This document shows positions 1-64,000 of a DNA stretch of 64,000 nucleotides, one piece after another. The stretch spans positions 2,810,501 through 2,874,500 of the forward strand of contig NZ_AP024086.1 in NCBI RefSeq assembly GCF_019703855.1. The letters run 5' to 3'. Under the pieces are notes generated by a model. That model searched no databases. It saw only the letters and a list, made by a program, of their open reading frames with translations, and was not told the DNA's origin. The stretch is from Desulfomarina profundi. GTDB taxonomy: Bacteria; Desulfobacterota; Desulfobulbia; Desulfobulbales; Desulfocapsaceae. Position 1 is the first letter of the stretch. Each line of letters begins with the position of its first letter. The translations under genes were made by a program, and so were the position numbers.

Positions 1-1
1 T

Positions 2-2722
2 CCGATTATCGTCCGTCCCAGCTTCACCCTTGGGGGAACAGGCGGCGGAGTCGCTTACAACCGTCAGGAATTGAGAGAACTCTGCACTTCCGGACTTGAT
101 CTTTCCATGACAACGGAGATCATGCTGGAAAGAAGCCTGCTCGGCTGGAAGGAGTATGAGCTTGAGGTCATGCGGGACAGAAACGACAATGTAGTCATCA
201 TCTGTTCCATTGAAAACGTTGACGCCATGGGAGTTCACACCGGTGACAGTATCACGGTTGCCCCGGCCCAGACCCTCAGCGACCGGGAATACCAGAACAT
301 GCGGGACGCTGCTATTGCCATTATCCGGGAAATCGGGGTAGAAACGGGCGGCTCAAACGTTCAGTTTGCCGTCAATCCCGACAATGGAGAACTGATGGTC
401 ATCGAGATGAATCCGCGAGTCTCCCGGAGTTCGGCTCTGGCCTCCAAAGCCACTGGCTTTCCCATTGCCAAAATCGCAGCCAAACTTGCTGTGGGTTATA
501 CCCTGGACGAACTGCGCAACGATATTACCAGGGTAACCTGCGCCGCTTTTGAACCGACAATTGATTACTGCGTAGTGAAAATTCCCCGCTGGACTTTCGA
601 AAAATTTCCGGAAGCTGACGATATACTGACAACAGCCATGAAATCGGTGGGTGAAACCATGTCTATCGGCAGAACCTTCAAAGAGGCTTTCCAGAAGGCC
701 ATGCGTTCCCTCGAAACAGGGCGTTTCGGTTTTGGCGGTGACGGAAAGCAGGTCCTGACCGATCTTGAGCAGGAGGACCTGGAAAAGGGCCTCAGACAGC
801 CAAGCTCCAAACGGATTGCTGAAATCTACGAAGCACTCAAACGCGGCATGGATATCAATGAACTGTACAACCATACAAAGATCGACCCCTGGTTTCTCCA
901 TAATTTCAAACAGATTGTGGAAACAGAAAAAGAAATCCTGGAAAAAGGCTTCCAGGGACTGGACAGGGATTTTCTCCGGTTCTGTAAGGAGCGCGGTTTT
1001 TCCGACCAGCAGCTGGCCTTTCTCACCGGCACCAGTGAAAATGATATCCGCGAGCTGCGAAAGAAACTGGAAATCACTCCCGTATATAAACTCGTGGACA
1101 CATGCGGAGCGGAATTTGAATCTTACACCCCCTATTTTTATTCCACATACGAACAGGAAAACGAGGCCATGGCCACCAATGGGAAAAAAATCGTCATCCT
1201 GGGTGGCGGTCCCAACCGTATCGGCCAGGGCATCGAATTTGACTACTGTTGTGTTCACGCCTCTTTTGCCTTAAGAGAAATCGGAGTGGAATCCATTATG
1301 GTCAATTCCAACCCGGAAACCGTCTCCACTGACTATGATACTTCGGACAAACTCTATTTTGAGCCTCTTACCCGTGAGGATGTGCTGAATATTATAGAAC
1401 AGGAAAAACCGGACGGGGTCATTGTTCAGTTCGGCGGGCAGACCCCCCTGAACCTGGCGGTACCCCTGGAGCAGGCCGGAGTAAAAGTGATCGGCACCCA
1501 GCCGGATGCCATAGACAGGGCGGAAGACAGGAAACGGTTCCAGCAGTTTCTGCAGAAACTTGGCCTGCGCCAGCCGGAAAATGATACCGTCTTCACCCTT
1601 GAAGAAGCCATCAGCGCCGCGAACAGTATCGGCTATCCCGTGGTTGTCCGCCCATCCTACGTCCTTGGCGGCCGTGACATGCGAATCGTCTACAACGACC
1701 CTGGTATTAAGGACTTTATGCAGGCCATGGGCGGTGAACGTCTTGAGCACCCTGTTCTCATAGATAAATTTCTCCAGGACGCCATCGAAGTGGATGTGGA
1801 TGCCATCAGTGACGGCACAGACACCATTATCGGCGGTATCATGGAACATGTGGAAGAGGCCGGCATTCATTCCGGCGACTCTTCCTGTGTGCTTCCCCCC
1901 CATACCCTGTCCGCTCCTCTCGTAGAAGAAATCAAGCAGGCCAGCAGGGCCATGGCCGTGGAACTGGGTGTTATCGGTCTCATGAATGTACAGTTTGCCG
2001 TGAAAGACGAGCAGCTCTATGTCCTTGAGGTTAATCCCCGTGCCTCCCGTACTGTCCCCTTCGTCAGCAAGGCAACTGGTGTCCCCCTGGCCAAACTGGC
2101 AACCAAGGTTATGCTTGGTGCCACACTGAAGGAACTGGGAATAACAGAAGAGGTTGAAATCGACCACTGGGCCGTAAAGGAGGCCGTCTTCCCCTTCGAC
2201 CGTTTTGAAAATGTCGACACCCTCCTGGGACCGGAGATGAAATCCACCGGTGAAGTCATGGGTATCGACGACAATCTCGGCCTGGCCATCGTCAAATCCC
2301 ACCTGGCCGTTGGCGCCACTCTGCCAAAATCAGGCAACGTGTTTATCAGTGTACGAGACGGTGACAAGAACAATATCGTCTCGGTGGCAAAAACCCTGCT
2401 TGACCTGAATTTCACCATACTGGCCACCAGTGGTACCGCGGCGTTCCTGCGCGATAAGGGAATCAAATGTACCCATATCAACAAAATCTCCCAGGGCCGT
2501 CCCCATATTCTTGATAAAATCCGTGACAACGAAATTTCATGGATTGTCAATACATCCCTTGGAAAACGAACAACAGAGGATTCCTACACCATCAGGAGGG
2601 CAGCCCTCGACTTTCATATCCCCTACACCACAACGACAAGCGGCGCAAAAGCCCTGGTCAAGGGAATGGGAGAACTCGTTAAAAATGAGCTCGGTGTGCA
2701 GCCGGTCCAGTACTTTACATGA
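2..2722 (+). CDS. carB: Carbamoyl-phosphate synthase large subunit, 5'-truncated by window edge
   Basis: Makes carbamoyl phosphate from bicarbonate, glutamine-derived ammonia and two ATP, for pyrimidine and arginine synthesis; cytosolic partner of CarA. The frame is open from base 2, and 906 residues are visible of about 1070 usual, so roughly the first 165 codons lie outside. The window opens in the first ATP-grasp glycine loop (FTLGGTGGG), followed by [18 protein letters not shown]. After the oligomerisation region, the second synthetase half shows [29 protein letters not shown] and [18 protein letters not shown]. The last 130 or so residues form the MGS-like allosteric domain ([13 protein letters not shown]). 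A TTG at 71 is only an internal codon, because conserved sequence continues upstream of it. Confidence 0.97.
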
Positions 2723-2753
2723 GCCGGCACTGTGTATAGAGTAAACTTGCCAA

Positions 2754-2783
2754 TTGCAAAAAATTAAAAACAGAGGATATAAT
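2754..2783 (+). promoter_or_regulatory. Putative sigma-70 promoter upstream of ftsH
   Basis: TTGCAA at 2754-2759 and a perfect TATAAT at 2778-2783 are separated by 18 bp, in the 200-bp gap between carB and ftsH. A start near 2790 would give a leader of about 145 nt before ftsH. Prediction from sequence only. Confidence 0.5.
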
Positions 2784-2794
2784 AGAGTTCGAGG

Positions 2795-2852
2795 TGTTTC
2801 ACACGTGACAAAACAGTATTATGTTTTACCATAGTGTCGGAAGAGTGAAACA
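2795..2852 (+). repeat. Nested inverted repeat in the ftsH leader
   Basis: TGTTTCAC (2795-2802) is repeated inverted as GTGAAACA (2845-2852). Between them lies a second small hairpin, AAAACA-GTATTA-TGTTTT. The element falls within the predicted ftsH 5' leader and could fold as RNA or bind a regulator. It is not a family I recognise. Confidence 0.35.
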
Positions 2853-2934
2853 TTTAACCTGTGGGTACCTTAAAAAAATCAATCATATTAGATTATAACA
2901 AGAAACTTATTTCCCGGAGCCATTGGAGGCCTCT

Positions 2935-4938
2935 TTGAATACTTTTTACAAAAACCTGAGCATGTGGCTGGTCATAGGTCTGACTATGATCCTTCTTTTC
3001 AACCTGTTTAACAAGCCACAGAGCAATACGCATGCACTCACTTACAGTGAGTTCATCACCAATGTAGACAATAAGTCCATAAACAGGGTAACCATCAGCG
3101 GAGACACGATAACAGGTTCACTCCAGGATGGAACCCCTTTTAAAACGGTATATCCCGTCAGCGACCGGGAACTCATCCCCATTCTCCGCCAGGCCGGAGT
3201 GGATATCACCGTGAAAGAGGTCCAGAAAGACTCTGTGTTTATGACCATTTTTGTCTCCTGGTTCCCCATGCTCCTGTTGATAGCCGTCTGGATTTTCTTC
3301 ATGCGCCAGATGCAGGGGGGCGGAAAAGGCGGGGCCCTTTCCTTTGGCAAGAACCGGGCGAAGCTGACGGAACAGAGTGACAACAAGGTTACATTCGCTG
3401 ATGTAGCCGGTATTGACGAAGCCAAAGAAGAACTTGAAGAAATCATTGATTTCCTTAAAGATCCCGGCAAATTCACTGCCCTTGGCGGTCGAATTCCAAC
3501 TGGTGTCCTGCTTGCCGGATCACCTGGAACAGGAAAAACCCTTCTTGCCAAGGCCATTGCCGGGGAAGCTGATGTACCCTTTTTCAGTATCTCCGGTTCA
3601 GATTTTGTGGAAATGTTTGTCGGTGTGGGTGCATCCCGGGTCCGGGATATGTTTGCCCAGGGTAAGAAAAATGCCCCCTGCATTATCTTTATTGATGAAA
3701 TTGATGCGGTCGGTCGCCATCGGGGGGCAGGACTTGGTGGTGGTCATGATGAACGTGAACAGACTCTTAATCAATTGCTGGTTGAAATGGACGGTTTTGA
3801 AACCAATGACGGTGTGATCATTGTTGCCGCAACCAACCGTCCTGATGTTCTGGATCCTGCCCTGCTGCGTCCCGGCCGATTTGACCGCCAGGTTGTCGTA
3901 CCTGTACCGGACGTGAGAGGTCGAAAAAAGATCCTGGAGATATACGCCAGAAAAACGAAGATGTCGGCGGAGGTGGACCTGGATGTTCTTGCCCGGGGTA
4001 CCCCCGGTTTTTCCGGGGCTGACCTGGAAAACCTTGTTAACGAGGCGGCACTCATGGCCGCTCGCACCGGGGCAAAGGAAATTGATCTCGAATTGCTGGA
4101 AAAGGCAAAAGACAAGATCATGATGGGCGCGGAACGCCGTTCCATGATCATCAATGATAAGGAAAAGAAGGTTACCGCCTACCACGAGGCAGGCCATGCC
4201 CTTATTGCCTGGCTCCTTGAGGATACCGATCCCCTGCATAAAGTCACTATTATTCCCCGTGGTCGTGCCCTCGGTCTTACCATGCAGCTGCCGACGGATG
4301 ATAAATACACCCATTCGAAGACCTTTCTGCACAATACCATCTGCATTCTTTATGGTGGCCGCATTGCAGAGCAGATCATCTTTAATGAAATCACAACCGG
4401 TGCCGGTAACGATATTGAGCGGGCCTCAGGTATGGCACGCAAGATGGTCTGCGAGTGGGGAATGAGCGATGACCTCGGCCCGCTGACCTACGGTAAAAAG
4501 GAAGAACAGATCTTCCTCGGAAAGGAAATCGGTCAGACCAGGGACTTCAGTGAGGAGACGGCGCGAAAGATTGATCAGGCGGTACGGAAAATAATTGACA
4601 ACGCCGTTGAAACCGTGACCAGACTGCTCGAGGAAAACAGGGATATTCTGACCCGCATGGCTGAAGAGCTGCTGGAAAAAGAGACCATTGTGCTTGAAGA
4701 TATCGAGGCCCTGATTGAAGAGTTGCGTCCGGGAAAATACACATTTAAAAAGAAAAAACCTCCCGTAACTGAAGAGAAAAAAGAGCCTGCCACTGAGCCG
4801 GAGAGCTCACAGGAGGATCGTTCAGCCCATTCTGAACCTGAGGAAGAAGAAACCGGACCGGAACAGGAATTCATGCAGACACCTGACCGGGAAAACGAGA
4901 CTCCTGACGAAAAACAAGATCCCGACGAAAGGCAATGA
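2935..4938 (+). CDS. ftsH: ATP-dependent zinc metalloprotease FtsH
   Basis: Inner-membrane AAA+ protease that extracts and degrades membrane proteins and unstable regulators. I place the start at TTG 2935 ([16 protein letters not shown]), the family's usual N-terminus, with GGAGG at 2925-2929 five bases upstream; an in-frame TTG at 2923 is less likely. The protein has 667 aa. Membrane segments lie near residues 10-26 and 103-126. Walker A is GSPGTGKT at 195-202 (most FtsH have GPPGTGKT), Walker B is IIFIDEID, and the zinc site is HEAGH at 417-421. The last 60 or so residues are a Glu/Pro-rich tail, longer than in E. coli FtsH. The stop overlaps the start of folP. Confidence 0.96.
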
Positions 4939-5747
4939 AAAAACCAAAGGTCAAAATCATGGGGGTTCTCAATGTTACCCCCGACTCCTTTTCCGACGGC
5001 GGGAATTTCTCGACCCTTGACAAGGCTCTTGCTCAGGCGGATCGGCTTGTTGATGCGGGAGCAGATATTATTGATATCGGGGGGGAATCAACCCGACCTT
5101 TTTCTGAACCTGTTCCGGTAAAAAAGGAAATGCAGAGAGTCATTCCTGTGATTGCCGCCATCAGGAAAAAGCACACTGTTCCCATTTCCATAGATACAAC
5201 CAAGGCACTGGTTGCGGAAGCAGCCCTTGGATCAGGCGCAGATATCATAAATGATATTTCTGCTCTCAGAAAAGATCCCAATATGATTGCCCTCGTCAGA
5301 AAAACGGATGTGCCGGTCATCATCATGCATATGAAGGGGAGTCCCTCAAATATGCAGGTCAAACCGGAATACGATGACGTTATGGCTGAAATTATGACTT
5401 TTTTTCAGGAGCGAATAGAAAAGATAACCGCTTGCGGAATAAAAAAAGACAGGCTCATCATCGATCCCGGGATCGGCTTTGGCAAAACCCTCCAACACAA
5501 TCTGACCCTCCTGAAGGAACTGCACAGATTTTCAGAGTTTGGCCTGCCGGTGCTTCTGGGTCACAGTCGTAAACGTTTTCTTGGAGATATTACAGGGGTT
5601 GATTCGGAAGAAAAAAGAGATACGGCAACAGCAGTTGTCTCAGCCCTCTGCAGCAGGAAAAATATTGATATTATCCGGGTGCATAATGTGGCCGCCACCC
5701 GTGAGGCTCTCCTGGTGGCTGAAGCTGTCATGGCCGATCCTGCCTGA
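4935..5747 (+). CDS. folP: Dihydropteroate synthase
   Basis: Condenses p-aminobenzoate with hydroxymethyl-dihydropterin pyrophosphate in folate synthesis, and is the sulfonamide target. The protein has 270 aa, normal length. It shows the two signature segments, NVTPDSFSDGG near the N-terminus and DIGGESTRP near residue 50, then IDTTKALVAEAAL, IIDPGIGFGKT and the C-terminal LLGHSRKRF. The ATG overlaps the ftsH stop (ATGA), so the two genes are translationally coupled. The ftsH-folP order is common in related bacteria. Confidence 0.96.
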   Translation: MKKPKVKIMGVLNVTPDSFSDGGNFSTLDKALAQADRLVDAGADIIDIGGESTRPFSEPVPVKKEMQRVIPVIAAIRKKHTVPISIDTTKALVAEAALGSGADIINDISALRKDPNMIALVRKTDVPVIIMHMKGSPSNMQVKPEYDDVMAEIMTFFQERIEKITACGIKKDRLIIDPGIGFGKTLQHNLTLLKELHRFSEFGLPVLLGHSRKRFLGDITGVDSEEKRDTATAVVSALCSRKNIDIIRVHNVAATREALLVAEAVMADPA

Positions 5748-5765
5748 AGTGATGAAAAATGCGGG

Positions 5766-6256
5766 CTAACGTTGAACAATTCGATAGTTGAGAAAACTTA
5801 TAAAACGATACAGGTAAGGAGAACTTCCGGTACCGATACAGACTATATCACCATCGATTAGTTCCGTCACACCACCTTTATCCTCTCCCCGAGAACCACC
5901 TCTCCCACCCGTGTTCCGCAGGCACTTCCCCTGTCAACCAGGTAGAATTTTCCGTCCTCACGCAGTTCAATCTGAAAATGTTCACGGGAAATATTCAGCA
6001 GATGACCGCGGTCAATAAGGTAAAGATCGTTATTAGGTTTGCTGTTCATATCTTTTTTGGGACGCTCAATAGCCTCCAGGCGACCATTTATTTTTGCAAC
6101 CCTGGATTCCCTGCCCACCTTGAACGGAAATTCCCTGATAACGATCAGATCTTCGTCAATATGATTCACCGGCACAGCTTCAACTGCGTCCCCGGTGAGT
6201 GCCTTCAGTGCACCCTTCGGCAAATATCTTTCCAGAATCTCTTTCTTCTCATCCAT
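5766..6256 (-). pseudogene. FHA-domain protein, frameshifted near the C-terminus
   Basis: Forkhead-associated domains bind phosphothreonine peptides. The reading frame from 6256 gives 129 aa and stops at 5867. It contains the FHA core: GRESRV, then ISREHFQIE, then YLVDRGSACGTRVG. The remaining FHA strands are in the next frame: LGGEDKGG, ELIDGDIVCIGTG and SPYLYRF, ending at 5766. The switch sits at a run of four C (5887-5890 on the + strand); one more base restores a full 163-residue protein. This is therefore either a recent frameshift or a consensus error. It is convergent with folP. The (CCTCACA)13 tract lies 29 bp upstream of its start. Confidence 0.75.
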
Positions 6257-6284
6257 AAAGATCCTTCATTTAAAAACGAAACAA

Positions 6285-6375
6285 CCTCACACCTCACACC
6301 TCACACCTCACACCTCACACCTCACACCTCACACCTCACACCTCACACCTCACACCTCACACCTCACACCTCACA
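6285..6375. repeat. Heptanucleotide tandem repeat, 13 perfect copies of CCTCACA
   Basis: Exactly 91 bp made of 13 identical 7-bp units, in the gap between the divergent FHA gene (start 6256) and tex (start 6510). The unit is not a multiple of three and the tract lies outside both genes, so copy-number change would alter promoter spacing rather than a protein. Open frames that run through it are artefacts of the repeat. Confidence 0.95.
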
Positions 6376-6509
6376 TAAGCATATCTTTTCAGCTGCTGAA
6401 TATCAAATGAATATCGGGGAAAACCTTGCATTCCCATTCTCCAGAGACTACTATTCGCGAAGTCATCGCACTCATTTTACCAATATTTTATTTGTATTTT
6501 CATATAATT

Positions 6510-8645
6510 ATGGACATAACAATCCCGGAAAAACTTTCCATCGCCACAACCCTCAACCTCCCCTCCCACCAGGTAGACAAAACCCTTTCACTCCTTCTGG
6601 AGGGGGCAACCGTCCCCTTTATTGCCAGGTACCGCAAAGAGGCCACCGGTTCTCTGGATGAGGTTGCTATTGGACAGATCAGGGACGAATTCCTGAACCT
6701 TGAAAAAGTTAACAAGCGGCGGAATGCCATCCTTGAATCCCTGGAAAAAAACAATCTTCTGACAGAGGAACTGGCAACGGCACTGGCCGGAGCAAAGGAC
6801 TTGACAGGCCTGGAGGATATTTACCTCCCGTTCAGACCCAAGAGAAAGACCCGGGCCCTGCAGGCAAAAGAAAAAGGACTGCAGCCACTGGCAGATATCC
6901 TGCTCTCCGGCAGGGGAAATAAAAAGGATATCAATCGGTTTATAAATCAGGAAAACAATCTTGCCACAGAAGAAGAATGCCTGGCAGGGGCATGTGATAT
7001 CATTGCAGAACAGATCAGTGAAAACCTCACGAGCCGGGAAGTGTTGCGTGAACTGTTTTTCAATCATTCACTGATTACAGCCAAAGCAAAAAAGAACGCG
7101 ACAGAACTTGAAGAAGGCGGAAAATTCCGGGATTATTTTGACTGGCAGGAAACAATCACAAAGGTTCCCGGCCATCGGATTCTCGCCATGTTCAGAGGGG
7201 AAAACAAAAAAATACTCTCTCTTACCATCCGACCGCCGGAAGAAAAAGCCATCTCCCTGCTCTTTTCCCGCCATGTCGACGATTCATCTCCCTGGCGACA
7301 GCAGCTCGATGAGGCCGCTAGAGACAGCTATAAACGCCTCCTCTGCCCTTCCCTGGAAAAAGAGGTGAGAAAAGCCCTCAAAAAACGTGCCGACCTGGAG
7401 GCCATTGAAGTTTTCGGCAACAACCTTCGCCAGCTTCTACTGGCTCCACCCCTCGGACAAAAATCCGTTCTCGCACTCGATCCCGGCTATCGTACGGGGG
7501 CCAAACTGGTCTGCCTTGACCGCCAGGGACAGTTGCTGGACAATACAACGATTTTCCCGACCCATGGGAAAAAGCAACAGGAAGAGGCAGGGAAAACGGT
7601 AAAAAAATATATCAAAACACATAATATTGAGGCCATTGCTGTTGGCAATGGTACCGCCGGCAGGGAAACGGAAAAATTCATCCGTTCCCTGGATCTTGAC
7701 TCCTCCATCCTTGTGACCCTGGTCAACGAGGATGGTGCGTCCATCTACTCGGCATCAGAAAACGCACGCCTTGAGTTCCCGGACCATGATATTACCGTCA
7801 GGGGAGCTGTCTCCATCGGCAGACGACTCCAGGACCCGCTTGCGGAATTGGTGAAAATTGACCCGAAATCCATAGGGGTCGGCCAGTACCAGCATGATGT
7901 TGACCAGAATCTTTTGAAAGAACGATTACAGCAGGTTGTGGAAAGCTGTGTCAACAGTGTGGGGGTGGAACTCAACAGCGCCAGTGTGGAACTGCTCACC
8001 TTCGTCTCAGGATTAAACCGGACACTGGCCGCAAATATTGTTGCTTTCAGAAAGACAAACGGCCCTTTTAAAAAACGAAGTGAACTGCTGAAAGTCCCGC
8101 GTCTTGGCCCAAAAGCCTTCGAACAGTGTGCCGGTTTTCTGCGGATAACAGGGGGTGTAGAACCCCTGGACAACAGTTCCGTCCATCCTGAACGGTACAG
8201 GCTCATACGAAAAATGGCAAAGGACACCGGCAGTTCGGTTGCCGGGCTTATAACTTCCACTTCTGCCAGGAAAAAAATAGTCCTGGAAGAGTATATCGAC
8301 GACTCCGTCGGTATGGAAACCCTCCTTGATATCATGGACGAACTCGCGGCTCCCGGTCGTGATCCGAGGGAAAATTTTCGCAGTTTTTCCTTTGACCGGA
8401 CAATCCTCACAATTGATGATGTCCGGGAGGGTATGGTCATTCCCGCGATAATTACCAATATTACCAAATTCGGAGCCTTTGCCGATATCGGTATCAAGCA
8501 GGATGGTCTTATCCACATCAGCCAGATGGCCGATCGCTTTATCAAAGATCCCGCCGAGGTGGTCTCAATCGGTCAGCAGGTAAAGGTTCGGGTACTGCAG
8601 GTAGACAATGCACGAAACCGAATTGGTCTTTCCCTGAGAAATTGA
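6510..8645 (+). CDS. tex: Tex family RNA-binding transcription/translation accessory protein
   Basis: Conserved nucleic-acid-binding protein related to eukaryotic Spt6 and thought to act on transcription. The ATG at 6510 (MDITIPEKLSIATTLNL) fits the family start; the frame is open 28 codons further upstream, without family similarity. The 711 aa contain the N-terminal helical Tex region (FIARYRKEATGSLDE), a YqgF/RNase H-like fold (LALDPGYRTGAKLVCLD), the helix-hairpin-helix part (LNRTLAANIVAFRKTNGPF) and a C-terminal S1 domain (ITKFGAFADIGIKQDGLIHISQM). Length is slightly below the 720-780 aa typical of the family. It is a single gene with its own upstream region. Confidence 0.94.
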   Translation: MDITIPEKLSIATTLNLPSHQVDKTLSLLLEGATVPFIARYRKEATGSLDEVAIGQIRDEFLNLEKVNKRRNAILESLEKNNLLTEELATALAGAKDLTGLEDIYLPFRPKRKTRALQAKEKGLQPLADILLSGRGNKKDINRFINQENNLATEEECLAGACDIIAEQISENLTSREVLRELFFNHSLITAKAKKNATELEEGGKFRDYFDWQETITKVPGHRILAMFRGENKKILSLTIRPPEEKAISLLFSRHVDDSSPWRQQLDEAARDSYKRLLCPSLEKEVRKALKKRADLEAIEVFGNNLRQLLLAPPLGQKSVLALDPGYRTGAKLVCLDRQGQLLDNTTIFPTHGKKQQEEAGKTVKKYIKTHNIEAIAVGNGTAGRETEKFIRSLDLDSSILVTLVNEDGASIYSASENARLEFPDHDITVRGAVSIGRRLQDPLAELVKIDPKSIGVGQYQHDVDQNLLKERLQQVVESCVNSVGVELNSASVELLTFVSGLNRTLAANIVAFRKTNGPFKKRSELLKVPRLGPKAFEQCAGFLRITGGVEPLDNSSVHPERYRLIRKMAKDTGSSVAGLITSTSARKKIVLEEYIDDSVGMETLLDIMDELAAPGRDPRENFRSFSFDRTILTIDDVREGMVIPAIITNITKFGAFADIGIKQDGLIHISQMADRFIKDPAEVVSIGQQVKVRVLQVDNARNRIGLSLRN

Positions 8646-8694
8646 TGCCCCGGAAATAACATCCACAGGGTAGCTTGAAAATCAGCCCCCATTT

Positions 8695-8727
8695 TTCACT
8701 CCTTTCAAATTTGAGAAATGGAGTGAA
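8695..8727. terminator. Hairpin downstream of tex
   Basis: TTCACTCCTTTC and GAAATGGAGTGAA pair with one mismatch around an AAATTTGA loop, followed by a T-rich stretch (CCTATTTTAAATT). It lies 50 bp past the tex stop and may end tex transcription. The T-run is weak. Confidence 0.45.
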
Positions 8728-8845
8728 GCCTATTTTAAATTGGGATTGGTAGGTGGACTTGCTTGCGCATTTTAGCTTTACCACCTCCTCTATGGAAAAA
8801 CAGTGGGAGGATGGACCTTGCTCTTGCCTTTATGGGGGCGAGGAT

Positions 8846-9055
8846 TCAAGAGAGAAATCGTTCTACCACCCTTGGCCCCATATCACGGGGATGCCGTTTT
8901 TTATCATAAAAATAGATATAGCGGAGAATCCATTGACAATAGGTCTTCTCCGTCGACAGTGCGTAGTGATAATACCGCATGGTTTCACGCACTTGATCGA
9001 GCAATTTCAATTTTCTGTCCGGAACAAATTTCTTCTTGCTTTCCATGTTAGGCAT
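8846..9055 (-). pseudogene. Integron integrase (IntI) N-terminal remnant
   Basis: The minus strand from 9055 (or ATG 9046) encodes about 69 residues that read like the start of integron tyrosine recombinases: KLLDQVRETMRYYHYALSTE, TYCQWILRYIYFYDKK, RHPRDMG and VERFLS. The frame then stops. I find no further IntI sequence in any frame, so the catalytic domain with its Arg and Tyr residues is gone. Orientation is as in integrons, with intI pointing away from the cassettes to its right. The cassette region can therefore no longer be moved by this gene. Confidence 0.7.
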
Positions 9056-9201
9056 GATAATATCAGATATCATGGAAAATTTGAAGAAAAATGATAAGCA
9101 TGGACATTTTTTTCCAGTTTTACCCTCCTGATATGGGATATAATGGAAAAACCGGTCCAGATATAGGGTAATATGATGTCTGGTGTCCATGTATTAATAC
9201 T

Positions 9202-9208
9202 GTTGGGC
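9202..9208 (+). other. Putative attI core site (GTTGGGC)
   Basis: GTTGGGC matches the integron core consensus GTTRRRY exactly. It lies 147 bp upstream of the intI remnant start and 31 bp before the first cassette-like gene, the position expected for attI. A 7-bp match alone is weak; the support comes from position. Confidence 0.45.
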
Positions 9209-9239
9209 TTTAAAGATGAACATATTTGGAGAGAACTAA

Positions 9240-10313
9240 ATGCCTCATATAAGCCTGAGTTTTTATAATAATAATGGTATTTATTTTTTAGTGTTTTTTG
9301 TGATGCCATTAGTATTTTTTTATAAAACACAAATCATTAACTTTGCAAAAATAGAAACAAATAGCCATGCACTTTCAAGAGAAGTTAATAAACAACTTCA
9401 GGGCGTTTTTATCATTGTTGTAGTTCTTCACCATCTTTCACAGCGCATTGTAGAACCAGGATTAATGATCTTATTCAGGCCCGTTGGTTATCTTGCTGTC
9501 GGAGCATTCTTTTTTATCTCTGGATTTGGATTAATGAAATCCTTAAAAAGAAACCATAAATATTTGGAAAAATTTATGTACAAAAAAATCAGTAAAATAT
9601 ATATCCCTTTTGCTATTACGAATATATTTACGATAGTTTTGTTAATGCTATATGGAAAAGAATTTACAATCAGTCAAATTATAAAATACTCATTATCTAT
9701 AAATCTAATCGACAGCACTTTGTGGTTCATTGTGACTATATTAATCTTTTATTCAATTTTTTATTTAAGTTTTATATCAAACATGTCTAGGAAGTCACTT
9801 GTTGTCATTTCTTTGTTCACATTAACCTATATTGCTATATGCAAAATAACAAACCAAGGGGGATGGAGATATATTTCAAGTTTATGCTTTCTCGTTGGCA
9901 TATATTATGCTTTTTTTGAACAAAGAATCAACTCAATAGTTTTTAAAAATTTTAACTTCATTTTAATAATATCTGGCATATTATTTTTATTGACATTTGT
10001 TGCCCAAAGAAAACAACTATTGCCCGGCATGTCTTTTATATCATGCGTTATTTTTACAATATTTTTGTTTACTCTTTTTCTGAAAGTTTATCCATGCTCT
10101 TCGATATTTGATCACATTGGCAATGTATCCTTAGAAATATATCTTTTGCATATGAAACTAATGGCATTTTTTGCCTTTTACATAAAGTGTGATTCAGGAA
10201 TTTGGCTTGGGCTGTATTTTATTATCCTTATCTTTAGTGCTACTTTATTCCATAAAGCAAATCAATTATTGTATGAAAAAATCGTGCATCGACCAGCACA
10301 ACAAATCAATTAA
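9240..10313 (+). CDS. Acyltransferase family 3 membrane protein (integron cassette candidate)
   Basis: Multi-pass membrane protein of 357 aa resembling acyltransferase-3/OafA-type enzymes, which transfer acyl groups to envelope sugars or lipids; the substrate is unknown. Family traits are the His in VVLHHLSQRIVEP after the first hydrophobic segment, VGYLAVGAFFFISGFG, TLWFIVTILIFY, and the late SLEIYLLHMKL. About ten hydrophobic segments are visible. It is far richer in A/T than tex or carB, which suggests transfer. The first bases after the attI-like core lead straight into it, and its stop codon falls inside an attC-like palindrome, as in integron cassettes. Confidence 0.8.
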   Translation: MPHISLSFYNNNGIYFLVFFVMPLVFFYKTQIINFAKIETNSHALSREVNKQLQGVFIIVVVLHHLSQRIVEPGLMILFRPVGYLAVGAFFFISGFGLMKSLKRNHKYLEKFMYKKISKIYIPFAITNIFTIVLLMLYGKEFTISQIIKYSLSINLIDSTLWFIVTILIFYSIFYLSFISNMSRKSLVVISLFTLTYIAICKITNQGGWRYISSLCFLVGIYYAFFEQRINSIVFKNFNFILIISGILFLLTFVAQRKQLLPGMSFISCVIFTIFLFTLFLKVYPCSSIFDHIGNVSLEIYLLHMKLMAFFAFYIKCDSGIWLGLYFIILIFSATLFHKANQLLYEKIVHRPAQQIN

Positions 10314-10407
10314 CCTGACCCGCAACTCGTCGGCGAATTTTCGTGCATATTCAAGTGCATAGCCGTTAATAAAATTAATCGGTAGCTGCACGGCGGGCAG
10401 GTTATCT
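10308..10407 (+). repeat. attC-like imperfect palindrome after the acyltransferase gene
   Basis: TAACCTGACCCGC at the gene's stop pairs with GCGGGCAGGTTA about 85 bp later, with a single extra A bulged out of the stem, a hallmark of attC sites. A second inner pairing is GTGCATAGCCGTTAAT with ATTAATCGGTAGCTGCAC. The outer boxes AATTAAC and GTTATCT fit RYYYAAC and GTTRRRY only partly (6/7 and 5/7). GTTATCT is complementary to the AGATAAC box of the next attC (15582-15588), as expected if one cassette once ran from here to there. Confidence 0.45.
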
Positions 10408-10531
10408 CAAACGTTCAAGCTGTAGAAAAAGTCATTTAATCCAATTAACTACTGAATAATACATGTAAAAATGTTATACTGCTGTCGCAAATTGATCGAA
10501 ATACCCCTTACCTTCGATAAATTGAGCTGCA

Positions 10532-10721
10532 ATGGCACGGTATAAACCTTATTCCTATGCTCAGGGCAAGTTCATTCCCATCCATTTTGCAAATCAGATC
10601 CTTCCCGGCACATTTGAATATACGCTGAATTATCTCATTGATCATGAACTTGATCTTTCCATCTTTAATGATCGCTATCACAATGATGATTCCGGTGCCC
10701 CGGCCTATGATCCGAAGATTC
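10532..10721 (+). pseudogene. IS1182-family transposase, 5' fragment
   Basis: Encodes 64 residues typical of the IS1182 transposase N-terminus (MARYKPYSYAQGKFIPIHF, GTFEYTLNYLIDHELDLSIF, GAPAYDPKIL). The frame is cut after PKIL by the terminus of the IS21-type element at 10722. The continuation is at 13364. Comparison with what I know of the family suggests that about 70-80 codons between the two parts are missing, so this is not a simple insertion. Confidence 0.85.
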
Positions 10722-10924
10722 TGTAATCAACGACAATTATAATTCCCGGCTGGCGACAATTATAATTCCGGCCTTAACCACATAATAATACGCAATAATA
10801 TTTCATTGCTTTTTCTGTTTCTGTTGCAGTGTCCTCATCTAAAATGTAACTTATTTGTACTCATCCGGAGGATAGGGCAACGCTGAGGAGCGACCCGAGC
10901 GCCGAGATGAGTGCCGTAAGGATG

Positions 10925-10954
10925 AAGACCGGGTATAAGGATTTGCCCGGTCTT
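10925..10954. terminator. Hairpin in the 3' tail of IS21 copy 1
   Basis: AAGACCGGG and CCCGGTCTT form a perfect 9-bp stem, about 75 bp past the istB stop. It is followed on the plus strand by TTCTTTCTT and on the minus strand by CATCC. It could block read-through at the end of the element. Copy 2 has the same hairpin at 61740-61769. Confidence 0.5.
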
Positions 10955-11028
10955 TTCTTTCTTCATCCTCATGGCCACAATGCGTTAAACCTCGGGGGTT
11001 GGGGGCAGAGCCCCCTATTCTGTGATTA

Positions 11029-11790
11029 TTAATTTTCCTCAAGGCTTTGTTTTGCTTTTTCCAGTCTGTAGCTATCAAGATTAAGTTCCAGTATTACGCT
11101 ATGATGCACAAGCCGGTCTATCGCTGCAGCCGTAGTCATTGGATCTTTAAATATCTTCTCCCACTGTGAAAATGGTAAATTGCTGGTTAGCATGATACTG
11201 TTCCGTTCATAACAATACGCAAGAAGGGTAAAGAGCACTTCCATTTCTTCTCGGCTTTGCTGGACATAGCCGATATCGTCGATCAGTATGGCATCATACT
11301 TGGCAAGTTTTTTCAGAAATCTTGGAAGAACAAGCTCCTTTTTGGCCACCAGCAGATTTTGCACCAGCAGACTGCACGGAGAAAAGAAAACACGCCTATC
11401 CTTGTTAATCAGTTCCTGGGCAATGGCACAGAGCAGATGGGTTTTTCCACTACCTGGGTTTCCAAAAGCTAGTATGTTTTCACACCTGTCAAGAAAAGAA
11501 CCTTCCAGCAAACTATTGACAAAGCCGCTCAGTTTGGCCGGAAGCCGATCCATTTCAAACGAAGCTAAGTTTTTTTCCAGGGGCAGTCTGGATTCTCGCA
11601 AATATCTGGTAATGCGTTTATGGCGTCTTTCTTCACACTCCCGCACAACCAGTTCCTGAAGGTATGATTCATAGCTTAGTGATTCCTTTCTCGCCAAATC
11701 CGCCTCCTCCTGGTAACAGGCTCGGATAGTTGACAGATAAAGCTTTTTAAGAGACGCATCCAGGATAATTCGATTATCGGTTGAACTCAT
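11029..11790 (-). CDS. istB: IS21-family helper ATPase IstB, copy 1
   Basis: AAA+ ATPase that assists the IstA transposase in target choice and strand transfer. The 253 aa are identical in translation to copy 2. Walker A is GNPGSGKTHL near residue 107 and Walker B is AILIDDIGYV. A basic N-terminal region (RRHKRITRYLRES) precedes the ATPase core. The ATG at 11790 has GGAGGG upstream and overlaps the istA stop by four bases. It is intact although the istA beside it is frameshifted. Confidence 0.93.
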   Translation of the reverse strand: MSSTDNRIILDASLKKLYLSTIRACYQEEADLARKESLSYESYLQELVVRECEERRHKRITRYLRESRLPLEKNLASFEMDRLPAKLSGFVNSLLEGSFLDRCENILAFGNPGSGKTHLLCAIAQELINKDRRVFFSPCSLLVQNLLVAKKELVLPRFLKKLAKYDAILIDDIGYVQQSREEMEVLFTLLAYCYERNSIMLTSNLPFSQWEKIFKDPMTTAAAIDRLVHHSVILELNLDSYRLEKAKQSLEEN

Positions 11791-13270
11791 CTGCAACCCT
11801 CCTGTAAGAGTTGATCATAGCCTGTGAGGGCAACAGTCTGGACAGAAATATTGGTAATCGGTTCAACCGGTTTACCAGAGACAAGCAGTGTTTTTACCTG
11901 GGCAAAATCAATGTTCTTTTCATGGTCAATCAGATGACGAAGGGCATCATCTACAGCTGTCTCATTATCTTGGGCAGCAAGCTGTAAAATAGATAAGTAT
12001 TCTTTTGCTGCTCCCGTAACGGTACGAAATTTGCGCAGAGAGTCATAGGCAACCCGGAACCTGCTCGTAGGAAAAAGATCACTGCGGTATCTGTAGTTCT
12101 CAAATGCACCGGGTTTTCGAACCAGCCAGTCAATTATATGGCGGTACTGGATATAATGTTTGCTACCGCCTCGTATTCTGGGGATATTCTCAATATGTTT
12201 CTGACCGTACCAGATCTCCAGATACTCTGCATACAGCCGCACTGTGACTGTTTCTTTGATAAGTCGACTATTCACCGAGTAAACCTTGTGCTTTACTCTG
12301 ATCGTACTGCTGGGACCAACTCGAACTTCAAAACGAGTACATGTGTCGAGCTTACCCGAAGGCAGTGGACGCAACATCGACTGTTCTTCTTGAAAGCGCT
12401 CCTGGCGGTTGCAGTTGAGTTGTGCAAACAGCTTCTGTAGAAATAACTCATATTCCTTGCGTGTAGTAAAATCCCGGTTACCTCGCAGCATCAGGGCCTG
12501 ATCTACGGCTTTCTTGAAACGATGATGGCGCTGCTCAATGTCACCATTTTCGTGGGGCTTGACGAATTGATTTTACGGCCTTGCAATTTGTAATGGGCCA
12601 AAAGCCCCTGGTAGCCACGGGTAAACTCTTCCGGGTTATCCGGTTTATTCACCGCAGCTGACAACCTGTCTGTTTGATGTTGTTCTGGAACTCCGCCAAG
12701 TTTCCATAGACTCTTCTGTAATCCTTCGCTCAGGCTTTCGAAACTCTCGGAAAAACAGATCGTTCCTGTCTCCCAGTTCGAATATGTCAGCACAAAATGG
12801 TAGATCAGGTGATCAAAAGGCTGACCACCAATACTGATCTGTAATTGGGACATATCTGTAAAATCAGACTGACTCAACCGTGCAGGCACATGCACCTGGG
12901 GAAAATAAACTTCACGTCCTGGACCTTCTGTACAACGCCAGGTTTTTACTCGACGTTGAAACGTGCGGAGCTGGCCATCTCCAAAAGAACCGGGATAAAT
13001 CCTTTGAAAATGGGTAAAAAGAGTTTTGGCTTCCAAACCTTCATTAGTTTCCAGAAATTGTAAAACCTCTGGCCATATACCTTCAAAAGGATCTTTACGA
13101 GTTCGCCACTCCCTCACTCGCTCCGCACTGATCTCACTTGGCAATTTGCCATTATCTCTATACTTGCGACCGGTTTTCTCATCCATGCCGGCTCTAGCCG
13201 CTGCTACTTCCAACGTCTTCCCTTGACTTAAGTATTTCTTCAATTTCCTCACCTGAATATCTGTGACCAT
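11787..13270 (-). pseudogene. istA: IS21-family transposase IstA, copy 1, frameshifted
   Basis: DDE transposase of IS21. Compared with the intact copy at 59424-60908, one base is missing from a G run at 12554-12557 (four G here, five C in the other copy). This splits the frame into pieces of about 255 aa and 234 aa. The break falls at SSSP, just before the HENGDIEQRH segment that carries the catalytic Glu, so the N-terminal piece lacks part of the active site. The copy is inactive unless the gap is a sequencing error. Confidence 0.88.
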
Positions 13271-13363
13271 CCATATTCCTCCTTTGAGAAATATGAATAA
13301 TCAGATCACAATTTTCCGGGAAATTTAATTGTCGTCAAAAGGAATTATAATTGTCGCTGGTCA

Positions 13364-14514
13364 GCAGAGAGATGTTTGCCATTGACGGCTGCAAAATGCC
13401 CAGCAACGCTTCTGTTACCTGGAGCGGAACCAGGGCTGATTTTCAGAAAAAAGTAACGAAGATGGAAACAGCTATAGCAAATATGGTCAACCACCATCAT
13501 ATGAATGACCAGGAAAAGAGTGATGAAAATATCAAAGAGAAAAAAGAAAAATATGTAAAATCCCTGCGTAAAAATATAAAGAAGGTACAGAAATGGCTGG
13601 ATAATAATGATGATCGGATGGGAAAAGGTAAAAGACCTGTCAAATCCAATATTACCGACAATGAATCCGCTAAGATGAAGACCTCAAAAGGTGTTATCCA
13701 GGGCTATAACGGTGTTACCGCCGTGGACAGTAAAACCCAGGTGATAGTAGCCGCCGAAGCCTATGGTCAAGGCAGTGAGCAGGACCTGCTGGAACCGATG
13801 ATTGACAAAATCAGCGAAAATTTACAGGAAACCGGAAAAGACGACGATGTCTTTAAAGATGCAAAACTCCTGGCAGACAGCGGATACCATACAAATAAAA
13901 ATATGGAGATGCTGGCGGAAAAAGAGATAGACGCGTATGTAGCCGATAACCAGTTCAGAAAACGGGATCCCAGGTTCAAAGATTACGGCAGATATAAGGA
14001 TCGAACAAGAAAAGAACGGGCCAAACGAGAAGGCAGAAAGAACATCTTTGTACCTGCTGATTTTACCTTTCCCGAAGATCTGAGTTACTGTATCTGCCCT
14101 GCCGGGAAACGGCTCTATAGAAGTGGTGGGAATATCTTTACCAAAGGCCATCATTCTGTCCGGTTCCAGGCACCCCAATCCGCCTGTGTTTCCTGCAAAC
14201 TGAGGTCAAAATGTCTTCGTTATCCTGATCGCACCAAAACACGTCAGGTTGCCTATTTTACCGGGCGCATGGATAAAAAGAAGAAAACCAGTTGCGCAGA
14301 AAAGATGAAGCGAAAAATAGATTCAGCCGCTGGCAGGGCCATCTATTCCATGCGATTGGCAATAGGAGAACCACCTTTTGCCCATATCAGATCAACAATC
14401 GGTCTGAACAGATTTACCCTGAGATCGAAAAAGAAGGTGAATATCCAGTGGAACCTTTTCTGCATTATCCATAACCTTAAAAAGGTGCATGCATATGGAA
14501 TGGGTTTTGTGTAG
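13364..14514 (+). pseudogene. IS1182-family transposase, 3' fragment
   Basis: Continues the IS1182 transposase after the IS21-type insertion: REMFAIDGCKMPSNAS, GVTAVDSKTQVIVAAEAYGQ, LLADSGYHTNKNMEMLAEKE and the Cys-rich YCICPAGKRLY ... CVSCKLRSKC zinc-binding part. It ends in the family-typical FTLRSKKKVNIQWNLFCIIH. The DDE core is largely present here, but the gene has lost its middle and its own start. An apparent TTG start at 13351 lies in the IS21 terminus. Confidence 0.88.
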
Positions 14515-14721
14515 ATTGCTGGAAAATGGTTAGGAAAAGCTGGAAATTGGTGAGATAAATTGCTTTACTGAGGATGTTAGGGAAAAAGTATTTTTATATC
14601 AGGATATTTTTTGAATTGTTTTGAAATTTGAATTTTTTTGTATAGATATGTGGGAAAATTGCAGTTGCCTGGGCTGTTTTTCTACATGCTCGTTATCTTC
14701 TCAAAATTTCGAAGTGTATTT

Positions 14722-15378
14722 ATGTTTAAAGATCAGGTGATTGAACGTATATTAAATGAATTTGGCGAGCCATCCCGTACTACTGCAAAAGTAAAAGCAT
14801 GGGATATTACCCAGGAAATTGGTTTGGTCATTCAAACAGATTCTCCCAATAAAGTTGATCATGCTTTTGTTTGGTTACCCTATCCTCCTGAAAACGGAGA
14901 AATTCCTGAGGTTGCTCTTGAGTATGCAGGTGAAACCGGACGGCATAGTAATACATATGCTTCGCCGGGATTAGAAAAAGGAAAACCAGCACTTAAACTC
15001 ATAATTACCAGCCCAAATGAACTTGATGACCTAATTCAGTATATAATTGCATATAAATCATTTGCTCCACTGCCAAAGATAAAGTCCAATCCGTTAGTGC
15101 AGCAAAATGGCACTAGCCGAACAAAAGAAGATTTACAGACAGTTGACGTTGATAGTATGCCGAAACCTCAACCCAAAAAAACAAGGCGTAAAGCGATTCC
15201 AAGAACGGTGCAGAGAGAAGTTTGGCAACGTGATGGAGGTATGTGCGTTGAGTGTGGTTCTAAAGCATATTTATGTTTTGATCATATCGTTCCATTTTCT
15301 AAAGGTGGTAGTAATACGGTACGGAATATCCAATTATTGTGTGAAAATTGCAATTTATCTAAGGGCAACAGAATTTAA
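14722..15378 (+). CDS. HNH endonuclease domain protein
   Basis: Protein of 218 aa if started at ATG 14722 (MFKDQVIERILNEFGEPSRT); the frame is open 28 codons further upstream. The N-terminal 130 or so residues are an unrecognised domain. The C-terminal 55 residues form an HNH nuclease fold with CVECGSKAYLCFDHIVPFSK, GGSNTVRNIQLLC and ENCNLSKGNR, which provide two CxxC zinc pairs and the catalytic DH and N-x8-H/K-like positions. It is A/T-rich like the acyltransferase gene. It lies directly before a 57-codon ORF and an attC-like site, so it was probably carried in on an integron cassette. Its role is unknown; defence or self-mobility are options. Confidence 0.82.
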   Translation: MFKDQVIERILNEFGEPSRTTAKVKAWDITQEIGLVIQTDSPNKVDHAFVWLPYPPENGEIPEVALEYAGETGRHSNTYASPGLEKGKPALKLIITSPNELDDLIQYIIAYKSFAPLPKIKSNPLVQQNGTSRTKEDLQTVDVDSMPKPQPKKTRRKAIPRTVQREVWQRDGGMCVECGSKAYLCFDHIVPFSKGGSNTVRNIQLLCENCNLSKGNRI

Positions 15379-15401
15379 ATCGGATACTTGAACAGATTCT
15401 T

Positions 15402-15575
15402 ATGGATGATGAAAACCTATTTGATGAAGACGAAGCTCTTGACTTCATAATTTATGATGAAATCCAAAAAGAAGAGAGTAGTCCAAAATCAAGTGGCTGC
15501 TTGTCTATCATTATTCTAATTGCAACACCAATCGTCCTGTTCACCTACAAAGCATATATAGCAGTAACTACATGA
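15402..15575 (+). CDS. Small membrane-anchored protein of 57 aa
   Basis: ATG 15402 to TGA 15575. The N-terminal half is very acidic (MDDENLFDEDEALDFIIYDE). The C-terminal half is one hydrophobic segment (CLSIIILIATPIVLFTYKAY). It follows the HNH gene by 23 bp and ends 6 bp before the attC-like site, so it probably shares the HNH cassette. I do not recognise the family. The clear acidic-then-membrane layout and position support a real gene. Confidence 0.55.
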   Translation: MDDENLFDEDEALDFIIYDEIQKEESSPKSSGCLSIIILIATPIVLFTYKAYIAVTT

Positions 15576-15581
15576 AATAAA

Positions 15582-15643
15582 AGATAACGAATAAGGATAT
15601 GTTGTGCGAGCGCAGCGAGCCACAACATATCCGTTTGTTGGAC
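15582..15643 (+). repeat. attC recombination site (integron)
   Basis: 62 bp with a perfect 12-bp inner stem, GGATATGTTGTG / CACAACATATCC, around a GC-rich loop (CGAGCGCAGCGAGC). The outer boxes are AGATAAC (15582-15588) and GTTGGAC (15637-15643). GTTGGAC fits GTTRRRY perfectly. The spacers GAATAA and GTTT do not pair, giving the expected R-spacer-L layout. Its size is at the short end of known attC sites. AGATAAC is the complement of GTTATCT at 10401-10407, where this cassette would have begun. Confidence 0.72.
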
Positions 15644-15879
15644 AAGCCCACGGGGTTATAATAAAGAAAATATCTTTTTGGAGTGTTTGCCAGAATCAGG
15701 TAATGAGCCTGATGGAGAATCAGAGTCGGGATCTATTTCTATTTTTGCTCACAGTTTTCGGTTTTTCCCCGGATGTTTCTACGAAAAACGTCAAATTTTG
15801 AACAGACATATCCTGATCATGCTATGAAATAGTGGACACTCAGTTAAGCCATTGTTACAAATATGGCAGGAGGAAAAAT

Positions 15880-15978
15880 ATGAGTGTTCAACAGAGAAGA
15901 AAATACGATCCAGATTTTAAACGCAATGCGGTTCTATTGTCAGAAGAACCTGGGAAGGCAGTAACTGAAATAGCTGAC
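15880..15978 (+). pseudogene. IS3-family OrfA, 5' part
   Basis: The first 33 codons of OrfA (MSVQQRRKYDPDFKRNAVLL ... KAVTEIAD) follow a GGAGG ribosome site. The frame is interrupted at 15979 by the three-gene transposon. The last six bases, GCTGAC, are repeated at 19341, where the same frame resumes. Confidence 0.88.
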
Positions 15979-16110
15979 TGAGCCGAAGCACGATTAATGA
16001 TGGAACGTTTTTCGAGTTATTTGATGTTTGGTGCCGTAGTAGATATACAACCCCTCGGCTGCGCCTCTGGTTCGTAGGTTTTTTAAGGCATGGGGGAAGC
16101 TCGAGCTTAG

Positions 16111-16140
16111 AAAAAAAGGTGGGGAGCCCGAAGACTCCCC
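16111..16140 (-). terminator. Terminator after the transposon ATPase gene
   Basis: Read on the minus strand, GGGGAG-TCTTCGGG-CTCCCC is followed by ACC and seven T. It lies about 125 bp past the ATPase stop. The plus strand also shows a T-run after the stem, so it may work in both directions. Confidence 0.6.
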
Positions 16141-16264
16141 GGACGGTTTTTTCTAATCCGTCGCTCCCATCTGGCTATCCCTTGGCGGGTTGCTCCTCAG
16201 CAGAGCCCGCCTCCGTTTCGCCAGACCTTTGTACCTGCCAAAAGCAGGAGTGACTTTTGTTAAT

Positions 16265-17095
16265 TTAACGTGATCTTTTTTTTTGTGGTGTGGGGGAATA
16301 CATTTCCAGAAAGAGTTGTTCATCAAGCTGAGTAAGCTCACGTTGCGCTGCGGTGGTAAGCAGTTCTGCTGCCATGACATTGAGTAGTCTCAAATTGCCG
16401 GCACTATGTTCCACAAGTGCCGACATAAGTGGTTTTGTCATTAACTGAGGTGCTCCGGCTTGTTTCAGACAATACTCCAGATAATTTCTCAGTTCTTTTT
16501 TGTCATATGGTGAAAGTATTCTTCTAAACCTGATACGACTTCCCAGAGCAAGAAGATTATTGCTCCGAAAACGTTCAGGAAGAGTGAGATCCCCGCAAAG
16601 AATAACAGTCAGTAAACATTCTGAATCAAACTGAGCACTCCCCATCAACCGCAATTCATTGAGGTTACAGGTCACCATTTCCTGAGCCTCGTCAATCAGG
16701 AGTATTGGTCTGAACAAAGTTGATGTAATATGCTGTCGCCACCTTTCCCGGAGAGCTTTAAATCCACCGTATCTGTTGGATGGGGTAAGATTGACACCAA
16801 AGAGATCCCCCATCTCACGGTAAAAGTCTGCAATACTTGATTGAGGTCTTTCCATAACACCAACCACGACGTTTTCCAACCGTTCAAGTTTATGGGAAAG
16901 ATATTGAAGATTTTTTGATTTACCAAGCCCGGGTTCTCCGGCCATGAGTGCGAATCCGCCATCCATGACCAGATTTTCAATTTGAAAGAGGAAGGTATCT
17001 ATTCCCGGTGCCGGCCATAAAGAGTGTACTGGAATGTTGGGAAGAAACGGATTCCATTTCAGACCGAACAGTGCAAGAAGACGCTTATTATTCAT
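16265..17095 (-). CDS. AAA ATPase of ExeA/TniB type, transposition helper
   Basis: Likely ATP-dependent partner of the DDE transposase, by analogy with TniB, TnsC and MuB, which mark target DNA. The 276 aa from ATG 17095 (MNNKRLLALFGLKWNPFLP) carry the aromatic N-terminal segment typical of ExeA-like ATPases. Walker A is GEPGLGKS at 53-60 and Walker B is PILLIDEAQEM near 123-133; an arginine-rich sensor region follows (LALGSRIRFRRILSPYD). The start overlaps the transposase stop by eight bases, so the two are co-translated. The frame is open 62 codons upstream but overlaps the transposase there. Confidence 0.85.
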   Translation of the reverse strand: MNNKRLLALFGLKWNPFLPNIPVHSLWPAPGIDTFLFQIENLVMDGGFALMAGEPGLGKSKNLQYLSHKLERLENVVVGVMERPQSSIADFYREMGDLFGVNLTPSNRYGGFKALRERWRQHITSTLFRPILLIDEAQEMVTCNLNELRLMGSAQFDSECLLTVILCGDLTLPERFRSNNLLALGSRIRFRRILSPYDKKELRNYLEYCLKQAGAPQLMTKPLMSALVEHSAGNLRLLNVMAAELLTTAAQRELTQLDEQLFLEMYSPTPQKKRSR

Positions 17096-18533
17096 GGTCT
17101 GCCTCCATTGGAATAAAGGCAGGAGGGAGTCCGGTGGCTGCATAATCAGCCAGTAATTTACGCAATAGCGGTGGATAGGGGTCTGTGTCGATATCAGCTT
17201 CAGGCAAGGCCACAAGAGGAGCCAGTGTTCTTCGCAATCCGTCACTGTTTTTGATCTTGTCCTGAGGGTAAATTTTCGCAAGCAAAGTTGAATCTCTCTC
17301 GTCTACCAGCCAGGCGTGGCAAAGATTCCAGCTTTGATATCGTACATATAGTCGGTCAAAGTGGCGGAACCTGGATGGAACTTCAAATCGAACACCTTTG
17401 ATCTGTAAAGTAGAGTCACTTTTTCGCTGGGCACGATTTTCCTGAACAGTAAAAGAAAAAACCATCTTTTCACGCTCAGGAGCAGGGCGTGCACCATCTG
17501 GTCCCGCCAGCATTTTCTCCACAGGGGAACAGTTGATCTCCTGGTGGCGTTTTCGGTTATACTCCATCTCCGACCAGGCCTGTGTGGCATAATTCAACGT
17601 CTCAAGCGTCAAGGGTTCTACCCGTGACAGCATGGACATCAGCCGTCCTTCCAACTGTCCCCAGAAGGATTCCTGTTTGCCATTTTGATAAGGACTATAC
17701 GGCAATGTCCGGTCGTGTTTTATGCTCAAGCCCAGTAGGCCATTTGTTGTTTCGCGGGCGATCATTGCCGCACCATTATCCGTCATTAAACTGCGGGGTA
17801 ATCCCCGTTTCATAAAGGCCTGCAACATACCATGATGCAACACTTCCGCTGTTTCCTGATAATACCACTGGATATGGCAACATAATCGGGAACAGTCATC
17901 AAGTATGCAGAGTGCTATCGGAGTATGCCATTCTCCGTTACTATCAGCTACCCGTAGTTTGCCCTTATGGAAATCCAGATGCCAAAGTCCGTGGACATGG
18001 GACGCCTCGTAACTTCTTACTTCCATCTGTTCAAGATGTTCTTCTGCCTTGTATTGTCCTTTGGTTTTGTTACGGGGTGACCGCTTCTTGTACCACCCTC
18101 TTTCTTTCATGCGTCGGCGAACACTGGCATAAGATGGAGGTTTACTCAGCTCTGGCTTTTCTTCAATTAATGCCAGAAGATTGTCGGTATGGAGCCGATA
18201 ACTCCAATGGGGAAAGCTGCAATACTGTTTCCCGAGTTCGATCAGCATCTGCGCAGAAAGAGCTGTTTTCTTCCCGAGATCTGAACGGGGTTTTCGTTCC
18301 ATATCTCCCACAGGATCGTTACCGTTCAACGCTTTGTAGTACCAACGCTCAATGGTGGAAGCACCAAAGGTAACAAACCCATCTTTGCATGGGTGCTGAT
18401 ACCGTCGGCTCGCAAGTATTTTAAGTTTTCTGCCAAGTTCTCCCGGCTCGGGAGGACTGGCAAGCAGTCCTCCTATGATGGAAAAACGGAGTTGTGCCCA
18501 GGAATGCAGGCGGGACTCGCTATTCTTGTTCAT
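17088..18533 (-). CDS. DDE transposase/integrase (rve fold)
   Basis: Catalyses strand transfer of the 3.36-kb transposon. The 481 aa run from ATG 18533 (MNKNSESRLHSWAQLRFSII); 49 open codons upstream overlap the preceding gene and look non-coding. The N-terminal part is helical and DNA-binding, with a paired HTH-like region (FGASTIERWYY and SYASVRRRMKERGW). The catalytic triad is D187 (LWHLDFH), D252 (LMTDNGAA) and E288 (KQESFW), with the 35-residue D-E spacing of retroviral-type integrases. The C-terminal 150 or so residues resemble the Mu-transposase C domain (FEVPSRFRHFDRLYVRYQSW). It is intact. Confidence 0.88.
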   Translation of the reverse strand: MNKNSESRLHSWAQLRFSIIGGLLASPPEPGELGRKLKILASRRYQHPCKDGFVTFGASTIERWYYKALNGNDPVGDMERKPRSDLGKKTALSAQMLIELGKQYCSFPHWSYRLHTDNLLALIEEKPELSKPPSYASVRRRMKERGWYKKRSPRNKTKGQYKAEEHLEQMEVRSYEASHVHGLWHLDFHKGKLRVADSNGEWHTPIALCILDDCSRLCCHIQWYYQETAEVLHHGMLQAFMKRGLPRSLMTDNGAAMIARETTNGLLGLSIKHDRTLPYSPYQNGKQESFWGQLEGRLMSMLSRVEPLTLETLNYATQAWSEMEYNRKRHQEINCSPVEKMLAGPDGARPAPEREKMVFSFTVQENRAQRKSDSTLQIKGVRFEVPSRFRHFDRLYVRYQSWNLCHAWLVDERDSTLLAKIYPQDKIKNSDGLRRTLAPLVALPEADIDTDPYPPLLRKLLADYAATGLPPAFIPMEADHE

Positions 18534-18637
18534 GATATGGCTCCTGTCTGGTTTATGAGCATAGTCTGCTCGTTTTTGGACAAAAACCAATTTACAGGGA
18601 GAGGACAAAAGAAGAAGTCCCCAACTTTTGCGGGGAG

Positions 18638-19207
18638 TTACTGCTCCATCACTGTTCCTGTCGCCAGCAGTACGAGACAATTGAGAATTGCGTTTGAGGA
18701 GGATTTTTTGGTTTCGAGATAATGACCCACCAAAGATCCAGGCAAAGTGTGATTTGTAACAGCAGGATGAATAGAACCACGTATTGTTTGCCAGAGTTGA
18801 CTTTTAGGGAAAATCTCACGAAAATACGTCAACCACTTGCTGATTGTTTTCCTGTCTGCTCCAAGCATTTTTGACACCATGTTTTTACTGTATTCCTGTG
18901 GTTTGCTTTGGTTTAGTGTGGTTACAATCAATATAACTACTCTGAAATACACCCGCCGATCCATGAATAGAGTCGATTTCGGTAAGGTTCTACGACGACA
19001 ATTCTCTTTACTGCAACAGAGACTGAACCGTACAGAGTACTCTTCAGGAAGATCAGGCCCACCGCGTGGCTGACGTTGGTAATTGGAATAATGCTGAGGG
19101 CTACCACAATAGGGACAACCGGCTTTATGCTGCTGATCAGCCAAATCTATGTCTATATGGTGAAGAAGCTTAAAAAGGTTGGTGCTTTGAAGTAATTCTG
19201 GTATCAT
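18638..19207 (-). CDS. Zinc-ribbon/HTH protein of the three-gene transposon
   Basis: Protein of 189 aa, first gene of the element. A probable zinc ribbon is formed by C31-P-Y-C34 and C64-C65-x4-C70. Near residues 110-130 there is a helix-turn-helix-like stretch (MVSKMLGADRKTISKWLTYF). I do not recognise the family by name. Its place beside a DDE transposase and an AAA ATPase suggests target or end recognition, as TniQ/TnsD zinc-finger proteins do, but no direct similarity to those is visible. The ATG 19207 follows AGGCAGGAAA on the minus strand. It is separated from the transposase start by about 100 bp. Confidence 0.7.
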   Translation of the reverse strand: MIPELLQSTNLFKLLHHIDIDLADQQHKAGCPYCGSPQHYSNYQRQPRGGPDLPEEYSVRFSLCCSKENCRRRTLPKSTLFMDRRVYFRVVILIVTTLNQSKPQEYSKNMVSKMLGADRKTISKWLTYFREIFPKSQLWQTIRGSIHPAVTNHTLPGSLVGHYLETKKSSSNAILNCLVLLATGTVMEQ

Positions 19208-19346
19208 TTTCCTGCCTTAGTGTTTTAGGCAGGAACCCTCTCGGGGTATTTGCGCGATACGTGAGGGGGTTCCTTACCTTTCCATCACTTATCTTGCACA
19301 TTTTAACTCTATTTTCCATCATTTATTTTGGCCACTCTCAGCTGAC

Positions 19347-19553
19347 CACCTTGGTATCTCAAGAGATTTGCTTTACCGATGGAGAAGAGAATACAGAGCC
19401 AGAGAAAACTATTCTTTTTCAGGGAATGGCAGAGAGTCCCTGACACCTCAGGATCAAAAAGTAAGAGATCTCGAAAAGAGGCTCAGGGATGCTGAGATGG
19501 AGCGGGATATATTAAAAAAAGCCATGGCCATCTTCAGCAGGACACCGAAATGA
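19347..19553 (+). pseudogene. IS3-family OrfA, 3' part
   Basis: Continues OrfA after the transposon: HLGISRDLLYRWRREYRA completes the helix-turn-helix, and RDLEKRLRDAEMERDILKKA is the leucine-zipper end. Together with 15880-15978 it gives a 101-residue OrfA, normal for IS3. Its stop overlaps the orfB start (ATGA). Confidence 0.88.
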
Positions 19554-20431
19554 TATTTAAGTTCATCAAGGAAAATCGCTCATCATTTCCGGTGAAGAAG
19601 ATGTGCCATGTATTCAATGTCTCCCCGAGCGGTTATTATCGCTGGATCAAGGCCCCTATCTCTACGAGGCAGATAGAAAAGGACCATTTGAAAAAACGTA
19701 TACAAGAGCTGTTTGAGCAACACAACGGCATGGTCGGGAGTCCGATTATCACTGCTGATCTTCATGATCAACCTGAGTTTTCAAATGTAAGCCGACAGCG
19801 TGTAGCTCGTATGATGAAGGAAATGGGTTTGAAATGCCGAACTGTAAAAAAGTTTGTTGTTACCACGGATTCAAAGCACACTGAGCCAGTGGCTCCCAAT
19901 CTGTTGGACCGCAAGTTCACCGTGTCCTCCCCCGACTTGGTGTGGGTTACCGATATCACCTATCTGAAGATAGGCAGTAAATGGCACTATCTCACAGTTT
20001 TCATAGACCTGTTTTCTCGAATGGTAGTGGGCTGGGATCTCAGCGATTCCCTTGAAAGGCATTCTGCAATTAGGGCGCTAAACAAGGCCATATTGAGGAG
20101 ACACCCTGGCCAGGGATTAATGGTTCATAGTGATCGTGGAGTTCAATATGCAAGTAGCGATTTCAGAGCATTGCTGCAGAAACGAGGATTTGTTCAAAGC
20201 ATGAGCAGAAAGGGAAACTGCTGGGACAACGCAGTAGCTGAATCGTTTTTCCATACTATTAAAACCCAAATGATTCATCACTGCACATTCCACAATGTGG
20301 CTGAGGCTGAGCAGACCATATTCCATTACATCGAGGTCTACTACAACCAACAAAGGAAACATTCTACAAACGGATATAAGGCTCCTGCTCAATATGAGTT
20401 GGAGTGGTGGGACGCTAGAAAAGCGGCTTAA
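19550..20431 (+). CDS. IS3-family transposase OrfB
   Basis: DDE transposase of 293 aa, complete. It has an HTH_21-like N-terminus (MCHVFNVSPSGYYRWIKAP) and then the rve core with WVTDITYLKIGSKWHYL (D), VHSDRGVQYASSDF (D) and GNCWDNAVAESFFHTIK (E), plus the usual C-terminal YNQQRKHSTNGYKAPAQYE. In this family OrfB is normally made with OrfA by frameshift or coupling. OrfA is broken here, so the IS is probably immobile. Confidence 0.93.
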   Translation: MIFKFIKENRSSFPVKKMCHVFNVSPSGYYRWIKAPISTRQIEKDHLKKRIQELFEQHNGMVGSPIITADLHDQPEFSNVSRQRVARMMKEMGLKCRTVKKFVVTTDSKHTEPVAPNLLDRKFTVSSPDLVWVTDITYLKIGSKWHYLTVFIDLFSRMVVGWDLSDSLERHSAIRALNKAILRRHPGQGLMVHSDRGVQYASSDFRALLQKRGFVQSMSRKGNCWDNAVAESFFHTIKTQMIHHCTFHNVAEAEQTIFHYIEVYYNQQRKHSTNGYKAPAQYELEWWDARKAA

Positions 20432-20449
20432 CCGTGACTCCACTTTTTT

Positions 20450-20600
20450 GTGGCAAGATCAAAAACAGAGTGTAATAAGAAACGCTACACATTTCAAGCT
20501 CTCGGGCAAAGAGAAATCCTTGCAAATTTTAATGGTGGAACGATTACATCTGATGCCGGATATAAACAGGAGAGAAGTGGACAACCAGACTGCTTTTTGA
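20450..20600 (+). pseudogene. IS1380-family transposase N-terminal remnant
   Basis: RYTFQALGQREILANFNGG followed by TITSDAG matches the conserved beginning of IS1380 transposases (F...FDGG.ITSDAG). After SDAG the sequence no longer follows the family. Only about 36 codons remain, directly against the right end of the IS3 element. Confidence 0.6.
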
Positions 20601-20621
20601 TGTTATTTTTAAGAAAAAATT

Positions 20622-20646
20622 ATCAGATTATCTGAGATAATCTGAT
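20622..20646. repeat. Perfect hairpin in the non-coding stretch before vapBC
   Basis: ATCAGATTATC-TGA-GATAATCTGAT is an 11-bp perfect inverted repeat with a 3-base loop, in the A/T-rich gap (20600-20813) between the IS1380 remnant and vapB. It could be a relic transposon end or a terminator. Apart from the vapB operator half-sites I see nothing else in this gap. Confidence 0.6.
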
Positions 20647-20726
20647 TGAAAACGGTTTTGAAATATTTTGTGAATATGACCAGTGAAAATTGCTTTATTA
20701 TGGGTGGTTTTCCTACAGGATCGTTA

Positions 20727-20814
20727 TGTGTAAAAAGAAATGGAAATAACCCTCTTTACTCTACACACAAAAAGTATTATCATAATGTGTAAACTATACA
20801 AGGAGGTCTACACA
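20727..20814 (+). promoter_or_regulatory. vapBC promoter/operator with four TGTGTA half-sites
   Basis: TGTGTA (20727-20732), TACACA (20762-20767), TGTGTA (20786-20791) and TACACA (20809-20814) form two inverted pairs, the last reaching the vapB ATG. VapB antitoxins repress their own operon by binding such palindromes. AAGGAGG just before the start is the ribosome site. Confidence 0.5.
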
Positions 20815-21014
20815 TGGCTACTAATCTCGCTATCGACGACCGGCTAGTCGAGGAAGCAAAAAATCTTGGCAAACATCGCACTAAGAAAGGGGCTGTCACA
20901 GAGGCACTGCAAGAGTATATCCAAAAAAGAAAACAATCGGAAATATTTAATATCTTCAATACAATAGAATATGACAGGGGCTATGATTATAAAAAGCAGA
21001 GAGCTGTAAAATGA
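20814..21014 (+). CDS. vapB: VapB-type antitoxin
   Basis: 66-aa type II antitoxin. The N-terminal part (MATNLAIDDRLVEEAKNLGK, then KKGAVTEALQEYI) is the DNA-binding VapB (DUF2191-like) fold. The acidic/aromatic C-terminus (IFNTIEYDRGYDYK) fits the toxin-binding tail. A strong AAGGAGG ribosome site precedes the ATG. The stop overlaps the vapC start by four bases. Confidence 0.88.
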   Translation: MATNLAIDDRLVEEAKNLGKHRTKKGAVTEALQEYIQKRKQSEIFNIFNTIEYDRGYDYKKQRAVK

Positions 21015-21418
21015 AAATCATCGTTGATACCAGCGTATGGTCTCTGGCTCTCAGAAGAGACGCTCCTACAGAAAATGAATATGTTTTTGAATTAAAAGAA
21101 CTCATAAAAGAGGTACGTGTCCAGCTTATTGGCCCCGTGTGGCAAGAATTATTAAACGGCATTAAAACGAAAAAACAATTTAATCTCCTGAAAAATCACC
21201 TTCGCGCATTCAAAGGACCTGAAATACAAACAGAAGACTATGAGTTAGCATCAGAATATTTTAACACCGCCAGAAAAAATGGAATTCAAGGGTCAAATAC
21301 TGATTTCTTAATTTGTGCGATCTCAAAACGACAAAAAATGCCTATTTTAACTACAGATAAAGATTTCGTAAATTTTCAATCTGTCCTACCTGTAGAGCTT
21401 CACAAAACACGGATATAA
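21011..21418 (+). CDS. vapC: VapC-type PIN-domain toxin
   Basis: 135-aa ribonuclease toxin; VapC proteins cleave tRNA or rRNA when the antitoxin is lost. The PIN acidic residues are visible: D6 in IIVDTSVW, E45 in VWQELLNG, D97-98 region in GSNTDFLICAI and D117 in ILTTDKDF. It is translationally coupled to vapB and appears intact. It lies in the mobile-element-rich island, where such pairs are often found. Confidence 0.9.
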   Translation: MKIIVDTSVWSLALRRDAPTENEYVFELKELIKEVRVQLIGPVWQELLNGIKTKKQFNLLKNHLRAFKGPEIQTEDYELASEYFNTARKNGIQGSNTDFLICAISKRQKMPILTTDKDFVNFQSVLPVELHKTRI

Positions 21419-21435
21419 CCGTAACCTGATAAAAT

Positions 21436-21714
21436 CACATAATCGGGATAGGACTCCCCATTACTGAGGAGCCCTCCCACACCACCCGGCTTACAGATCA
21501 CGTACCAAGGCGGTTCGGTTGATCAGGAAATCAGTAGCCCGGAAAACAGAGTCCTCTGTCGGTGAAGAATCTTTACGGCATGGCAATGGCACCCACTTGA
21601 TTTTGCTCATATGCCAGAACTTCTTACGAGCATTACCGCAGAGCATGGCATCATTATGAGAAATTCCAAGTTTCTTCAGGTTTACTACCCTGATTTTCGG
21701 GTTCTTCCATTGCT
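21436..21714 (-). pseudogene. Group II intron 3' remnant (maturase C-terminus plus RNA tail)
   Basis: The minus strand from 21714 to 21491 reads as the C-terminus of an intron-encoded reverse transcriptase (RVVNLKKLGISHNDAM, GNARKKFWHMSK, DFLINRTALVRDL, stop). It is followed by intron-like RNA sequence with CCGGGTGGTGTGGGAGGG and a short GC-rich stem near 21440-21490. The reverse-transcriptase core and the 5' RNA domains are absent, so it is a dead tail. Only this occupies the gap between vapC and 21784. Confidence 0.5.
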
Positions 21715-21783
21715 TTTTTTCATAACATCATTACAAGTTTTCTGGAAACAGGGACCACAAAAAAACCATCAAATGGAGATATT

Positions 21784-21999
21784 ATGCTGAGTACAGAAAA
21801 ACTTTCAAAAGCCTTTCTGGCAATTATTGAAGAAGCGGAAAAAATTCAGAAAAAAGACCTGCCCAAAAAGGCAAATAAACGACTGAAGACTCTTATTTCC
21901 ATAGCCAAACATCAGAGCGATATCCGAAATATCAAAAAAGGGAAATGTTGCGCTGCTCCAGGTCATCATAAGAGCAAATGCAAGAAAAGCAAGAAATGA
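21784..21999 (+). CDS. Small lysine-rich hypothetical protein
   Basis: 71 aa from ATG 21784, with TGGAGA eight bases upstream. About a third of the residues are Lys or Arg. The first 50 residues are predicted helical, and the end contains KCCAAPGHHKSKCKKSKK, whose Cys/His could bind metal. I do not recognise it. The pI is very high, so nucleic-acid binding is possible but not shown. Confidence 0.45.
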   Translation: MLSTEKLSKAFLAIIEEAEKIQKKDLPKKANKRLKTLISIAKHQSDIRNIKKGKCCAAPGHHKSKCKKSKK

Positions 22000-22165
22000 C
22001 AAGGGACATCGAATCTCAATCCCGCAAGCGGCCAGATCAGAGTTTACCCCTTGCCTGCCGGAGATACGCATGACAAAACAGGCATATCTCCGGCCTCATA
22101 AATATAAGACTGAGATTCGTGCGCAATCAGGAATTTTTTGCATAACCTTCCTGACCGCAGGAGTG

Positions 22166-23080
22166 TTATGAAAAGATACGCTGTTTTTCCAGCCGCTTCC
22201 GGTTCAGAAGGTTCTCGGCAACATAGAGCAGCAGTGCCATCCATATCAGAGTAAAACCGATAATCCTCTCCCGGGGAAAACTCTCATTATAGACAAACAG
22301 ACCGAGCAGAAGATTAATTGTCGGTGCCATATATTGGAGCAGTCCCAGAGTGGACAGGGGAATCTTATTGGCCGCGTAACCAAAAAACAACAGTGGCACA
22401 GCAGTGATGACACCTGTTCCAAAAAGGAGAAAAGACCGGGCCAGGCCACCACTCAGAAAGCTCCCGCTGCCTTTAATTTCAAGATAGAAAAGAAAAACAC
22501 ACGCCGGTACAAAAAGGACAAGACTCTCAAGACAGAGACCAGCCAGGGGAACCAGGGCCACTTTTTTGTGCAGCAGCCCGTAAAGGGCAAAGGTCACAGC
22601 CAGGACAATGGCAATCCACGGGAAATGACCATAATAAAATGTCAGGTAAAGTACTCCGCAGCAGACAAATCCCAACGCTATCCATTGCACAGGCCGCAAC
22701 CGTTCCCTGAAGAAAACCATGCCGAACAGGACATTGATCAATGGGTTGATAAAATAACCAAGACTTGCTTCGATAATATGACCACTGTTCACAGCCCAGA
22801 TATAAATAAACCAGTTTACCGCCAGAAGAGAAGCAATAAGTGTGAAAACTAAGACTGTTCTCTTCTCTTTCAACACCTGCCACAGAGACTGCTGCCTCCC
22901 AAGTAGGAGAATCAGCAGAAAAGTGACTACAAGGGACCAGGACATCCTGTGACAGAGGATTTCATAAGCGGGTACATCCTGTAGCAACTTCCAGTAAACG
23001 GGTAGAATTCCCCACAATACGTAAGAAGCTGAAGCTGCAGCTATTCCACCGTACTTTTCGGTCCTGACCTGTGAAACCAT
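22166..23080 (-). CDS. rarD: RarD-type EamA family transporter
   Basis: Inner-membrane carrier of the drug/metabolite transporter superfamily with ten hydrophobic segments, 304 aa from ATG 23080 (MVSQVRTEKYGGIAAASASY). RarD hallmarks are YVLWGILPVYWKLL in the first helix, EILCHRMSWS, WFIYIWAVNSGHIIEASLGYF-type sequence and SLGYFINPLINVLFG. The substrate is not known for the family. It lies four bases after the CcdA-type gene and is probably co-transcribed with it. Confidence 0.9.
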   Translation of the reverse strand: MVSQVRTEKYGGIAAASASYVLWGILPVYWKLLQDVPAYEILCHRMSWSLVVTFLLILLLGRQQSLWQVLKEKRTVLVFTLIASLLAVNWFIYIWAVNSGHIIEASLGYFINPLINVLFGMVFFRERLRPVQWIALGFVCCGVLYLTFYYGHFPWIAIVLAVTFALYGLLHKKVALVPLAGLCLESLVLFVPACVFLFYLEIKGSGSFLSGGLARSFLLFGTGVITAVPLLFFGYAANKIPLSTLGLLQYMAPTINLLLGLFVYNESFPRERIIGFTLIWMALLLYVAENLLNRKRLEKQRIFS

Positions 23081-23084
23081 TGTT

Positions 23085-23840
23085 TCAGCCTTTGTAGAGC
23101 AAACCGCTGGACAACCAGTACCAGACAATATATCCGCCGGCCACTATCAGGAACAGGGCGGATATTTTCTGCACATAGGGCAGAACCCGACGCATGGTGG
23201 ACACCACAACGCCTTCTTTCACAAGGGCTATACCAAGGGTCAGAACGAGCAATACACTGCCCATACCGAGCACATAAATAATAAACTGATAGATTCCAGC
23301 CAGAAAATCACCTGCCGTAACCGAACTGCCAACCACAAGAAGGAAAATAGGCAGAGTACAACTGAGGGAAGTGACCCCGAAAGCCACCCCGAAAAGAAAG
23401 AAACCGGAAAGAGTCATTTTCCTCGGGTCCCCTATCTTTTCAGCAATCCTCAACATAAACGGCAGAGAATAACTCCTGCCCGTCAGCATCAACAGCCCCA
23501 GGAGAACAAGGGCGGCCCCGATGACAAGGGCCAGCCAGGGCATAATCTTCATGATAAAGGAACCACCGGCCGAAATCACCACTCCGACCAGGCCAAAGAG
23601 CAGTCCGAATCCGGCAGTCACTACAAAAGTGACCCAGCACGCCCTGATAATTCTGAAAAAATATGATTTTTCCCTGAAATCTCCCTGTTCCGCGCCCAGG
23701 TACAGCGTCAGGTAAACGGGCAGCATGGCAAAACCGCAGGGATTTACGGCGGAAACCATACCGGCACCAAAAGCATATCCAAAAGGTAAATAGGTGGCCA
23801 ACTGCCCAAGTAATTGACTTGCCCCAGCTTGAATTTCCAT
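23085..23840 (-). CDS. CcdA/DsbD-type thiol-disulfide transporter
   Basis: Six-helix inner-membrane protein of 251 aa that carries reducing equivalents across the membrane for cytochrome c maturation or periplasmic thiol reduction. The two redox cysteines are in the expected helices: SAVNPCGFAMLP near residue 34 and SLSCTLPIF near residue 158. There is no attached thioredoxin domain, as in CcdA rather than full DsbD. It is first in a two-gene unit with rarD. Upstream (23841-24121) I see only A/T-rich non-coding sequence. Confidence 0.88.
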   Translation of the reverse strand: MEIQAGASQLLGQLATYLPFGYAFGAGMVSAVNPCGFAMLPVYLTLYLGAEQGDFREKSYFFRIIRACWVTFVVTAGFGLLFGLVGVVISAGGSFIMKIMPWLALVIGAALVLLGLLMLTGRSYSLPFMLRIAEKIGDPRKMTLSGFFLFGVAFGVTSLSCTLPIFLLVVGSSVTAGDFLAGIYQFIIYVLGMGSVLLVLTLGIALVKEGVVVSTMRRVLPYVQKISALFLIVAGGYIVWYWLSSGLLYKG

Positions 23841-24121
23841 CTCTCTCCCCTCTTCTCTCCTGTGCTCCCTTCTCCTGAACCCCTGGTGGCTTTGTGATGC
23901 AATTCAACTAATATACTGAAAACACAAAATGTTTTTCAATTTAACTTCTTAAAATCAATCACTAATCGCCCTGCGGGGTATCCACTCACGGCTTCAGGCC
24001 GAGATCCTGCTCTTCCATGTCAGCCTATGGTATATCTCTTTTCCCAAAATGCAACAACGAGTTTAAGCAAGCACTTATATTGGTACACCAATTCCCGAAG
24101 TTGCCTGTTGTTAATTTTTCC

Positions 24122-24183
24122 GACCACAGTCAACTTTTTCTTGACTCCGGTCGAAAAAGAAGTAAAATCTCGACTGCGGTCAA
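24122..24183 (+). promoter_or_regulatory. TetR operator with three GACNNCGGTC-type half-sites
   Basis: GACCACAGTCAA (24122-24133) and TTGACTCCGGTC (24141-24152) are inverted copies matching at 10 of 12 bases around CTTTTTC. A third copy, GACTGCGGTCAA, is at 24172-24183, 23 bp before the TetR start. Multiple palindromic half-sites before a tetR gene that heads an efflux operon point to autorepression. Confidence 0.65.
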
Positions 24184-24205
24184 TTTTCAGCCGGGGGAAA
24201 AGGAC

Positions 24206-24808
24206 ATGTCCATAAGAGAAAAAAAGAAACAGAAAACAAAACAGGCCATTCTGGACGCTGCAATAACACTTTTCAGCTCCAAGGGTTTTGACAACACCTC
24301 CATTGAGGAACTGGCAAAGTTTGCCGGTATAGGCAAGGGAACGGTATACAGCTATTTCCAGACCAAAGCGGATATCATCCATGCGTTCTGCGATTATGAA
24401 CTGGAGCAGATCCACATGAAAATGATGAAAAAAATCAACATGGATGCTCCCATACTGGAACAGATGCTGACCATTTACATGAGTGAATTCAACCATGTTA
24501 CCCGTAACAGGGAGTTTGGCAGAATTTTCATGCGCAGTGCAGTATTTCCCGATGAAAATGACGTCCAGACAAACCTGGAAATAGATGATAAATATTTTCA
24601 GCTCTTTTTTCCTATCCTGGAAAGAGCCAAGAAACGCGGAGAACTGCGCGATGAGATTGAACTGCTTCATATTACGGCTCATTTTTATGGACTCTATATT
24701 CTGATTGTCTCCGCCTGGTATACAGGCAGAATCAAAACCGATGAAGTTGCCTCTTCGATGGAACTCCTCTTCTCCCAGGCCCTTGAAGGGTTGCAGCCTA
24801 AAACTTAA
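24206..24808 (+). CDS. TetR/AcrR-family repressor of the RND efflux operon
   Basis: 200 aa from ATG 24206 (MSIREKKKQKTKQAILDAA), preceded by GGGGGAAAAGGA. The frame is open another 63 codons upstream, but that part would cover the operator. The HTH lies in residues 12-58 (ITLFSSKGFDNTSIEELAKF, GIGKGTVYSYFQTK). The C-terminal ligand-binding domain is specific to each regulator. The membrane fusion protein gene follows 24 bp after the stop, so it is first in the pump operon and probably represses itself and the pump until a drug or metabolite binds. Confidence 0.9.
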   Translation: MSIREKKKQKTKQAILDAAITLFSSKGFDNTSIEELAKFAGIGKGTVYSYFQTKADIIHAFCDYELEQIHMKMMKKINMDAPILEQMLTIYMSEFNHVTRNREFGRIFMRSAVFPDENDVQTNLEIDDKYFQLFFPILERAKKRGELRDEIELLHITAHFYGLYILIVSAWYTGRIKTDEVASSMELLFSQALEGLQPKT

Positions 24809-24832
24809 AATATTCAACCTGAATAAAAAACC

Positions 24833-25984
24833 ATGGTAGAACAAACGTCTTCCCCGCGGAGTACACGGGCAAAAACAGTCCTGTTTATCTGGAATAATCT
24901 TCCAAGATTTCTTCTCCTGGCAATGATAGTTCTCATTGGACTTCTTTTTGTATCGATCAATAAAAAGAATGAAATCATTGCCGCAGCCAAAGTTTCCGAG
25001 GTTAAACCGGAAAAACCGGCTATCAACGTGGTGACTCTCACCCTCTCTCCGACAACAATACATGACAGGATCAACCTTCCCGGTTCGATAGAACCCTGGA
25101 CAAGACTGCGACTCATGTCAAAAATAGGCGGAACCATCACTGAAGTTCTGCTCAGGGAAGGAGACCGGGTGAAAAAAGGCGATGTACTGGCCCGTATTGA
25201 AGCAACAGATTATAAAATCGCACTGGATCGGGCAGAAGCTGCCTACAAGCTTGCAAAATCAGAATATCTGCGTGACAAATCCATCTACGAAAAAGGCGTC
25301 ATTCCCACCTCGGCACTGGAAGCCAAAAAAACGACAATGCAAACCGCCAGGGCCGACTACGAAAATGCAAAACTCCTCTACTCCAGAACCACGGTTACTT
25401 CCCCCATGGACGGAATAATCCGTCGTATGGATGCCAAGATCGGCCTGCAGCTCTCCCCGGGAGATCCCATTGCCGAAATCCTTGAAATAGACCGAGTCAA
25501 AGGTGTTGTGGGTATCCCAGAATCGGATGTAACAGCCGTCCGCAGGCTGGACAAAATCAATATCACAGTGCAGGCTCTTGACAACAGAAAGATCAGCGCA
25601 AAAGTCCATTTTCTTTCTCCTTCTCCGGAAACAATTGCCCGCCTCTACAACCTGGAACTGGAAATCGACAACAGGGACGGCGAAATCCTGCCCGGCATGT
25701 TTATCCGGGCCGATATCGTGAAAAAGAGTGTGAAGGGAGCCATAGTTGTGCCGTTCTATTCCGTTGTTTCCAGGAATAAAGAACAGTTTGTCTATATTGA
25801 AGAAGATGGGATTGCAAGAAAACGTCCGGTGCAGCTCGGCATTATGGAAAAATGGATGGTCAGAATAACAGAAGGCCTCAACCCGGGAGACAGATTGATT
25901 GTGGAGGGGCATCGGGATGTTGAAGACGGACAGAAAGTCAAAGTTGTTCAGGCAGTCAGCAGACTTGAGGAGCTCACCCTATGA
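24833..25984 (+). CDS. RND efflux periplasmic adaptor (membrane fusion protein)
   Basis: 383-aa HlyD/AcrA-type adaptor linking an inner-membrane RND pump to a TolC channel. One N-terminal membrane anchor (FLLLAMIVLIGLLFVSI, about residues 23-40) replaces a lipobox. The lipoyl half-motifs are GGTITEVLLREGDRVKKGD and TTVTSPMDGIIRRMDAKIG, with a helical hairpin between them; a beta-barrel and a membrane-proximal domain follow (VRITEGLNPGDRLIVEG). Its stop overlaps the pump start (ATGA). Confidence 0.92.
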   Translation: MVEQTSSPRSTRAKTVLFIWNNLPRFLLLAMIVLIGLLFVSINKKNEIIAAAKVSEVKPEKPAINVVTLTLSPTTIHDRINLPGSIEPWTRLRLMSKIGGTITEVLLREGDRVKKGDVLARIEATDYKIALDRAEAAYKLAKSEYLRDKSIYEKGVIPTSALEAKKTTMQTARADYENAKLLYSRTTVTSPMDGIIRRMDAKIGLQLSPGDPIAEILEIDRVKGVVGIPESDVTAVRRLDKINITVQALDNRKISAKVHFLSPSPETIARLYNLELEIDNRDGEILPGMFIRADIVKKSVKGAIVVPFYSVVSRNKEQFVYIEEDGIARKRPVQLGIMEKWMVRITEGLNPGDRLIVEGHRDVEDGQKVKVVQAVSRLEELTL

Positions 25985-28900
25985 TTATCTCAGACAGTGC
26001 CGTCAGAAAAAGCACAACGGTTCTGGTACTGGCCCTGCTCCTGATCATCTTCGGTGTATACTGCTACATGGTCCTGCCCAGGGAAAGTGCTCCGGATATC
26101 ACCATTCCGAATGTGTTTATCTCAACAAGCTACCGGGGGTGTCCCCTCGGACATTGAAACCTCAATCACCATTGAAATAGAAAAAAAACTCAAGGGCCTT
26201 GAGGGCCTGAAAAAAATCAAGTCGGTCAGCTCAGAAGGACTCTCTTCCATCAATGTGGAGTTTGTAACGGGTACCGACATTGACCAGGCTCTGCAGGATG
26301 TAAAAGACAAGGTGGATGAAGCCCTGGGCGACCTGCCGGGCGATCTGGAAGATGATCCCTCTGTCTTTGAAGTCAATCTGTCAGAGATGCCCATTGTTGT
26401 ATTCTCTCTGTCGGGTACCTGTGGCCTGCCCTGCCTGAAAAAAATTGCTGATGACCTGCAGGACGAAATCGAAGGAATTCCCGGCGTTCTGGAGGTAAAT
26501 GTCACCGGGGGACTGGAAAGGGAAATACGCATTGAAGTCTCTCCTGAAAAACTGGCCTACTACGGCCTGACCATCAACAGTTTCCAGAGAAAGGTCCGAA
26601 GTGAAAACACCAATACGTCTGGTGGCAACATTCAGCTCGGTAACGGTCGTTTTCAACTGAGGGTTCCGGGAGAATTCAAAACCCCGGAAGAAATTTACGG
26701 TCTGGTCCTTACCACTTACAACGGAGAACCGGTCTACCTCAAGGATGTGGCTCGTGTTATTGACGGTTTCAAGGAAGAGACATCAAGATCCAGATTAAAC
26801 GGTCGCTCTGCAGTCAATATAGCTGTGAAAAAACGTTCCGGTGAGAATATCATTGCCATCAGCAAAACTGTTGATGAGATAATTAAAAAGGATCAGATTA
26901 CCTGGCCTGCCGGTACTGAAATAACCAAAGTCCTCGACAAGGCACGGGATATCGAAATCATGGTGGCCGATCTGGAAAACAACATCCTTTCCGGCCTGGT
27001 TCTGGTACTGATTGTCATCTTCTTTGCCATGGGAATCCGCAATGCTGTCTTGGTCAGCATGGCTATCCCCTTTTCCATGCTCCTCTCTTTTACGGTGCTC
27101 TACCTCATGGGCATAACCCTGAACATGGTGGTACTTTTCAGCCTCACCCTGGCCCTGGGCATGCTGGTTGACAATGCCATTGTCATCGTGGAGAACTGCT
27201 ACAGATTCATGGAACAGGGTGCATCCCGTGTGGAAGCTGCCATGAAGGCTACCTCTGAGGTTGCCTGGCCTGTCATCGGCTCCACAGCCACAACCCTGGC
27301 AGCCTTTTCCCCCATGCTGTTCTGGCCGGGTATTATGGGCGAGTTCATGAAATACCTGCCATTAACCCTGATCATCACTCTGGCCTCGAGTCTTTTTGTG
27401 GCCCTGGTCATCAATCCGGCCATGGCATCCATTTTCATGAAAGTAAAATCTCCCGTCGCTCCAGTTACAACGGACGGGAAAGAAGTTACCGACAACTTTG
27501 AAAAACCGGCGGAAATCAAAGGAGTTGTTCTTCAGGGCTACAGCAGAATGCTTGATCTGGCCCTGTCAAGACCCCTGGCAACGGTTGCTATCGGTTTCTG
27601 TGTCCTTCTTCTTATGTTCCAGGGATGGCTGCTGGTTATCGGTCTTGAAAAACCGGTCGAATTCTTTCCGGAAATCGATCCGAAAGGATTTTATGTCAAT
27701 GTCGATGCTCCAGAAGGTGCCGATCTTGATTATATCGATAAAATCATCAAACGCATAGAATTTGCCGTAGCCGGTATTTCCGCAAAAGAAAGACGAACTC
27801 CTGCAGGAAAAAAACTCACCGTTCTTGAGGCGATGGCTCCCAGGGAATATACCAAGCCGGATGGTGAAAAATATTTTGGTCCCAGCGACCTGAAAAACAT
27901 AAAAAATGTCTTTACACGGAGTGTCGTCTCTGCCGGCGGAAGCTCGAAATTTTCAGCCAACACCCCCAACCACGTGGGAATTCGTCTTCTGGAGCTGGAG
28001 GAACGGTGGCGCTCTTCCCATAAAACAGTGGATGACGTGCGGGAGCGGATAAAGGATATTCCCGGGGCAAAGATCACCATCGCCATGGAAAAGGAAGGTC
28101 CCCCAACCGGAGCACCAATCAATATAGAAATAGCCGGAGATAATTTTGCAATTCTGGGAAAAATTGCTCAAAAGATCAAAAATGTCCTGGTCCGGATTCC
28201 CCATGTTGAGGACGTACATGACGATTTCGTGGAAGGTATCCCTTCCGTGCAGGTTCTGGTTGACAGGCAGAAGGCCGCTCTTTTTGGTTTGACTACGGAT
28301 ATGATCGGCTTTGCCCTGAAAAGTGCTTATAACGGACTGGAAGTTTCCTCATTCAGGGAAGGTGATGACGATTATGATATCACTGTCCAGTTAGCCAAAT
28401 CAGACAGAGAAGTCGTTGATGTTCTCCATGAACTGATGCTTCCCACCCCGTCCGGAAAGATGGTCCCGCTCTCCACCGTCGCAAAGATCCATTTTTCCGG
28501 CTCCATCGGCGATATCAACCGTATCAATAATGAACGGGTTGTAACCGTTGAAGCAAATGTTGATGAAACCAAAATTCCCGGGGCCGTCGCGCGGGCGCAG
28601 GCCGCTGAGATTTTGAAAGATTTCCATCTTCCTTCAGGTTATAGAATTACCTTCACCGGTGAGCTTGAGTCCCAGCAGGAATCCCAGGATTTTCTCACCA
28701 GGGCCTTTCTCATTGCACTGCTTCTTATATTTCTGATCCTGGTTTCCATGTTCAATTCGGTGAGCCAGCCTTTTATTATAATGACTTCCGTCATTCTTTC
28801 CCTGGGCGGCGCTTTTCTGGGACTGGCCCTCTTCAGGTCTCCATTTGGTATCATTATGACTGGAGTCGGAGTTATTTCTCTGGCCGGGGTTGTAGTGAAT

Positions 28901-29305
28901 AACGCCATTGTCCTCCTGGACTATACCAATCGCCTCAGGGAGAAAGGATATTCCCTGAAAGATGCCATCACATCGGCAGGAGCCACCAGGCTTCGACCTG
29001 TTCTCCTGACTGCCATAACAACTATTCTCGGCCTTATCCCGATGATTACAGGAATTTCTTTCGACTTCCATAAAGGTGCGGTTTCCTGGGCAAGCGAATC
29101 GAGCCAGTGGTGGCAGTCCATGGCCGTAGTTGTTGTATTTGGTCTTATTGTTGCAACTTTCCTTACCCTGGTTGTGGTTCCGACCCTCTATTATCTCTTT
29201 GAACGACTGCCGGAAAAAATCGGCAGAACCAAGCAGGGAATCAGGCGTATTTACTGGAAACCATACCCGTTTCTCGCTGGTGAAAAACATCGGGAGGACA
29301 ACTGA
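25981..29305 (+). pseudogene. RND efflux transporter (AcrB/HAE1-type), frameshifted near the start
   Basis: Proton-driven inner-membrane pump. ATG 25981 begins the expected first helix (TTVLVLALLLIIFGVYCYMV, then LPRESAPDITIPNVFI). The frame then stops at 26155 because a run of five G (26135-26139) replaces the four needed for YRGVPSDIE. From there the rest of the protein is open to 29305, over 1050 residues. It includes both periplasmic porter halves, LALGMLVDNAIVIVENCYR with the helix-4 acidic residue, and GVISLAGVVVNNAIVLLDY. All other parts look intact, so a base-calling error is a real alternative. An apparent start at 26054 is out of frame. Confidence 0.85.
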
Positions 29306-30762
29306 TGTATTACGGAAAAACTATCCTGATTCTTGTATTTTTAAGCTGTACTCTTCCTCTTCAGGCAGGAGAACTCAGTGGAGCAACAGAAGATATAACT
29401 CTGAAAAATGCCGTTGAGCAGGCACTGGAAAATAACCTGGACCTGAAACTGCAGAAAGCAGAGATGGAAATAAGCCAAGGCGAACTTCAGACGGCAAAAG
29501 GACGATTCGACATTCTCTTTTCGGCAGAAATCGGTGCCGCAAGTAAGGAACAGACCCCATTCATACCCGGTATCGGAGATCATGAAGATACGGCGAAATG
29601 GAATGCCAAAACGGAAAAACTGTTCACCACAGGAACGGCTGTAAGCTTTTCCTGGAACAACAGCAGTTATGACAGTAATGCCATGGGCCTTCCCTTCAAT
29701 CCGTCCTACAATTCCGGCCTGCTGCTGGGTGTCAGACAACCTTTGCTCAAGGGTTTTGGGGAAAACATCCAGACCGCCGAAATACAGGCAATCGAAAAAC
29801 AGCTGGCTTCCGTCACTCATCAGGTCGACAGCGTAGCGGCCAATCTGGCGGCTTCAGTAAAACGTGCCTACTGGAACCTGGTCTTTGCATGGCAGGACAT
29901 AGAAGTCCGTAAATTTTCCCTGGAGCTTGCCGAAAAACTGCTCGTTGAAACAAAGGAAAAAATAAACGCCGGCAAACTGGCACCGGTGGAACTCTACCAA
30001 CCCCAGTCCGAAGTAGCCAAAAGGGAAGAACTGCTGATCTCCGCGGAACGGGCCATCGGAGTAGCCGAAGATGAGTTGAGGCTCCTGCTCAACAGTGAAA
30101 ACTGGCTTAATTCCTACCACCCCGTGGACAAGCCCGCAACGACACCAATCCAACTGAATCTTCCCGAGATTCTGAAAAATGCCCTTGAGAACAGACCGGA
30201 TATCAAGGCTGCGGATCTTTCAGTCCGGGCAGTGGAAATCCTGAAAGAAAACAGTGCCGACCAGCTTCGTCCAGACCTGTCCCTGGTCGGGGCCCTGGGG
30301 AGAACAGGGACTGAAGAAAATTATGGTGACGCGGTAAACAACAGCCTGGATAATGGAAACAATCTCTGGCAGATCGGTCTTGAGTTCTCCATACCCTTTG
30401 ATAACAGTATTGCCAAAGGTAACCTGGAAAAAGTCAATGCCCAGTTGAAGATCGCCAGAACCAGGGCAAAACTGTTACGCCAGCAGATCAGAAAGACCGT
30501 CAGAACCACGGTCCGTGATGTAAAACTGGCCATGAAAGCCCTGGAAGCGACCCGAAAAACAAGTCTGGCCACCCGAAAACGTCTGGAGGCGGAGCAGGTA
30601 AAGTTCAATTCAGGCCGGGCCACAACCCTGGATGTTCTCATCGCCCAGGACGCGTATTCCCAGGCGCTCAGCCAGGAAAATCTGACTACAACAGCCTATG
30701 CCAAAACCCTGGCGGAACTGGACCGTATTCAGGGACTCATTACGTTGACTTCCAGCCCTTGA
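29305..30762 (+). CDS. TolC-family outer membrane efflux protein
   Basis: 485 aa with a signal peptide (ILILVFLSCTLPLQAGE, cut near residue 23). Outer-membrane channel partner of the adaptor and pump. It has the repeated TolC architecture: LKNAVEQALENNLDLKLQKA at the first repeat and LPEILKNALENRPDIKAADL at the second. Long helical stretches follow (RTRAKLLRQQIRKTVRTTV), then the final VKFNSGRATTLDVLIAQDAY. The start shares one base with the pump stop. The alpha/beta hydrolase gene follows nine bases later. Confidence 0.93.
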   Translation: MYYGKTILILVFLSCTLPLQAGELSGATEDITLKNAVEQALENNLDLKLQKAEMEISQGELQTAKGRFDILFSAEIGAASKEQTPFIPGIGDHEDTAKWNAKTEKLFTTGTAVSFSWNNSSYDSNAMGLPFNPSYNSGLLLGVRQPLLKGFGENIQTAEIQAIEKQLASVTHQVDSVAANLAASVKRAYWNLVFAWQDIEVRKFSLELAEKLLVETKEKINAGKLAPVELYQPQSEVAKREELLISAERAIGVAEDELRLLLNSENWLNSYHPVDKPATTPIQLNLPEILKNALENRPDIKAADLSVRAVEILKENSADQLRPDLSLVGALGRTGTEENYGDAVNNSLDNGNNLWQIGLEFSIPFDNSIAKGNLEKVNAQLKIARTRAKLLRQQIRKTVRTTVRDVKLAMKALEATRKTSLATRKRLEAEQVKFNSGRATTLDVLIAQDAYSQALSQENLTTTAYAKTLAELDRIQGLITLTSSP

Positions 30763-30771
30763 GAGGAAAAC

Positions 30772-31545
30772 TTGCCTGAATTCCAACTTGCAGAAAACCG
30801 GACAATACACTATCAGCTCATCGATGGTTCCAGAGAAAAACCTTATCTTGTCTTTCTCCATGAAGGCCTCGGGTGCATTCCCTTCTGGAAAGATTTCCCG
30901 GAACAGCTCTGCAAGGCAACCGGGTGCCCGGGTCTGCTGTATGACCGGACCGGATATGGAAAGTCCTCCCCCTTTACCCGCCCCCGTACCATTCATTACC
31001 TGCATAAATCTGCCCTCAATGAATTGCCGGTGGTTCTGGAAACCTTGATTCCAGATAAAAAATTCTTCCTTATCGGTCATTCGGATGGAGGCAGTATCAG
31101 CCTTATCTTCGCCGCGGAACGATCTTCTCTTTTGCAGGGCATCATCACCGAAGCGGCCCATGTCCGTGTGGATAAAGAAACCCTTGCCGGGGTCAGGGAA
31201 GCTGTACAGCTGTGGAATAGAAAGAAATTCAACGCCCTTGCAAAATATCACGGGGAGAAGACCGAGGATATCTTCAGGGCCTGGTCGGAGACATGGCTCA
31301 GTGACTGGTTCAGGTCGTGGAATATCGAGTATCTTCTGCCCAGTATCAAGGCTCCCCTTCTGGCAATCCAGGGAAGAGACGATCATTACGGGTCACTGGA
31401 TCAAGCCGAAACCATAGCCACTCGTCCTGCAGGGCCGGGCAGGGCAGAATTAATTGACAACTGCGGCCATACCCCTCATCTGGAGGCCAGGGATATTATC
31501 CTGGATCTTATGACGGATTTTATCGACCAGTTGAAATCCCCGTGA
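30772..31545 (+). CDS. Alpha/beta-hydrolase
   Basis: 257-aa cytosolic hydrolase starting at TTG 30772 behind GAGGAAAA. The catalytic set is visible: oxyanion region FLHEGLGC, nucleophile Ser in IGHSDGGS, acid in IQGRDDHYG, and His in CGHTPHLE. No signal peptide. It is probably the last gene of the efflux operon (nine-base gap). The natural substrate cannot be told; ester or lactone hydrolysis is typical. It converges with the next gene, 20 bp away. Confidence 0.88.
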   Translation: MPEFQLAENRTIHYQLIDGSREKPYLVFLHEGLGCIPFWKDFPEQLCKATGCPGLLYDRTGYGKSSPFTRPRTIHYLHKSALNELPVVLETLIPDKKFFLIGHSDGGSISLIFAAERSSLLQGIITEAAHVRVDKETLAGVREAVQLWNRKKFNALAKYHGEKTEDIFRAWSETWLSDWFRSWNIEYLLPSIKAPLLAIQGRDDHYGSLDQAETIATRPAGPGRAELIDNCGHTPHLEARDIILDLMTDFIDQLKSP

Positions 31546-31563
31546 TCTGCTGCAGTTTATTTT

Positions 31564-32316
31564 TTACCTGGTTGTCACGGTAAAATCATCAAAATAGACC
31601 ACACTGTCGGCCTTAGTCCACAGGCCGACTTTGCCGGATACCGGGGCAGACAACCTGTAGGCCAGATATTGCTTGCCATTCACATATCCCTTTACAAGGT
31701 TACCGTCGATCCTTACCTGCAGGCTATGCCATTTTTTCGAGGGAGTGGGAACATTGCGAACCCAGCTGACGGAGCTTCTTCGACCATGTTTCACCCGCCA
31801 TAAAACAAGGTTGTTCTCAAGAGGATTGGCGCGAACCGTGTAATAATCTCCATTCGGTTTAAGATCAAAAAGAATCCCGGCTCCCTGATCAATTCTCCCT
31901 GCAACCCCCTTGAAACGGACCGAAATTATACCACCATTGAAATTCTCCACCTTTCTCCATACGACAAAAGGATAGTAGGCATAGGCCTTGACGTTGTCGA
32001 GAAACTCTGCGTACCGGTCCCCGTACAGGGTACGGGCCTTGTCAGCCAGACCGGCAGAGACCTGCCCCCGACTCCATTTCCGGCCATCCACAACCAGAAC
32101 CTTATTGCCGCTGTCAACACCGATCAGCCAGTTGCCTACGGCCGGAGTAAAAGACAGGGGAGTCGCTCCCACCGTTTCTCCAGAGAAATCATCAACAATC
32201 CTTTTTTGGTCTGCTGCTCCCGCACCGGCATCAGGCACGAACGAGCAGGCGGCGAGAAAAAAAAGGAGAAGGACAGTAACAGTCATTTTTTTTATTCTTC
32301 CATTGTCTGTGTTCAT
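31564..32316 (-). CDS. Putative lipoprotein with a LamG/DUF1080-like domain
   Basis: 250 aa from ATG 32316 (MNTDNGRIKKMTVTVLLLFF), with lipobox LAAC near residue 22. The frame is open upstream but overlaps the permease gene. The mature part looks like a concanavalin-A-type beta sandwich: FNGGIISVRFKGVAGRIDQG, GILFDLKPNGDYYTVRANP, WHSLQVRIDGNLVKGYVNG and a terminal VVYFDDFTV. Such domains bind or cleave carbohydrate, but I see no clear catalytic residues. The start shares a base with the stop of the ABC permease, so it belongs to that operon. Confidence 0.75.
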   Translation of the reverse strand: MNTDNGRIKKMTVTVLLLFFLAACSFVPDAGAGAADQKRIVDDFSGETVGATPLSFTPAVGNWLIGVDSGNKVLVVDGRKWSRGQVSAGLADKARTLYGDRYAEFLDNVKAYAYYPFVVWRKVENFNGGIISVRFKGVAGRIDQGAGILFDLKPNGDYYTVRANPLENNLVLWRVKHGRRSSVSWVRNVPTPSKKWHSLQVRIDGNLVKGYVNGKQYLAYRLSAPVSGKVGLWTKADSVVYFDDFTVTTR

Positions 32317-33758
32317 CAGATTGTCTCCTGAATCTTGCGGCTCAATACCTGTGGCCGGCGAATTCCCCAGGCTGCCAGCAGAAAGAAAAGAGGTAATACA
32401 ACATAAAACCACCACCTGGCAGAAGCAGCATCCTCAACCAGAGGATGCCCCCTGTACTGAGATACTCCGGCCACTGTCACCTTTTGAGCTGCCAGGGCAT
32501 GCAGCAATGGCAGAATTTCACCTGGACTGTTGGAGTAACTCTGATCTTTCCTGCCAGCATACTCATATACAATCAATCCATATGTATCATCTTCCGGGGC
32601 ACCATACAATCCTGTCGCTCCGGTGTCGGCATAAATTATTTTGATATCAGGAAGAATACGCCTCAGTTTCGCCAGAATCCCATGCTCCAGATCATACAGC
32701 CGACCGTCTTCTTTTGCCAGATGAACCGTAATTTTCAGCCTCTTCTTCATCTGCTTCAGGAGACGCTCGTCGGCCGGATTGAACGAATGTCTGTGGTTTT
32801 CCGTCATATCCAGATATTGCGGAATCTGAAGAAAGCCTGATACGGCAAGAAGAAAAATCAGTGCAGTTGCAAACACTTTTTTCACCCTGGTCACTGTTTT
32901 TTGTCCCGGGTGCAGCAGAACAGATGATATTGAAAAAAGAAAGAGAGACAGGCCCAGAAAAACAACAAAACCATCAGATGATAACAGACCGCCTTCAAAT
33001 CCGCGCAACAGGGTGGTCAAGGACCATCCTCCACCTGCGGCAGTAAAATCCAGTACCCATGATCCGAGGGTGACAGCAAGGCAGATCATTGCTGCTGTCG
33101 GAAGCGAGGTGGTAATCACCGTTGCGAACATGGCAATACAGGCAATCACCAGGAAGTACAGGGTATGTCCTGTGAACAGGCAGATTATCTCCGGATAATA
33201 TATCGCTCCCCCGAGAACGTGCCAGATTATGAATACGGAAATACCCGGCAGAGCTGCAAGAAACCAGACCACGGTCAGCGCGAATATTTTCACTGCATTG
33301 AGCAAAAAAGGTGACAGGGGCAGCTGGAGCAACAGTTTTACTGTTCCATCCTGCCTGTCCTGGCCAACCAGCCTGATGACAACAAGTGGAAAAAGAAGAG
33401 TCTCCACCAGGTAGCAGGCACCGAAAGTCGGGATGAAAATACCATCCAGAGGATTCATCCCTGCCGCCATCTCGGGATAGGCCAGAGCAGTCCGGCTTGC
33501 CTGACTGTAAAGCTCCACCGCCTGGATAAAACTGTAACCGACCAGCAGTGATAGTATCACCAGCATGCCCCACAGGGCTGGTGACATAAGCAGTACTCGC
33601 ATTTCCTGAACCAGCAGCACACGAAAGAGACGAAATCGGGAAGAAAAACCACCACCCCCGCAATTTCCCCCGCGGCAGGGGTCATCATTGTTCCCTGTTT
33701 CGGCAGAGTATAGTCGGCTGAGCCATGAAAATCGGCGCTGTTTGTCAGACAATCTCAA
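32316..33758 (-). CDS. ABC-2-type transporter permease
   Basis: 480 aa. Six or so hydrophobic segments in the first 320 residues (LWGMLVILSLLVGYSFIQAV, FLVIACIAMFATVITTSLP), then a soluble region of about 120 residues and a last helix (WWFYVVLPLFFLLAAWGI). The layout of membrane part, extracytoplasmic part and final helix resembles gliding/exopolysaccharide-type ABC-2 proteins. The TTG start lies inside the last codons of the ATPase gene; the N-terminal 35 residues, with Cys/Gly-rich CRGGNCGGGG, are unusual and the start is uncertain. The exported substrate is unknown. Confidence 0.72.
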   Translation of the reverse strand: MRLSDKQRRFSWLSRLYSAETGNNDDPCRGGNCGGGGFSSRFRLFRVLLVQEMRVLLMSPALWGMLVILSLLVGYSFIQAVELYSQASRTALAYPEMAAGMNPLDGIFIPTFGACYLVETLLFPLVVIRLVGQDRQDGTVKLLLQLPLSPFLLNAVKIFALTVVWFLAALPGISVFIIWHVLGGAIYYPEIICLFTGHTLYFLVIACIAMFATVITTSLPTAAMICLAVTLGSWVLDFTAAGGGWSLTTLLRGFEGGLLSSDGFVVFLGLSLFLFSISSVLLHPGQKTVTRVKKVFATALIFLLAVSGFLQIPQYLDMTENHRHSFNPADERLLKQMKKRLKITVHLAKEDGRLYDLEHGILAKLRRILPDIKIIYADTGATGLYGAPEDDTYGLIVYEYAGRKDQSYSNSPGEILPLLHALAAQKVTVAGVSQYRGHPLVEDAASARWWFYVVLPLFFLLAAWGIRRPQVLSRKIQETI

Positions 33759-34448
33759 GAAACACCTCCTCGAGGCCGCCGCTGGTCAATCCTGCCTGTT
33801 CAAGAAGTTGGGCAAGTGTCCCGATTGCCGCGATCCTGCCATGGTTCAGCAGAATAAAACGATCACAGATCCGTTCCGCTTCAGTCAATTGATGGATGGC
33901 AAGCAGTAGAGTACGCCCCCAAGCGTCTCACGAAGGAGTCCCATCACATTCAGGGTCTGGCGAAGATCAAAGCCGTCAAAAGGTTCATCAAGCATCAGCA
34001 GCGGCTGTGGCGTAAGCAGGCCGATTGCCAGCAGCAACCTGCGCCGATATCCTCTGGATAGTTGGTTAACCTGCTTTTCCAACACAGGTAACAGCTCGAG
34101 CCTTTCAAAGAGCCTGGTCGATTCATTTTTTCCTGCACCATACAGTTGCCGGAAAAAATCCAGCACCCCTGCAACCCTCTGTCCCCCATAGGGCAAAATT
34201 GAATCAGGCAGATAAAAAATAAACTCTTTAACCTGCATCTCCGTCAGAATTTGCTCTTTCCAGTGGAGTATTCCCTTATCCGTGGGGGACAAACCTGCCA
34301 GACATTCCATCAAAGTTGTTTTTCCGGCACCATTTGGACCGATTATCCCCAGGATTTCACCAGAATAGATCGAGAAACTGATCTCCTCCAGTACCCTGGT
34401 CGTTCCCAGGTGTCTGGAAATATTTTCGCTTCGCAATAATTCAACCAT
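33745..34448 (-). pseudogene. ABC transporter ATP-binding protein, frameshifted
   Basis: ATPase partner of the ABC-2 permease. From ATG 34448 (MVELLRSENISRHLG) it shows Walker A GPNGAGKTTL, signature QLSRGYRRRLLLAIG (LSRGY in place of LSGGQ) and Walker B PLLMLDEPFDGFD. The frame ends at 33885, but the missing switch-His region and C-terminus continue in the next frame (LLAIHQLTEAERICDRFILL, then GLEEVFLEIV) to 33745. The shift lies at CCCCC 33916-33920; one more base restores the gene. The end overlaps the permease start, as expected for a working operon. Confidence 0.82.
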
Positions 34449-34682
34449 TTTTCTTTCTTCACCGTATTCGGGCATGGAGCAGAGATTTCAAGGGACAATG
34501 AGAAATGAGGCCTGGAGTTTAACACTATTTCCAGAAAACGTCTGGAAAACATACTGTTTCATCCTCATTGGAATATACGGAATCAAAGTGTCAGATTATT
34601 TGTGCGTTAATAAAACAATTTTGCTATATTCTAACTTACTACCACATAATTACAAAATCACAGGGGGATGTTTTAAATAACA

Positions 34683-35723
34683 GTGAATTACAGAATTGCA
34701 GATGCAGGGCCGACTGAAACGAAGGAAGAAAAGTTGGATAAACTCACAATACTCGCTGTTGATGATGACCCCCTGACTCTTTTGTATCTCAAAAAAATGC
34801 TGGCCGGTGATTCCAGGCAGATTTTAACTGCTTCCAACGGTAAAAAAGCCCTTGAACTCGCATTCGATCATCGACCACATCTCCTGATCACGGATTGGAG
34901 AATGCCGAAACTGAACGGCATTGATCTCTGTAGAATTCTGCGAAAAACCAGGAAAACCCAGCATGTGTATATCATCATGCTGACCGGATGTGAAGCGGAC
35001 GACGAACTGGTTGAAGCATTTAATGCGGGAGCCGACGATTATATAGTCAAACCCTTTACGCCCAAAGTTCTGCAGGCCCGGATAAGCAGCGGAGAGAGAC
35101 TGATACGCTACCAGCAGACAATACGGAGGGATCGTGATATCATTGAACAGTATGCAACAGAGCTGGCCGCAGCAAACCGTAAACTGCAGAATATGGCCAT
35201 GACGGATTTTCTTACCGGACTGCCGAACCGGAGAAACGCCTTGATCCGCCTGAAAAACCTGATAGCCGAAATGGACAGATATGAAGAATCGCTCTCATGC
35301 ATCATGGCCGATATCGATCATTTTAAGAAAATCAACGATACCTATGGCCACGACTGCGGCGACATGGTTCTGAAAAAAGTTGCATCCATCCTTGAAGAAA
35401 AGGCAAGAAGTTATGACATGGTAAGCAGGTGGGGTGGAGAAGAATTTCTTATTGTGTGTGCCAGAAGCAACAGGCTGGAGTCTTTTCAGCTTGCCCACAG
35501 ACTCCGCCTGGCCGTTGAAAAACATGAGTTCAAATTTACTGAAGGACACAGAGGACATGTGACCATCAGTATCGGCATTGCCACCTGGTCTCCTGATTTT
35601 GTTAATGAAGACGAACTGATCAAAGAGGCGGACAACTGCCTTTACCTGGCAAAGAAACATGGCAGAAACCGGGTTATTGCCATCCCGCCCCCAGCAACTG
35701 ATTTTCTCCGTCCCCGCCCATGA
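34683..35723 (+). CDS. Response regulator with GGDEF output (diguanylate cyclase)
   Basis: 346 aa from GTG 34683. The receiver domain (residues 20-140) has LAVDDDP, phospho-acceptor D in LLITDWRMPKLNG, and K in DDYIVKPF. After a short coiled coil, the GGDEF domain (about 170-340) has DFLTGLPNRR, DIDHFKKINDTYGHDCGD and the active site GGEEF. RSYD lies five residues before it, so the RxxD product-inhibition site is present. The protein should make cyclic di-GMP when phosphorylated. The stop overlaps the next start (ATGA). Confidence 0.93.
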   Translation: MNYRIADAGPTETKEEKLDKLTILAVDDDPLTLLYLKKMLAGDSRQILTASNGKKALELAFDHRPHLLITDWRMPKLNGIDLCRILRKTRKTQHVYIIMLTGCEADDELVEAFNAGADDYIVKPFTPKVLQARISSGERLIRYQQTIRRDRDIIEQYATELAAANRKLQNMAMTDFLTGLPNRRNALIRLKNLIAEMDRYEESLSCIMADIDHFKKINDTYGHDCGDMVLKKVASILEEKARSYDMVSRWGGEEFLIVCARSNRLESFQLAHRLRLAVEKHEFKFTEGHRGHVTISIGIATWSPDFVNEDELIKEADNCLYLAKKHGRNRVIAIPPPATDFLRPRP

Positions 35724-36481
35724 ACCGACTCAACCTGCTTCTGTTTTTTTGTCTGCTCCTGTTTTTTTCCCTCACATCCTGCAGACGACCTCCACTCTCC
35801 ATAACCAGTCCCGACCCCTCAAAGGACACTGGAGAATGTGTTATTCTGCTCCACGGAATGGCCAGAAGTTCCGACTCAATGGAGAAAATTGAACTCGCAT
35901 TGACAAAAACAGGATATCACGTGGTCAATCTCGACTATCCTTCAACTGGCGAAAAGATAGAGATCCTTGCCGATAGATACCTGCCTCCGGCAATAGAAAA
36001 ATGCGAACAGCTTGCCCGAACAAAAATCCATTTTGTCACCCATTCGCTGGGCGGAATTATTGTGCGCAGGAGACTGCGTGAGAAAAAACCGGAAAAACTT
36101 GGCAGAGTTGTGATGCTCAGTCCACCCAACCAGGGCAGCGAGGTGACGGACGCTCTGAAAGAATGGTGGCTCTATTCCCGACTGAACGGCCCGGCCGGGC
36201 AACAGCTTGGTACAGCCCCGGATTCTCTCCCCAACAGGCTTGGCCCTGTGGATTATCCGGTGGGTATCATTACAGGCGACACCCACGCGTTTTTTGACTT
36301 CTGGCTTTCTTCATATTTCAAGGGCAAAAACGATGGAAAAGTTTCTGTGAATCGGGCAAAAGTTGACGGAATGAGTGATTTTCTCGTCGTCCATGAATCC
36401 CATCCCTTTATCATGAACGCGGATGAAGTTATTTCGGCCACTCTTTTTTTTCTGAAAAACGGCTTTTTTCCGAACCCGTAA
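35720..36481 (+). CDS. Lipase-like alpha/beta-hydrolase lipoprotein
   Basis: 253 aa with a lipoprotein signal (LLFFCLLLFFSLTSC, Cys about residue 21). Fold markers are ECVILLHGMARSS (oxyanion), nucleophile Ser in FVTHSLGGII, NQGSEVTD and a late His in VVHESHPFI. Similar proteins are annotated as PGAP1-like or triacylglycerol-lipase-like; membrane-attached esterase activity is likely, substrate unknown. It is translationally coupled to the diguanylate cyclase gene, an uninformative pairing. Confidence 0.82.
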   Translation: MNRLNLLLFFCLLLFFSLTSCRRPPLSITSPDPSKDTGECVILLHGMARSSDSMEKIELALTKTGYHVVNLDYPSTGEKIEILADRYLPPAIEKCEQLARTKIHFVTHSLGGIIVRRRLREKKPEKLGRVVMLSPPNQGSEVTDALKEWWLYSRLNGPAGQQLGTAPDSLPNRLGPVDYPVGIITGDTHAFFDFWLSSYFKGKNDGKVSVNRAKVDGMSDFLVVHESHPFIMNADEVISATLFFLKNGFFPNP

Positions 36482-36485
36482 ACTT

Positions 36486-37292
36486 TCATGGACAACCACC
36501 AGGTAACTCTTTTCTCAAATCTGCAACAAGCAGTAGTGCCATCTTCTGCAGCTCGGTAAAAAAGGCGGGAGCGGTATCCATGCTTTTCCTGCGACCGCAG
36601 TTCTCAAGTTTATATGCCAGGTTACGCATCTTTTCCGCCGAAAAATGAGAAACCGCACCCTTGTAACTGTGGGCAGCCTCCCGTAGTGCCGGTCCATCAT
36701 TCTCCTCAATGGCACGGCTGATAGTTTCAAGCAGCGGCTGATTTTTTTCAATGAACATTTTTGCCAGGCCGCAGAACAGTTCCAGATCACCACCGACAAA
36801 GGCAAGGGTCCGTTCCCTGTCCCATACTGCAGCCGGTATGTTCTTGTCGGTCTTTTTCCTCTTTTTCCTTTCCCGGTTTTGGCACCACTCCTCTGTGTTC
36901 TGCAATACACCGAGCCAGGGTGCAAGCTGGGTCATCAACAGTTCGGGTTTAATCGGTTTGGTTATAAAATCGTCCATACCTGTTGCCATACATTTTCTTC
37001 TTACTTCCCTGCTGTCATCGGCAGTCATGGCAATGATCGGAAGTCTCTTCCTCCCCTCGAGTTCCTCCATGGAGCGAATTTGACGAACTGCCTCGTACCC
37101 GCTCATTTCAGGGAGCTGAATATCCATCAGCACCATACAATACTGTTGTCCACGCACCATATGTACAGCCTCCATGCCATTGTCGGCAAGATCCACCTGG
37201 AACCCGATCTTCTTCAGCACGGCAGCGGCCAGTTTCTGATTGATGGACTCATCCTCAACAAGGAGTACTGTATTTTTAAGATTCTTTTGCAT
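36486..37292 (-). CDS. Response regulator with C-terminal Hpt domain
   Basis: 268 aa from ATG 37292 (an in-frame GTG at 37313 is possible). The receiver has VLLVEDESINQKL, acceptor D in MVLMDIQLPEMSG and K in DDFITKPIKPE. A basic linker (RERKKRKKTDK) leads to an Hpt four-helix bundle with phospho-His in EAAHSYKGAVSHF. REC-Hpt proteins act as middle steps in phosphorelays, usually fed by a hybrid kinase; the hybrid kinase at 46996 is a possible partner. There is no DNA-binding part. Confidence 0.9.
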   Translation of the reverse strand: MQKNLKNTVLLVEDESINQKLAAAVLKKIGFQVDLADNGMEAVHMVRGQQYCMVLMDIQLPEMSGYEAVRQIRSMEELEGRKRLPIIAMTADDSREVRRKCMATGMDDFITKPIKPELLMTQLAPWLGVLQNTEEWCQNRERKKRKKTDKNIPAAVWDRERTLAFVGGDLELFCGLAKMFIEKNQPLLETISRAIEENDGPALREAAHSYKGAVSHFSAEKMRNLAYKLENCGRRKSMDTAPAFFTELQKMALLLVADLRKELPGGCP

Positions 37293-37323
37293 CGATTCTT
37301 CCCAGTCCCCCACTGGACAGATA

Positions 37324-39684
37324 TTACATGGCCAGGTAGTAGTAACGATTCAGATCAAACAATCCGGAATGAACCGGGTCAGATTCGTTAAACTTCCGCT
37401 GAAACCAGTCGTATGTCTCCCAGAAGTTTTCATCCGCCCGGTTTACTCCAAATTTATTCAACTCGATCTTTGACTGCCTGTCTCCATCATATTCATCAAG
37501 AATTCGTAAGAATTCAGGAAGATCAGCCAAGTTCACATCGAAGAAATAATTAGGATATGATCCCACGAATCCTTCAATAAACGCAGCACTGTCCTTTTCA
37601 GGACACAGATGATCTTTCTCGTTAAAAAGTGTGGATACATCGTCATGCCATCTGTTTATTATCGCCGACACAACAACGTCGTCCTCCTCCGGCACCCGTA
37701 TGCGCACATAGGCAAGATTGGCGTTGTGATCGGCAACTTCCCGGAAAAAGGAAACACCCGGTGCTGAGACAGCCTTGAATCCACGAATATAATCATCAAT
37801 CGTCACATACGCGGTCGGCAGTTGCGGATATTTTTCACCGGCCCGTAGATAATTTCTATCAAAGCTGAGATGAAGAGCGGGATTGAAATAATGATCCACC
37901 AGATATTCGGTAAACTCCCTTTTCGGGTCGGCGGTGCTGAAATGAAATCCCGCAGGCAGTTTCGATGGAATATAGTCCAGATTGTTCAAGCTCATCCCAC
38001 CATACCAGTCCCGCAGAATGGGCCCCCGGACCTCTTTGGGCAGGAAATTCAGAAAATTCACTTCTCCCTCCTGGCGGAGTTCATCCATATAGACCCTTGT
38101 CGCAAGCTGATGCAGGCCAGCACCATACACATCAAACCCTGCCACCAGGGAATAATAGATCCTCTCCAGAAGAGGATAATCAATAACCCATATGGTTTTC
38201 GGCAAAGCGCCCCTCACTCCCCGCAACACGGAGGCACTGTCAAAATGACGAAAGACAGTCAGTGCCGGACTGTCCGACTCTCTGTTCCCCGGCCAGATAG
38301 CCTCTGGCCCCAGTCCCCTGTAACGATACTGCATTGAATAATAGTTCTGCTTTATCCGTGCAAAGGTTGCTGAATTCTTCCTGAACTCTCTGGTAATCAG
38401 TCCTTTGGCCAGGGCCGCATTGGAGGTTGCCCCTGCCGGCATATCCAGGTATTGCTCGTTATCTTTTAAAAATCCGGGAAACCTGACACTCAGGTCATAT
38501 TCCGGATTCATGAAAAAGACCCAGAAGACGTCGTGAATCACATTCAGTGCTATCTGCCCCTTGCAGACCGGGCCCCTGATAAAGGTCATGATGATATAGT
38601 GTGCATTATCAAGCAGAAACTGGTAGCGGCTTGCCGGGGGAATCTGTTCAAAAACGATAAAAGGATTGGCACTTGTTTTCTGATCATAACCCATTCGATG
38701 AGGTGGCAGCAGCCATTCCGGTTCAATGAACAACTCGGTAATCCGCTCTTTCTGATCCCTGCCAAATTCAAACACCATATGGGTCTTGTGAACAATGGTG
38801 GAATGAATCTTCCTGAACCGATAATAAAAATGGCCCATGGGGTCATCGTAGGGACGCACGGTAGGAATGATCCTGACCGGCTCCCCCGGCGGTGTCCAGG
38901 AACGGATCAGTTCATAAAAATCATTGGACCCGGTCTGGAAAGTGAGATGAGCCAGAAACAGATGTTCATAGAGATAACGGGCGGCCATTGCGTATTTTGC
39001 ATCATCCCTGTTGAGAAAATCCTCCCATTCCGCAATCATCTCACTATCGGCGGAAGAAACCTTTTCCAGACGTGCCCGCTCTTTTTTCGACGGGCCATGA
39101 CCTCCCTGGGCAAGCCAGCCGGCAATGGTCTGAAATTCATCCTTCTTCAATGGCGGAAACCCGAAAGGCATGCCTCCGTTGGGATGTTTTTTCATATATG
39201 CACCCAGCTCTTCACCGCTTTCCGCACAGGTCAGATCTTCCGCCTCAGAATGATACTCTCCCACGGAAACAGGATTTTTCATCTTATGGTTGAGTAACTG
39301 AATCATAAAAGAATTATTATATCCGGCCTGCGCATTGCTGTCTCTGACACTGTAAAATCCTTTCTCACGCCATTCGGCAGTGTTTTCTGCATCAATAAAG
39401 AGCCGGGTCGGATCCATGGTTTTGAGACGATAGGAATTGTACACCGCCTTTTTGGTGGCACCACGATCGAGCCCTTCATAGGAACTGAGCTTGAGTTGGC
39501 AGGGGGAATTATAGCAACTGTGACAGACAACACACCGTTTTACGAGAACCGGTTTTACCTCCCTGGTATAGTCTATTCTTTTCCCGGGTATTTCTATGGC
39601 AACAGGTGGAGGAGGAGGAATTTTCGCGGCACAACCGGCAATAAACAAGGCGATAAAAGCAAACAACAATGTGGATTTATTCAT
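37324..39684 (-). CDS. cti: Fatty acid cis/trans isomerase
   Basis: Periplasmic haem enzyme that turns cis into trans unsaturated acyl chains of membrane lipids without ATP, stiffening the membrane under solvent, heat or salt stress. 786 aa from ATG 39684. The N-terminus is a lipoprotein-like signal (LLFAFIALFIAGC). The haem c motif CVVCH lies near residue 52, with more Cys close by (SCYNSPC). Family segments include YNNSFMIQLLNHKM, GGMPFGFPPL, YLYEHLFLAHLTF and GPVCKGQIALNVI. Length fits the family, about 760-800 aa. Cti is best known from Pseudomonas and Vibrio. Confidence 0.92.
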   Translation of the reverse strand: MNKSTLLFAFIALFIAGCAAKIPPPPPVAIEIPGKRIDYTREVKPVLVKRCVVCHSCYNSPCQLKLSSYEGLDRGATKKAVYNSYRLKTMDPTRLFIDAENTAEWREKGFYSVRDSNAQAGYNNSFMIQLLNHKMKNPVSVGEYHSEAEDLTCAESGEELGAYMKKHPNGGMPFGFPPLKKDEFQTIAGWLAQGGHGPSKKERARLEKVSSADSEMIAEWEDFLNRDDAKYAMAARYLYEHLFLAHLTFQTGSNDFYELIRSWTPPGEPVRIIPTVRPYDDPMGHFYYRFRKIHSTIVHKTHMVFEFGRDQKERITELFIEPEWLLPPHRMGYDQKTSANPFIVFEQIPPASRYQFLLDNAHYIIMTFIRGPVCKGQIALNVIHDVFWVFFMNPEYDLSVRFPGFLKDNEQYLDMPAGATSNAALAKGLITREFRKNSATFARIKQNYYSMQYRYRGLGPEAIWPGNRESDSPALTVFRHFDSASVLRGVRGALPKTIWVIDYPLLERIYYSLVAGFDVYGAGLHQLATRVYMDELRQEGEVNFLNFLPKEVRGPILRDWYGGMSLNNLDYIPSKLPAGFHFSTADPKREFTEYLVDHYFNPALHLSFDRNYLRAGEKYPQLPTAYVTIDDYIRGFKAVSAPGVSFFREVADHNANLAYVRIRVPEEDDVVVSAIINRWHDDVSTLFNEKDHLCPEKDSAAFIEGFVGSYPNYFFDVNLADLPEFLRILDEYDGDRQSKIELNKFGVNRADENFWETYDWFQRKFNESDPVHSGLFDLNRYYYLAM

Positions 39685-39802
39685 TGAATCTCCCGGAATA
39701 AAAAATATCCAAATGCTCAGGTCATTCTCCAATAAACTTACACTGCATAAATTTGTCAAACGATAATCCTGAAATTGACACAATGTTCATGGGAAATGCG
39801 GG

Positions 39803-40390
39803 TTAGAAATTTTCTATCTTTCTCCCCTTTTCCACATGATGTTCCACTGCTTCACAGCAGCCTCCAACATATTTCAGCATCTTCAACATCTCAAGAAACA
39901 CCGGGTCGTCTTCTCCCAGCTCCTTTTCCGCACGCTCTAGCATACCGATACCCTCTTCGGTATACCGTTTCAGCTTATCGAGAAACATCTTTCTCTTTTC
40001 ATGTTTTTTCCGCTCTTCTTCCAACAGCGGTAGAAGACGCTCAATGGAAAATTCCACCAGGGCATCCCTCGGTGTATTGTATCTGCTGGCTACCTGCTCC
40101 AGGTTTTCCAGGGTTTTTCTTGATATCACATATGTCTTGGCCACACGCCGACTGCTTCCACTGAAGTTTTCAAACTGCCGGGCAATCATTTTCAAGCCCT
40201 CATCGTCATCCACCACATGATCGAAAAGTGATTTCTGCTTAATTCCCAACTGTCCAGCCAACACGGAAAGTGCCGCAATCGACCTTTCCGTCAATTTAAA
40301 TGTCGCACGAACCGATTGTTTCCCCCTGAGATTCGCACTTGACCGTTGTAAGAACTCGACCTTAGCTATTGTATTTCCGTGCTTTTTCAT
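39803..40390 (-). CDS. Hypothetical protein with two RHH-like segments and a coiled coil
   Basis: 195 aa. Two similar stretches, RATFKLTERSIAALSVLAGQ and KTYVISRKTLENLEQVASRY, each look like a beta strand plus two helices of a ribbon-helix-helix unit, so DNA binding is possible. The C-terminal third is highly charged and helical (LLEEERKKHEKRKMFLDKLK) and ends with two adjacent Cys (VGGCCEAVEHHVEKG). I do not recognise a named family. It is divergent from hsp20 with a 206-bp A/T-rich gap that would hold both promoters. Confidence 0.7.
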   Translation of the reverse strand: MKKHGNTIAKVEFLQRSSANLRGKQSVRATFKLTERSIAALSVLAGQLGIKQKSLFDHVVDDDEGLKMIARQFENFSGSSRRVAKTYVISRKTLENLEQVASRYNTPRDALVEFSIERLLPLLEEERKKHEKRKMFLDKLKRYTEEGIGMLERAEKELGEDDPVFLEMLKMLKYVGGCCEAVEHHVEKGRKIENF

Positions 40391-40596
40391 TTCACTATTT
40401 CCACAGTATCTTTATTTTTCATTACTTTTAATTTTTTTCAATAAAAATAATATTCACTTATTGACATAAATAAATTAATTATTACCATCTTGAGTACAGA
40501 GATGCACAGGAAAAATCAAATTATAAGAACATGTGCCTGTCCGGAAACGATAAAACTGTTTGCGCACCGGCACTAATAAAGAGAAAGGAGATAATT

Positions 40597-41058
40597 ATGT
40601 CACTCGTAAAATTTCAATCACAACCGAACCGTCTAAGAAGAGCCAATGACCCCGCTGGACTGATTGACAGTTTCTTTGATGACTTTTTTACACCGATGAT
40701 CAGCACCGTGGTTCCCAAAAGTGTCAATGAATCACGACAACTTAAGGTTGATATCTTTGAAAAAGATAACAATGTGATCATCACTGCTGAAATCCCCGGA
40801 GTGAAAAAAGAAGACATATTCGTTGATGCCAAAGGTAAATTCATAACCATTGGTGGTGAACGCAAAAGCGAAGAGGAAATCAAGGAAGAAAAATGGTACA
40901 GAATGGAGCGGGTCTACGGGAAGTTTGAAAGAACTTTCAGCCTGCCTTTTGATATAAACGTTGACGATGTCAAGGCAACATTCAAAGACGGTATTCTCAG
41001 GCTTGAAATTCCCAAACCTGAAGAAAAAGATGCCGTCAAGAAAATAGCAATCCAGTAA
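40597..41058 (+). CDS. Small heat shock protein, Hsp20/alpha-crystallin
   Basis: ATP-independent holdase that keeps unfolding proteins soluble. 153 aa from ATG 40597, with AAAGGAG at 40584-40590; 22 open codons upstream are unlikely. The alpha-crystallin domain spans about 45-145 (LKVDIFEKDNNVIITAEIPG, GKFERTFSLPFDINVDDVKA), with the conserved A-x-x-x-G-I-L motif in ATFKDGILRLEIPKPE. A TTGACA at 40461 lies in the A/T-rich upstream gap, but no good -10 is at the right distance. A strong hairpin terminator follows. Confidence 0.94.
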   Translation: MSLVKFQSQPNRLRRANDPAGLIDSFFDDFFTPMISTVVPKSVNESRQLKVDIFEKDNNVIITAEIPGVKKEDIFVDAKGKFITIGGERKSEEEIKEEKWYRMERVYGKFERTFSLPFDINVDDVKATFKDGILRLEIPKPEEKDAVKKIAIQ

Positions 41059-41097
41059 AAACCTGGATTCCACCAACTCAACTACTCCTCAAAAAAA

Positions 41098-41131
41098 ACA
41101 GATGGCGGCCTTGGGCCGCCATCTGTTTTTC
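41098..41131. terminator. Bidirectional intrinsic terminator
   Basis: ACAGATGGCGGCC-TTG-GGCCGCCATCTGT is a perfect 13-bp stem with a 3-base loop, preceded by eight A and followed by T. It ends hsp20 and insulates the next gene. Confidence 0.9.
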
Positions 41132-41214
41132 CGAACAAAAACCTCTTTTTTCCTGTGGTTTTCCTGTACAATGGTCCACTTACACACATTCCCGTCTGCA
41201 AGGAGAAAAAACTC

Positions 41215-41696
41215 ATGGGCCAAATCTATTTCCTCCACGGACTTGACTCCTCCGGTCAAGGGACCAAGGGCATTTATTTCACGACTCATTATCCCCGGGT
41301 ACAGTGCCCCGACTTCCGCGGCAATCTGAAAGAACGACTTGAGACTTTAACAAAAATCTGTCATGGAAAAACCAACCTGACCCTGATTGGATCCAGCTAT
41401 GGCGGTCTGATGGCAACCTGTTTTGCAGTCACAGCGCCTGAACGGATAAAACAACTCGTTCTCCTGGCCCCCGCCCTGAACTACGAATCCTATTCACCCC
41501 CGAAACTGCACTTGATATGCCTGTCACCCTGGTTATCGGCAGAAATGATACTGTGACGCCTCCGAACCTGGTGATTCCCCTGGCTGAAAAAACGTTTAAA
41601 AACCTTGTTGTGCGGATAGAAGAAGACGACCATATGCTCCACAGAAGTTTTAAAAAATTCGACTGGCAGAAATGGTGCCGGGACACGGAAGAATGA
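41215..41696 (+). pseudogene. YqiA-like alpha/beta-hydrolase, frameshifted
   Basis: Small esterase-type hydrolase. ATG 41215 follows AAGGAG. YFLHGLDSSGQGTK, CPDFRG and nucleophile Ser in IGSSYGGLMA are typical of YqiA/UPF0227-like proteins. The frame goes wrong at CCCCC (41497-41501) and stops at 41556. The remaining acid and His parts follow in the next frame (VTLVIGRNDTVTPP, then EEDDHMLHRSF), ending at 41696. One added C restores a normal 160-residue enzyme. Confidence 0.8.
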
Positions 41697-41697
41697 A

Positions 41698-42492
41698 TCA
41701 GGTGAGCAACAGGGAGTCCATGGCCAGCTCCTCCCCTTGAGTTTTATAAAATTCCGAAAGAAGGTCTTTCACGGTGAGGTTCTTTTTCTCCTCACCTTTC
41801 AGGTCAAGCAGGATCTTTCCCTGGTGCAGCATAATCAGCCTGTTACCGAAACTGATGGCATGCTTCATATTATGGGTAATCATCAGGCTCGTCAGTTGCT
41901 GCTGGTTGACGATTTCCTGGGTCAGCAGAAGTATCTGATTGGCGGTTTTCGGATCCAGCGCGGCAATATGCTCGTCCAGGAGCAGCACGTCAGGTCTCAA
42001 CATGGTGGCCATCAACATTGTCAGAGCCTGCCTCTGACCCCCGGAAAGCAGGCCAACCTTATCCAGCAGTCTCTCGTCAAGCCCCAGTCCCAGCTGTTTC
42101 AGCTCTTCTCTGAACCGTTCCCTGTCCCTGCTCTTTACTCCTTTTGCTAATCCACGCCTTTTCCCCCGCAGGGCCGCCAGGGCCATATTCTGCTCAATGG
42201 TGGCCGAAGGACAGGTACCGAGCAGAGGGTCTTGAAAGACTCTCGAAATCAGCCGGGCCCGTTTATATTCCGGCCAACCGGTAACATCAAGACCGCTGAT
42301 GGAAACAGTCCCTTCATCCGGGAAAAAACCTCCAGCGATACAATTGAGCAGGGTCGATTTTCCAGCACCATTAGAACCGATGACTGTTACAAAATCGCCT
42401 TCGTCAATCTGCAGGCTGATATTGTTCAGGGCAAAGACCTCATTGACACTTCCTTTATGGAAGTATTTTACAATTCCTTGCAGTCGTATCAC
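41698..42492 (-). CDS. ABC transporter ATP-binding protein (TrpXYZ-type importer)
   Basis: 264-aa ATPase of the import system encoded by the three genes 41698-44347. Walker A is GSNGAGKSTLL, the signature LLSGGQRQAL, Walker B VLLLDEHIAALDP and switch His in LMITHNMKHAI. DEH in place of DEP in Walker B is common in this branched-chain/tryptophan-like subfamily. The start overlaps the permease stop by four bases. Confidence 0.92.
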   Translation of the reverse strand: MIRLQGIVKYFHKGSVNEVFALNNISLQIDEGDFVTVIGSNGAGKSTLLNCIAGGFFPDEGTVSISGLDVTGWPEYKRARLISRVFQDPLLGTCPSATIEQNMALAALRGKRRGLAKGVKSRDRERFREELKQLGLGLDERLLDKVGLLSGGQRQALTMLMATMLRPDVLLLDEHIAALDPKTANQILLLTQEIVNQQQLTSLMITHNMKHAISFGNRLIMLHQGKILLDLKGEEKKNLTVKDLLSEFYKTQGEELAMDSLLLT

Positions 42493-43376
42493 CGCTCTAT
42501 CAATCTCTTTTTAAGGTTGGGCGCAATCAGGGCGCCAATTACCAGCACAGCCGTTATCAGATTCAAGTCGCTGGGATTAAAACGAAAACCACCAAATTCC
42601 AACCCCAGAGCCAGGGCAATGGCAAGCCTGTAGAGTACGGAACCGAGAAGAGCTGCAGTAAAAGCCCGGCCAATAGTCTGGCAGCCAAAAACCGTCTCTC
42701 CGATAATAACCGAAGCCAACCCCGCCACAATTGTACCTATCCCCATTCCCACATCGGCAGCCCCCTGATTCTGGGCGACCAATGCCCCGCTCAGGGCGAC
42801 CAGACCATTTGAGAGCCCAACTCCGAGGATAATAATTGTATGGGTATTCACCCCGAGACTGCGAATCATCTGCGGATTATCCCCGACAGCAAGGATGGCC
42901 TGACCCAGTTCCGTGGAGAGAAACCAGACGATAAACAGCAAAACAACCAGGGCAAACAAGCCAAAAACTATCAGCCCCGCCAGATAAGAAGGAATACCAG
43001 CGGCAATAATTGGGTCGAATACCGTCTCAACCCCGAGAAGAGCGACATTAGGTCCCCCCATTATACGTATGTTGACGGAATAAAGGGCGATCATGGTAAG
43101 AATCGACGCCAGGAGATGGAGTATCTTGAACTTGGTGTTCAAAACAGCCGTAATCATTCCGGCGAGAAAACCACCGAGAAGGGCAAAGAACAGGGAGAGA
43201 TAGGGATTGATTCCGTGTGTAATCGCCACGGCGGAAATGGCGGCCCCCAAAGGGAGACTGCCATCCACCGTGAGATCGGGAAAATCAAGAATGCGAAAGG
43301 TGAGATAGACACCAATCACCATAATGCCGTAGACCAGCCCTTGCTCGACTGCACCCAGGGCCGCATAAACAGTCAT
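42489..43376 (-). CDS. ABC transporter permease (TrpXYZ-type importer)
   Basis: 295-aa inner-membrane permease of the LivH-like type with about eight to nine hydrophobic segments. Recognisable parts are GLVYGIMVIGVYLTFRILDF, PDLTVDGSLPLGAAISAVA and GLSNGLVALSGALVAQNQG. Neighbouring genes supply the ATPase (4-bp overlap) and the binding protein (11-bp gap), so the three form one operon read right to left. Confidence 0.92.
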   Translation of the reverse strand: MTVYAALGAVEQGLVYGIMVIGVYLTFRILDFPDLTVDGSLPLGAAISAVAITHGINPYLSLFFALLGGFLAGMITAVLNTKFKILHLLASILTMIALYSVNIRIMGGPNVALLGVETVFDPIIAAGIPSYLAGLIVFGLFALVVLLFIVWFLSTELGQAILAVGDNPQMIRSLGVNTHTIIILGVGLSNGLVALSGALVAQNQGAADVGMGIGTIVAGLASVIIGETVFGCQTIGRAFTAALLGSVLYRLAIALALGLEFGGFRFNPSDLNLITAVLVIGALIAPNLKKRLIER

Positions 43377-43387
43377 AAAGGAGCCTT

Positions 43388-44347
43388 TTATTTATCGTAT
43401 ACTTTGGCTGCCTTCTTCAACAACTCAGCAGGTGGAGTAAGACCCATTTTTTCCGAATAAGCTGCGTTAATATGCAGCTGAAGTTCTTTCTGGAAAGCCA
43501 CCGGAATATTTTCGGCCTTCTCTCCATTCAGAATACGTTCGGCAACGGCCCCTGTCTGGTAGCCGTGCTTGTAATAATCAAAACCCATGGCTGCTACCGC
43601 ACCTCGTTTTACAGAGTCCACATCTGCGGCGAAAATGGGCAGTTTATTCTGCACACCTACCTTCAGAACAGATTCGAGAGCAGAAATAATGGTGTTGTCC
43701 GTGGGGATAAAAACCGCATCAACACGACCGACCAGGCTTTTTGCGGCCTGGTAGACATCCGCTGTCTTGGACGCGGTTGCTTCAACAGTTTCAAACCCCA
43801 GTTTTTTCGCCAGTTTCCTGACTGAGGCAATTGTTGATTTTGAATTGGCTTCTCCAGCATTATACAACAGGCCAAGCCTTTTGATATTGCCGGCATACTC
43901 AAGAATCATCTGAATATGCTGTTCCACCGGAAGAAGATCGGAAACACCTGTTATGAACGCCGGAGGATGGTTAAGATCCTTCACCAGACCCGCAGCGACA
44001 GGATCGGTCACAGCCGTAAAAAGCAGCGGTCTTTTCATGGCTGCTGGTGCCTTGTTCAGGGCCTGAACACAAGCCTGGGCAGAAGGTGTGGCAATGGCGA
44101 CCAGCAGGTCGGCCTTTTCGCCAATCATCTGCTGGGCAATCTGAGTGGCGGTTCCCATATTGGCCTGGGCATTGTGGACCTTGTAATCGACATCTACACC
44201 CTTTTCTTTCAGGTAATCCTGGAACCCCTTGAGAACAGCATCAAGAGCCGGATGTTCCACAAACTGGTTCACGGAAATGGTTGCAGCTCCCGCACTGAAA
44301 ACCTGCAGAAAAAAGAACAGTGAAACAAAGACAGGTAATTTTTTCAT
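43388..44347 (-). CDS. ABC transporter substrate-binding protein (TrpX/DUF534 type)
   Basis: 319-aa periplasmic binding protein, first gene of the importer operon. Signal peptide MKKLPVFVSLFFFLQVFSAG with cleavage after AGA. The family pattern is ISVNQFVEHPALDAVLKGFQ, IAQQMIGEKADLLVAIATPS, LFTAVTDPVAAGLV and VFIPTDNTIISALESV. In Firmicutes such systems are linked to tryptophan uptake; here the ligand, probably an aromatic amino acid or purine-like molecule, is an inference. GGGAGGAA precedes the ATG. Confidence 0.9.
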   Translation of the reverse strand: MKKLPVFVSLFFFLQVFSAGAATISVNQFVEHPALDAVLKGFQDYLKEKGVDVDYKVHNAQANMGTATQIAQQMIGEKADLLVAIATPSAQACVQALNKAPAAMKRPLLFTAVTDPVAAGLVKDLNHPPAFITGVSDLLPVEQHIQMILEYAGNIKRLGLLYNAGEANSKSTIASVRKLAKKLGFETVEATASKTADVYQAAKSLVGRVDAVFIPTDNTIISALESVLKVGVQNKLPIFAADVDSVKRGAVAAMGFDYYKHGYQTGAVAERILNGEKAENIPVAFQKELQLHINAAYSEKMGLTPPAELLKKAAKVYDK

Positions 44348-44517
44348 TAATTCATTCCTCCCGGAAAAATAGGTAGCAAGAAAATATTGATTGCAGACTG
44401 CTTCGAAAAATCACTTTACCCGAACAGTGAGTAAACCTGCTTTCTGATTTCATACACAATATGTTGATATAAATCAAAAGGTTATCCTTTTCGCCGCCTG
44501 AACTGATGAGAAACGCG

Positions 44518-44563
44518 GGATAGGCACTCTGCTGTCGACCGTGATGTGACATCTAGCCTATTC
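44518..44563 (-). promoter_or_regulatory. Possible structured leader of the ABC importer operon
   Basis: GGATAGGC (44518-44525) pairs with GCCTATTC (44556-44563) with one G-U-type mismatch. It encloses a 30-base loop with a weaker inner stem, in the 340-bp gap upstream of the binding-protein gene. I tried to match it to T-box, SAM, cobalamin and ykkC patterns and could not. It may be a leader element or chance. Confidence 0.25.
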
Positions 44564-44591
44564 TCGTGGGAAGGTCAATACCTGTGCAAAT

Positions 44592-44654
44592 AAAAAAACC
44601 CCGATGCTATTCCATCCTGCTTGAGGGCGCAGACAGAACAGAATGCATCAGGGC
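44592..44654 (-). terminator. Intrinsic terminator of the ZraP-like gene
   Basis: Read on the minus strand, CCCTGATGCATTC pairs with GAATAGCATCGGGG (one bulge, one mismatch), followed by seven T. It sits about 35 bp past the stop of the gene at 44691-45128. Confidence 0.75.
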
Positions 44655-44690
44655 AAATTTTGATCCTCAGTTACCGGGGATGACCCAATC

Positions 44691-45128
44691 CTACTGAAAA
44701 CGACCTCCTCCCATGCAATAGCCGGGACCGTGACCCATCATTCCAGGTCCCATTCCACCTCCCGTGCCGAACCGACCCATGTATTGACCGATACCGGCGG
44801 CAAGAGCTTTTTCTCTCATTGTGGTGCGCAGGTCAAATATTTCTCCGGTAATCCTTGCAACAGCCGCAGCATCAGGATTAGAGCTCCGGAGTATTGCCTG
44901 CTTTTCAGCACGCTTCATCATCATCTCCTTCCTCAACGCCTGGTTATCAACCATAAACTTGCTGATCTTTTCCTGAACAGCCGGGTCCAGCTGCTGATAC
45001 ATTCTACTGCTTTGCATCATCTGCCCATGATGACCGTAACCGCCGCCACCTTTTGCCCAGTTTACCGTTGCAGTTCCAACCATAATCAATCCTGTGACCA
45101 TTACAACTGCTGCAATTTTCTTTTTCAT
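44691..45128 (-). CDS. ZraP/Spy-like periplasmic metal-stress protein
   Basis: 145 aa with a signal peptide (KKKIAAVVMVTGLIMVGTAT). A His/Gly-rich N-terminus (KGGGGYGHHGQMM) and a Met/Gly/His-rich tail (GMGPGMMGHGPGYCMGG) could bind zinc or copper. The helical middle (FMVDNQALRKEMMMKRAEKQ, then IFDLRTTMREKA) matches the Spy/CpxP/ZraP fold, in which the protein is a periplasmic chaperone. A sigma-54-type promoter lies 85-100 bp upstream, as for E. coli zraP, which is controlled by ZraSR. Confidence 0.8.
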   Translation of the reverse strand: MKKKIAAVVMVTGLIMVGTATVNWAKGGGGYGHHGQMMQSSRMYQQLDPAVQEKISKFMVDNQALRKEMMMKRAEKQAILRSSNPDAAAVARITGEIFDLRTTMREKALAAGIGQYMGRFGTGGGMGPGMMGHGPGYCMGGGRFQ

Positions 45129-45210
45129 TTCATATCTCCTTTTGTTATCTTGGCTGCCTTTTCATTGATTGATGGACTCCAGCACCTTCAATCCACTGTT
45201 GCAGGTATTT

Positions 45211-45227
45211 AAGCAACCAGCATGCCA
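45211..45227 (-). promoter_or_regulatory. Putative sigma-54 promoter of the ZraP-like gene
   Basis: On the minus strand TGGCATGCTGGTTGCTT has GG and GC exactly ten bases apart and matches the TGGCAC-N5-TTGCT consensus closely. It would start transcription about 70 bp before the ATG at 45128. Upstream, near 45246-45270, ACTCT-GTTTTAAT-AGAGT is a possible activator site. Confidence 0.6.
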
Positions 45228-45378
45228 GAAAACCACACACCAGATAACACTCTGTTTTAATAGAGTTTTAACTGGAGACGAAAAGAGATAAATAACTGCA
45301 TGTTGTTACTGCCCGGTAAAGATTACCCACCTGTTTAGAAAAAACGGGAGAAATTCCCCACTGGAAAAAGATTACTGA

Positions 45379-45783
45379 TTACCCCCTGTCCCGATCAATG
45401 TCCCTGTGAAAAACCACCCATTCAACTGAAAAATCAGCCAGAAAGACTGCCATGCTTTCCGCAATCGCAACAGAACGGTGTCGCCCCCCTGTGCACCCAA
45501 AGGCAATTCTCAGACTTTTTCTACCGCTCTTCTGATACTGTCCAACCAGAAAACGTATCATGGGTTGCAGATGATGTGCAAAATCCTCACCCTCGCTGCT
45601 TTCAAGGACATATCCGGCCACATCCTTTTCACGGCCGGTCCCTGCGCGCAATTCCTTGACCCAATAGGGATTGGGAAGAAACCGAACATCCAGAATAATA
45701 TTAACATCGAGTGGAACACCGTATTTATAACCAAAGGAAAAAAGAACCACCCTCAGCCTTTCAGTTCCCACTTTACTGCTCAT
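45379..45783 (-). CDS. Stand-alone RapZ C-terminal domain protein
   Basis: 134 aa matching only the C-terminal half of RapZ/YvcJ: FGYKYGVPLDVNIILDVRFL, PNPYW, GTGREKDVAGYV and RIAFGCTGGRHRSVAIAE. The N-terminal P-loop kinase-like domain is absent; the gene starts with just ten residues before the domain. In E. coli RapZ the C-terminal domain binds small RNA and a sugar-phosphate metabolite. Its ATG... frame overlap with the nitroreductase stop-start (45780-45783) shows co-translation. The function of single-domain forms is not known to me. Confidence 0.8.
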   Translation of the reverse strand: MSSKVGTERLRVVLFSFGYKYGVPLDVNIILDVRFLPNPYWVKELRAGTGREKDVAGYVLESSEGEDFAHHLQPMIRFLVGQYQKSGRKSLRIAFGCTGGRHRSVAIAESMAVFLADFSVEWVVFHRDIDRDRG

Positions 45784-46691
45784 ACCTTATCCCTCCGGCA
45801 AAATATTCTTTTCACAACTTTCTTCCGCCCGGCAGGCCTGACAAACTTCACATCCGGATATCCCAGGGCGATGACGCTGCAGATTTCTTCATTTGTGCCG
45901 ATGCCCAGTTTTCGACACATTGCAGGGCTTCTTCGCATGGCTTCAACCACAAATCCTATAAGACAACTGCCAAGTCCCATGCCATGAGCAGCCAGAAGAA
46001 TATTCTGTGTTGCAAGCAACCCATCCTCAACAGGACAACTTGCATTTCTTTCCACTGTCACAAGTATCGCGGCTGCAGCTCCATGAAAGAGCTGGTCACG
46101 CCCTTCCTCCCTCCAGGCGCGCAGGGCTTCTTCAACAGAATCATGATAGTTACGATAATAACTGCCCAGCTCATCCGAACCAAAAATTTTCATTAGCAGC
46201 CGAAGCAGCGGACTGCGCGCCTGCCTGTTCAGCCGGGCATAATAGTCAGCCGTCAACCCTGCCAGATATAACACATCTTTTCTTTCCGGGAAAAAGTGGA
46301 ATACCCAGGACTGGCTGTTTGTACCGGATGGTGCGGTTGTACCTGTCTCTGCCAGCATTTCCATAATCTCCAGGGGTACAGGCTCCTCCAGGTAATTGCG
46401 ACAGGATCGTCTTGACATCATAAGATTCAACATTGCTTCAACACCTGTCCTGCCCGAAAAAGTAATATCGTCTGGAAAGGAGACGGGCAGCAGCTCCCTT
46501 CCATTGTCCAGCCTGAAAACCCGGACAGCATCGACGGGGCAGACAGCCATGCAGTGACAGCACCCAAAACAGGATTCAGCCTGAAAAACGGCGTTTTCCT
46601 CCCCCAGTTCAATGGCATCATGGGGACAGACGGAAATGCAGCAGCCACATGCTGTACAGATTACTTTATTGATTGCCGCAGTTGCCTTCAT
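45780..46691 (-). CDS. Ferredoxin-nitroreductase fusion protein
   Basis: 303 aa. Two 4Fe-4S clusters at the N-terminus (CTACGCCISVCP and CFGCCHCMAVCP, residues about 12-55) are fused to an FMN nitroreductase fold: MMSRRSCRNYLEEPVP, TTAPSGTNSQSWVFHFF and AHGMGLGSCLIGFVVEAM. Such fusions are frequent in anaerobes and pass ferredoxin-type electrons to flavin; the acceptor is unknown. It heads a two-gene unit with the RapZ-C protein. Confidence 0.9.
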   Translation of the reverse strand: MKATAAINKVICTACGCCISVCPHDAIELGEENAVFQAESCFGCCHCMAVCPVDAVRVFRLDNGRELLPVSFPDDITFSGRTGVEAMLNLMMSRRSCRNYLEEPVPLEIMEMLAETGTTAPSGTNSQSWVFHFFPERKDVLYLAGLTADYYARLNRQARSPLLRLLMKIFGSDELGSYYRNYHDSVEEALRAWREEGRDQLFHGAAAAILVTVERNASCPVEDGLLATQNILLAAHGMGLGSCLIGFVVEAMRRSPAMCRKLGIGTNEEICSVIALGYPDVKFVRPAGRKKVVKRIFCRRDKV

Positions 46692-46995
46692 TCCAATTCC
46701 TCTGCCCCAACATGTTGATTATGTAATTTATCCGATTTCTTTCTACACAATCCAGATCTTCTGGTGTACAATTTATTATCTCAGTTCTGAATTTCTTGTT
46801 TTAATTAAATATATTCTAACTCTACACAAAACTCAGTCTGGTAGCCGTGCTGAAGGAGATATAATTGTTTTATCAGGCGGTTACCATTGCATGACAATTC
46901 CTGTCAACTGGAAACAGCAGTCATTTTTTGACTGCAGGCCAGCCCGATAAAACTGTCGTATCTCCAGGCAGGCTGGACTTTATGGAAAACCGCCC
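46692..46995. other. Intergenic region before the hybrid kinase gene
   Basis: A divergent 304-bp promoter region. It holds TGACA-ATTCC-TGTCA (46892-46906) and a perfect hairpin GCAGTCA-TTTTT-TGACTGC (46917-46935), either of which could be a regulator site. I see no gene in it. Confidence 0.4.
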
Positions 46996-49932
46996 ATGGG
47001 ACCGAAATACTCACCTTCCCTCCGTATTGCTCTACTCACAGCCGCGATCGTATCCGTTATGCTTTATTCATCGTTTATGATGCGAAGTGCTACTGAATGC
47101 TACGCTCCGCTGATAAGCACGGTGCAGAAGATCAAATATGAAATTGCCATGACCCACCTGCAATTCGAGGAGCATTTCAACAAAGACAGATCAGTCACCC
47201 TTGAATCGGTCTGGAAGCACCTGGAACTTGCAGAAAAATATGCCGGCAGCATTCTGAAAAATGAATACGGACCGAATCTTAAATTTATTTCACTGAAAAA
47301 CACCTCTTCTCAAGAAGCGATTGAACAACTTATTGAAAAAATATCCTCCTTTAAAAACAAACTGCTGGCCAGAGAACAGAGTTATGCAACTCTTCCGACA
47401 GATCAGAGCAAGACTGTCGCCTTTCATTCCACTTTTGATAAGTTCCTCTTCTTTTCCGATAACATTGAAACATCTCTGGAGACTGAATTAAACGAAAAAA
47501 TACTCGTTCTGAAGTATGTGCAGAGCCTGCTTCTCGTAGCAATACTTATCTTTGGTGCCTTCATGGCGCTTGCATTGCGGCAAAAGGAACGTCAGCATCA
47601 AAGCGGCCTGGTATCTCTCAAGGAAAAGGAAGAGCACCTGCGAACCACAATCAACTCCATAGGTGATGCCGTCATTGTTACTGACACAGACGGCAACATC
47701 ACCCGCATGAATCCGGTAGCAGAGAGGCTGACGGGATGGACATCCACCCAGGCCACGGGAAAACCCCTGCCGAAAATCTTCAGAATCATAAACACCAAAA
47801 CGGGAAAACCCGCATCAAATCCTGTATTCAAGGTACTGGAAACAGGAACGATTGAAGGTCTTGCCAACCATACAATGCTTCTGGCAAAAGATGGCACCAG
47901 ATACCAGATCTCGGACTCAGCCGCACCGATCCATACTGTGGATGGCCGGATAAGTGGTGTTGTCCTTGTCTTCAGGGATGTCACGGAAGAATACGGCATT
48001 AGAAAAGCCCTTGTTCAAAATGAACAGTATCTCCAGAGTATATTCCGATCGGCACCTACCGGAATTGGTGTTGTCACCGACCGTGTCATACAGAAAGTAA
48101 ATGAAAAAATCTGTCATATGACAGGGTATGACAGGGAAGAACTTCTCGGTCAGAGTGCAATGATCCTTTATCCCCATAAACAGGATTTTGATTTTGTCGG
48201 CAGAATAAAATATAAACTGCTCCGGAAACATGGGACAGGCACCGTTGAAACCCGCTGGAAGAGAAAAGACGGTAAGATTATTGATATTCTTTTAAGCTCA
48301 ACACCGATTGACAGCAGCAATTATTCAAAAGGAATAACCTTTACAGCCCTTGATATCACTGACCGTAAACAAACTGAAACCCTGCTCCACCTGTCGCTGG
48401 AAAAATACGAAAAAACCTTTCAGGCGGCACCTGTGTGGGTAGAGCTGAGTTCCCTTGAAACAGATAGATACATTGAAGTGAATGACACCTTTCTCAAGAC
48501 AATGGGATACTCATCACCCGAAGAAGTCATCGGCAGGACCTCACGGGAAATCGGCACCTGGGCCAACCCCGATGACCGTCAAAAAATAGTCGAAGAAATA
48601 CAAAAAAACGGCCAAGTAAAAAATATTGCGGTGCAGAGGAAGACCAGATCCGGAGCAATTATCGATACTCTTTTTTCCGCTGAATCCCTGCATCTTGATT
48701 TGAGAAGCGAGCAGGTCATAATCTCCGTCAGCCAGAATATCACGAAACAGAAACAGTCAGAAAAGGAAAAAGCCCGCCTGGAAGAACAGTTTCATCAGAT
48801 ACAGAAACTTGAGTCAATCGGTCGACTCGCAGGAGGTGTGGCTCATGATCTGAATAATCTTCTCTCCCCGATAATCGGATACGGGGAGATACTGCTTGAA
48901 GAAAAAAACCTGGGCGAGCATCGGCAAGACTCCGTGAAAGAAATCGTCAATGCCGGAATGAGAGCGAAAGATCTCGTTCACCAGCTCCTGGCGTTCAGCC
49001 GAAAACAGACCCTTGAATACAGGCAGCTCAACCTGGCTGAAGCGGTACTCGGTGTTGAGAAACTGATTCGGCGAACCATCAGGGAAAATATCAAAATTGA
49101 GATCGTTTTCCCTGATAACCATTTTCCCGTCATGGCGGACCTGGGCCAGATTGAACAGATGATTCTGAATCTCGCGGTAAATGGCGCTGATGCCATGGCT
49201 GACGGTGGCACACTGACCATTGAAATCAACACAATCGTTCTGGACAGGGAATACGCCAGACTGCACCGGGGTGTAACCCCTGGCCCCCATGTAATGCTCG
49301 CAGTCAGTGATACCGGATGCGGGATGGACGAGGAAACCTGCTCACATATTTTTGAACCGTTTTTTTCCACCAAGGGAGAAGAAGGCACAGGCCTGGGGCT
49401 GGCAACCGTCTACGGCATTGTCAAACAGCACCAGGGAAATATCTGGGTCTACAGTGAACCCGGCAAGGGAACGACATTCAAGGTCTATCTCCCTCTCTGC
49501 CGGGAGGAAAATATTCCACGGGAAACGGGCCGAAATCAATCAGGCGATCTCACTGGATCGGAAACAATACTGCTCGTCGAAGATAATGAACAGGTGAGGA
49601 ACCTCACCCTGTCCATCCTCAAGCGCAAAGGATACACTGTACTGGTCGGGAAAAGCGGCCAGGATGCACTGATCGTCCTGGATTCTTACAAAGGCCCCCT
49701 CGATCTGCTGCTGACCGACGTTGTCATGCCTGGAATGAACGGAAAAGAATTGTTCAACAGGCTGAAAGATGATTATCCGGATCTGAAGGTTATCTATATG
49801 TCCGGATATACAGATAATGTCATTGCTCACCATGGTATTCTCGATGAAAATACACCCTTCATTCAAAAACCGTTTACAATCAGGGATCTGTCTGTCAAAG
49901 TCAGGGAAGTATTCGGTCACCAGCAGAAGTAA
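46996..49932 (+). CDS. Hybrid sensor histidine kinase with three PAS domains and receiver
   Basis: 978 aa. One membrane segment near the N-terminus (IALLTAAIVSVMLYSSFMM), a periplasmic region of about 150 residues and a second helix near 173-195 (YVQSLLLVAILIFGAFMALA). Three PAS domains follow, at about 212-335, 345-465 and 470-590. The HisKA H-box is GGVAHDLNNLLSPIIGY. The ATPase part has NLAVNGADAMADGG, DTGCGMDEE and GTGLGLATVYG. The C-terminal receiver has acceptor D in LLLTDVVMPGMNG. An MFS gene converges on it. The signal is unknown. Confidence 0.93.
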   Translation: MGPKYSPSLRIALLTAAIVSVMLYSSFMMRSATECYAPLISTVQKIKYEIAMTHLQFEEHFNKDRSVTLESVWKHLELAEKYAGSILKNEYGPNLKFISLKNTSSQEAIEQLIEKISSFKNKLLAREQSYATLPTDQSKTVAFHSTFDKFLFFSDNIETSLETELNEKILVLKYVQSLLLVAILIFGAFMALALRQKERQHQSGLVSLKEKEEHLRTTINSIGDAVIVTDTDGNITRMNPVAERLTGWTSTQATGKPLPKIFRIINTKTGKPASNPVFKVLETGTIEGLANHTMLLAKDGTRYQISDSAAPIHTVDGRISGVVLVFRDVTEEYGIRKALVQNEQYLQSIFRSAPTGIGVVTDRVIQKVNEKICHMTGYDREELLGQSAMILYPHKQDFDFVGRIKYKLLRKHGTGTVETRWKRKDGKIIDILLSSTPIDSSNYSKGITFTALDITDRKQTETLLHLSLEKYEKTFQAAPVWVELSSLETDRYIEVNDTFLKTMGYSSPEEVIGRTSREIGTWANPDDRQKIVEEIQKNGQVKNIAVQRKTRSGAIIDTLFSAESLHLDLRSEQVIISVSQNITKQKQSEKEKARLEEQFHQIQKLESIGRLAGGVAHDLNNLLSPIIGYGEILLEEKNLGEHRQDSVKEIVNAGMRAKDLVHQLLAFSRKQTLEYRQLNLAEAVLGVEKLIRRTIRENIKIEIVFPDNHFPVMADLGQIEQMILNLAVNGADAMADGGTLTIEINTIVLDREYARLHRGVTPGPHVMLAVSDTGCGMDEETCSHIFEPFFSTKGEEGTGLGLATVYGIVKQHQGNIWVYSEPGKGTTFKVYLPLCREENIPRETGRNQSGDLTGSETILLVEDNEQVRNLTLSILKRKGYTVLVGKSGQDALIVLDSYKGPLDLLLTDVVMPGMNGKELFNRLKDDYPDLKVIYMSGYTDNVIAHHGILDENTPFIQKPFTIRDLSVKVREVFGHQQK

Positions 49933-49940
49933 CCGGCGGT

Positions 49941-51068
49941 TCAGGGGAGCGCAGTTTTCAAACGATTTACAAAGTAGAGTGAACAGCCGAGCATCAACAG
50001 CAGAGAGAGAAGAAACATCCGCCAGCCGAACATAACAAATACAACACCCGGCAGCACTGAACCAAGCGTTCCACCCGTGTAGTAGAATGATATATAGAGC
50101 CCGTTGGCAATCGCCTTGTTCTCTTCAGCCAGTTTGTTAACAAAGCCCGAAAGAAGAGAATGAGCCATGAAAAGACCGGTGCAGAAAATAAACATCCCCA
50201 TGAACATAACCAGGTAATCTTCCACCATGAAGGTTACGGTCCCCAGGATAAAGATGAAAATACCGGCACGAATAGCGGCCGTCTCACTCCTGAAAAGACG
50301 GATTATTACCTTGCTGTTCAGGGAAACAACAATACCCATTGCGTATCCGAGATAAAGCAGACCAATGCCCGCCTCTCCGGAAGCAGGACTCATCTGTTTC
50401 AACTGAAAGGGCATAAAATTCATCAGGGCGGCAAAGACAAAAAAGAGGCAGAAAATTGCCAGGTAAAGCCAGAGAAAATGTCTGATCCGGAGCAGGCCGG
50501 CTATTTCTGAAAATCCGGGTCGCGCGTATTTCATCTTCACATCCCTTGTCATCCCGCCAAGAAAACAGGCTGTCAGCAACAGAAGAAGGCCAAGCAGAAA
50601 AAAGAAAAATCTCCAACCGAAAAGATCAGTGAAATAAGCCGAAAGAAACCGGCCCAGAAATCCCCCCGCAATCGTGGCTGCAATATATGTTGCAATAGCG
50701 TGCTGAACCTTTCCCACAACAGACGAATAGGAAATATAACTCATCAGGGAGGTGAGGATGGCTGGGATAATAAGCCCCTGAACACCGCGAATTGTGAGAA
50801 GAAGCAGGTAGCTGTCGGTACCGGCAAAGAGCAGTTCAAGAAGACCGAGTAGTACCAGTGCCCACCTGACCATTACCTTGGCTGAAAAGGATTCGAGCAG
50901 GTAACCATAAAAAAGTGGCGCAAAACCGAGTGGCGCCATCATAAGAGTGGTAAAGAGAATAGCCTGAAAACTGCTGAGTTGAAACTCCGTCTGGAACACA
51001 GGTTGAATGGGTTGGGCTGCGTACAGGGAACAGAAAGTGACGCAGGTGGCAAAATAAATTGGTTTCAT
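49941..51068 (-). CDS. MFS transporter (YnfM-like)
   Basis: 375 aa with 12 predicted membrane helices, a major-facilitator carrier. The N-terminal SLYAAQPIQPVFQTEFQLS and ESFSAKVMVRWALVL (loop 2-3 region) resemble the YnfM/arabinose-efflux-like group. The substrate cannot be inferred. It is single, with its stop nine bases from the stop of the kinase gene on the other strand. Confidence 0.88.
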   Translation of the reverse strand: MKPIYFATCVTFCSLYAAQPIQPVFQTEFQLSSFQAILFTTLMMAPLGFAPLFYGYLLESFSAKVMVRWALVLLGLLELLFAGTDSYLLLLTIRGVQGLIIPAILTSLMSYISYSSVVGKVQHAIATYIAATIAGGFLGRFLSAYFTDLFGWRFFFFLLGLLLLLTACFLGGMTRDVKMKYARPGFSEIAGLLRIRHFLWLYLAIFCLFFVFAALMNFMPFQLKQMSPASGEAGIGLLYLGYAMGIVVSLNSKVIIRLFRSETAAIRAGIFIFILGTVTFMVEDYLVMFMGMFIFCTGLFMAHSLLSGFVNKLAEENKAIANGLYISFYYTGGTLGSVLPGVVFVMFGWRMFLLSLLLMLGCSLYFVNRLKTALP

Positions 51069-51150
51069 TGAGAGATCGTCTGCCGAAAAAAAAGCAGAAC
51101 ACCTGCAAAACCCATTGTGTCAGGCTGAACTTTGCAGGTAATCAGAAATT

Positions 51151-51543
51151 TTATTGCGATAGAGATTCAAATGTTTTACGGATCGTCATCAGGTCAAAAG
51201 GCTTGGGAACGGCACCGACAAAACCATATTCATCAAAGTTTGTCATGACAGGATCAGTTGAATACCCGCTGGAGACCAGGACCTTCGCGTGTTGGTCAAC
51301 AGCAAGAATTTCACCGACGGCTTCCTTGCCACCCATTCCTCCGGGAACCGAAAGATCCATGATCACAAAGTCAAATCTTTCACCCTGATTCTGCTGTTCA
51401 ACATATTTCCTGACAGCTTCCTCTCCATCTTTTACATGGACAGCGTCATAGCCAATATATTTGAACAGATGAATAGCAATTTCTCCCACCATATCCTCAT
51501 CATCCATGATAAGGATCCGCCCCTTTTTTTCTTCGTCACCCAA
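51151..51543 (-). CDS. Single-domain response regulator (CheY-like)
   Basis: 130 aa consisting only of a receiver: ILIMDDEDMVGEIA, acceptor D in FVIMDLSVPGGMGG, T/S in VLVSSGYSTD and K in GAVPKPFD. The start is TTG 51543 with GGAGG about 12 bases upstream. Such proteins relay phosphate between kinases, for example to or from a hybrid kinase. It resembles the C-terminal receivers of PAS hybrid kinases like the neighbour at 46996. Confidence 0.9.
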   Translation of the reverse strand: MGDEEKKGRILIMDDEDMVGEIAIHLFKYIGYDAVHVKDGEEAVRKYVEQQNQGERFDFVIMDLSVPGGMGGKEAVGEILAVDQHAKVLVSSGYSTDPVMTNFDEYGFVGAVPKPFDLMTIRKTFESLSQ

Positions 51544-52043
51544 AAGAAATTACCTCCGGAAAACCCGTTACATCATTCAACAAACAATCATACCTGATTC
51601 CTGCGGGGCAAGAGAATAAAAGAAAAATGATCTCAGTTGGATAACGAATGATACAGCCCGTGCCGTGACACTATAATTATCCGTTAATACAATAAAAATA
51701 CTTTTTATTTATTCTCAAAGTGCAGGCTTCAGGTCATAAAAAAACTAAAGCATCCCCCGTAGAAATCCTCTCTCTTCCCAAGTATGCCAGAAAAAGTCGG
51801 ACACAGTCAAGCTGGAGACTCCGATTTTGCAGCAACTTTTCCACCCCATCCCGACAAATAAAAAATAATGATCCTATTATTATCAGGTTACCTGGAAAAA
51901 ACAAAACAATTATTTTTTCCTTGACCTTCCATCCTTTTTATCAATAGACTGCCTTTCTGAAAATACTCTTTGCTCTCACCAATCATGTCATCAACAACCA
52001 CCACAAAACCAGAATTCATAAATCAACTGACAAAAACCTGTCC
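51544..52043. other. 500-bp intergenic region before the DctB-like gene
   Basis: A/T-rich divergent spacer between the response regulator and the sensor kinase. I see several oligo-T and oligo-A stretches but no convincing ORF, repeat or RNA gene, and no clear sigma-54 site. Confidence 0.4.
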
Positions 52044-53813
52044 TTGAAAACCCGAACTCTTCCTTCAAAGAAAACAAGACAGACAGTTTTAATTGTCGCC
52101 GTAACCCTGATTTCCATCTGGCTGGTCCTCCTGCAGGTCGGTATTTTCACCAAGGCCCGCAGCATGTCCCGGATCAGGGAAATCGGTTCTTCCCGGGTCA
52201 ACCTCTATGCCCAGTCCCTCAGAACCAACCTGGAACAGTTTCGTCATCTTCCCTATGTGCTGGCAAGAGACAGACGTATTCACGACCTGCTGAACCTGGA
52301 ATTTGACGCGATACGCGTCAATCCCCACCTGGAAGATTTTGCCACCGTATCATCCACCATGATCTTCGTTCTCGACAGGGGAGGAACAACGGTGGCAACC
52401 AGTAACTGGAGAACCGACCAGGATCTGACTGGATTCAATTTCAGCTACCGCCCCTATTTCAAAGCTGCCGAAAAAGGGCTTTCGGGAGGATACTATGCTA
52501 TCGGCTCCCGCACAGGTAAACCTGGTTTCTTTATATCCTACCCAGTCCTTGAAGAAGGCAATTTTCTCGGTGTGGTAGTGGTCAAAGTCAATCTGGAAAC
52601 CATTCAACACATATGGAAAAAAAGCGGAGAAGCTGTGATTGTAAGTGATGCTTACGGCATTCTCTTTCTCAGCAGCAACCCGGACTGGAAATATAAATCT
52701 CTCCGCCCCCTCCCGCCCCACACTGCCAGACGGTTGCGTGAGGTCCAGTACCAGGGATACCCGCTTGTCACTCTGAAAATGGAGAGACAGAGTACCACAG
52801 GTGGAAATATCCTCCTCCTGGAAGGCAAGCAATACCTGGAACAATCCCTGCAATTACCCGAGTATGGCTGGCGCATCCACTACCTTACTGACCTTCGGGG
52901 AGTCAAAAGCAATGTCCACCTCGCCAGAACCGTAACCGCTGTTATTGCCGGATTTATCCTCTTTACTTTTCTTTTTTTCAGAGAACGCCGCCATAAACTG
53001 CGCTCCCGGGAAGAGGCAAGAAAAAGCAGAATAATAGAGGAAATAAACGAAAAACTCCTGCGGGAGATTGAGGAACATAAACAGACGGAAGACAACCTCC
53101 GGAAAATCCAGAAGGAACTGATTCAGGCGGGAAAACTGGCTGCATTGGGCCGAATGTCGGCGGCAGTTGCCCACGAACTGAATCAGCCGGTCACGGCTAT
53201 TCGTACTTTCGCGGCAAGCTGCAGGATCTTTCTTGAACGCAACCAGCCCAAACAGGTTCTGGAAAACCTGGATTTCATAACCGGACTGACGGAACGGATG
53301 GGCAGTATTACCGGCCAGCTTAAAATCTTTGCAAGAAAAAACAAAAGCGGCCATCATGTTGTTGATCTGGCAAAAATCATTGACAAGGTGCTCCTCTTTT
53401 CCGCCCCCCTGATTAAAGCGGGACATGTTAACGTAAACAGTGAACTTACTGAAAAGGGCCAGGCTCTTGTACGTGGTGACAGTCTGCATCTAGAACAGGT
53501 GATGAACAATCTCCTGAGCAACAGCCTTCACGCCATGGAGAAATCTTCCGGAAAAGAAATACATGTGAAGCTGTTCATCAAGGATGAAACTGTTATTCTT
53601 ACTGTCACCGACAGCGGGACAGGAATAGCGGGAGAGGCTATGGATTCACTTTTTGAACCGTTTTTTACGACCAAGGATATCGGCGACGGCCTGGGACTGG
53701 GACTCTCCATCACCTATGGGATTATCCAGGACATGGGAGGTTCAATTTCTGCAGAAAATATTGCGGGGAATGGAGCGTGCTTTACCATTCGTCTCCCTCT
53801 GGCCGTAACCTGA
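52044..53813 (+). CDS. DctB-like sensor histidine kinase
   Basis: 589 aa from TTG 52044, the first start after an in-frame stop. A membrane helix (VLIVAVTLISIWLVLLQVGI) leads to a double-PDC (Cache) periplasmic sensor of about 250 residues, including FSYRPYFKAAEKGLSGGYYA. A second helix is at about 290-312. A coiled coil precedes the H-box AAVAHELNQPVTAIRTFAA, and the ATPase domain has NNLLSNSLHAMEKSS and GDGLGLGLSITYGI. DctB proteins sense C4-dicarboxylates; here a TAXI binding protein gene follows, so the ligand may differ. It is paired with the DctD-like regulator 46 bp downstream. Confidence 0.92.
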   Translation: MKTRTLPSKKTRQTVLIVAVTLISIWLVLLQVGIFTKARSMSRIREIGSSRVNLYAQSLRTNLEQFRHLPYVLARDRRIHDLLNLEFDAIRVNPHLEDFATVSSTMIFVLDRGGTTVATSNWRTDQDLTGFNFSYRPYFKAAEKGLSGGYYAIGSRTGKPGFFISYPVLEEGNFLGVVVVKVNLETIQHIWKKSGEAVIVSDAYGILFLSSNPDWKYKSLRPLPPHTARRLREVQYQGYPLVTLKMERQSTTGGNILLLEGKQYLEQSLQLPEYGWRIHYLTDLRGVKSNVHLARTVTAVIAGFILFTFLFFRERRHKLRSREEARKSRIIEEINEKLLREIEEHKQTEDNLRKIQKELIQAGKLAALGRMSAAVAHELNQPVTAIRTFAASCRIFLERNQPKQVLENLDFITGLTERMGSITGQLKIFARKNKSGHHVVDLAKIIDKVLLFSAPLIKAGHVNVNSELTEKGQALVRGDSLHLEQVMNNLLSNSLHAMEKSSGKEIHVKLFIKDETVILTVTDSGTGIAGEAMDSLFEPFFTTKDIGDGLGLGLSITYGIIQDMGGSISAENIAGNGACFTIRLPLAVT

Positions 53814-53859
53814 ATCCATCACGGATCCAGGCGAAATGTAAAAAACCACAGGAAAACAT

Positions 53860-55234
53860 ATGACAGGCAAAGGAAGTGTCTACATTGTTGATGACGAAGA
53901 GAGCATGCGTGTTGCCGTGTCCCAATGGCTGACTCTCGCAGATTACCGGGTAGAATCTTTTTCCTCGGCACGGAAAGTTCTGGAAATCCTGGACGTGGAT
54001 TTTGATGGTGTCCTTGTCACTGACATCCGCATGCCGGACATGGACGGCATGGAACTGATGAAGAAGACTCTGGCCCTGGACCGGGAAATTCCCATTGTTC
54101 TGGTAACCGCCCACGGGGACATCCCCATGGCCGTTTCCGCCATGCGTGACGGGGCATATGATTTCATCGAAAAACCGTTTGAACCGGAGATGCTGCTGGA
54201 GACTGTCCGCCGGGCCGGAGAAAAAAGAAAACTGGTCCTTGAGAATCGAAAGCTCAGACAGTACCTGGAACACCCGGATAAAATCGAAAACAGACTGCTG
54301 GGAACAAGTGATGCCATCCAGTTTCTCCACCAGGAAATCAGGGATCTGGGCCCCACCGATGCCAGTGTCTTTCTCATTGGAGAAACCGGCTGCGGCAAAG
54401 AGGTTGTGGCCCGCTGTCTCCATGAAGTGAGTAACAGAAAAAAAGGTAAGTTCGTTGCGATCAACTGTGGCGCAATCCCTGAAACACTGTTTGAAAGCGA
54501 GCTGTTCGGCCATGAAGCCGGAGCGTTTACCGGGGCCACGGGTAGACGCATCGGCAAATTCGAACATGCCAACGGAGGCACCCTCTTTCTCGATGAAGTC
54601 AACTCCATGCCCTTGAATCTCCAGGTCAAGGTCCTGCGCGTTCTCCAGGAAAGAGAAATTGAACGGCTGGGCGCCAATACTCCCATCCCCATTGATATCC
54701 GCATTATCAGTGCAACAAACTGTGACCCACGCAAAGCATGCTCTGAAGGCAGGTTCAGGGAGGATCTCTATTATCGACTTAATGTGGCTGAAATCAACAT
54801 TCCTCCCCTGCGAAAACGACCGGGTGACATCCTGCTGCTTTTTGATTATTTCCTCCTGCGAAGCTCGGAAAAATACAACAGGGCACTGCCCCAGCTTACC
54901 GGCAACGCCATCGCCATGCTGATGGCCTATCCCTGGCCCGGAAATGTCAGGGAACTGAAAAATATTGCCGAACGTTACATTCTCTCTTCCCTGCCCCCGG
55001 AGGAAAGGATAGCCCATATTCTTCAACACACGGGAACAGGTATCAGCACAGCAAGTACCTCCCTTGCGGAACAGGCATCTAATTTTGAAAAATGTGTCAT
55101 TGACCAGGCCCTGCGCAGACACCGGGGAACATCTCGTCAGTCCTGGAAGAACTGGCCCTGCCCGCCGGACATTGAACCAGAAAATGCAGAACCATGGTCT
55201 TTCCAGAAAAGACTACCTGAATTCAGATAAATAA
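53860..55234 (+). pseudogene. DctD-like sigma-54 response regulator, C-terminus frameshifted twice
   Basis: Receiver (VYIVDDEESMRVAV, acceptor D in GVLVTDIRMPDMDG), then an AAA+ sigma-54 activator domain with Walker A GETGCGKE, the GAFTGA loop and GGTLFLDEVN. The Fis-type DNA-binding end is scrambled in the given frame (stop 55230). Adding one G at 55124-55127 and one C at 55161-55163 gives the family ending (RGNISSVLEELALPRRTL, NQKMQNHGLSRKDYL) and a stop at 55234. All other parts look intact. The partner is the kinase upstream; the target is probably the adjacent TAXI gene or a distant sigma-54 promoter. Confidence 0.85.
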
Positions 55235-55242
55235 AATTTGCC

Positions 55243-56289
55243 ATGCAAAACAGATATTTTTATTCTTTCACCACAACTTTTCTCCTCCTGCTCTTTTTTT
55301 CTCTTTCGGCCCCGCACCCGTCTCAGACAAAGCCACTCCCTCCTCTTCGAAAAAACCGCGACTATATTCTCACCACGGCCACCACGGGAGGAACATATTA
55401 TCCGGTGGGTATTGCCCTGGCGACCCTGACTAAAGTCAAACTCGAGCCAAAGTATAAAATTTCCCTTTCTGCCATCAGCTCCGCCGGCTCAGGGGAAAAT
55501 CTGAAACTCCTGCGGGAAAACGAGGCCCAGTTTGCCATCCTCCAGGGCCTTTACGGAGCCTGGGCATGGAACGGCAGCGGAGAGCTACAGCTCATCGGCC
55601 CCCAGAAACACCTGCGCTCCATCACCATGCTCTGGCAGAATGTTGAGCATTTTGCCATTCAATCTGATCTTGTCCGAACGGGAACAGCTGCAGACCTGAA
55701 GATGCTGAAAGGAAAACGATTTTCCATCGGCAGGAAAAATTCCGGCACCGAAGGATCGGGCCGTCATATTCTCCGCAGCCTGGGCTTCCAGCCTGACCGT
55801 GATTTTGTCCTGGTCAACATCGGTTACGGTGAAAGTGCTGAAAGCCTGCAGAACGGAACGATCGAAGGGATGAATATCCCGGCCGGACTCCCGGTAGGTG
55901 CCATTACAAGAGCATTTGCCGCCCTGGGCAAGGATATTACCATTCTTGATTTTACCGCCGAACAACTCAGAGCAATCAACAGGGGATACAACCTGTGGAG
56001 CCCCTACACTATCCCCGCAAATACTTATCCTGGTCAGGATTATGAGATCCACACCATTTCACAGCCAAATTTTCTGGCGGTCAGGGCTGATGTTGATGAC
56101 GATGCGGTTTACCGGATTGTAAAGATAATCTATGAAAACCTGAAATTTCTCAGCAATATCCATCCGGCGACAATGGACATGGATATCAGAAAAGCAGTAA
56201 AAGGGCTACCCTTTCCCCTCCATCCCGGTGCCGCACGGTTCTACCGTGAACAGGGGATTACACTTCCCGACAGATTAATCACAAAATAA
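55243..56289 (+). CDS. TAXI-family TRAP transporter solute-binding protein
   Basis: 348-aa periplasmic binding protein with a signal peptide (FTTTFLLLLFFSLSAPHPS). TAXI family marks are TTATTGGTYYPVGIALA, ISSAGSGENLKLL, GKRFSIGRKNSGTEGS and IEGMNIPAGLPVGAIT. TRAP systems take up organic acids with an ion gradient and need a membrane subunit, none of which is in the window. The start lies eight bases after the regulator, so binding protein and DctB/D-like pair form one unit; it may serve as a sensor accessory. Confidence 0.9.
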   Translation: MQNRYFYSFTTTFLLLLFFSLSAPHPSQTKPLPPLRKNRDYILTTATTGGTYYPVGIALATLTKVKLEPKYKISLSAISSAGSGENLKLLRENEAQFAILQGLYGAWAWNGSGELQLIGPQKHLRSITMLWQNVEHFAIQSDLVRTGTAADLKMLKGKRFSIGRKNSGTEGSGRHILRSLGFQPDRDFVLVNIGYGESAESLQNGTIEGMNIPAGLPVGAITRAFAALGKDITILDFTAEQLRAINRGYNLWSPYTIPANTYPGQDYEIHTISQPNFLAVRADVDDDAVYRIVKIIYENLKFLSNIHPATMDMDIRKAVKGLPFPLHPGAARFYREQGITLPDRLITK

Positions 56290-56402
56290 CTTCTTTTTAG
56301 TGAAACAAACCCAAAAAAGTACTGTTATTCCCCTCATTTTTTTAGTATATAGGAATTATTCTCACACAGATAAAAGAAATTGTCCACATAATCATTTTTT
56401 TC

Positions 56403-56458
56403 CTGATTACCTCCGAAACCCGGCTTGATTTCTGATGCTGGGTTTTACAAGTAATCAG
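56403..56458 (+). promoter_or_regulatory. Long hairpin upstream of rubredoxin
   Basis: Outer arms CTGATTAC (56403-56410) and GTAATCAG (56451-56458) and inner arms AAACCCGGC (56416-56424) and GCTGGGTTT (56437-56445, one mismatch) form a two-part stem-loop that ends 22 bp before the rubredoxin ATG. It may terminate read-through from the TAXI gene or control rubredoxin translation. Confidence 0.5.
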
Positions 56459-56480
56459 ATAATTTTTAAAGGAGCAGAAA

Positions 56481-56660
56481 ATGGCTGAACCGAAAGACAT
56501 GTACCAATGCCAGACAGTAAACTGTGGATATATCTACAATCCGGACAAAGGTGACAGAAAAGGAAAAATCCCCAAGGGTACCAAATTCCAGGATCTTCCG
56601 GAAGACTGGAAATGCCCCATATGCGGGGCCAGTACCAAGGCATTCAAACCTCTTGGTTGA
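56481..56660 (+). CDS. Rubredoxin
   Basis: 59-aa electron carrier with one Fe(Cys)4 site, used by anaerobes with superoxide reductase, oxygen reductases and other oxidoreductases. The ligands are C9 and C14 ([12 protein letters not shown]) and C44 and C47 (WKCPICGAS). The first pair is spaced C-x4-C rather than the usual C-x2-C, a variant that I recall from some Desulfovibrio second rubredoxins. [18 protein letters not shown] and the DLPEDWKCP run are typical. AAAGGAG lies six to twelve bases before the ATG. Confidence 0.95.
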
Positions 56661-56670
56661 TAACCCTTTC

Positions 56671-56713
56671 CCTGCCGAACCAACCGTGCAGTCACTGTAA
56701 TCGGTTCGGCAGG
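56671..56713 (+). terminator. Hairpin after rubredoxin
   Basis: CCTGCCGAACC and GGTTCGGCAGG form a perfect 11-bp stem around a 21-base loop, ten bases past the stop. It is followed by ATTTGTC, so the U-tract is weak. Confidence 0.65.
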
Positions 56714-56766
56714 ATTTGTCAGGATTTTCTTGGCATTTTGTAACACAATGTGGAATACTGTTCCCT

Positions 56767-57867
56767 ATGAACAGCCAGCGTCCACTTTCCATAAACAACA
56801 GTCTTGTCCACGGTATCTGCAATTATCACTGCAGACTATGCGGCATAAAGAAACCTGATTACTCAGGTCCCAAGGAGTTCCAGCCTCTCACTGTCACCCG
56901 GAAACTTATCGACCGTATCCGGGAGGCAGTGCAGCAGGGAATCCACATCCGTTATCTCGCCAATGCCGGTGATGGTGAACCAACCCTCCACCCGGAATTC
57001 AACGAGCGGATGACTTTATTTGGAGAAATGATACGGAGCTGGCAGGCTCCCTCCATCCCGCCTCCTGAAGTTTCCGTGGTTACAAATGGATCACTCCTGA
57101 ACGAAAACAGCATCCTGGAGTCCATCACCGACAACAGACTCACCCTGATAATCTCCCTGCCCACCCTCAACCCGACGTCCTACGGCCTGATTATGGCCCA
57201 TGACGACACAAGAGGAAAGGCTCTTTTAGACACAGTACTGCCGGGTGTTGAACAGGCCATGGCCAAAAAGGCGGCGGGCAGACTCAGGCAACTTTATTTT
57301 CACATTTCCCCTCCGGAGGTTGACCTTATCCGGGCAGATTTTTCCGAAACAATTGACGGATTGACCCGCCTCGCCCGGAAAAACGGGATGCAGGAAATTA
57401 ACCTCATCCTCTTTCCGGCACCCAGTAACCGTACGGGACTGGTCACTGCTTCCGCCCCCCGCGTTGACATGTACCGCGACCTCTTCAAACAATATAACAA
57501 TACAGCCGCCAACCAGGTCACTGTCAGGATGAAACTGGTCCTCCACCGTTTCTTCCCCTCTCTCCTGGAAATTGTTGACCTTCTTCATCACTTCTCCTTC
57601 CCCTGTCTGTGGAATGGAAATTTCTTCATTACCCCCGACGGCAGTTCTATCTGCTGCAATGATCAATCCATCCAGACAATCCAGGGAAACATTCTCCACG
57701 ATTCCATTGCCACACTCATGGCAGCAAAAGAACAGTTTATGCCGGGCGCATCGTGCAGAAACTGCAACCAGTCCCCTCGCCACCTTCGCGGGTCACCGGA
57801 GGCCCGTATTTTTTCTCTTCTGGCTGGACTCAGAATTGCCTGCAACCGCATTTCCAATAAATTTTAA
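56767..57867 (+). CDS. Radical SAM protein
   Basis: 366 aa from ATG 56767 (MNSQRPLSINNSLVHGICNY). The cluster motif is CNYHCRLC (C-x3-C-x2-C) near residue 19; NAGDGEPTLHPEF is the SAM-binding GGEP-like segment. The C-terminal region has several cysteines (SSICCND, then GASCRNCNQSP), suggesting a second Fe-S cluster of the SPASM/Twitch type. SPASM enzymes modify peptides or small molecules; the substrate is unknown. The FeeM-like gene starts 20 bp after the stop, so the two are probably one operon. Confidence 0.88.
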   Translation: MNSQRPLSINNSLVHGICNYHCRLCGIKKPDYSGPKEFQPLTVTRKLIDRIREAVQQGIHIRYLANAGDGEPTLHPEFNERMTLFGEMIRSWQAPSIPPPEVSVVTNGSLLNENSILESITDNRLTLIISLPTLNPTSYGLIMAHDDTRGKALLDTVLPGVEQAMAKKAAGRLRQLYFHISPPEVDLIRADFSETIDGLTRLARKNGMQEINLILFPAPSNRTGLVTASAPRVDMYRDLFKQYNNTAANQVTVRMKLVLHRFFPSLLEIVDLLHHFSFPCLWNGNFFITPDGSSICCNDQSIQTIQGNILHDSIATLMAAKEQFMPGASCRNCNQSPRHLRGSPEARIFSLLAGLRIACNRISNKF

Positions 57868-57887
57868 ACAGGGAAACAGCTGCAAAA

Positions 57888-58691
57888 GTGACAAGACAGA
57901 ACAACAGAGTTCCCCCTCCCCCATGCGAAACAAAACTGGTTGAAACAAGGGAAGAACTGGAGGAAGCCCTGCGCCTCGTGTACCGGAAATACAATATTGC
58001 CGGATTTCAAAAAAAGAACAGGTCAGGAATGCGAATAAATTTCCACAATCTTCTTCCCACCAGTTATACACTTATCCGCAAAAACCATTCCAGGATTGAA
58101 GGAACCCTTACTGTGGTACAGGAATACCAGGGTCGCTTACCTTCAAGTGAACTGTTTGCAGAAGAAATAGAACAGGTTCGCCACGAGAATTCCCTGCTCT
58201 GTGAACTGTCCGGCCTGGCTATAAACACTTCATCCTTCAAGAACAGCAAAACCACGCTCCTCTCCCTTTTCAAGGCAGCATTTATCCTGGGATTTGACCT
58301 GCTGGGCTGTACGGACTTTTGTATGATGATCAACCCCTCCCACTGCAATTTCTACAGAAACGAGATGCAGTTTGAAAGAGTCGGACCTGTCAGGTATTAC
58401 GGGAAAGTAAACGATGCACCCGCAATCCTTCTGAAAATGGACCTTTTGACCTGTGAACAGCATTTTCTGGAAAAAAAACCTCGCCTTCATGACTATTTTT
58501 TTCTCCAGAAAAGAAAAACAGTCAGAAACAGGATTCTCTCCCTTTTGCCTCGACACAGAGAGCTGTTTAATAACCAACTGGCTCAACATTTTTTTGAAAT
58601 TGAACCTGTTATTCTCTCCAGCCTGACCGACCAGGAAAAAGAAACTCTTTCCCTTTATTTCCCAGATCTTACCAAAACCTTACTTGTCTAA
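57888..58691 (+). CDS. N-acyl amino acid synthase (FeeM-like) acyltransferase
   Basis: 267 aa from GTG 57888, a GNAT-fold protein of the FeeM-like group, which joins an acyl chain from acyl-carrier protein to an amino acid. Family pattern: TREELEEALRLVYRKYNIAG, RIEGTLTVVQEYQGRLPSSE, ELSGLAINTS, LFKAAFILGFDLLGCTDF, MINPSHCNFYRNEMQFERVG and NDAPAILLKMDL. The C-terminal 70 residues are extra and basic. The product cannot be told from sequence; the radical SAM neighbour suggests a modified amino acid or peptide as acceptor, an inference. Confidence 0.78.
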   Translation: MTRQNNRVPPPPCETKLVETREELEEALRLVYRKYNIAGFQKKNRSGMRINFHNLLPTSYTLIRKNHSRIEGTLTVVQEYQGRLPSSELFAEEIEQVRHENSLLCELSGLAINTSSFKNSKTTLLSLFKAAFILGFDLLGCTDFCMMINPSHCNFYRNEMQFERVGPVRYYGKVNDAPAILLKMDLLTCEQHFLEKKPRLHDYFFLQKRKTVRNRILSLLPRHRELFNNQLAQHFFEIEPVILSSLTDQEKETLSLYFPDLTKTLLV

Positions 58692-58862
58692 GAAAGATCA
58701 TATTGCTAGAGTAAAAGCACTCAGGTAACGGGAATAATAATTATATTTTTTATCAGGATCACACACTGTTACCCCTTCGCCTGTACTCCTTATACAGCCA
58801 TCGTTTCACTCCGGGCAGATAGAGAGAACCGGAAGTAAATTACTACATATCAGGTTGAAATT

Positions 58863-59135
58863 ATGAATAAAAAAGAACTTGTCGCGTCAATAGCCAAAAA
58901 TGGAGGTATAACCAAAACAAGTGCTGCGGAAGTACTCAACGCATTACTGGCAATGATAGCCAAAACAGTATCGGAAGGAGACCGTGTGACCCTCTCAGGT
59001 TTTGGTTCCTTCCGCGTAGTGGAGAGGAAAGAGAAAAAAGGACGAAACCCCCATACCGGTCAAAGTCTGATCATTCCCGCCCATAATATTGTTAAATTTA
59101 TTCCGGGGAGGAATCTGTACTCCCGAATCCAATAG
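58863..59135 (+). CDS. HU-family DNA-binding protein
   Basis: 90-aa histone-like protein that bends DNA in the nucleoid. It starts MNKKELVASIAKNGGITKTS, has GDRVTLSGFGSFRVVERKE, and carries the DNA-gripping arm GRNPHTGQSLIIPAHN with the key Pro in IIPA. The length is as expected. It is alone, with about 170 bp upstream. Confidence 0.95.
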   Translation: MNKKELVASIAKNGGITKTSAAEVLNALLAMIAKTVSEGDRVTLSGFGSFRVVERKEKKGRNPHTGQSLIIPAHNIVKFIPGRNLYSRIQ

Positions 59136-59182
59136 ATCGTCAGATACTGTGGATTCAAAATTGAAAAAAACTGTCAGGTATT

Positions 59183-59210
59183 TTGCAATCCGGATTTAAT
59201 TTGCTACAAT
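59183..59210 (+). promoter_or_regulatory. Promoter of the interrupted lipoprotein gene
   Basis: TTGCAA (59183-59188) and TACAAT (59205-59210) spaced 16 bp, 57 bp before ATG 59267. The match is good for sigma-70. Confidence 0.5.
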
Positions 59211-59266
59211 TAAAAAAGCCTTCCTGATTCTTGTTCTTATTTTTGTTTGGTATATTTTTAGACGCA

Positions 59267-59330
59267 ATGAAGAATTCCGGTAAAATACTGTTAATCGGCC
59301 TGTTGTTTCCGATTGTTTTTCTGGCAGGGT
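59267..59330 (+). pseudogene. Lipoprotein gene, 5' part (signal peptide), split by IS21
   Basis: ATG 59267 encodes MKNSGKILLIGLLFPIVFLA and G, a lipoprotein signal up to the residue before the lipid-bearing Cys. The IS21-type element follows at 59331 and the Cys codon lies beyond it at 61976. Joining the two parts, with one GGGT removed, gives LAGCQMF, a normal lipobox, and a 170-residue protein. Confidence 0.85.
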
Positions 59331-59423
59331 TGACCAGCGACAATTATAATTCCTTTTGACGACAATTAAATTTCCCGGAAAATTGTGATCTGATTATTCA
59401 TATTTCTCAAAGGAGGAATATGG

Positions 59424-60908
59424 ATGGTCACAGATATTCAGGTGAGGAAATTGAAGAAATACTTAAGTCAAGGGAAGACGTTGGAAGTAGCAGCGGCTAG
59501 AGCCGGCATGGATGAGAAAACCGGTCGCAAGTATAGAGATAATGGCAAATTGCCAAGTGAGATCAGTGCGGAGCGAGTGAGGGAGTGGCGAACTCGTAAA
59601 GATCCTTTTGAAGGTATATGGCCAGAGGTTTTACAATTTCTGGAAACTAATGAAGGTTTGGAAGCCAAAACTCTTTTTACCCATTTTCAAAGGATTTATC
59701 CCGGTTCTTTTGGAGATGGCCAGCTCCGCACGTTTCAACGTCGAGTAAAAACCTGGCGTTGTACAGAAGGTCCAGGACGTGAAGTTTATTTTCCCCAGGT
59801 GCATGTGCCTGCACGGTTGAGTCAGTCTGATTTTACAGATATGTCCCAATTACAGATCAGTATTGGTGGTCAGCCTTTTGATCACCTGATCTACCATTTT
59901 GTGCTGACATATTCGAACTGGGAGACAGGAACGATCTGTTTTTCCGAGAGTTTCGAAAGCCTGAGCGAAGGATTACAGAAGAGTCTATGGAAACTTGGCG
60001 GAGTTCCAGAACAACATCAAACAGACAGGTTGTCAGCTGCGGTGAATAAACCGGATAACCCGGAAGAGTTTACCCGTGGCTACCAGGGGCTTTTGGCCCA
60101 TTACAAATTGCAAGGCCGTAAAATCAATTCGTCAAGCCCCCACGAAAATGGTGACATTGAGCAGCGCCATCATCGTTTCAAGAAAGCCGTAGATCAGGCC
60201 CTGATGCTGCGAGGTAACCGGGATTTTACTACACGCAAGGAATATGAGTTATTTCTACAGAAGCTGTTTGCACAACTCAACTGCAACCGCCAGGAGCGCT
60301 TTCAAGAAGAACAGTCGATGTTGCGTCCACTGCCTTCGGGTAAGCTCGACACATGTACTCGTTTTGAAGTTCGAGTTGGTCCCAGCAGTACGATCAGAGT
60401 AAAGCACAAGGTTTACTCGGTGAATAGTCGACTTATCAAAGAAACAGTCACAGTGCGGCTGTATGCAGAGTATCTGGAGATCTGGTACGGTCAGAAACAT
60501 ATTGAGAATATCCCCAGAATACGAGGCGGTAGCAAACATTATATCCAGTACCGCCATATAATTGACTGGCTGGTTCGAAAACCCGGTGCATTTGAGAACT
60601 ACAGATACCGCAGTGATCTTTTTCCTACGAGCAGGTTCCGGGTTGCCTATGACTCTCTGCGCAAATTTCGTACCGTTACGGGAGCAGCAAAAGAATACTT
60701 ATCTATTTTACAGCTTGCTGCCCAAGATAATGAGACAGCTGTAGATGATGCCCTTCGTCATCTGATTGACCATGAAAAGAACATTGATTTTGCCCAGGTA
60801 AAAACACTGCTTGTCTCTGGTAAACCGGTTGAACCGATTACCAATATTTCTGTCCAGACTGTTGCCCTCACAGGCTATGATCAACTCTTACAGGAGGGTT
60901 GCAGATGA
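59424..60908 (+). CDS. istA: IS21-family transposase IstA, copy 2
   Basis: 494 aa, complete. The N-terminal HTH (KTLEVAAARAGMDEKTGRKY) precedes the integrase core with D in SQSDFTDM, D in HQTDRLSAAV and E in NGDIEQRHHRF. A C-terminal beta-barrel-like part follows (RFEVRVGPSSTIRVKHKVYS). ATG 59424 follows AGGAGGA. It is the intact reference for the frameshifted copy 1. Confidence 0.96.
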   Translation: MVTDIQVRKLKKYLSQGKTLEVAAARAGMDEKTGRKYRDNGKLPSEISAERVREWRTRKDPFEGIWPEVLQFLETNEGLEAKTLFTHFQRIYPGSFGDGQLRTFQRRVKTWRCTEGPGREVYFPQVHVPARLSQSDFTDMSQLQISIGGQPFDHLIYHFVLTYSNWETGTICFSESFESLSEGLQKSLWKLGGVPEQHQTDRLSAAVNKPDNPEEFTRGYQGLLAHYKLQGRKINSSSPHENGDIEQRHHRFKKAVDQALMLRGNRDFTTRKEYELFLQKLFAQLNCNRQERFQEEQSMLRPLPSGKLDTCTRFEVRVGPSSTIRVKHKVYSVNSRLIKETVTVRLYAEYLEIWYGQKHIENIPRIRGGSKHYIQYRHIIDWLVRKPGAFENYRYRSDLFPTSRFRVAYDSLRKFRTVTGAAKEYLSILQLAAQDNETAVDDALRHLIDHEKNIDFAQVKTLLVSGKPVEPITNISVQTVALTGYDQLLQEGCR

Positions 60909-61666
60909 GTTCAACCGATAATCGAATTATCCTGGATGCGTCTCTTAAAAAGCTTTATCTGTCAACTATCCGAGCCTGTTACCAGGAGGAGGCGGATTTG
61001 GCGAGAAAGGAATCACTAAGCTATGAATCATACCTTCAGGAACTGGTTGTGCGGGAGTGTGAAGAAAGACGCCATAAACGCATTACCAGATATTTGCGAG
61101 AATCCAGACTGCCCCTGGAAAAAAACTTAGCTTCGTTTGAAATGGATCGGCTTCCGGCCAAACTGAGCGGCTTTGTCAATAGTTTGCTGGAAGGTTCTTT
61201 TCTTGACAGGTGTGAAAACATACTAGCTTTTGGAAACCCAGGTAGTGGAAAAACCCATCTGCTCTGTGCCATTGCCCAGGAACTGATTAACAAGGATAGG
61301 CGTGTTTTCTTTTCTCCGTGCAGTCTGCTGGTGCAAAATCTGCTGGTGGCCAAAAAGGAGCTTGTTCTTCCAAGATTTCTGAAAAAACTTGCCAAGTATG
61401 ATGCCATACTGATCGACGATATCGGCTATGTCCAGCAAAGCCGAGAAGAAATGGAAGTGCTCTTTACCCTTCTTGCGTATTGTTATGAACGGAACAGTAT
61501 CATGCTAACCAGCAATTTACCATTTTCACAGTGGGAGAAGATATTTAAAGATCCAATGACTACGGCTGCAGCGATAGACCGGCTTGTGCATCATAGCGTA
61601 ATACTGGAACTTAATCTTGATAGCTACAGACTGGAAAAAGCAAAACAAAGCCTTGAGGAAAATTAA
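60905..61666 (+). CDS. istB: IS21-family helper ATPase IstB, copy 2
   Basis: 253 aa from ATG 60905, overlapping the istA stop, with GGAGGG ahead. Walker A is GNPGSGKTHL, Walker B ILIDDIGYV, and sensor segment SIMLTSNLPFSQWEKIF. Same protein as copy 1. Confidence 0.96.
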   Translation: MSSTDNRIILDASLKKLYLSTIRACYQEEADLARKESLSYESYLQELVVRECEERRHKRITRYLRESRLPLEKNLASFEMDRLPAKLSGFVNSLLEGSFLDRCENILAFGNPGSGKTHLLCAIAQELINKDRRVFFSPCSLLVQNLLVAKKELVLPRFLKKLAKYDAILIDDIGYVQQSREEMEVLFTLLAYCYERNSIMLTSNLPFSQWEKIFKDPMTTAAAIDRLVHHSVILELNLDSYRLEKAKQSLEEN

Positions 61667-61739
61667 TAATCACAGAATAGGGGGCTCTGCCCCAACCCCC
61701 GAGGTTTAACGCATTGTGGCCATGAGGATGAAGAAAGAA

Positions 61740-61769
61740 AAGACCGGGCAAATCCTTATACCCGGTCTT
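61740..61769. terminator. Hairpin in the 3' tail of IS21 copy 2
   Basis: Same perfect 9-bp stem (AAGACCGGG / CCCGGTCTT) as in copy 1, located 74 bp past istB. It may limit read-through between the element and its flank. Confidence 0.5.
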
Positions 61770-61972
61770 CATCCTTACGGCACTCATCTCGGCGCTCGGG
61801 TCGCTCCTCAGCGTTGCCCTATCCTCCGGATGAGTACAAATAAGTTACATTTTAGATGAGGACACTGCAACAGAAACAGAAAAAGCAATGAAATATTATT
61901 GCGTATTATTATGTGGTTAAGGCCGGAATTATAATTGTCGCCAGCCGGGAATTATAATTGTCGTTGATTACA

Positions 61973-62425
61973 GGGTGCCAGATGTTTCTGCCACAATTCG
62001 AAGGCTATATGCCATTGGCCAATATTGCCTGTAAAAGCTTTGCCAGAAACAAAAAATCCATCACCAGGCTGGAAGGGAAAACGATCCAACTCTGGGGATA
62101 CCTCGACTCGGCAAATATTTTCCCTCCCAATTCCGGGATGGTACGTTTCCATGAGTCATCCTTCCATGTCAAACCACTGGCAAACGACGGCCCCGGCGAA
62201 TCCATTCCCGTTTTACTGGAGGGTGACAAAAAACAGTATGCCGGTCTCTTCAAACAACTCAACACTCTTGCAAAACAGCAAGAGAGGGAAACGATTGTTC
62301 TACTGAGCGGAACAGTTCAGGCAACTGAAGTGCAGACGAATTTCAACACACTCGCCGGAGTTGTCATCCACGTCAACTCAACAGAAAACATTCAGTTCAG
62401 ACAAAAGAACAACATTTCGCTGTAA
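61973..62425 (+). pseudogene. Lipoprotein gene, 3' part, separated from its signal peptide
   Basis: Continues from 59330 after the IS21 insertion: the Cys codon (61976), then QMFLPQFEGYMPLANIACKS, KSITRLEGKTIQLWGYLDSA and SGTVQATEVQTNFNTLAGV to a stop at 62425. The beta-rich core (GKTIQLWGYLD ... RETIVLLSGTVQATE) resembles an OB-fold-like domain, family not recognised. A TTG at 61958 in the IS end gives an open frame but no signal peptide, so the protein would stay in the cytosol if made. Confidence 0.8.
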
Positions 62426-62489
62426 TACATATCCTTGAATTCACAAGCATCCAGTCGCGACCGTACGAATATGCAGTGCCCCTGATCAC

Positions 62490-63746
62490 TTACCATCCAC
62501 TTACTTCATTGATTAAATCCAGCAGATGAACGGCCCTGACACCGACAGCAGAGTGATTTATCACATCCTGTAACTGCATGATGCACCCCGGACAACCAGT
62601 CGCCAGCAATTCTGCGCCGCTTTGCATCAGGCCGGGAATTTTCCTCGACCCTATCTTTTTGCTGGTTTCGTAGTGATAAACAGAAAATGTTCCCCCAAGA
62701 CCGCAGCATTCCGAGGCTCCTTCCATCTCCACAAACTCCACATTGGGCAGTGCCCGGAGGATCTCCCTGGGCTCCCGGATTATCCCCTGTTTTTTCATAT
62801 GACAGGGATCATGGTAGGTGACCCGCTTTCTGTTCGGCCATTTTTCCATACCTGCAAGTTTTTCGATCAGCCCTTCTTTTTTCAGAAAAACTGTAAAATC
62901 GATCACTTTTCCGGTAAACTCCGTAAAATTTCCCTCCATGGTGCTGTAATATTCTTTAATACCACCATTACAGGACGCACAGCAGGTGATTATATGAGCA
63001 AGATCCTGCCCGGCAAAACAGTCTCTGTTCTTATCGGCCAGTCTTTCCACGAGCCTGCCATTTCCCGCGGAAAGGGCGGGAATACCACAACACTGCTGGC
63101 CGCGTGGCAGGAAAACGGAATACCCCATTTTTCGCAATATCCTGATCATGGCCGCTCCGATCTGTGGATAAAGAAATCCAATGGAACAGCCTGCAAAAAA
63201 ACCGATCAGGGGTTTTTCTCCATTTCCCTGGATAAATTCCGGAAAAAGATCATAGAGGTTTTTGGCCGGAATTTCAGGCAGAGTTCTGTTTTTCATGATG
63301 GGAGCGGGAAACCGCAGGCGCAGTCCGCTCGACTCCGGAACCTTTTTCAATGCCAGACTGGAAAGGGCCGCTGTCGATTTCACTGCCGCCTTCAGCAACG
63401 GCCTGTTCCCGATAAAGGCGGATACGGAGCGTCCCACCAGGGAAAGCCCCTTTTCGTCGGTAATTTCCCGGCGAATCGCCCCGACAATCTCGTCGGTGGG
63501 CACCTGGTTGGGGCACTTTGTGACACAACTGCCGCACATGAGACACATGGAGATATCCTGCTGCAGCCGTTTTTCCAGATTATCCCTGCCATCAAGCAGG
63601 GCGGCGGCCAGCGCGATCTTGCCCCGGGCGACGCTGCCCTCCCTTTTTTCGGCAAGATAAGCGGGACAGTGCGCCTGGCAGGCACCGCAATGAACACATT
63701 TGCGAATCTGTTCTTCAAAATCTTTCAGTGATTTATTCCTGCTCAT
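62490..63746 (-). CDS. (Fe-S)-binding subunit of a lactate/glycolate-type oxidase
   Basis: 418 aa. Two ferredoxin-type 4Fe-4S motifs (CVHCGACQAHCP and CLMCGSCVTKCP) in the first 90 residues are followed by two CCG domains (QQCCGIPALSAGNG ... CCASCNG; ECCGLGGTFSVY ... GCPGCIMQLQD). This is the GlcF/LldE-like layout. It works with the FAD subunit encoded 23 bp upstream, and electrons probably go to the quinone pool or a membrane carrier. In sulfate reducers such pairs commonly oxidise lactate; the exact substrate is inferred. ATG 63746. Confidence 0.9.
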   Translation of the reverse strand: MSRNKSLKDFEEQIRKCVHCGACQAHCPAYLAEKREGSVARGKIALAAALLDGRDNLEKRLQQDISMCLMCGSCVTKCPNQVPTDEIVGAIRREITDEKGLSLVGRSVSAFIGNRPLLKAAVKSTAALSSLALKKVPESSGLRLRFPAPIMKNRTLPEIPAKNLYDLFPEFIQGNGEKPLIGFFAGCSIGFLYPQIGAAMIRILRKMGYSVFLPRGQQCCGIPALSAGNGRLVERLADKNRDCFAGQDLAHIITCCASCNGGIKEYYSTMEGNFTEFTGKVIDFTVFLKKEGLIEKLAGMEKWPNRKRVTYHDPCHMKKQGIIREPREILRALPNVEFVEMEGASECCGLGGTFSVYHYETSKKIGSRKIPGLMQSGAELLATGCPGCIMQLQDVINHSAVGVRAVHLLDLINEVSGW

Positions 63747-63769
63747 TTCATCTCTTCCACTGTAACAGG

Positions 63770-64000
63770 TTACAGGGCACCTTCCGCTGCAATCGGTTTC
63801 TGAAAAATCTTGCCCGGATTGAGAATATTATTCGGATCAAAACTCTCCTTAATTTTTTCCATATACCTCATGGTAATTTCACTGACCTCCATTCCCATGT
63901 AATCCATCTTGGATATACCGATACCATGCTCACCACTGATGGAACCTTCGAGTTCCACCGCTGTACGAAAGATATCCTCCATAACATTGTGAACCTTCTC
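63770..64000 (-). CDS. FAD-linked oxidase (GlcD/lactate dehydrogenase type), C-terminal part only
   Basis: Only the last 76 codons are in the window; the frame runs off the right edge. HGIGISKMDYM, EHGIG and FDPNNILNPGKIF are hallmarks of the C-terminal domain of GlcD-type FAD oxidases, in which the His of the GEHG motif lies at the active site. It is the upstream gene of the Fe-S subunit and forms one operon with it. Confidence 0.88.
   Translation of the reverse strand, partial: EKVHNVMEDIFRTAVELEGSISGEHGIGISKMDYMGMEVSEITMRYMEKIKESFDPNNILNPGKIFQKPIAAEGAL

Follow-up and report, generated by a model that had tools for sequence, protein, structure and literature searches.

What could a radical SAM enzyme and a FeeM-type N-acyl amino acid synthase make together when their genes lie side by side? 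This arrangement occurs in a 64,000-nucleotide stretch of DNA (the window) from Desulfomarina profundi, whose genome is a single contig of 4.3 Mb. A radical SAM gene (rSAM1), a FeeM-type gene 20 bp further on and a rubredoxin gene upstream were all found as claimed by the original prediction, which had been made from the letters of the window and whose range begins with the rubredoxin, and all three lie on the plus strand (Table 1). A sensor kinase, a sigma-54 response regulator and a TAXI solute-binding protein are encoded 5′ of these genes; 3′ of the rSAM1-FeeM pair come an HU-type gene and then, 0.64 kb from the pair, an IS21-type element (transposase frame 59424–60908, istB 60899–61666).

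Table 1. Features of the rSAM1-FeeM locus, in window coordinates.
Feature	Position	Strand	Basis or remark
Rubredoxin, 59 aa	56481–56660	+	PF00301, 73 bits
Perfect 11-bp inverted repeat, arms 21 nt apart, between rubredoxin and rSAM1	56671–56713	+	Likely rubredoxin terminator
rSAM1, radical SAM enzyme with C-terminal twitch/SPASM-like cysteine region, 366 aa, ATG start	56767–57867	+	PF04055
CX3CX2C radical SAM cluster motif of rSAM1, codons C18 to C25	56818–56841	+	Cysteine alignment
CX11GX3CC ... CX2C of rSAM1, codons C280 to C333, predicted auxiliary Fe-S ligands	57604–57765	+	Cysteine alignment
FeeM-type N-acyl amino acid synthase, 267 aa, GTG start	57888–58691	+	PF21926
IS21-type insertion element with inverted terminal repeats	59335–61966	+	PF22483, PF01695 IstB_IS21; context only

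The FeeM-type protein scored 118.6 bits against PF21926 (cut-off 27). Its predicted model (pLDDT 88.7) superimposed on FeeM (2g0b) with a Z of 22.0 and an rmsd of 2.7 over 182 residues, and it also matched the acyl-homoserine-lactone (AHL) synthases BjaI (Z 16.8) and LasI (Z 16.5), which places it in the FeeM/AHL-synthase fold. All residues invariant in the FeeM alignment are kept. The protein shares family and fold with FeeM 2g0b and the environmental N-acyl amino acid synthases, but differs from them in a helical C-terminal tail that extends past the family model and aligns with Fermentibacterota proteins, and in its fused or adjacent radical SAM partner. In NCBIfam, the sole match at E 0.1 was NF011425 (64.7 bits against a cut-off of 1337), and we set aside membership of the exosortase/PEP-CTERM-linked acyltransferases. 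Family score and modelled fold show the window protein to belong to the N-acyl amino acid synthases, as originally proposed, and to be intact. Synthases of the FeeM kind use acyl-ACP (PMC8762209).

Is rSAM1 a genuine radical SAM enzyme? It scored 31.1 bits against PF04055 (cut-off 29.5), and three homologs scored 34.7 (P0008), 33.1 (P0010) and, just under the cut-off, 28.8 (P0007). The ATG start agrees with those of the homologs (alignment A2). The three cysteines of the CX3CX2C motif (C18, C22 and C25) are present in 15 of 16 aligned rows, the remaining row (L054) ending at a contig edge, and five C-terminal cysteines (C280, C296, C297, C330 and C333) are invariant in all 16, the window's included. 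SPASM domains carry a seven-cysteine pattern, CX9-15GX4C-CX2CX5CX3C-C; twitch domains hold one auxiliary cluster on four cysteines past the barrel, CX9-15GX4C ... CX2C. The spacing in rSAM1, C280-X11-G-X4-C297 and C330-X2-C333 with C296 in addition, resembles a truncated SPASM (twitch) domain, in parts of the protein that are modelled with a pLDDT below 50 (276–286, 294–304 and 324–347). A full SPASM domain with two auxiliary clusters was rejected: PF13186 gave 14 bits against a cut-off of 21.5, and only the first part of the pattern and the CX2C are present and conserved. By sequence, rSAM1 is a radical SAM protein with the SAM-cleaving cluster motif and a single further site in which four or five cysteines are conserved. 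The extra C-terminal cysteine clusters of the original prediction are borne out as far as the residues themselves go, and we infer that the five cysteines are ligands of one auxiliary Fe-S cluster. Like BtrN, MoaA, anSME and other SPASM/twitch enzymes, rSAM1 would join a radical SAM barrel to a C-terminal cysteine region, and the four-cysteine auxiliary cluster of BtrN is the pattern nearest to its own (PMC9012708, in excerpt). Unlike them, it has no family-level match and is linked to an acyltransferase.

The predicted model of rSAM1 has a mean pLDDT of 66 and is poor in the cysteine regions. Its best structural match reached a Z of 17.5, with SuiB, anSME, ChlB, SkfB and MoaA at 15.3–17.5 and DesII and BlsE also among the matches; the absence of a family from this list is uninformative. 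Foldseek gave one match under E 0.001, GDGT-MAS (7tol). Viperins, which are no oxidases of the kind proposed below, matched the model almost equally, at a Z of 15.3 close behind the best. The reaction class that we propose for rSAM1 draws on this modest model and the cysteine pattern.

The viperin matches raise the question of whether rSAM1 might be a viperin-like antiviral nucleotide enzyme that lies next to FeeM by chance. PADLOC labels the protein pVip, viperins are among the structural matches and the best NCBIfam match is a viperin (NF038283); yet this last match stops at 32.8 bits against a cut-off of 180 and spans residues 14–137 only, no NCBIfam family cut-off is reached by rSAM1, and the strict co-occurrence and fusion with FeeM described next speak against a chance neighbour. 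We rejected membership of the viperins and prokaryotic viperins on the NF038283 score, and consider this explanation almost certainly wrong.

To what extent is the pair conserved? Single-sequence searches found rSAM1 in only the window's own genome among 297 genomes of the phylum and 144 relatives, and no rSAM1 relatives in genome contigs, viral contigs, plasmids or phages; viral contigs gave none with alignment A2 either. Among 257 genomes of the order, too, only the window's own has rSAM1. In that genome FeeM matched once and rSAM1 once (E limits for rSAM1 1e-15 and 1e-10). We then scanned one genome for each of 84,980 species with a single peptide pattern from a FeeM alignment, which covers pattern-matching FeeM genes only, and obtained 77 stretches and 51 loci. 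The six loci closest to the window protein all belong to Fermentibacterota (Ca. Aegiribacteria, Ca. Sabulitectum and Ca. Fermentibacteraceae), and at all six an rSAM1 homolog lies directly 5′ of FeeM. rSAM1 is absent from the remaining 45 loci, and an rSAM1 profile, which does match in Fermentibacterota, found nothing in the 43 whole genomes behind 43 of them (the two omitted loci are second contigs of assemblies already included). Nor was an rSAM1 homolog found in 20 FeeM neighbourhoods of the window's own phylum. The partners at some of these other FeeM neighbourhoods are ThiF/nitroreductase, MMPL, LolA-like and rSAM2-like proteins.

Within Fermentibacterota, 15 of 42 genomes carry rSAM1, the same 15 carry FeeM, and the other 27 lack both (one-sided Fisher p = 1e-11, uncorrected for shared ancestry). 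In nine of the 15 the two form one complete open frame of 655–682 aa. A tenth genome (G452), whose FeeM is in two pieces on two contigs, has rSAM1 and FeeM in a common frame up to the contig end, and the other five genomes carry them as separate, adjacent frames. Pfam found both domains in the one fused protein scanned (P0010). rSAM1 and FeeM are fused or adjacent in all 16 genomes found to bear rSAM1, the window's and these 15. Because the two are fused in some genomes and adjacent in others, we regard this pattern, which is drawn from gene and domain order, as strong evidence that they work in one pathway, and the Fermentibacterota data exclude pairing by chance. The coupling claimed originally is real and conserved, although not where it had been expected: the close relatives searched lack rSAM1, so the neighbour pairing was not found there, while the distant Fermentibacterota keep it.

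Does the rubredoxin belong to this unit? The original prediction had pointed to it just upstream of the pair. The 15 Fermentibacterota rSAM1-FeeM loci (frames of at least 50 aa, E 1e-3) and the 51 FeeM loci of the 84,980-species scan yielded no homolog of it. The intergenic RNA between rubredoxin and rSAM1 (56661–56766) folds far better than shuffled sequences (z-score −4.6), and this strong fold together with the inverted repeat suggests a terminator. A standard terminator scan picked another stem, at 56717–56735, without the 11-bp repeat (5 sites against 4.0 in shuffles), and the same scan placed a promoter-like site at 56730–56759, ahead of rSAM1. The hairpin at 56671–56713 is likely both the terminator of rubredoxin and the boundary of the rSAM1-FeeM unit. 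With no homolog at the 15 loci and a hairpin ahead of rSAM1, a partnership is not supported; rubredoxin is probably a neighbour and no member of the pair, and a role as redox partner of rSAM1 was dropped for want of conservation.

What accompanies the pair in Fermentibacterota? Where contigs allow, the gene order is rSAM1-FeeM, a second radical SAM gene (rSAM2), a FIST protein and a PAS hybrid histidine kinase, closely packed. rSAM2 is found at all 14 loci that have sequence beyond FeeM, some copies being incomplete (a C-terminal fragment only at L127, two pieces at L138, the C-terminal end in another frame at L134, and a cut at the contig end at L130). Wherever the sequence reaches far enough, the FIST protein (13 of 13 loci) and the kinase (11 of 11) are present as well, in some cases cut by contig ends. 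At locus L054, rSAM2 has B12-binding and radical SAM domains (PF02310 and PF04055, both above cut-off), the FIST protein has FIST N and C domains, and the kinase has PAS, HisKA, ATPase and receiver domains. The best NCBIfam match of rSAM2 is TIGR04072, the ‘lipid biosynthesis B12-binding/radical SAM protein’ (rSAM_ladder_B12), but at 321.4 bits it stays below the equivalog cut-off of 360, and the window locus has no rSAM2. FIST proteins with a partner kinase are known as NO sensors, and NosP, a FIST haem protein, is co-encoded with a histidine kinase much as the operon FIST gene adjoins one (PMC12570481, in excerpt). The operon protein differs in being tied to biosynthetic genes, and its 30.6 bits against the NosP model NF041558 lie so far under the cut-off of 450 that we rejected NosP membership.

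How did the pair come to be in D. profundi? The window rSAM1, the only one found outside Fermentibacterota, is 57–63% identical to the Fermentibacterota proteins over 240–366 residues. The window FeeM is also nearest to Fermentibacterota among the N-acyl amino acid synthases (40–45% over 244–250 residues), whereas the other FeeM loci compared reach at most 41% over 177 residues, a 46-residue fragment aside. In a FeeM tree of 89 rows (identical rows merged; the 120-aa G452 row, L126, left out as too short), the window and 14 Fermentibacterota rows form one clade with support of 100/100, within which the fork between the window and the Fermentibacterota rows is unresolved and carries a long-branch warning. 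The three relatives whose TAXI genes come closest (78, 71 and 70% identical) have the kinase, regulator and TAXI genes but, in the stretches examined, no rubredoxin, rSAM1, FeeM or HU, and other genes come after TAXI. GC content (rSAM1 0.518, FeeM 0.44, window 0.467) does not settle the question of transfer. Since the window FeeM groups with Fermentibacterota, the block is missing in the three relatives and rSAM1 is nearly absent from the order, the facts are most simply explained by lateral gain, and the window pair is probably an unfused two-gene version acquired in this way.

The window locus holds only the first two genes of the operon. rSAM2, FIST and kinase, three of its five functions, are missing here. 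Searches of the whole window genome gave no FIST homolog and, for rSAM2, nothing closer than a 463-aa frame at another site, 31–40% identical. The window product would be one without the rSAM2 step, and the pair may work differently from the Fermentibacterota operon, or may be decaying. These gaps, the IS21-type element close by and the absence of the block from this site in the three relatives are what one would expect of a non-functional lateral remnant. Such a remnant is nonetheless unlikely: both frames are intact, the eight motif cysteines and the invariant FeeM residues are kept, and about 60% identity of rSAM1 to proteins of another phylum suggests ongoing selection.

What chemistry could the pair carry out? 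We propose, with a probability of roughly 60%, that rSAM1 and FeeM form the core of an undescribed, probably anaerobic, pathway for a modified fatty-acyl amino acid, in which substrate and product are inferred. FeeM would move a fatty acyl chain from acyl-ACP (or CoA) onto the amine of an amino acid. rSAM1 would generate a 5′-deoxyadenosyl radical that takes hydrogen from the same small molecule, and its extra cluster would accept a second electron. The outcome would be an oxidation without O2, for example a desaturation, of the N-acyl amino acid or of the amino acid from which it is made; the rSAM1 step might be this O2-free oxidation, a rearrangement or a similar radical reaction of what FeeM produces. 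BtrN, a twitch enzyme with a four-cysteine auxiliary cluster, performs a two-electron oxidation, and auxiliary clusters of this kind are thought to take the electron (PMC9012708, in excerpt). In Fermentibacterota, the B12-type rSAM2 would then probably methylate or otherwise edit the product, and the FIST protein and hybrid kinase would read a related signal.

The closest parallel is found in the Oxz/Tyz systems (OxzA/OxzB; TyzA/TyzB/TyzC), where the N-acyl amino acid made by a FeeM/AHL-synthase-like acyltransferase goes on to be oxidised and cyclised by partner enzymes. TyzA makes N-acyl-Tyr, which an O2-dependent flavoenzyme desaturates and a ThiF protein cyclises, and the nearest structures of TyzA include FeeM (PMC10404671, in excerpt). 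Because the Tyz desaturation is O2-dependent, an anaerobe would need another oxidation route, and by this analogy the rSAM1 step may be the radical counterpart of the oxygen-dependent Oxz/Tyz oxidases. The partners differ: a ThiF cyclase and an O2-dependent nitroreductase-family oxidase in the published systems (PMC10404671, in excerpt), radical SAM enzymes, a FIST protein and a kinase here. Pfam found neither ThiF nor nitroreductase among the 11 proteins encoded at 51.1–62.4 kb of the window, the pair included, and in Fermentibacterota neither was found in rSAM2, FIST or kinase or in seven flanking genes at five loci. Membership of an Oxz/Tyz acyl-oxazolone cluster was rejected, with neither enzyme among the genes scanned.

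The two steps might also run in the opposite order, the one suggested by the original prediction. rSAM1, as a mutase, decarboxylase or dehydrogenase for instance, would start from an amino acid, free or carrier-bound, or from another amine, and FeeM would then cap the product with a fatty acyl chain. rSAM1 is encoded first and forms the N-terminal part of the fusion, and the small-molecule enzymes MoaA, DesII and BlsE are among its structural matches. The sequence of reactions cannot be read from the order of genes or domains, however, and the Tyz pathway acylates first and oxidises second (PMC10404671); we consider this order possible, at about half the weight that we give to the pathway proposed above.

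A peptide substrate, which the original prediction had allowed for, fared worse. In a RiPP-like system rSAM1 would modify a peptide whose N-terminus FeeM acylates, and the peptide and protein enzymes SuiB, ChlB, SkfB and anSME are indeed among the best structural matches of rSAM1. But rSAM1 has only 17 residues ahead of the first cysteine of its cluster motif, and the alignment of its model with SuiB starts at SuiB residue 101. Because rSAM1 lacks the N-terminal part of SuiB, it is unlikely to act on a peptide. The genes leave little space as well: the window gap to FeeM is 20 bp, the 106 bp upstream of rSAM1 hold the hairpin, and the operon genes of Fermentibacterota are tightly packed. Overall, we regard a RiPP-like system as very improbable.

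What would the product be for? FeeM has the fold of a signal synthase and the operon ends in a sensor pair, which leaves room for a signalling function. The Fermentibacterota operon would then be a self-contained system in which the fused enzyme and rSAM2 build an unusual fatty-acyl amide that FIST and the hybrid kinase sense, an anaerobic counterpart of acyl-homoserine-lactone quorum sensing, and the window pair would make a related signal without its receptor. We put this forward tentatively and think it rather doubtful.

The component families of this system are known. In the open-licence literature, judged by title and abstract, no account was recognised of the coupling of rSAM1 to FeeM, of their natural fusion or of the five-gene operon, which are apparently undescribed there; to that extent the initial remark that no named pathway has this arrangement stands. 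FeeM-fold synthases are known to feed O2-based oxidation of N-acyl amino acids, and their natural fusion to a radical SAM enzyme predicts an oxygen-free route to modified acyl amino acids. The D. profundi pair, from a genome assembled as one contig, is a two-gene construct in which this prediction can be tested directly, and the FIST and kinase genes linked to the pair in Fermentibacterota offer a handle on the small molecules that FIST domains sense.

Upstream of the rSAM1-FeeM pair, the window has a block of three genes (sensor kinase, sigma-54 response regulator, TAXI solute-binding protein) that is conserved in three relatives; the genes that follow this block differ in each of them. The other neighbouring features, including an IS21-type element, are listed in the table.

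Coordinates of features in the window and at FeeM loci of other genomes (L numbers)
Feature	Location	Strand	Remarks
Small stand-alone response regulator receiver	window 51151-51543	-	PF00072, 54.4 bits
Sensor kinase (dCache), sigma-54 response regulator, TAXI solute-binding protein	window 52044-56289		
IS21-type element	window 59335-61966		terminal repeat, GCGACAATTATAATTCC type, several copies at both ends
rSAM2	L127:7372-7899		only a fragment left
rSAM2	L138:8865-9739		split
rSAM2	L134:3960-5530		frame broken close to its end
FeeM-rSAM2 frame	L137:158-2473		772 aa
FeeM homolog	L100:2-559		3.1-kb contig
FeeM neighbourhood	L042:6977-11199		one of two FeeM genes
FeeM neighbourhood	L034:567-10935		
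FeeM neighbourhood	L098:30-8032		

What is the state of rSAM2, the B12-type radical SAM gene of the Fermentibacterota operons? At three loci it is damaged and the adjoining genes appear intact, reflecting either decay or assembly errors. At L137, a single open frame holds FeeM together with rSAM2, not with rSAM1; thus, fusion in either direction is possible for FeeM.

A FeeM homolog was also found in a bin assigned to Heimdallarchaeota (L100). In the tree of FeeM rows it clusters with those of Thermodesulfobacteriota, and its presence in this bin is due either to transfer or to a binning error.

Genes resembling rSAM2 also accompany FeeM elsewhere. At L042, one such gene lies ~340 bp from one FeeM copy, in divergent orientation. 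At L034 (a genome of the window's phylum) and L098 ("Proteobacteria bacterium"), FeeM has three kinds of neighbours within ~8 kb: ThiF proteins, an exporter of the MMPL type and a B12 radical SAM gene that resembles rSAM2, with ~40% identity to the Fermentibacterota version. L034 additionally carries a LolA-like gene, and its ThiF proteins have a nitroreductase match. Both neighbourhoods look like an Oxz/Tyz-like (acyl-oxazolone) lipid cluster that includes a radical SAM step.
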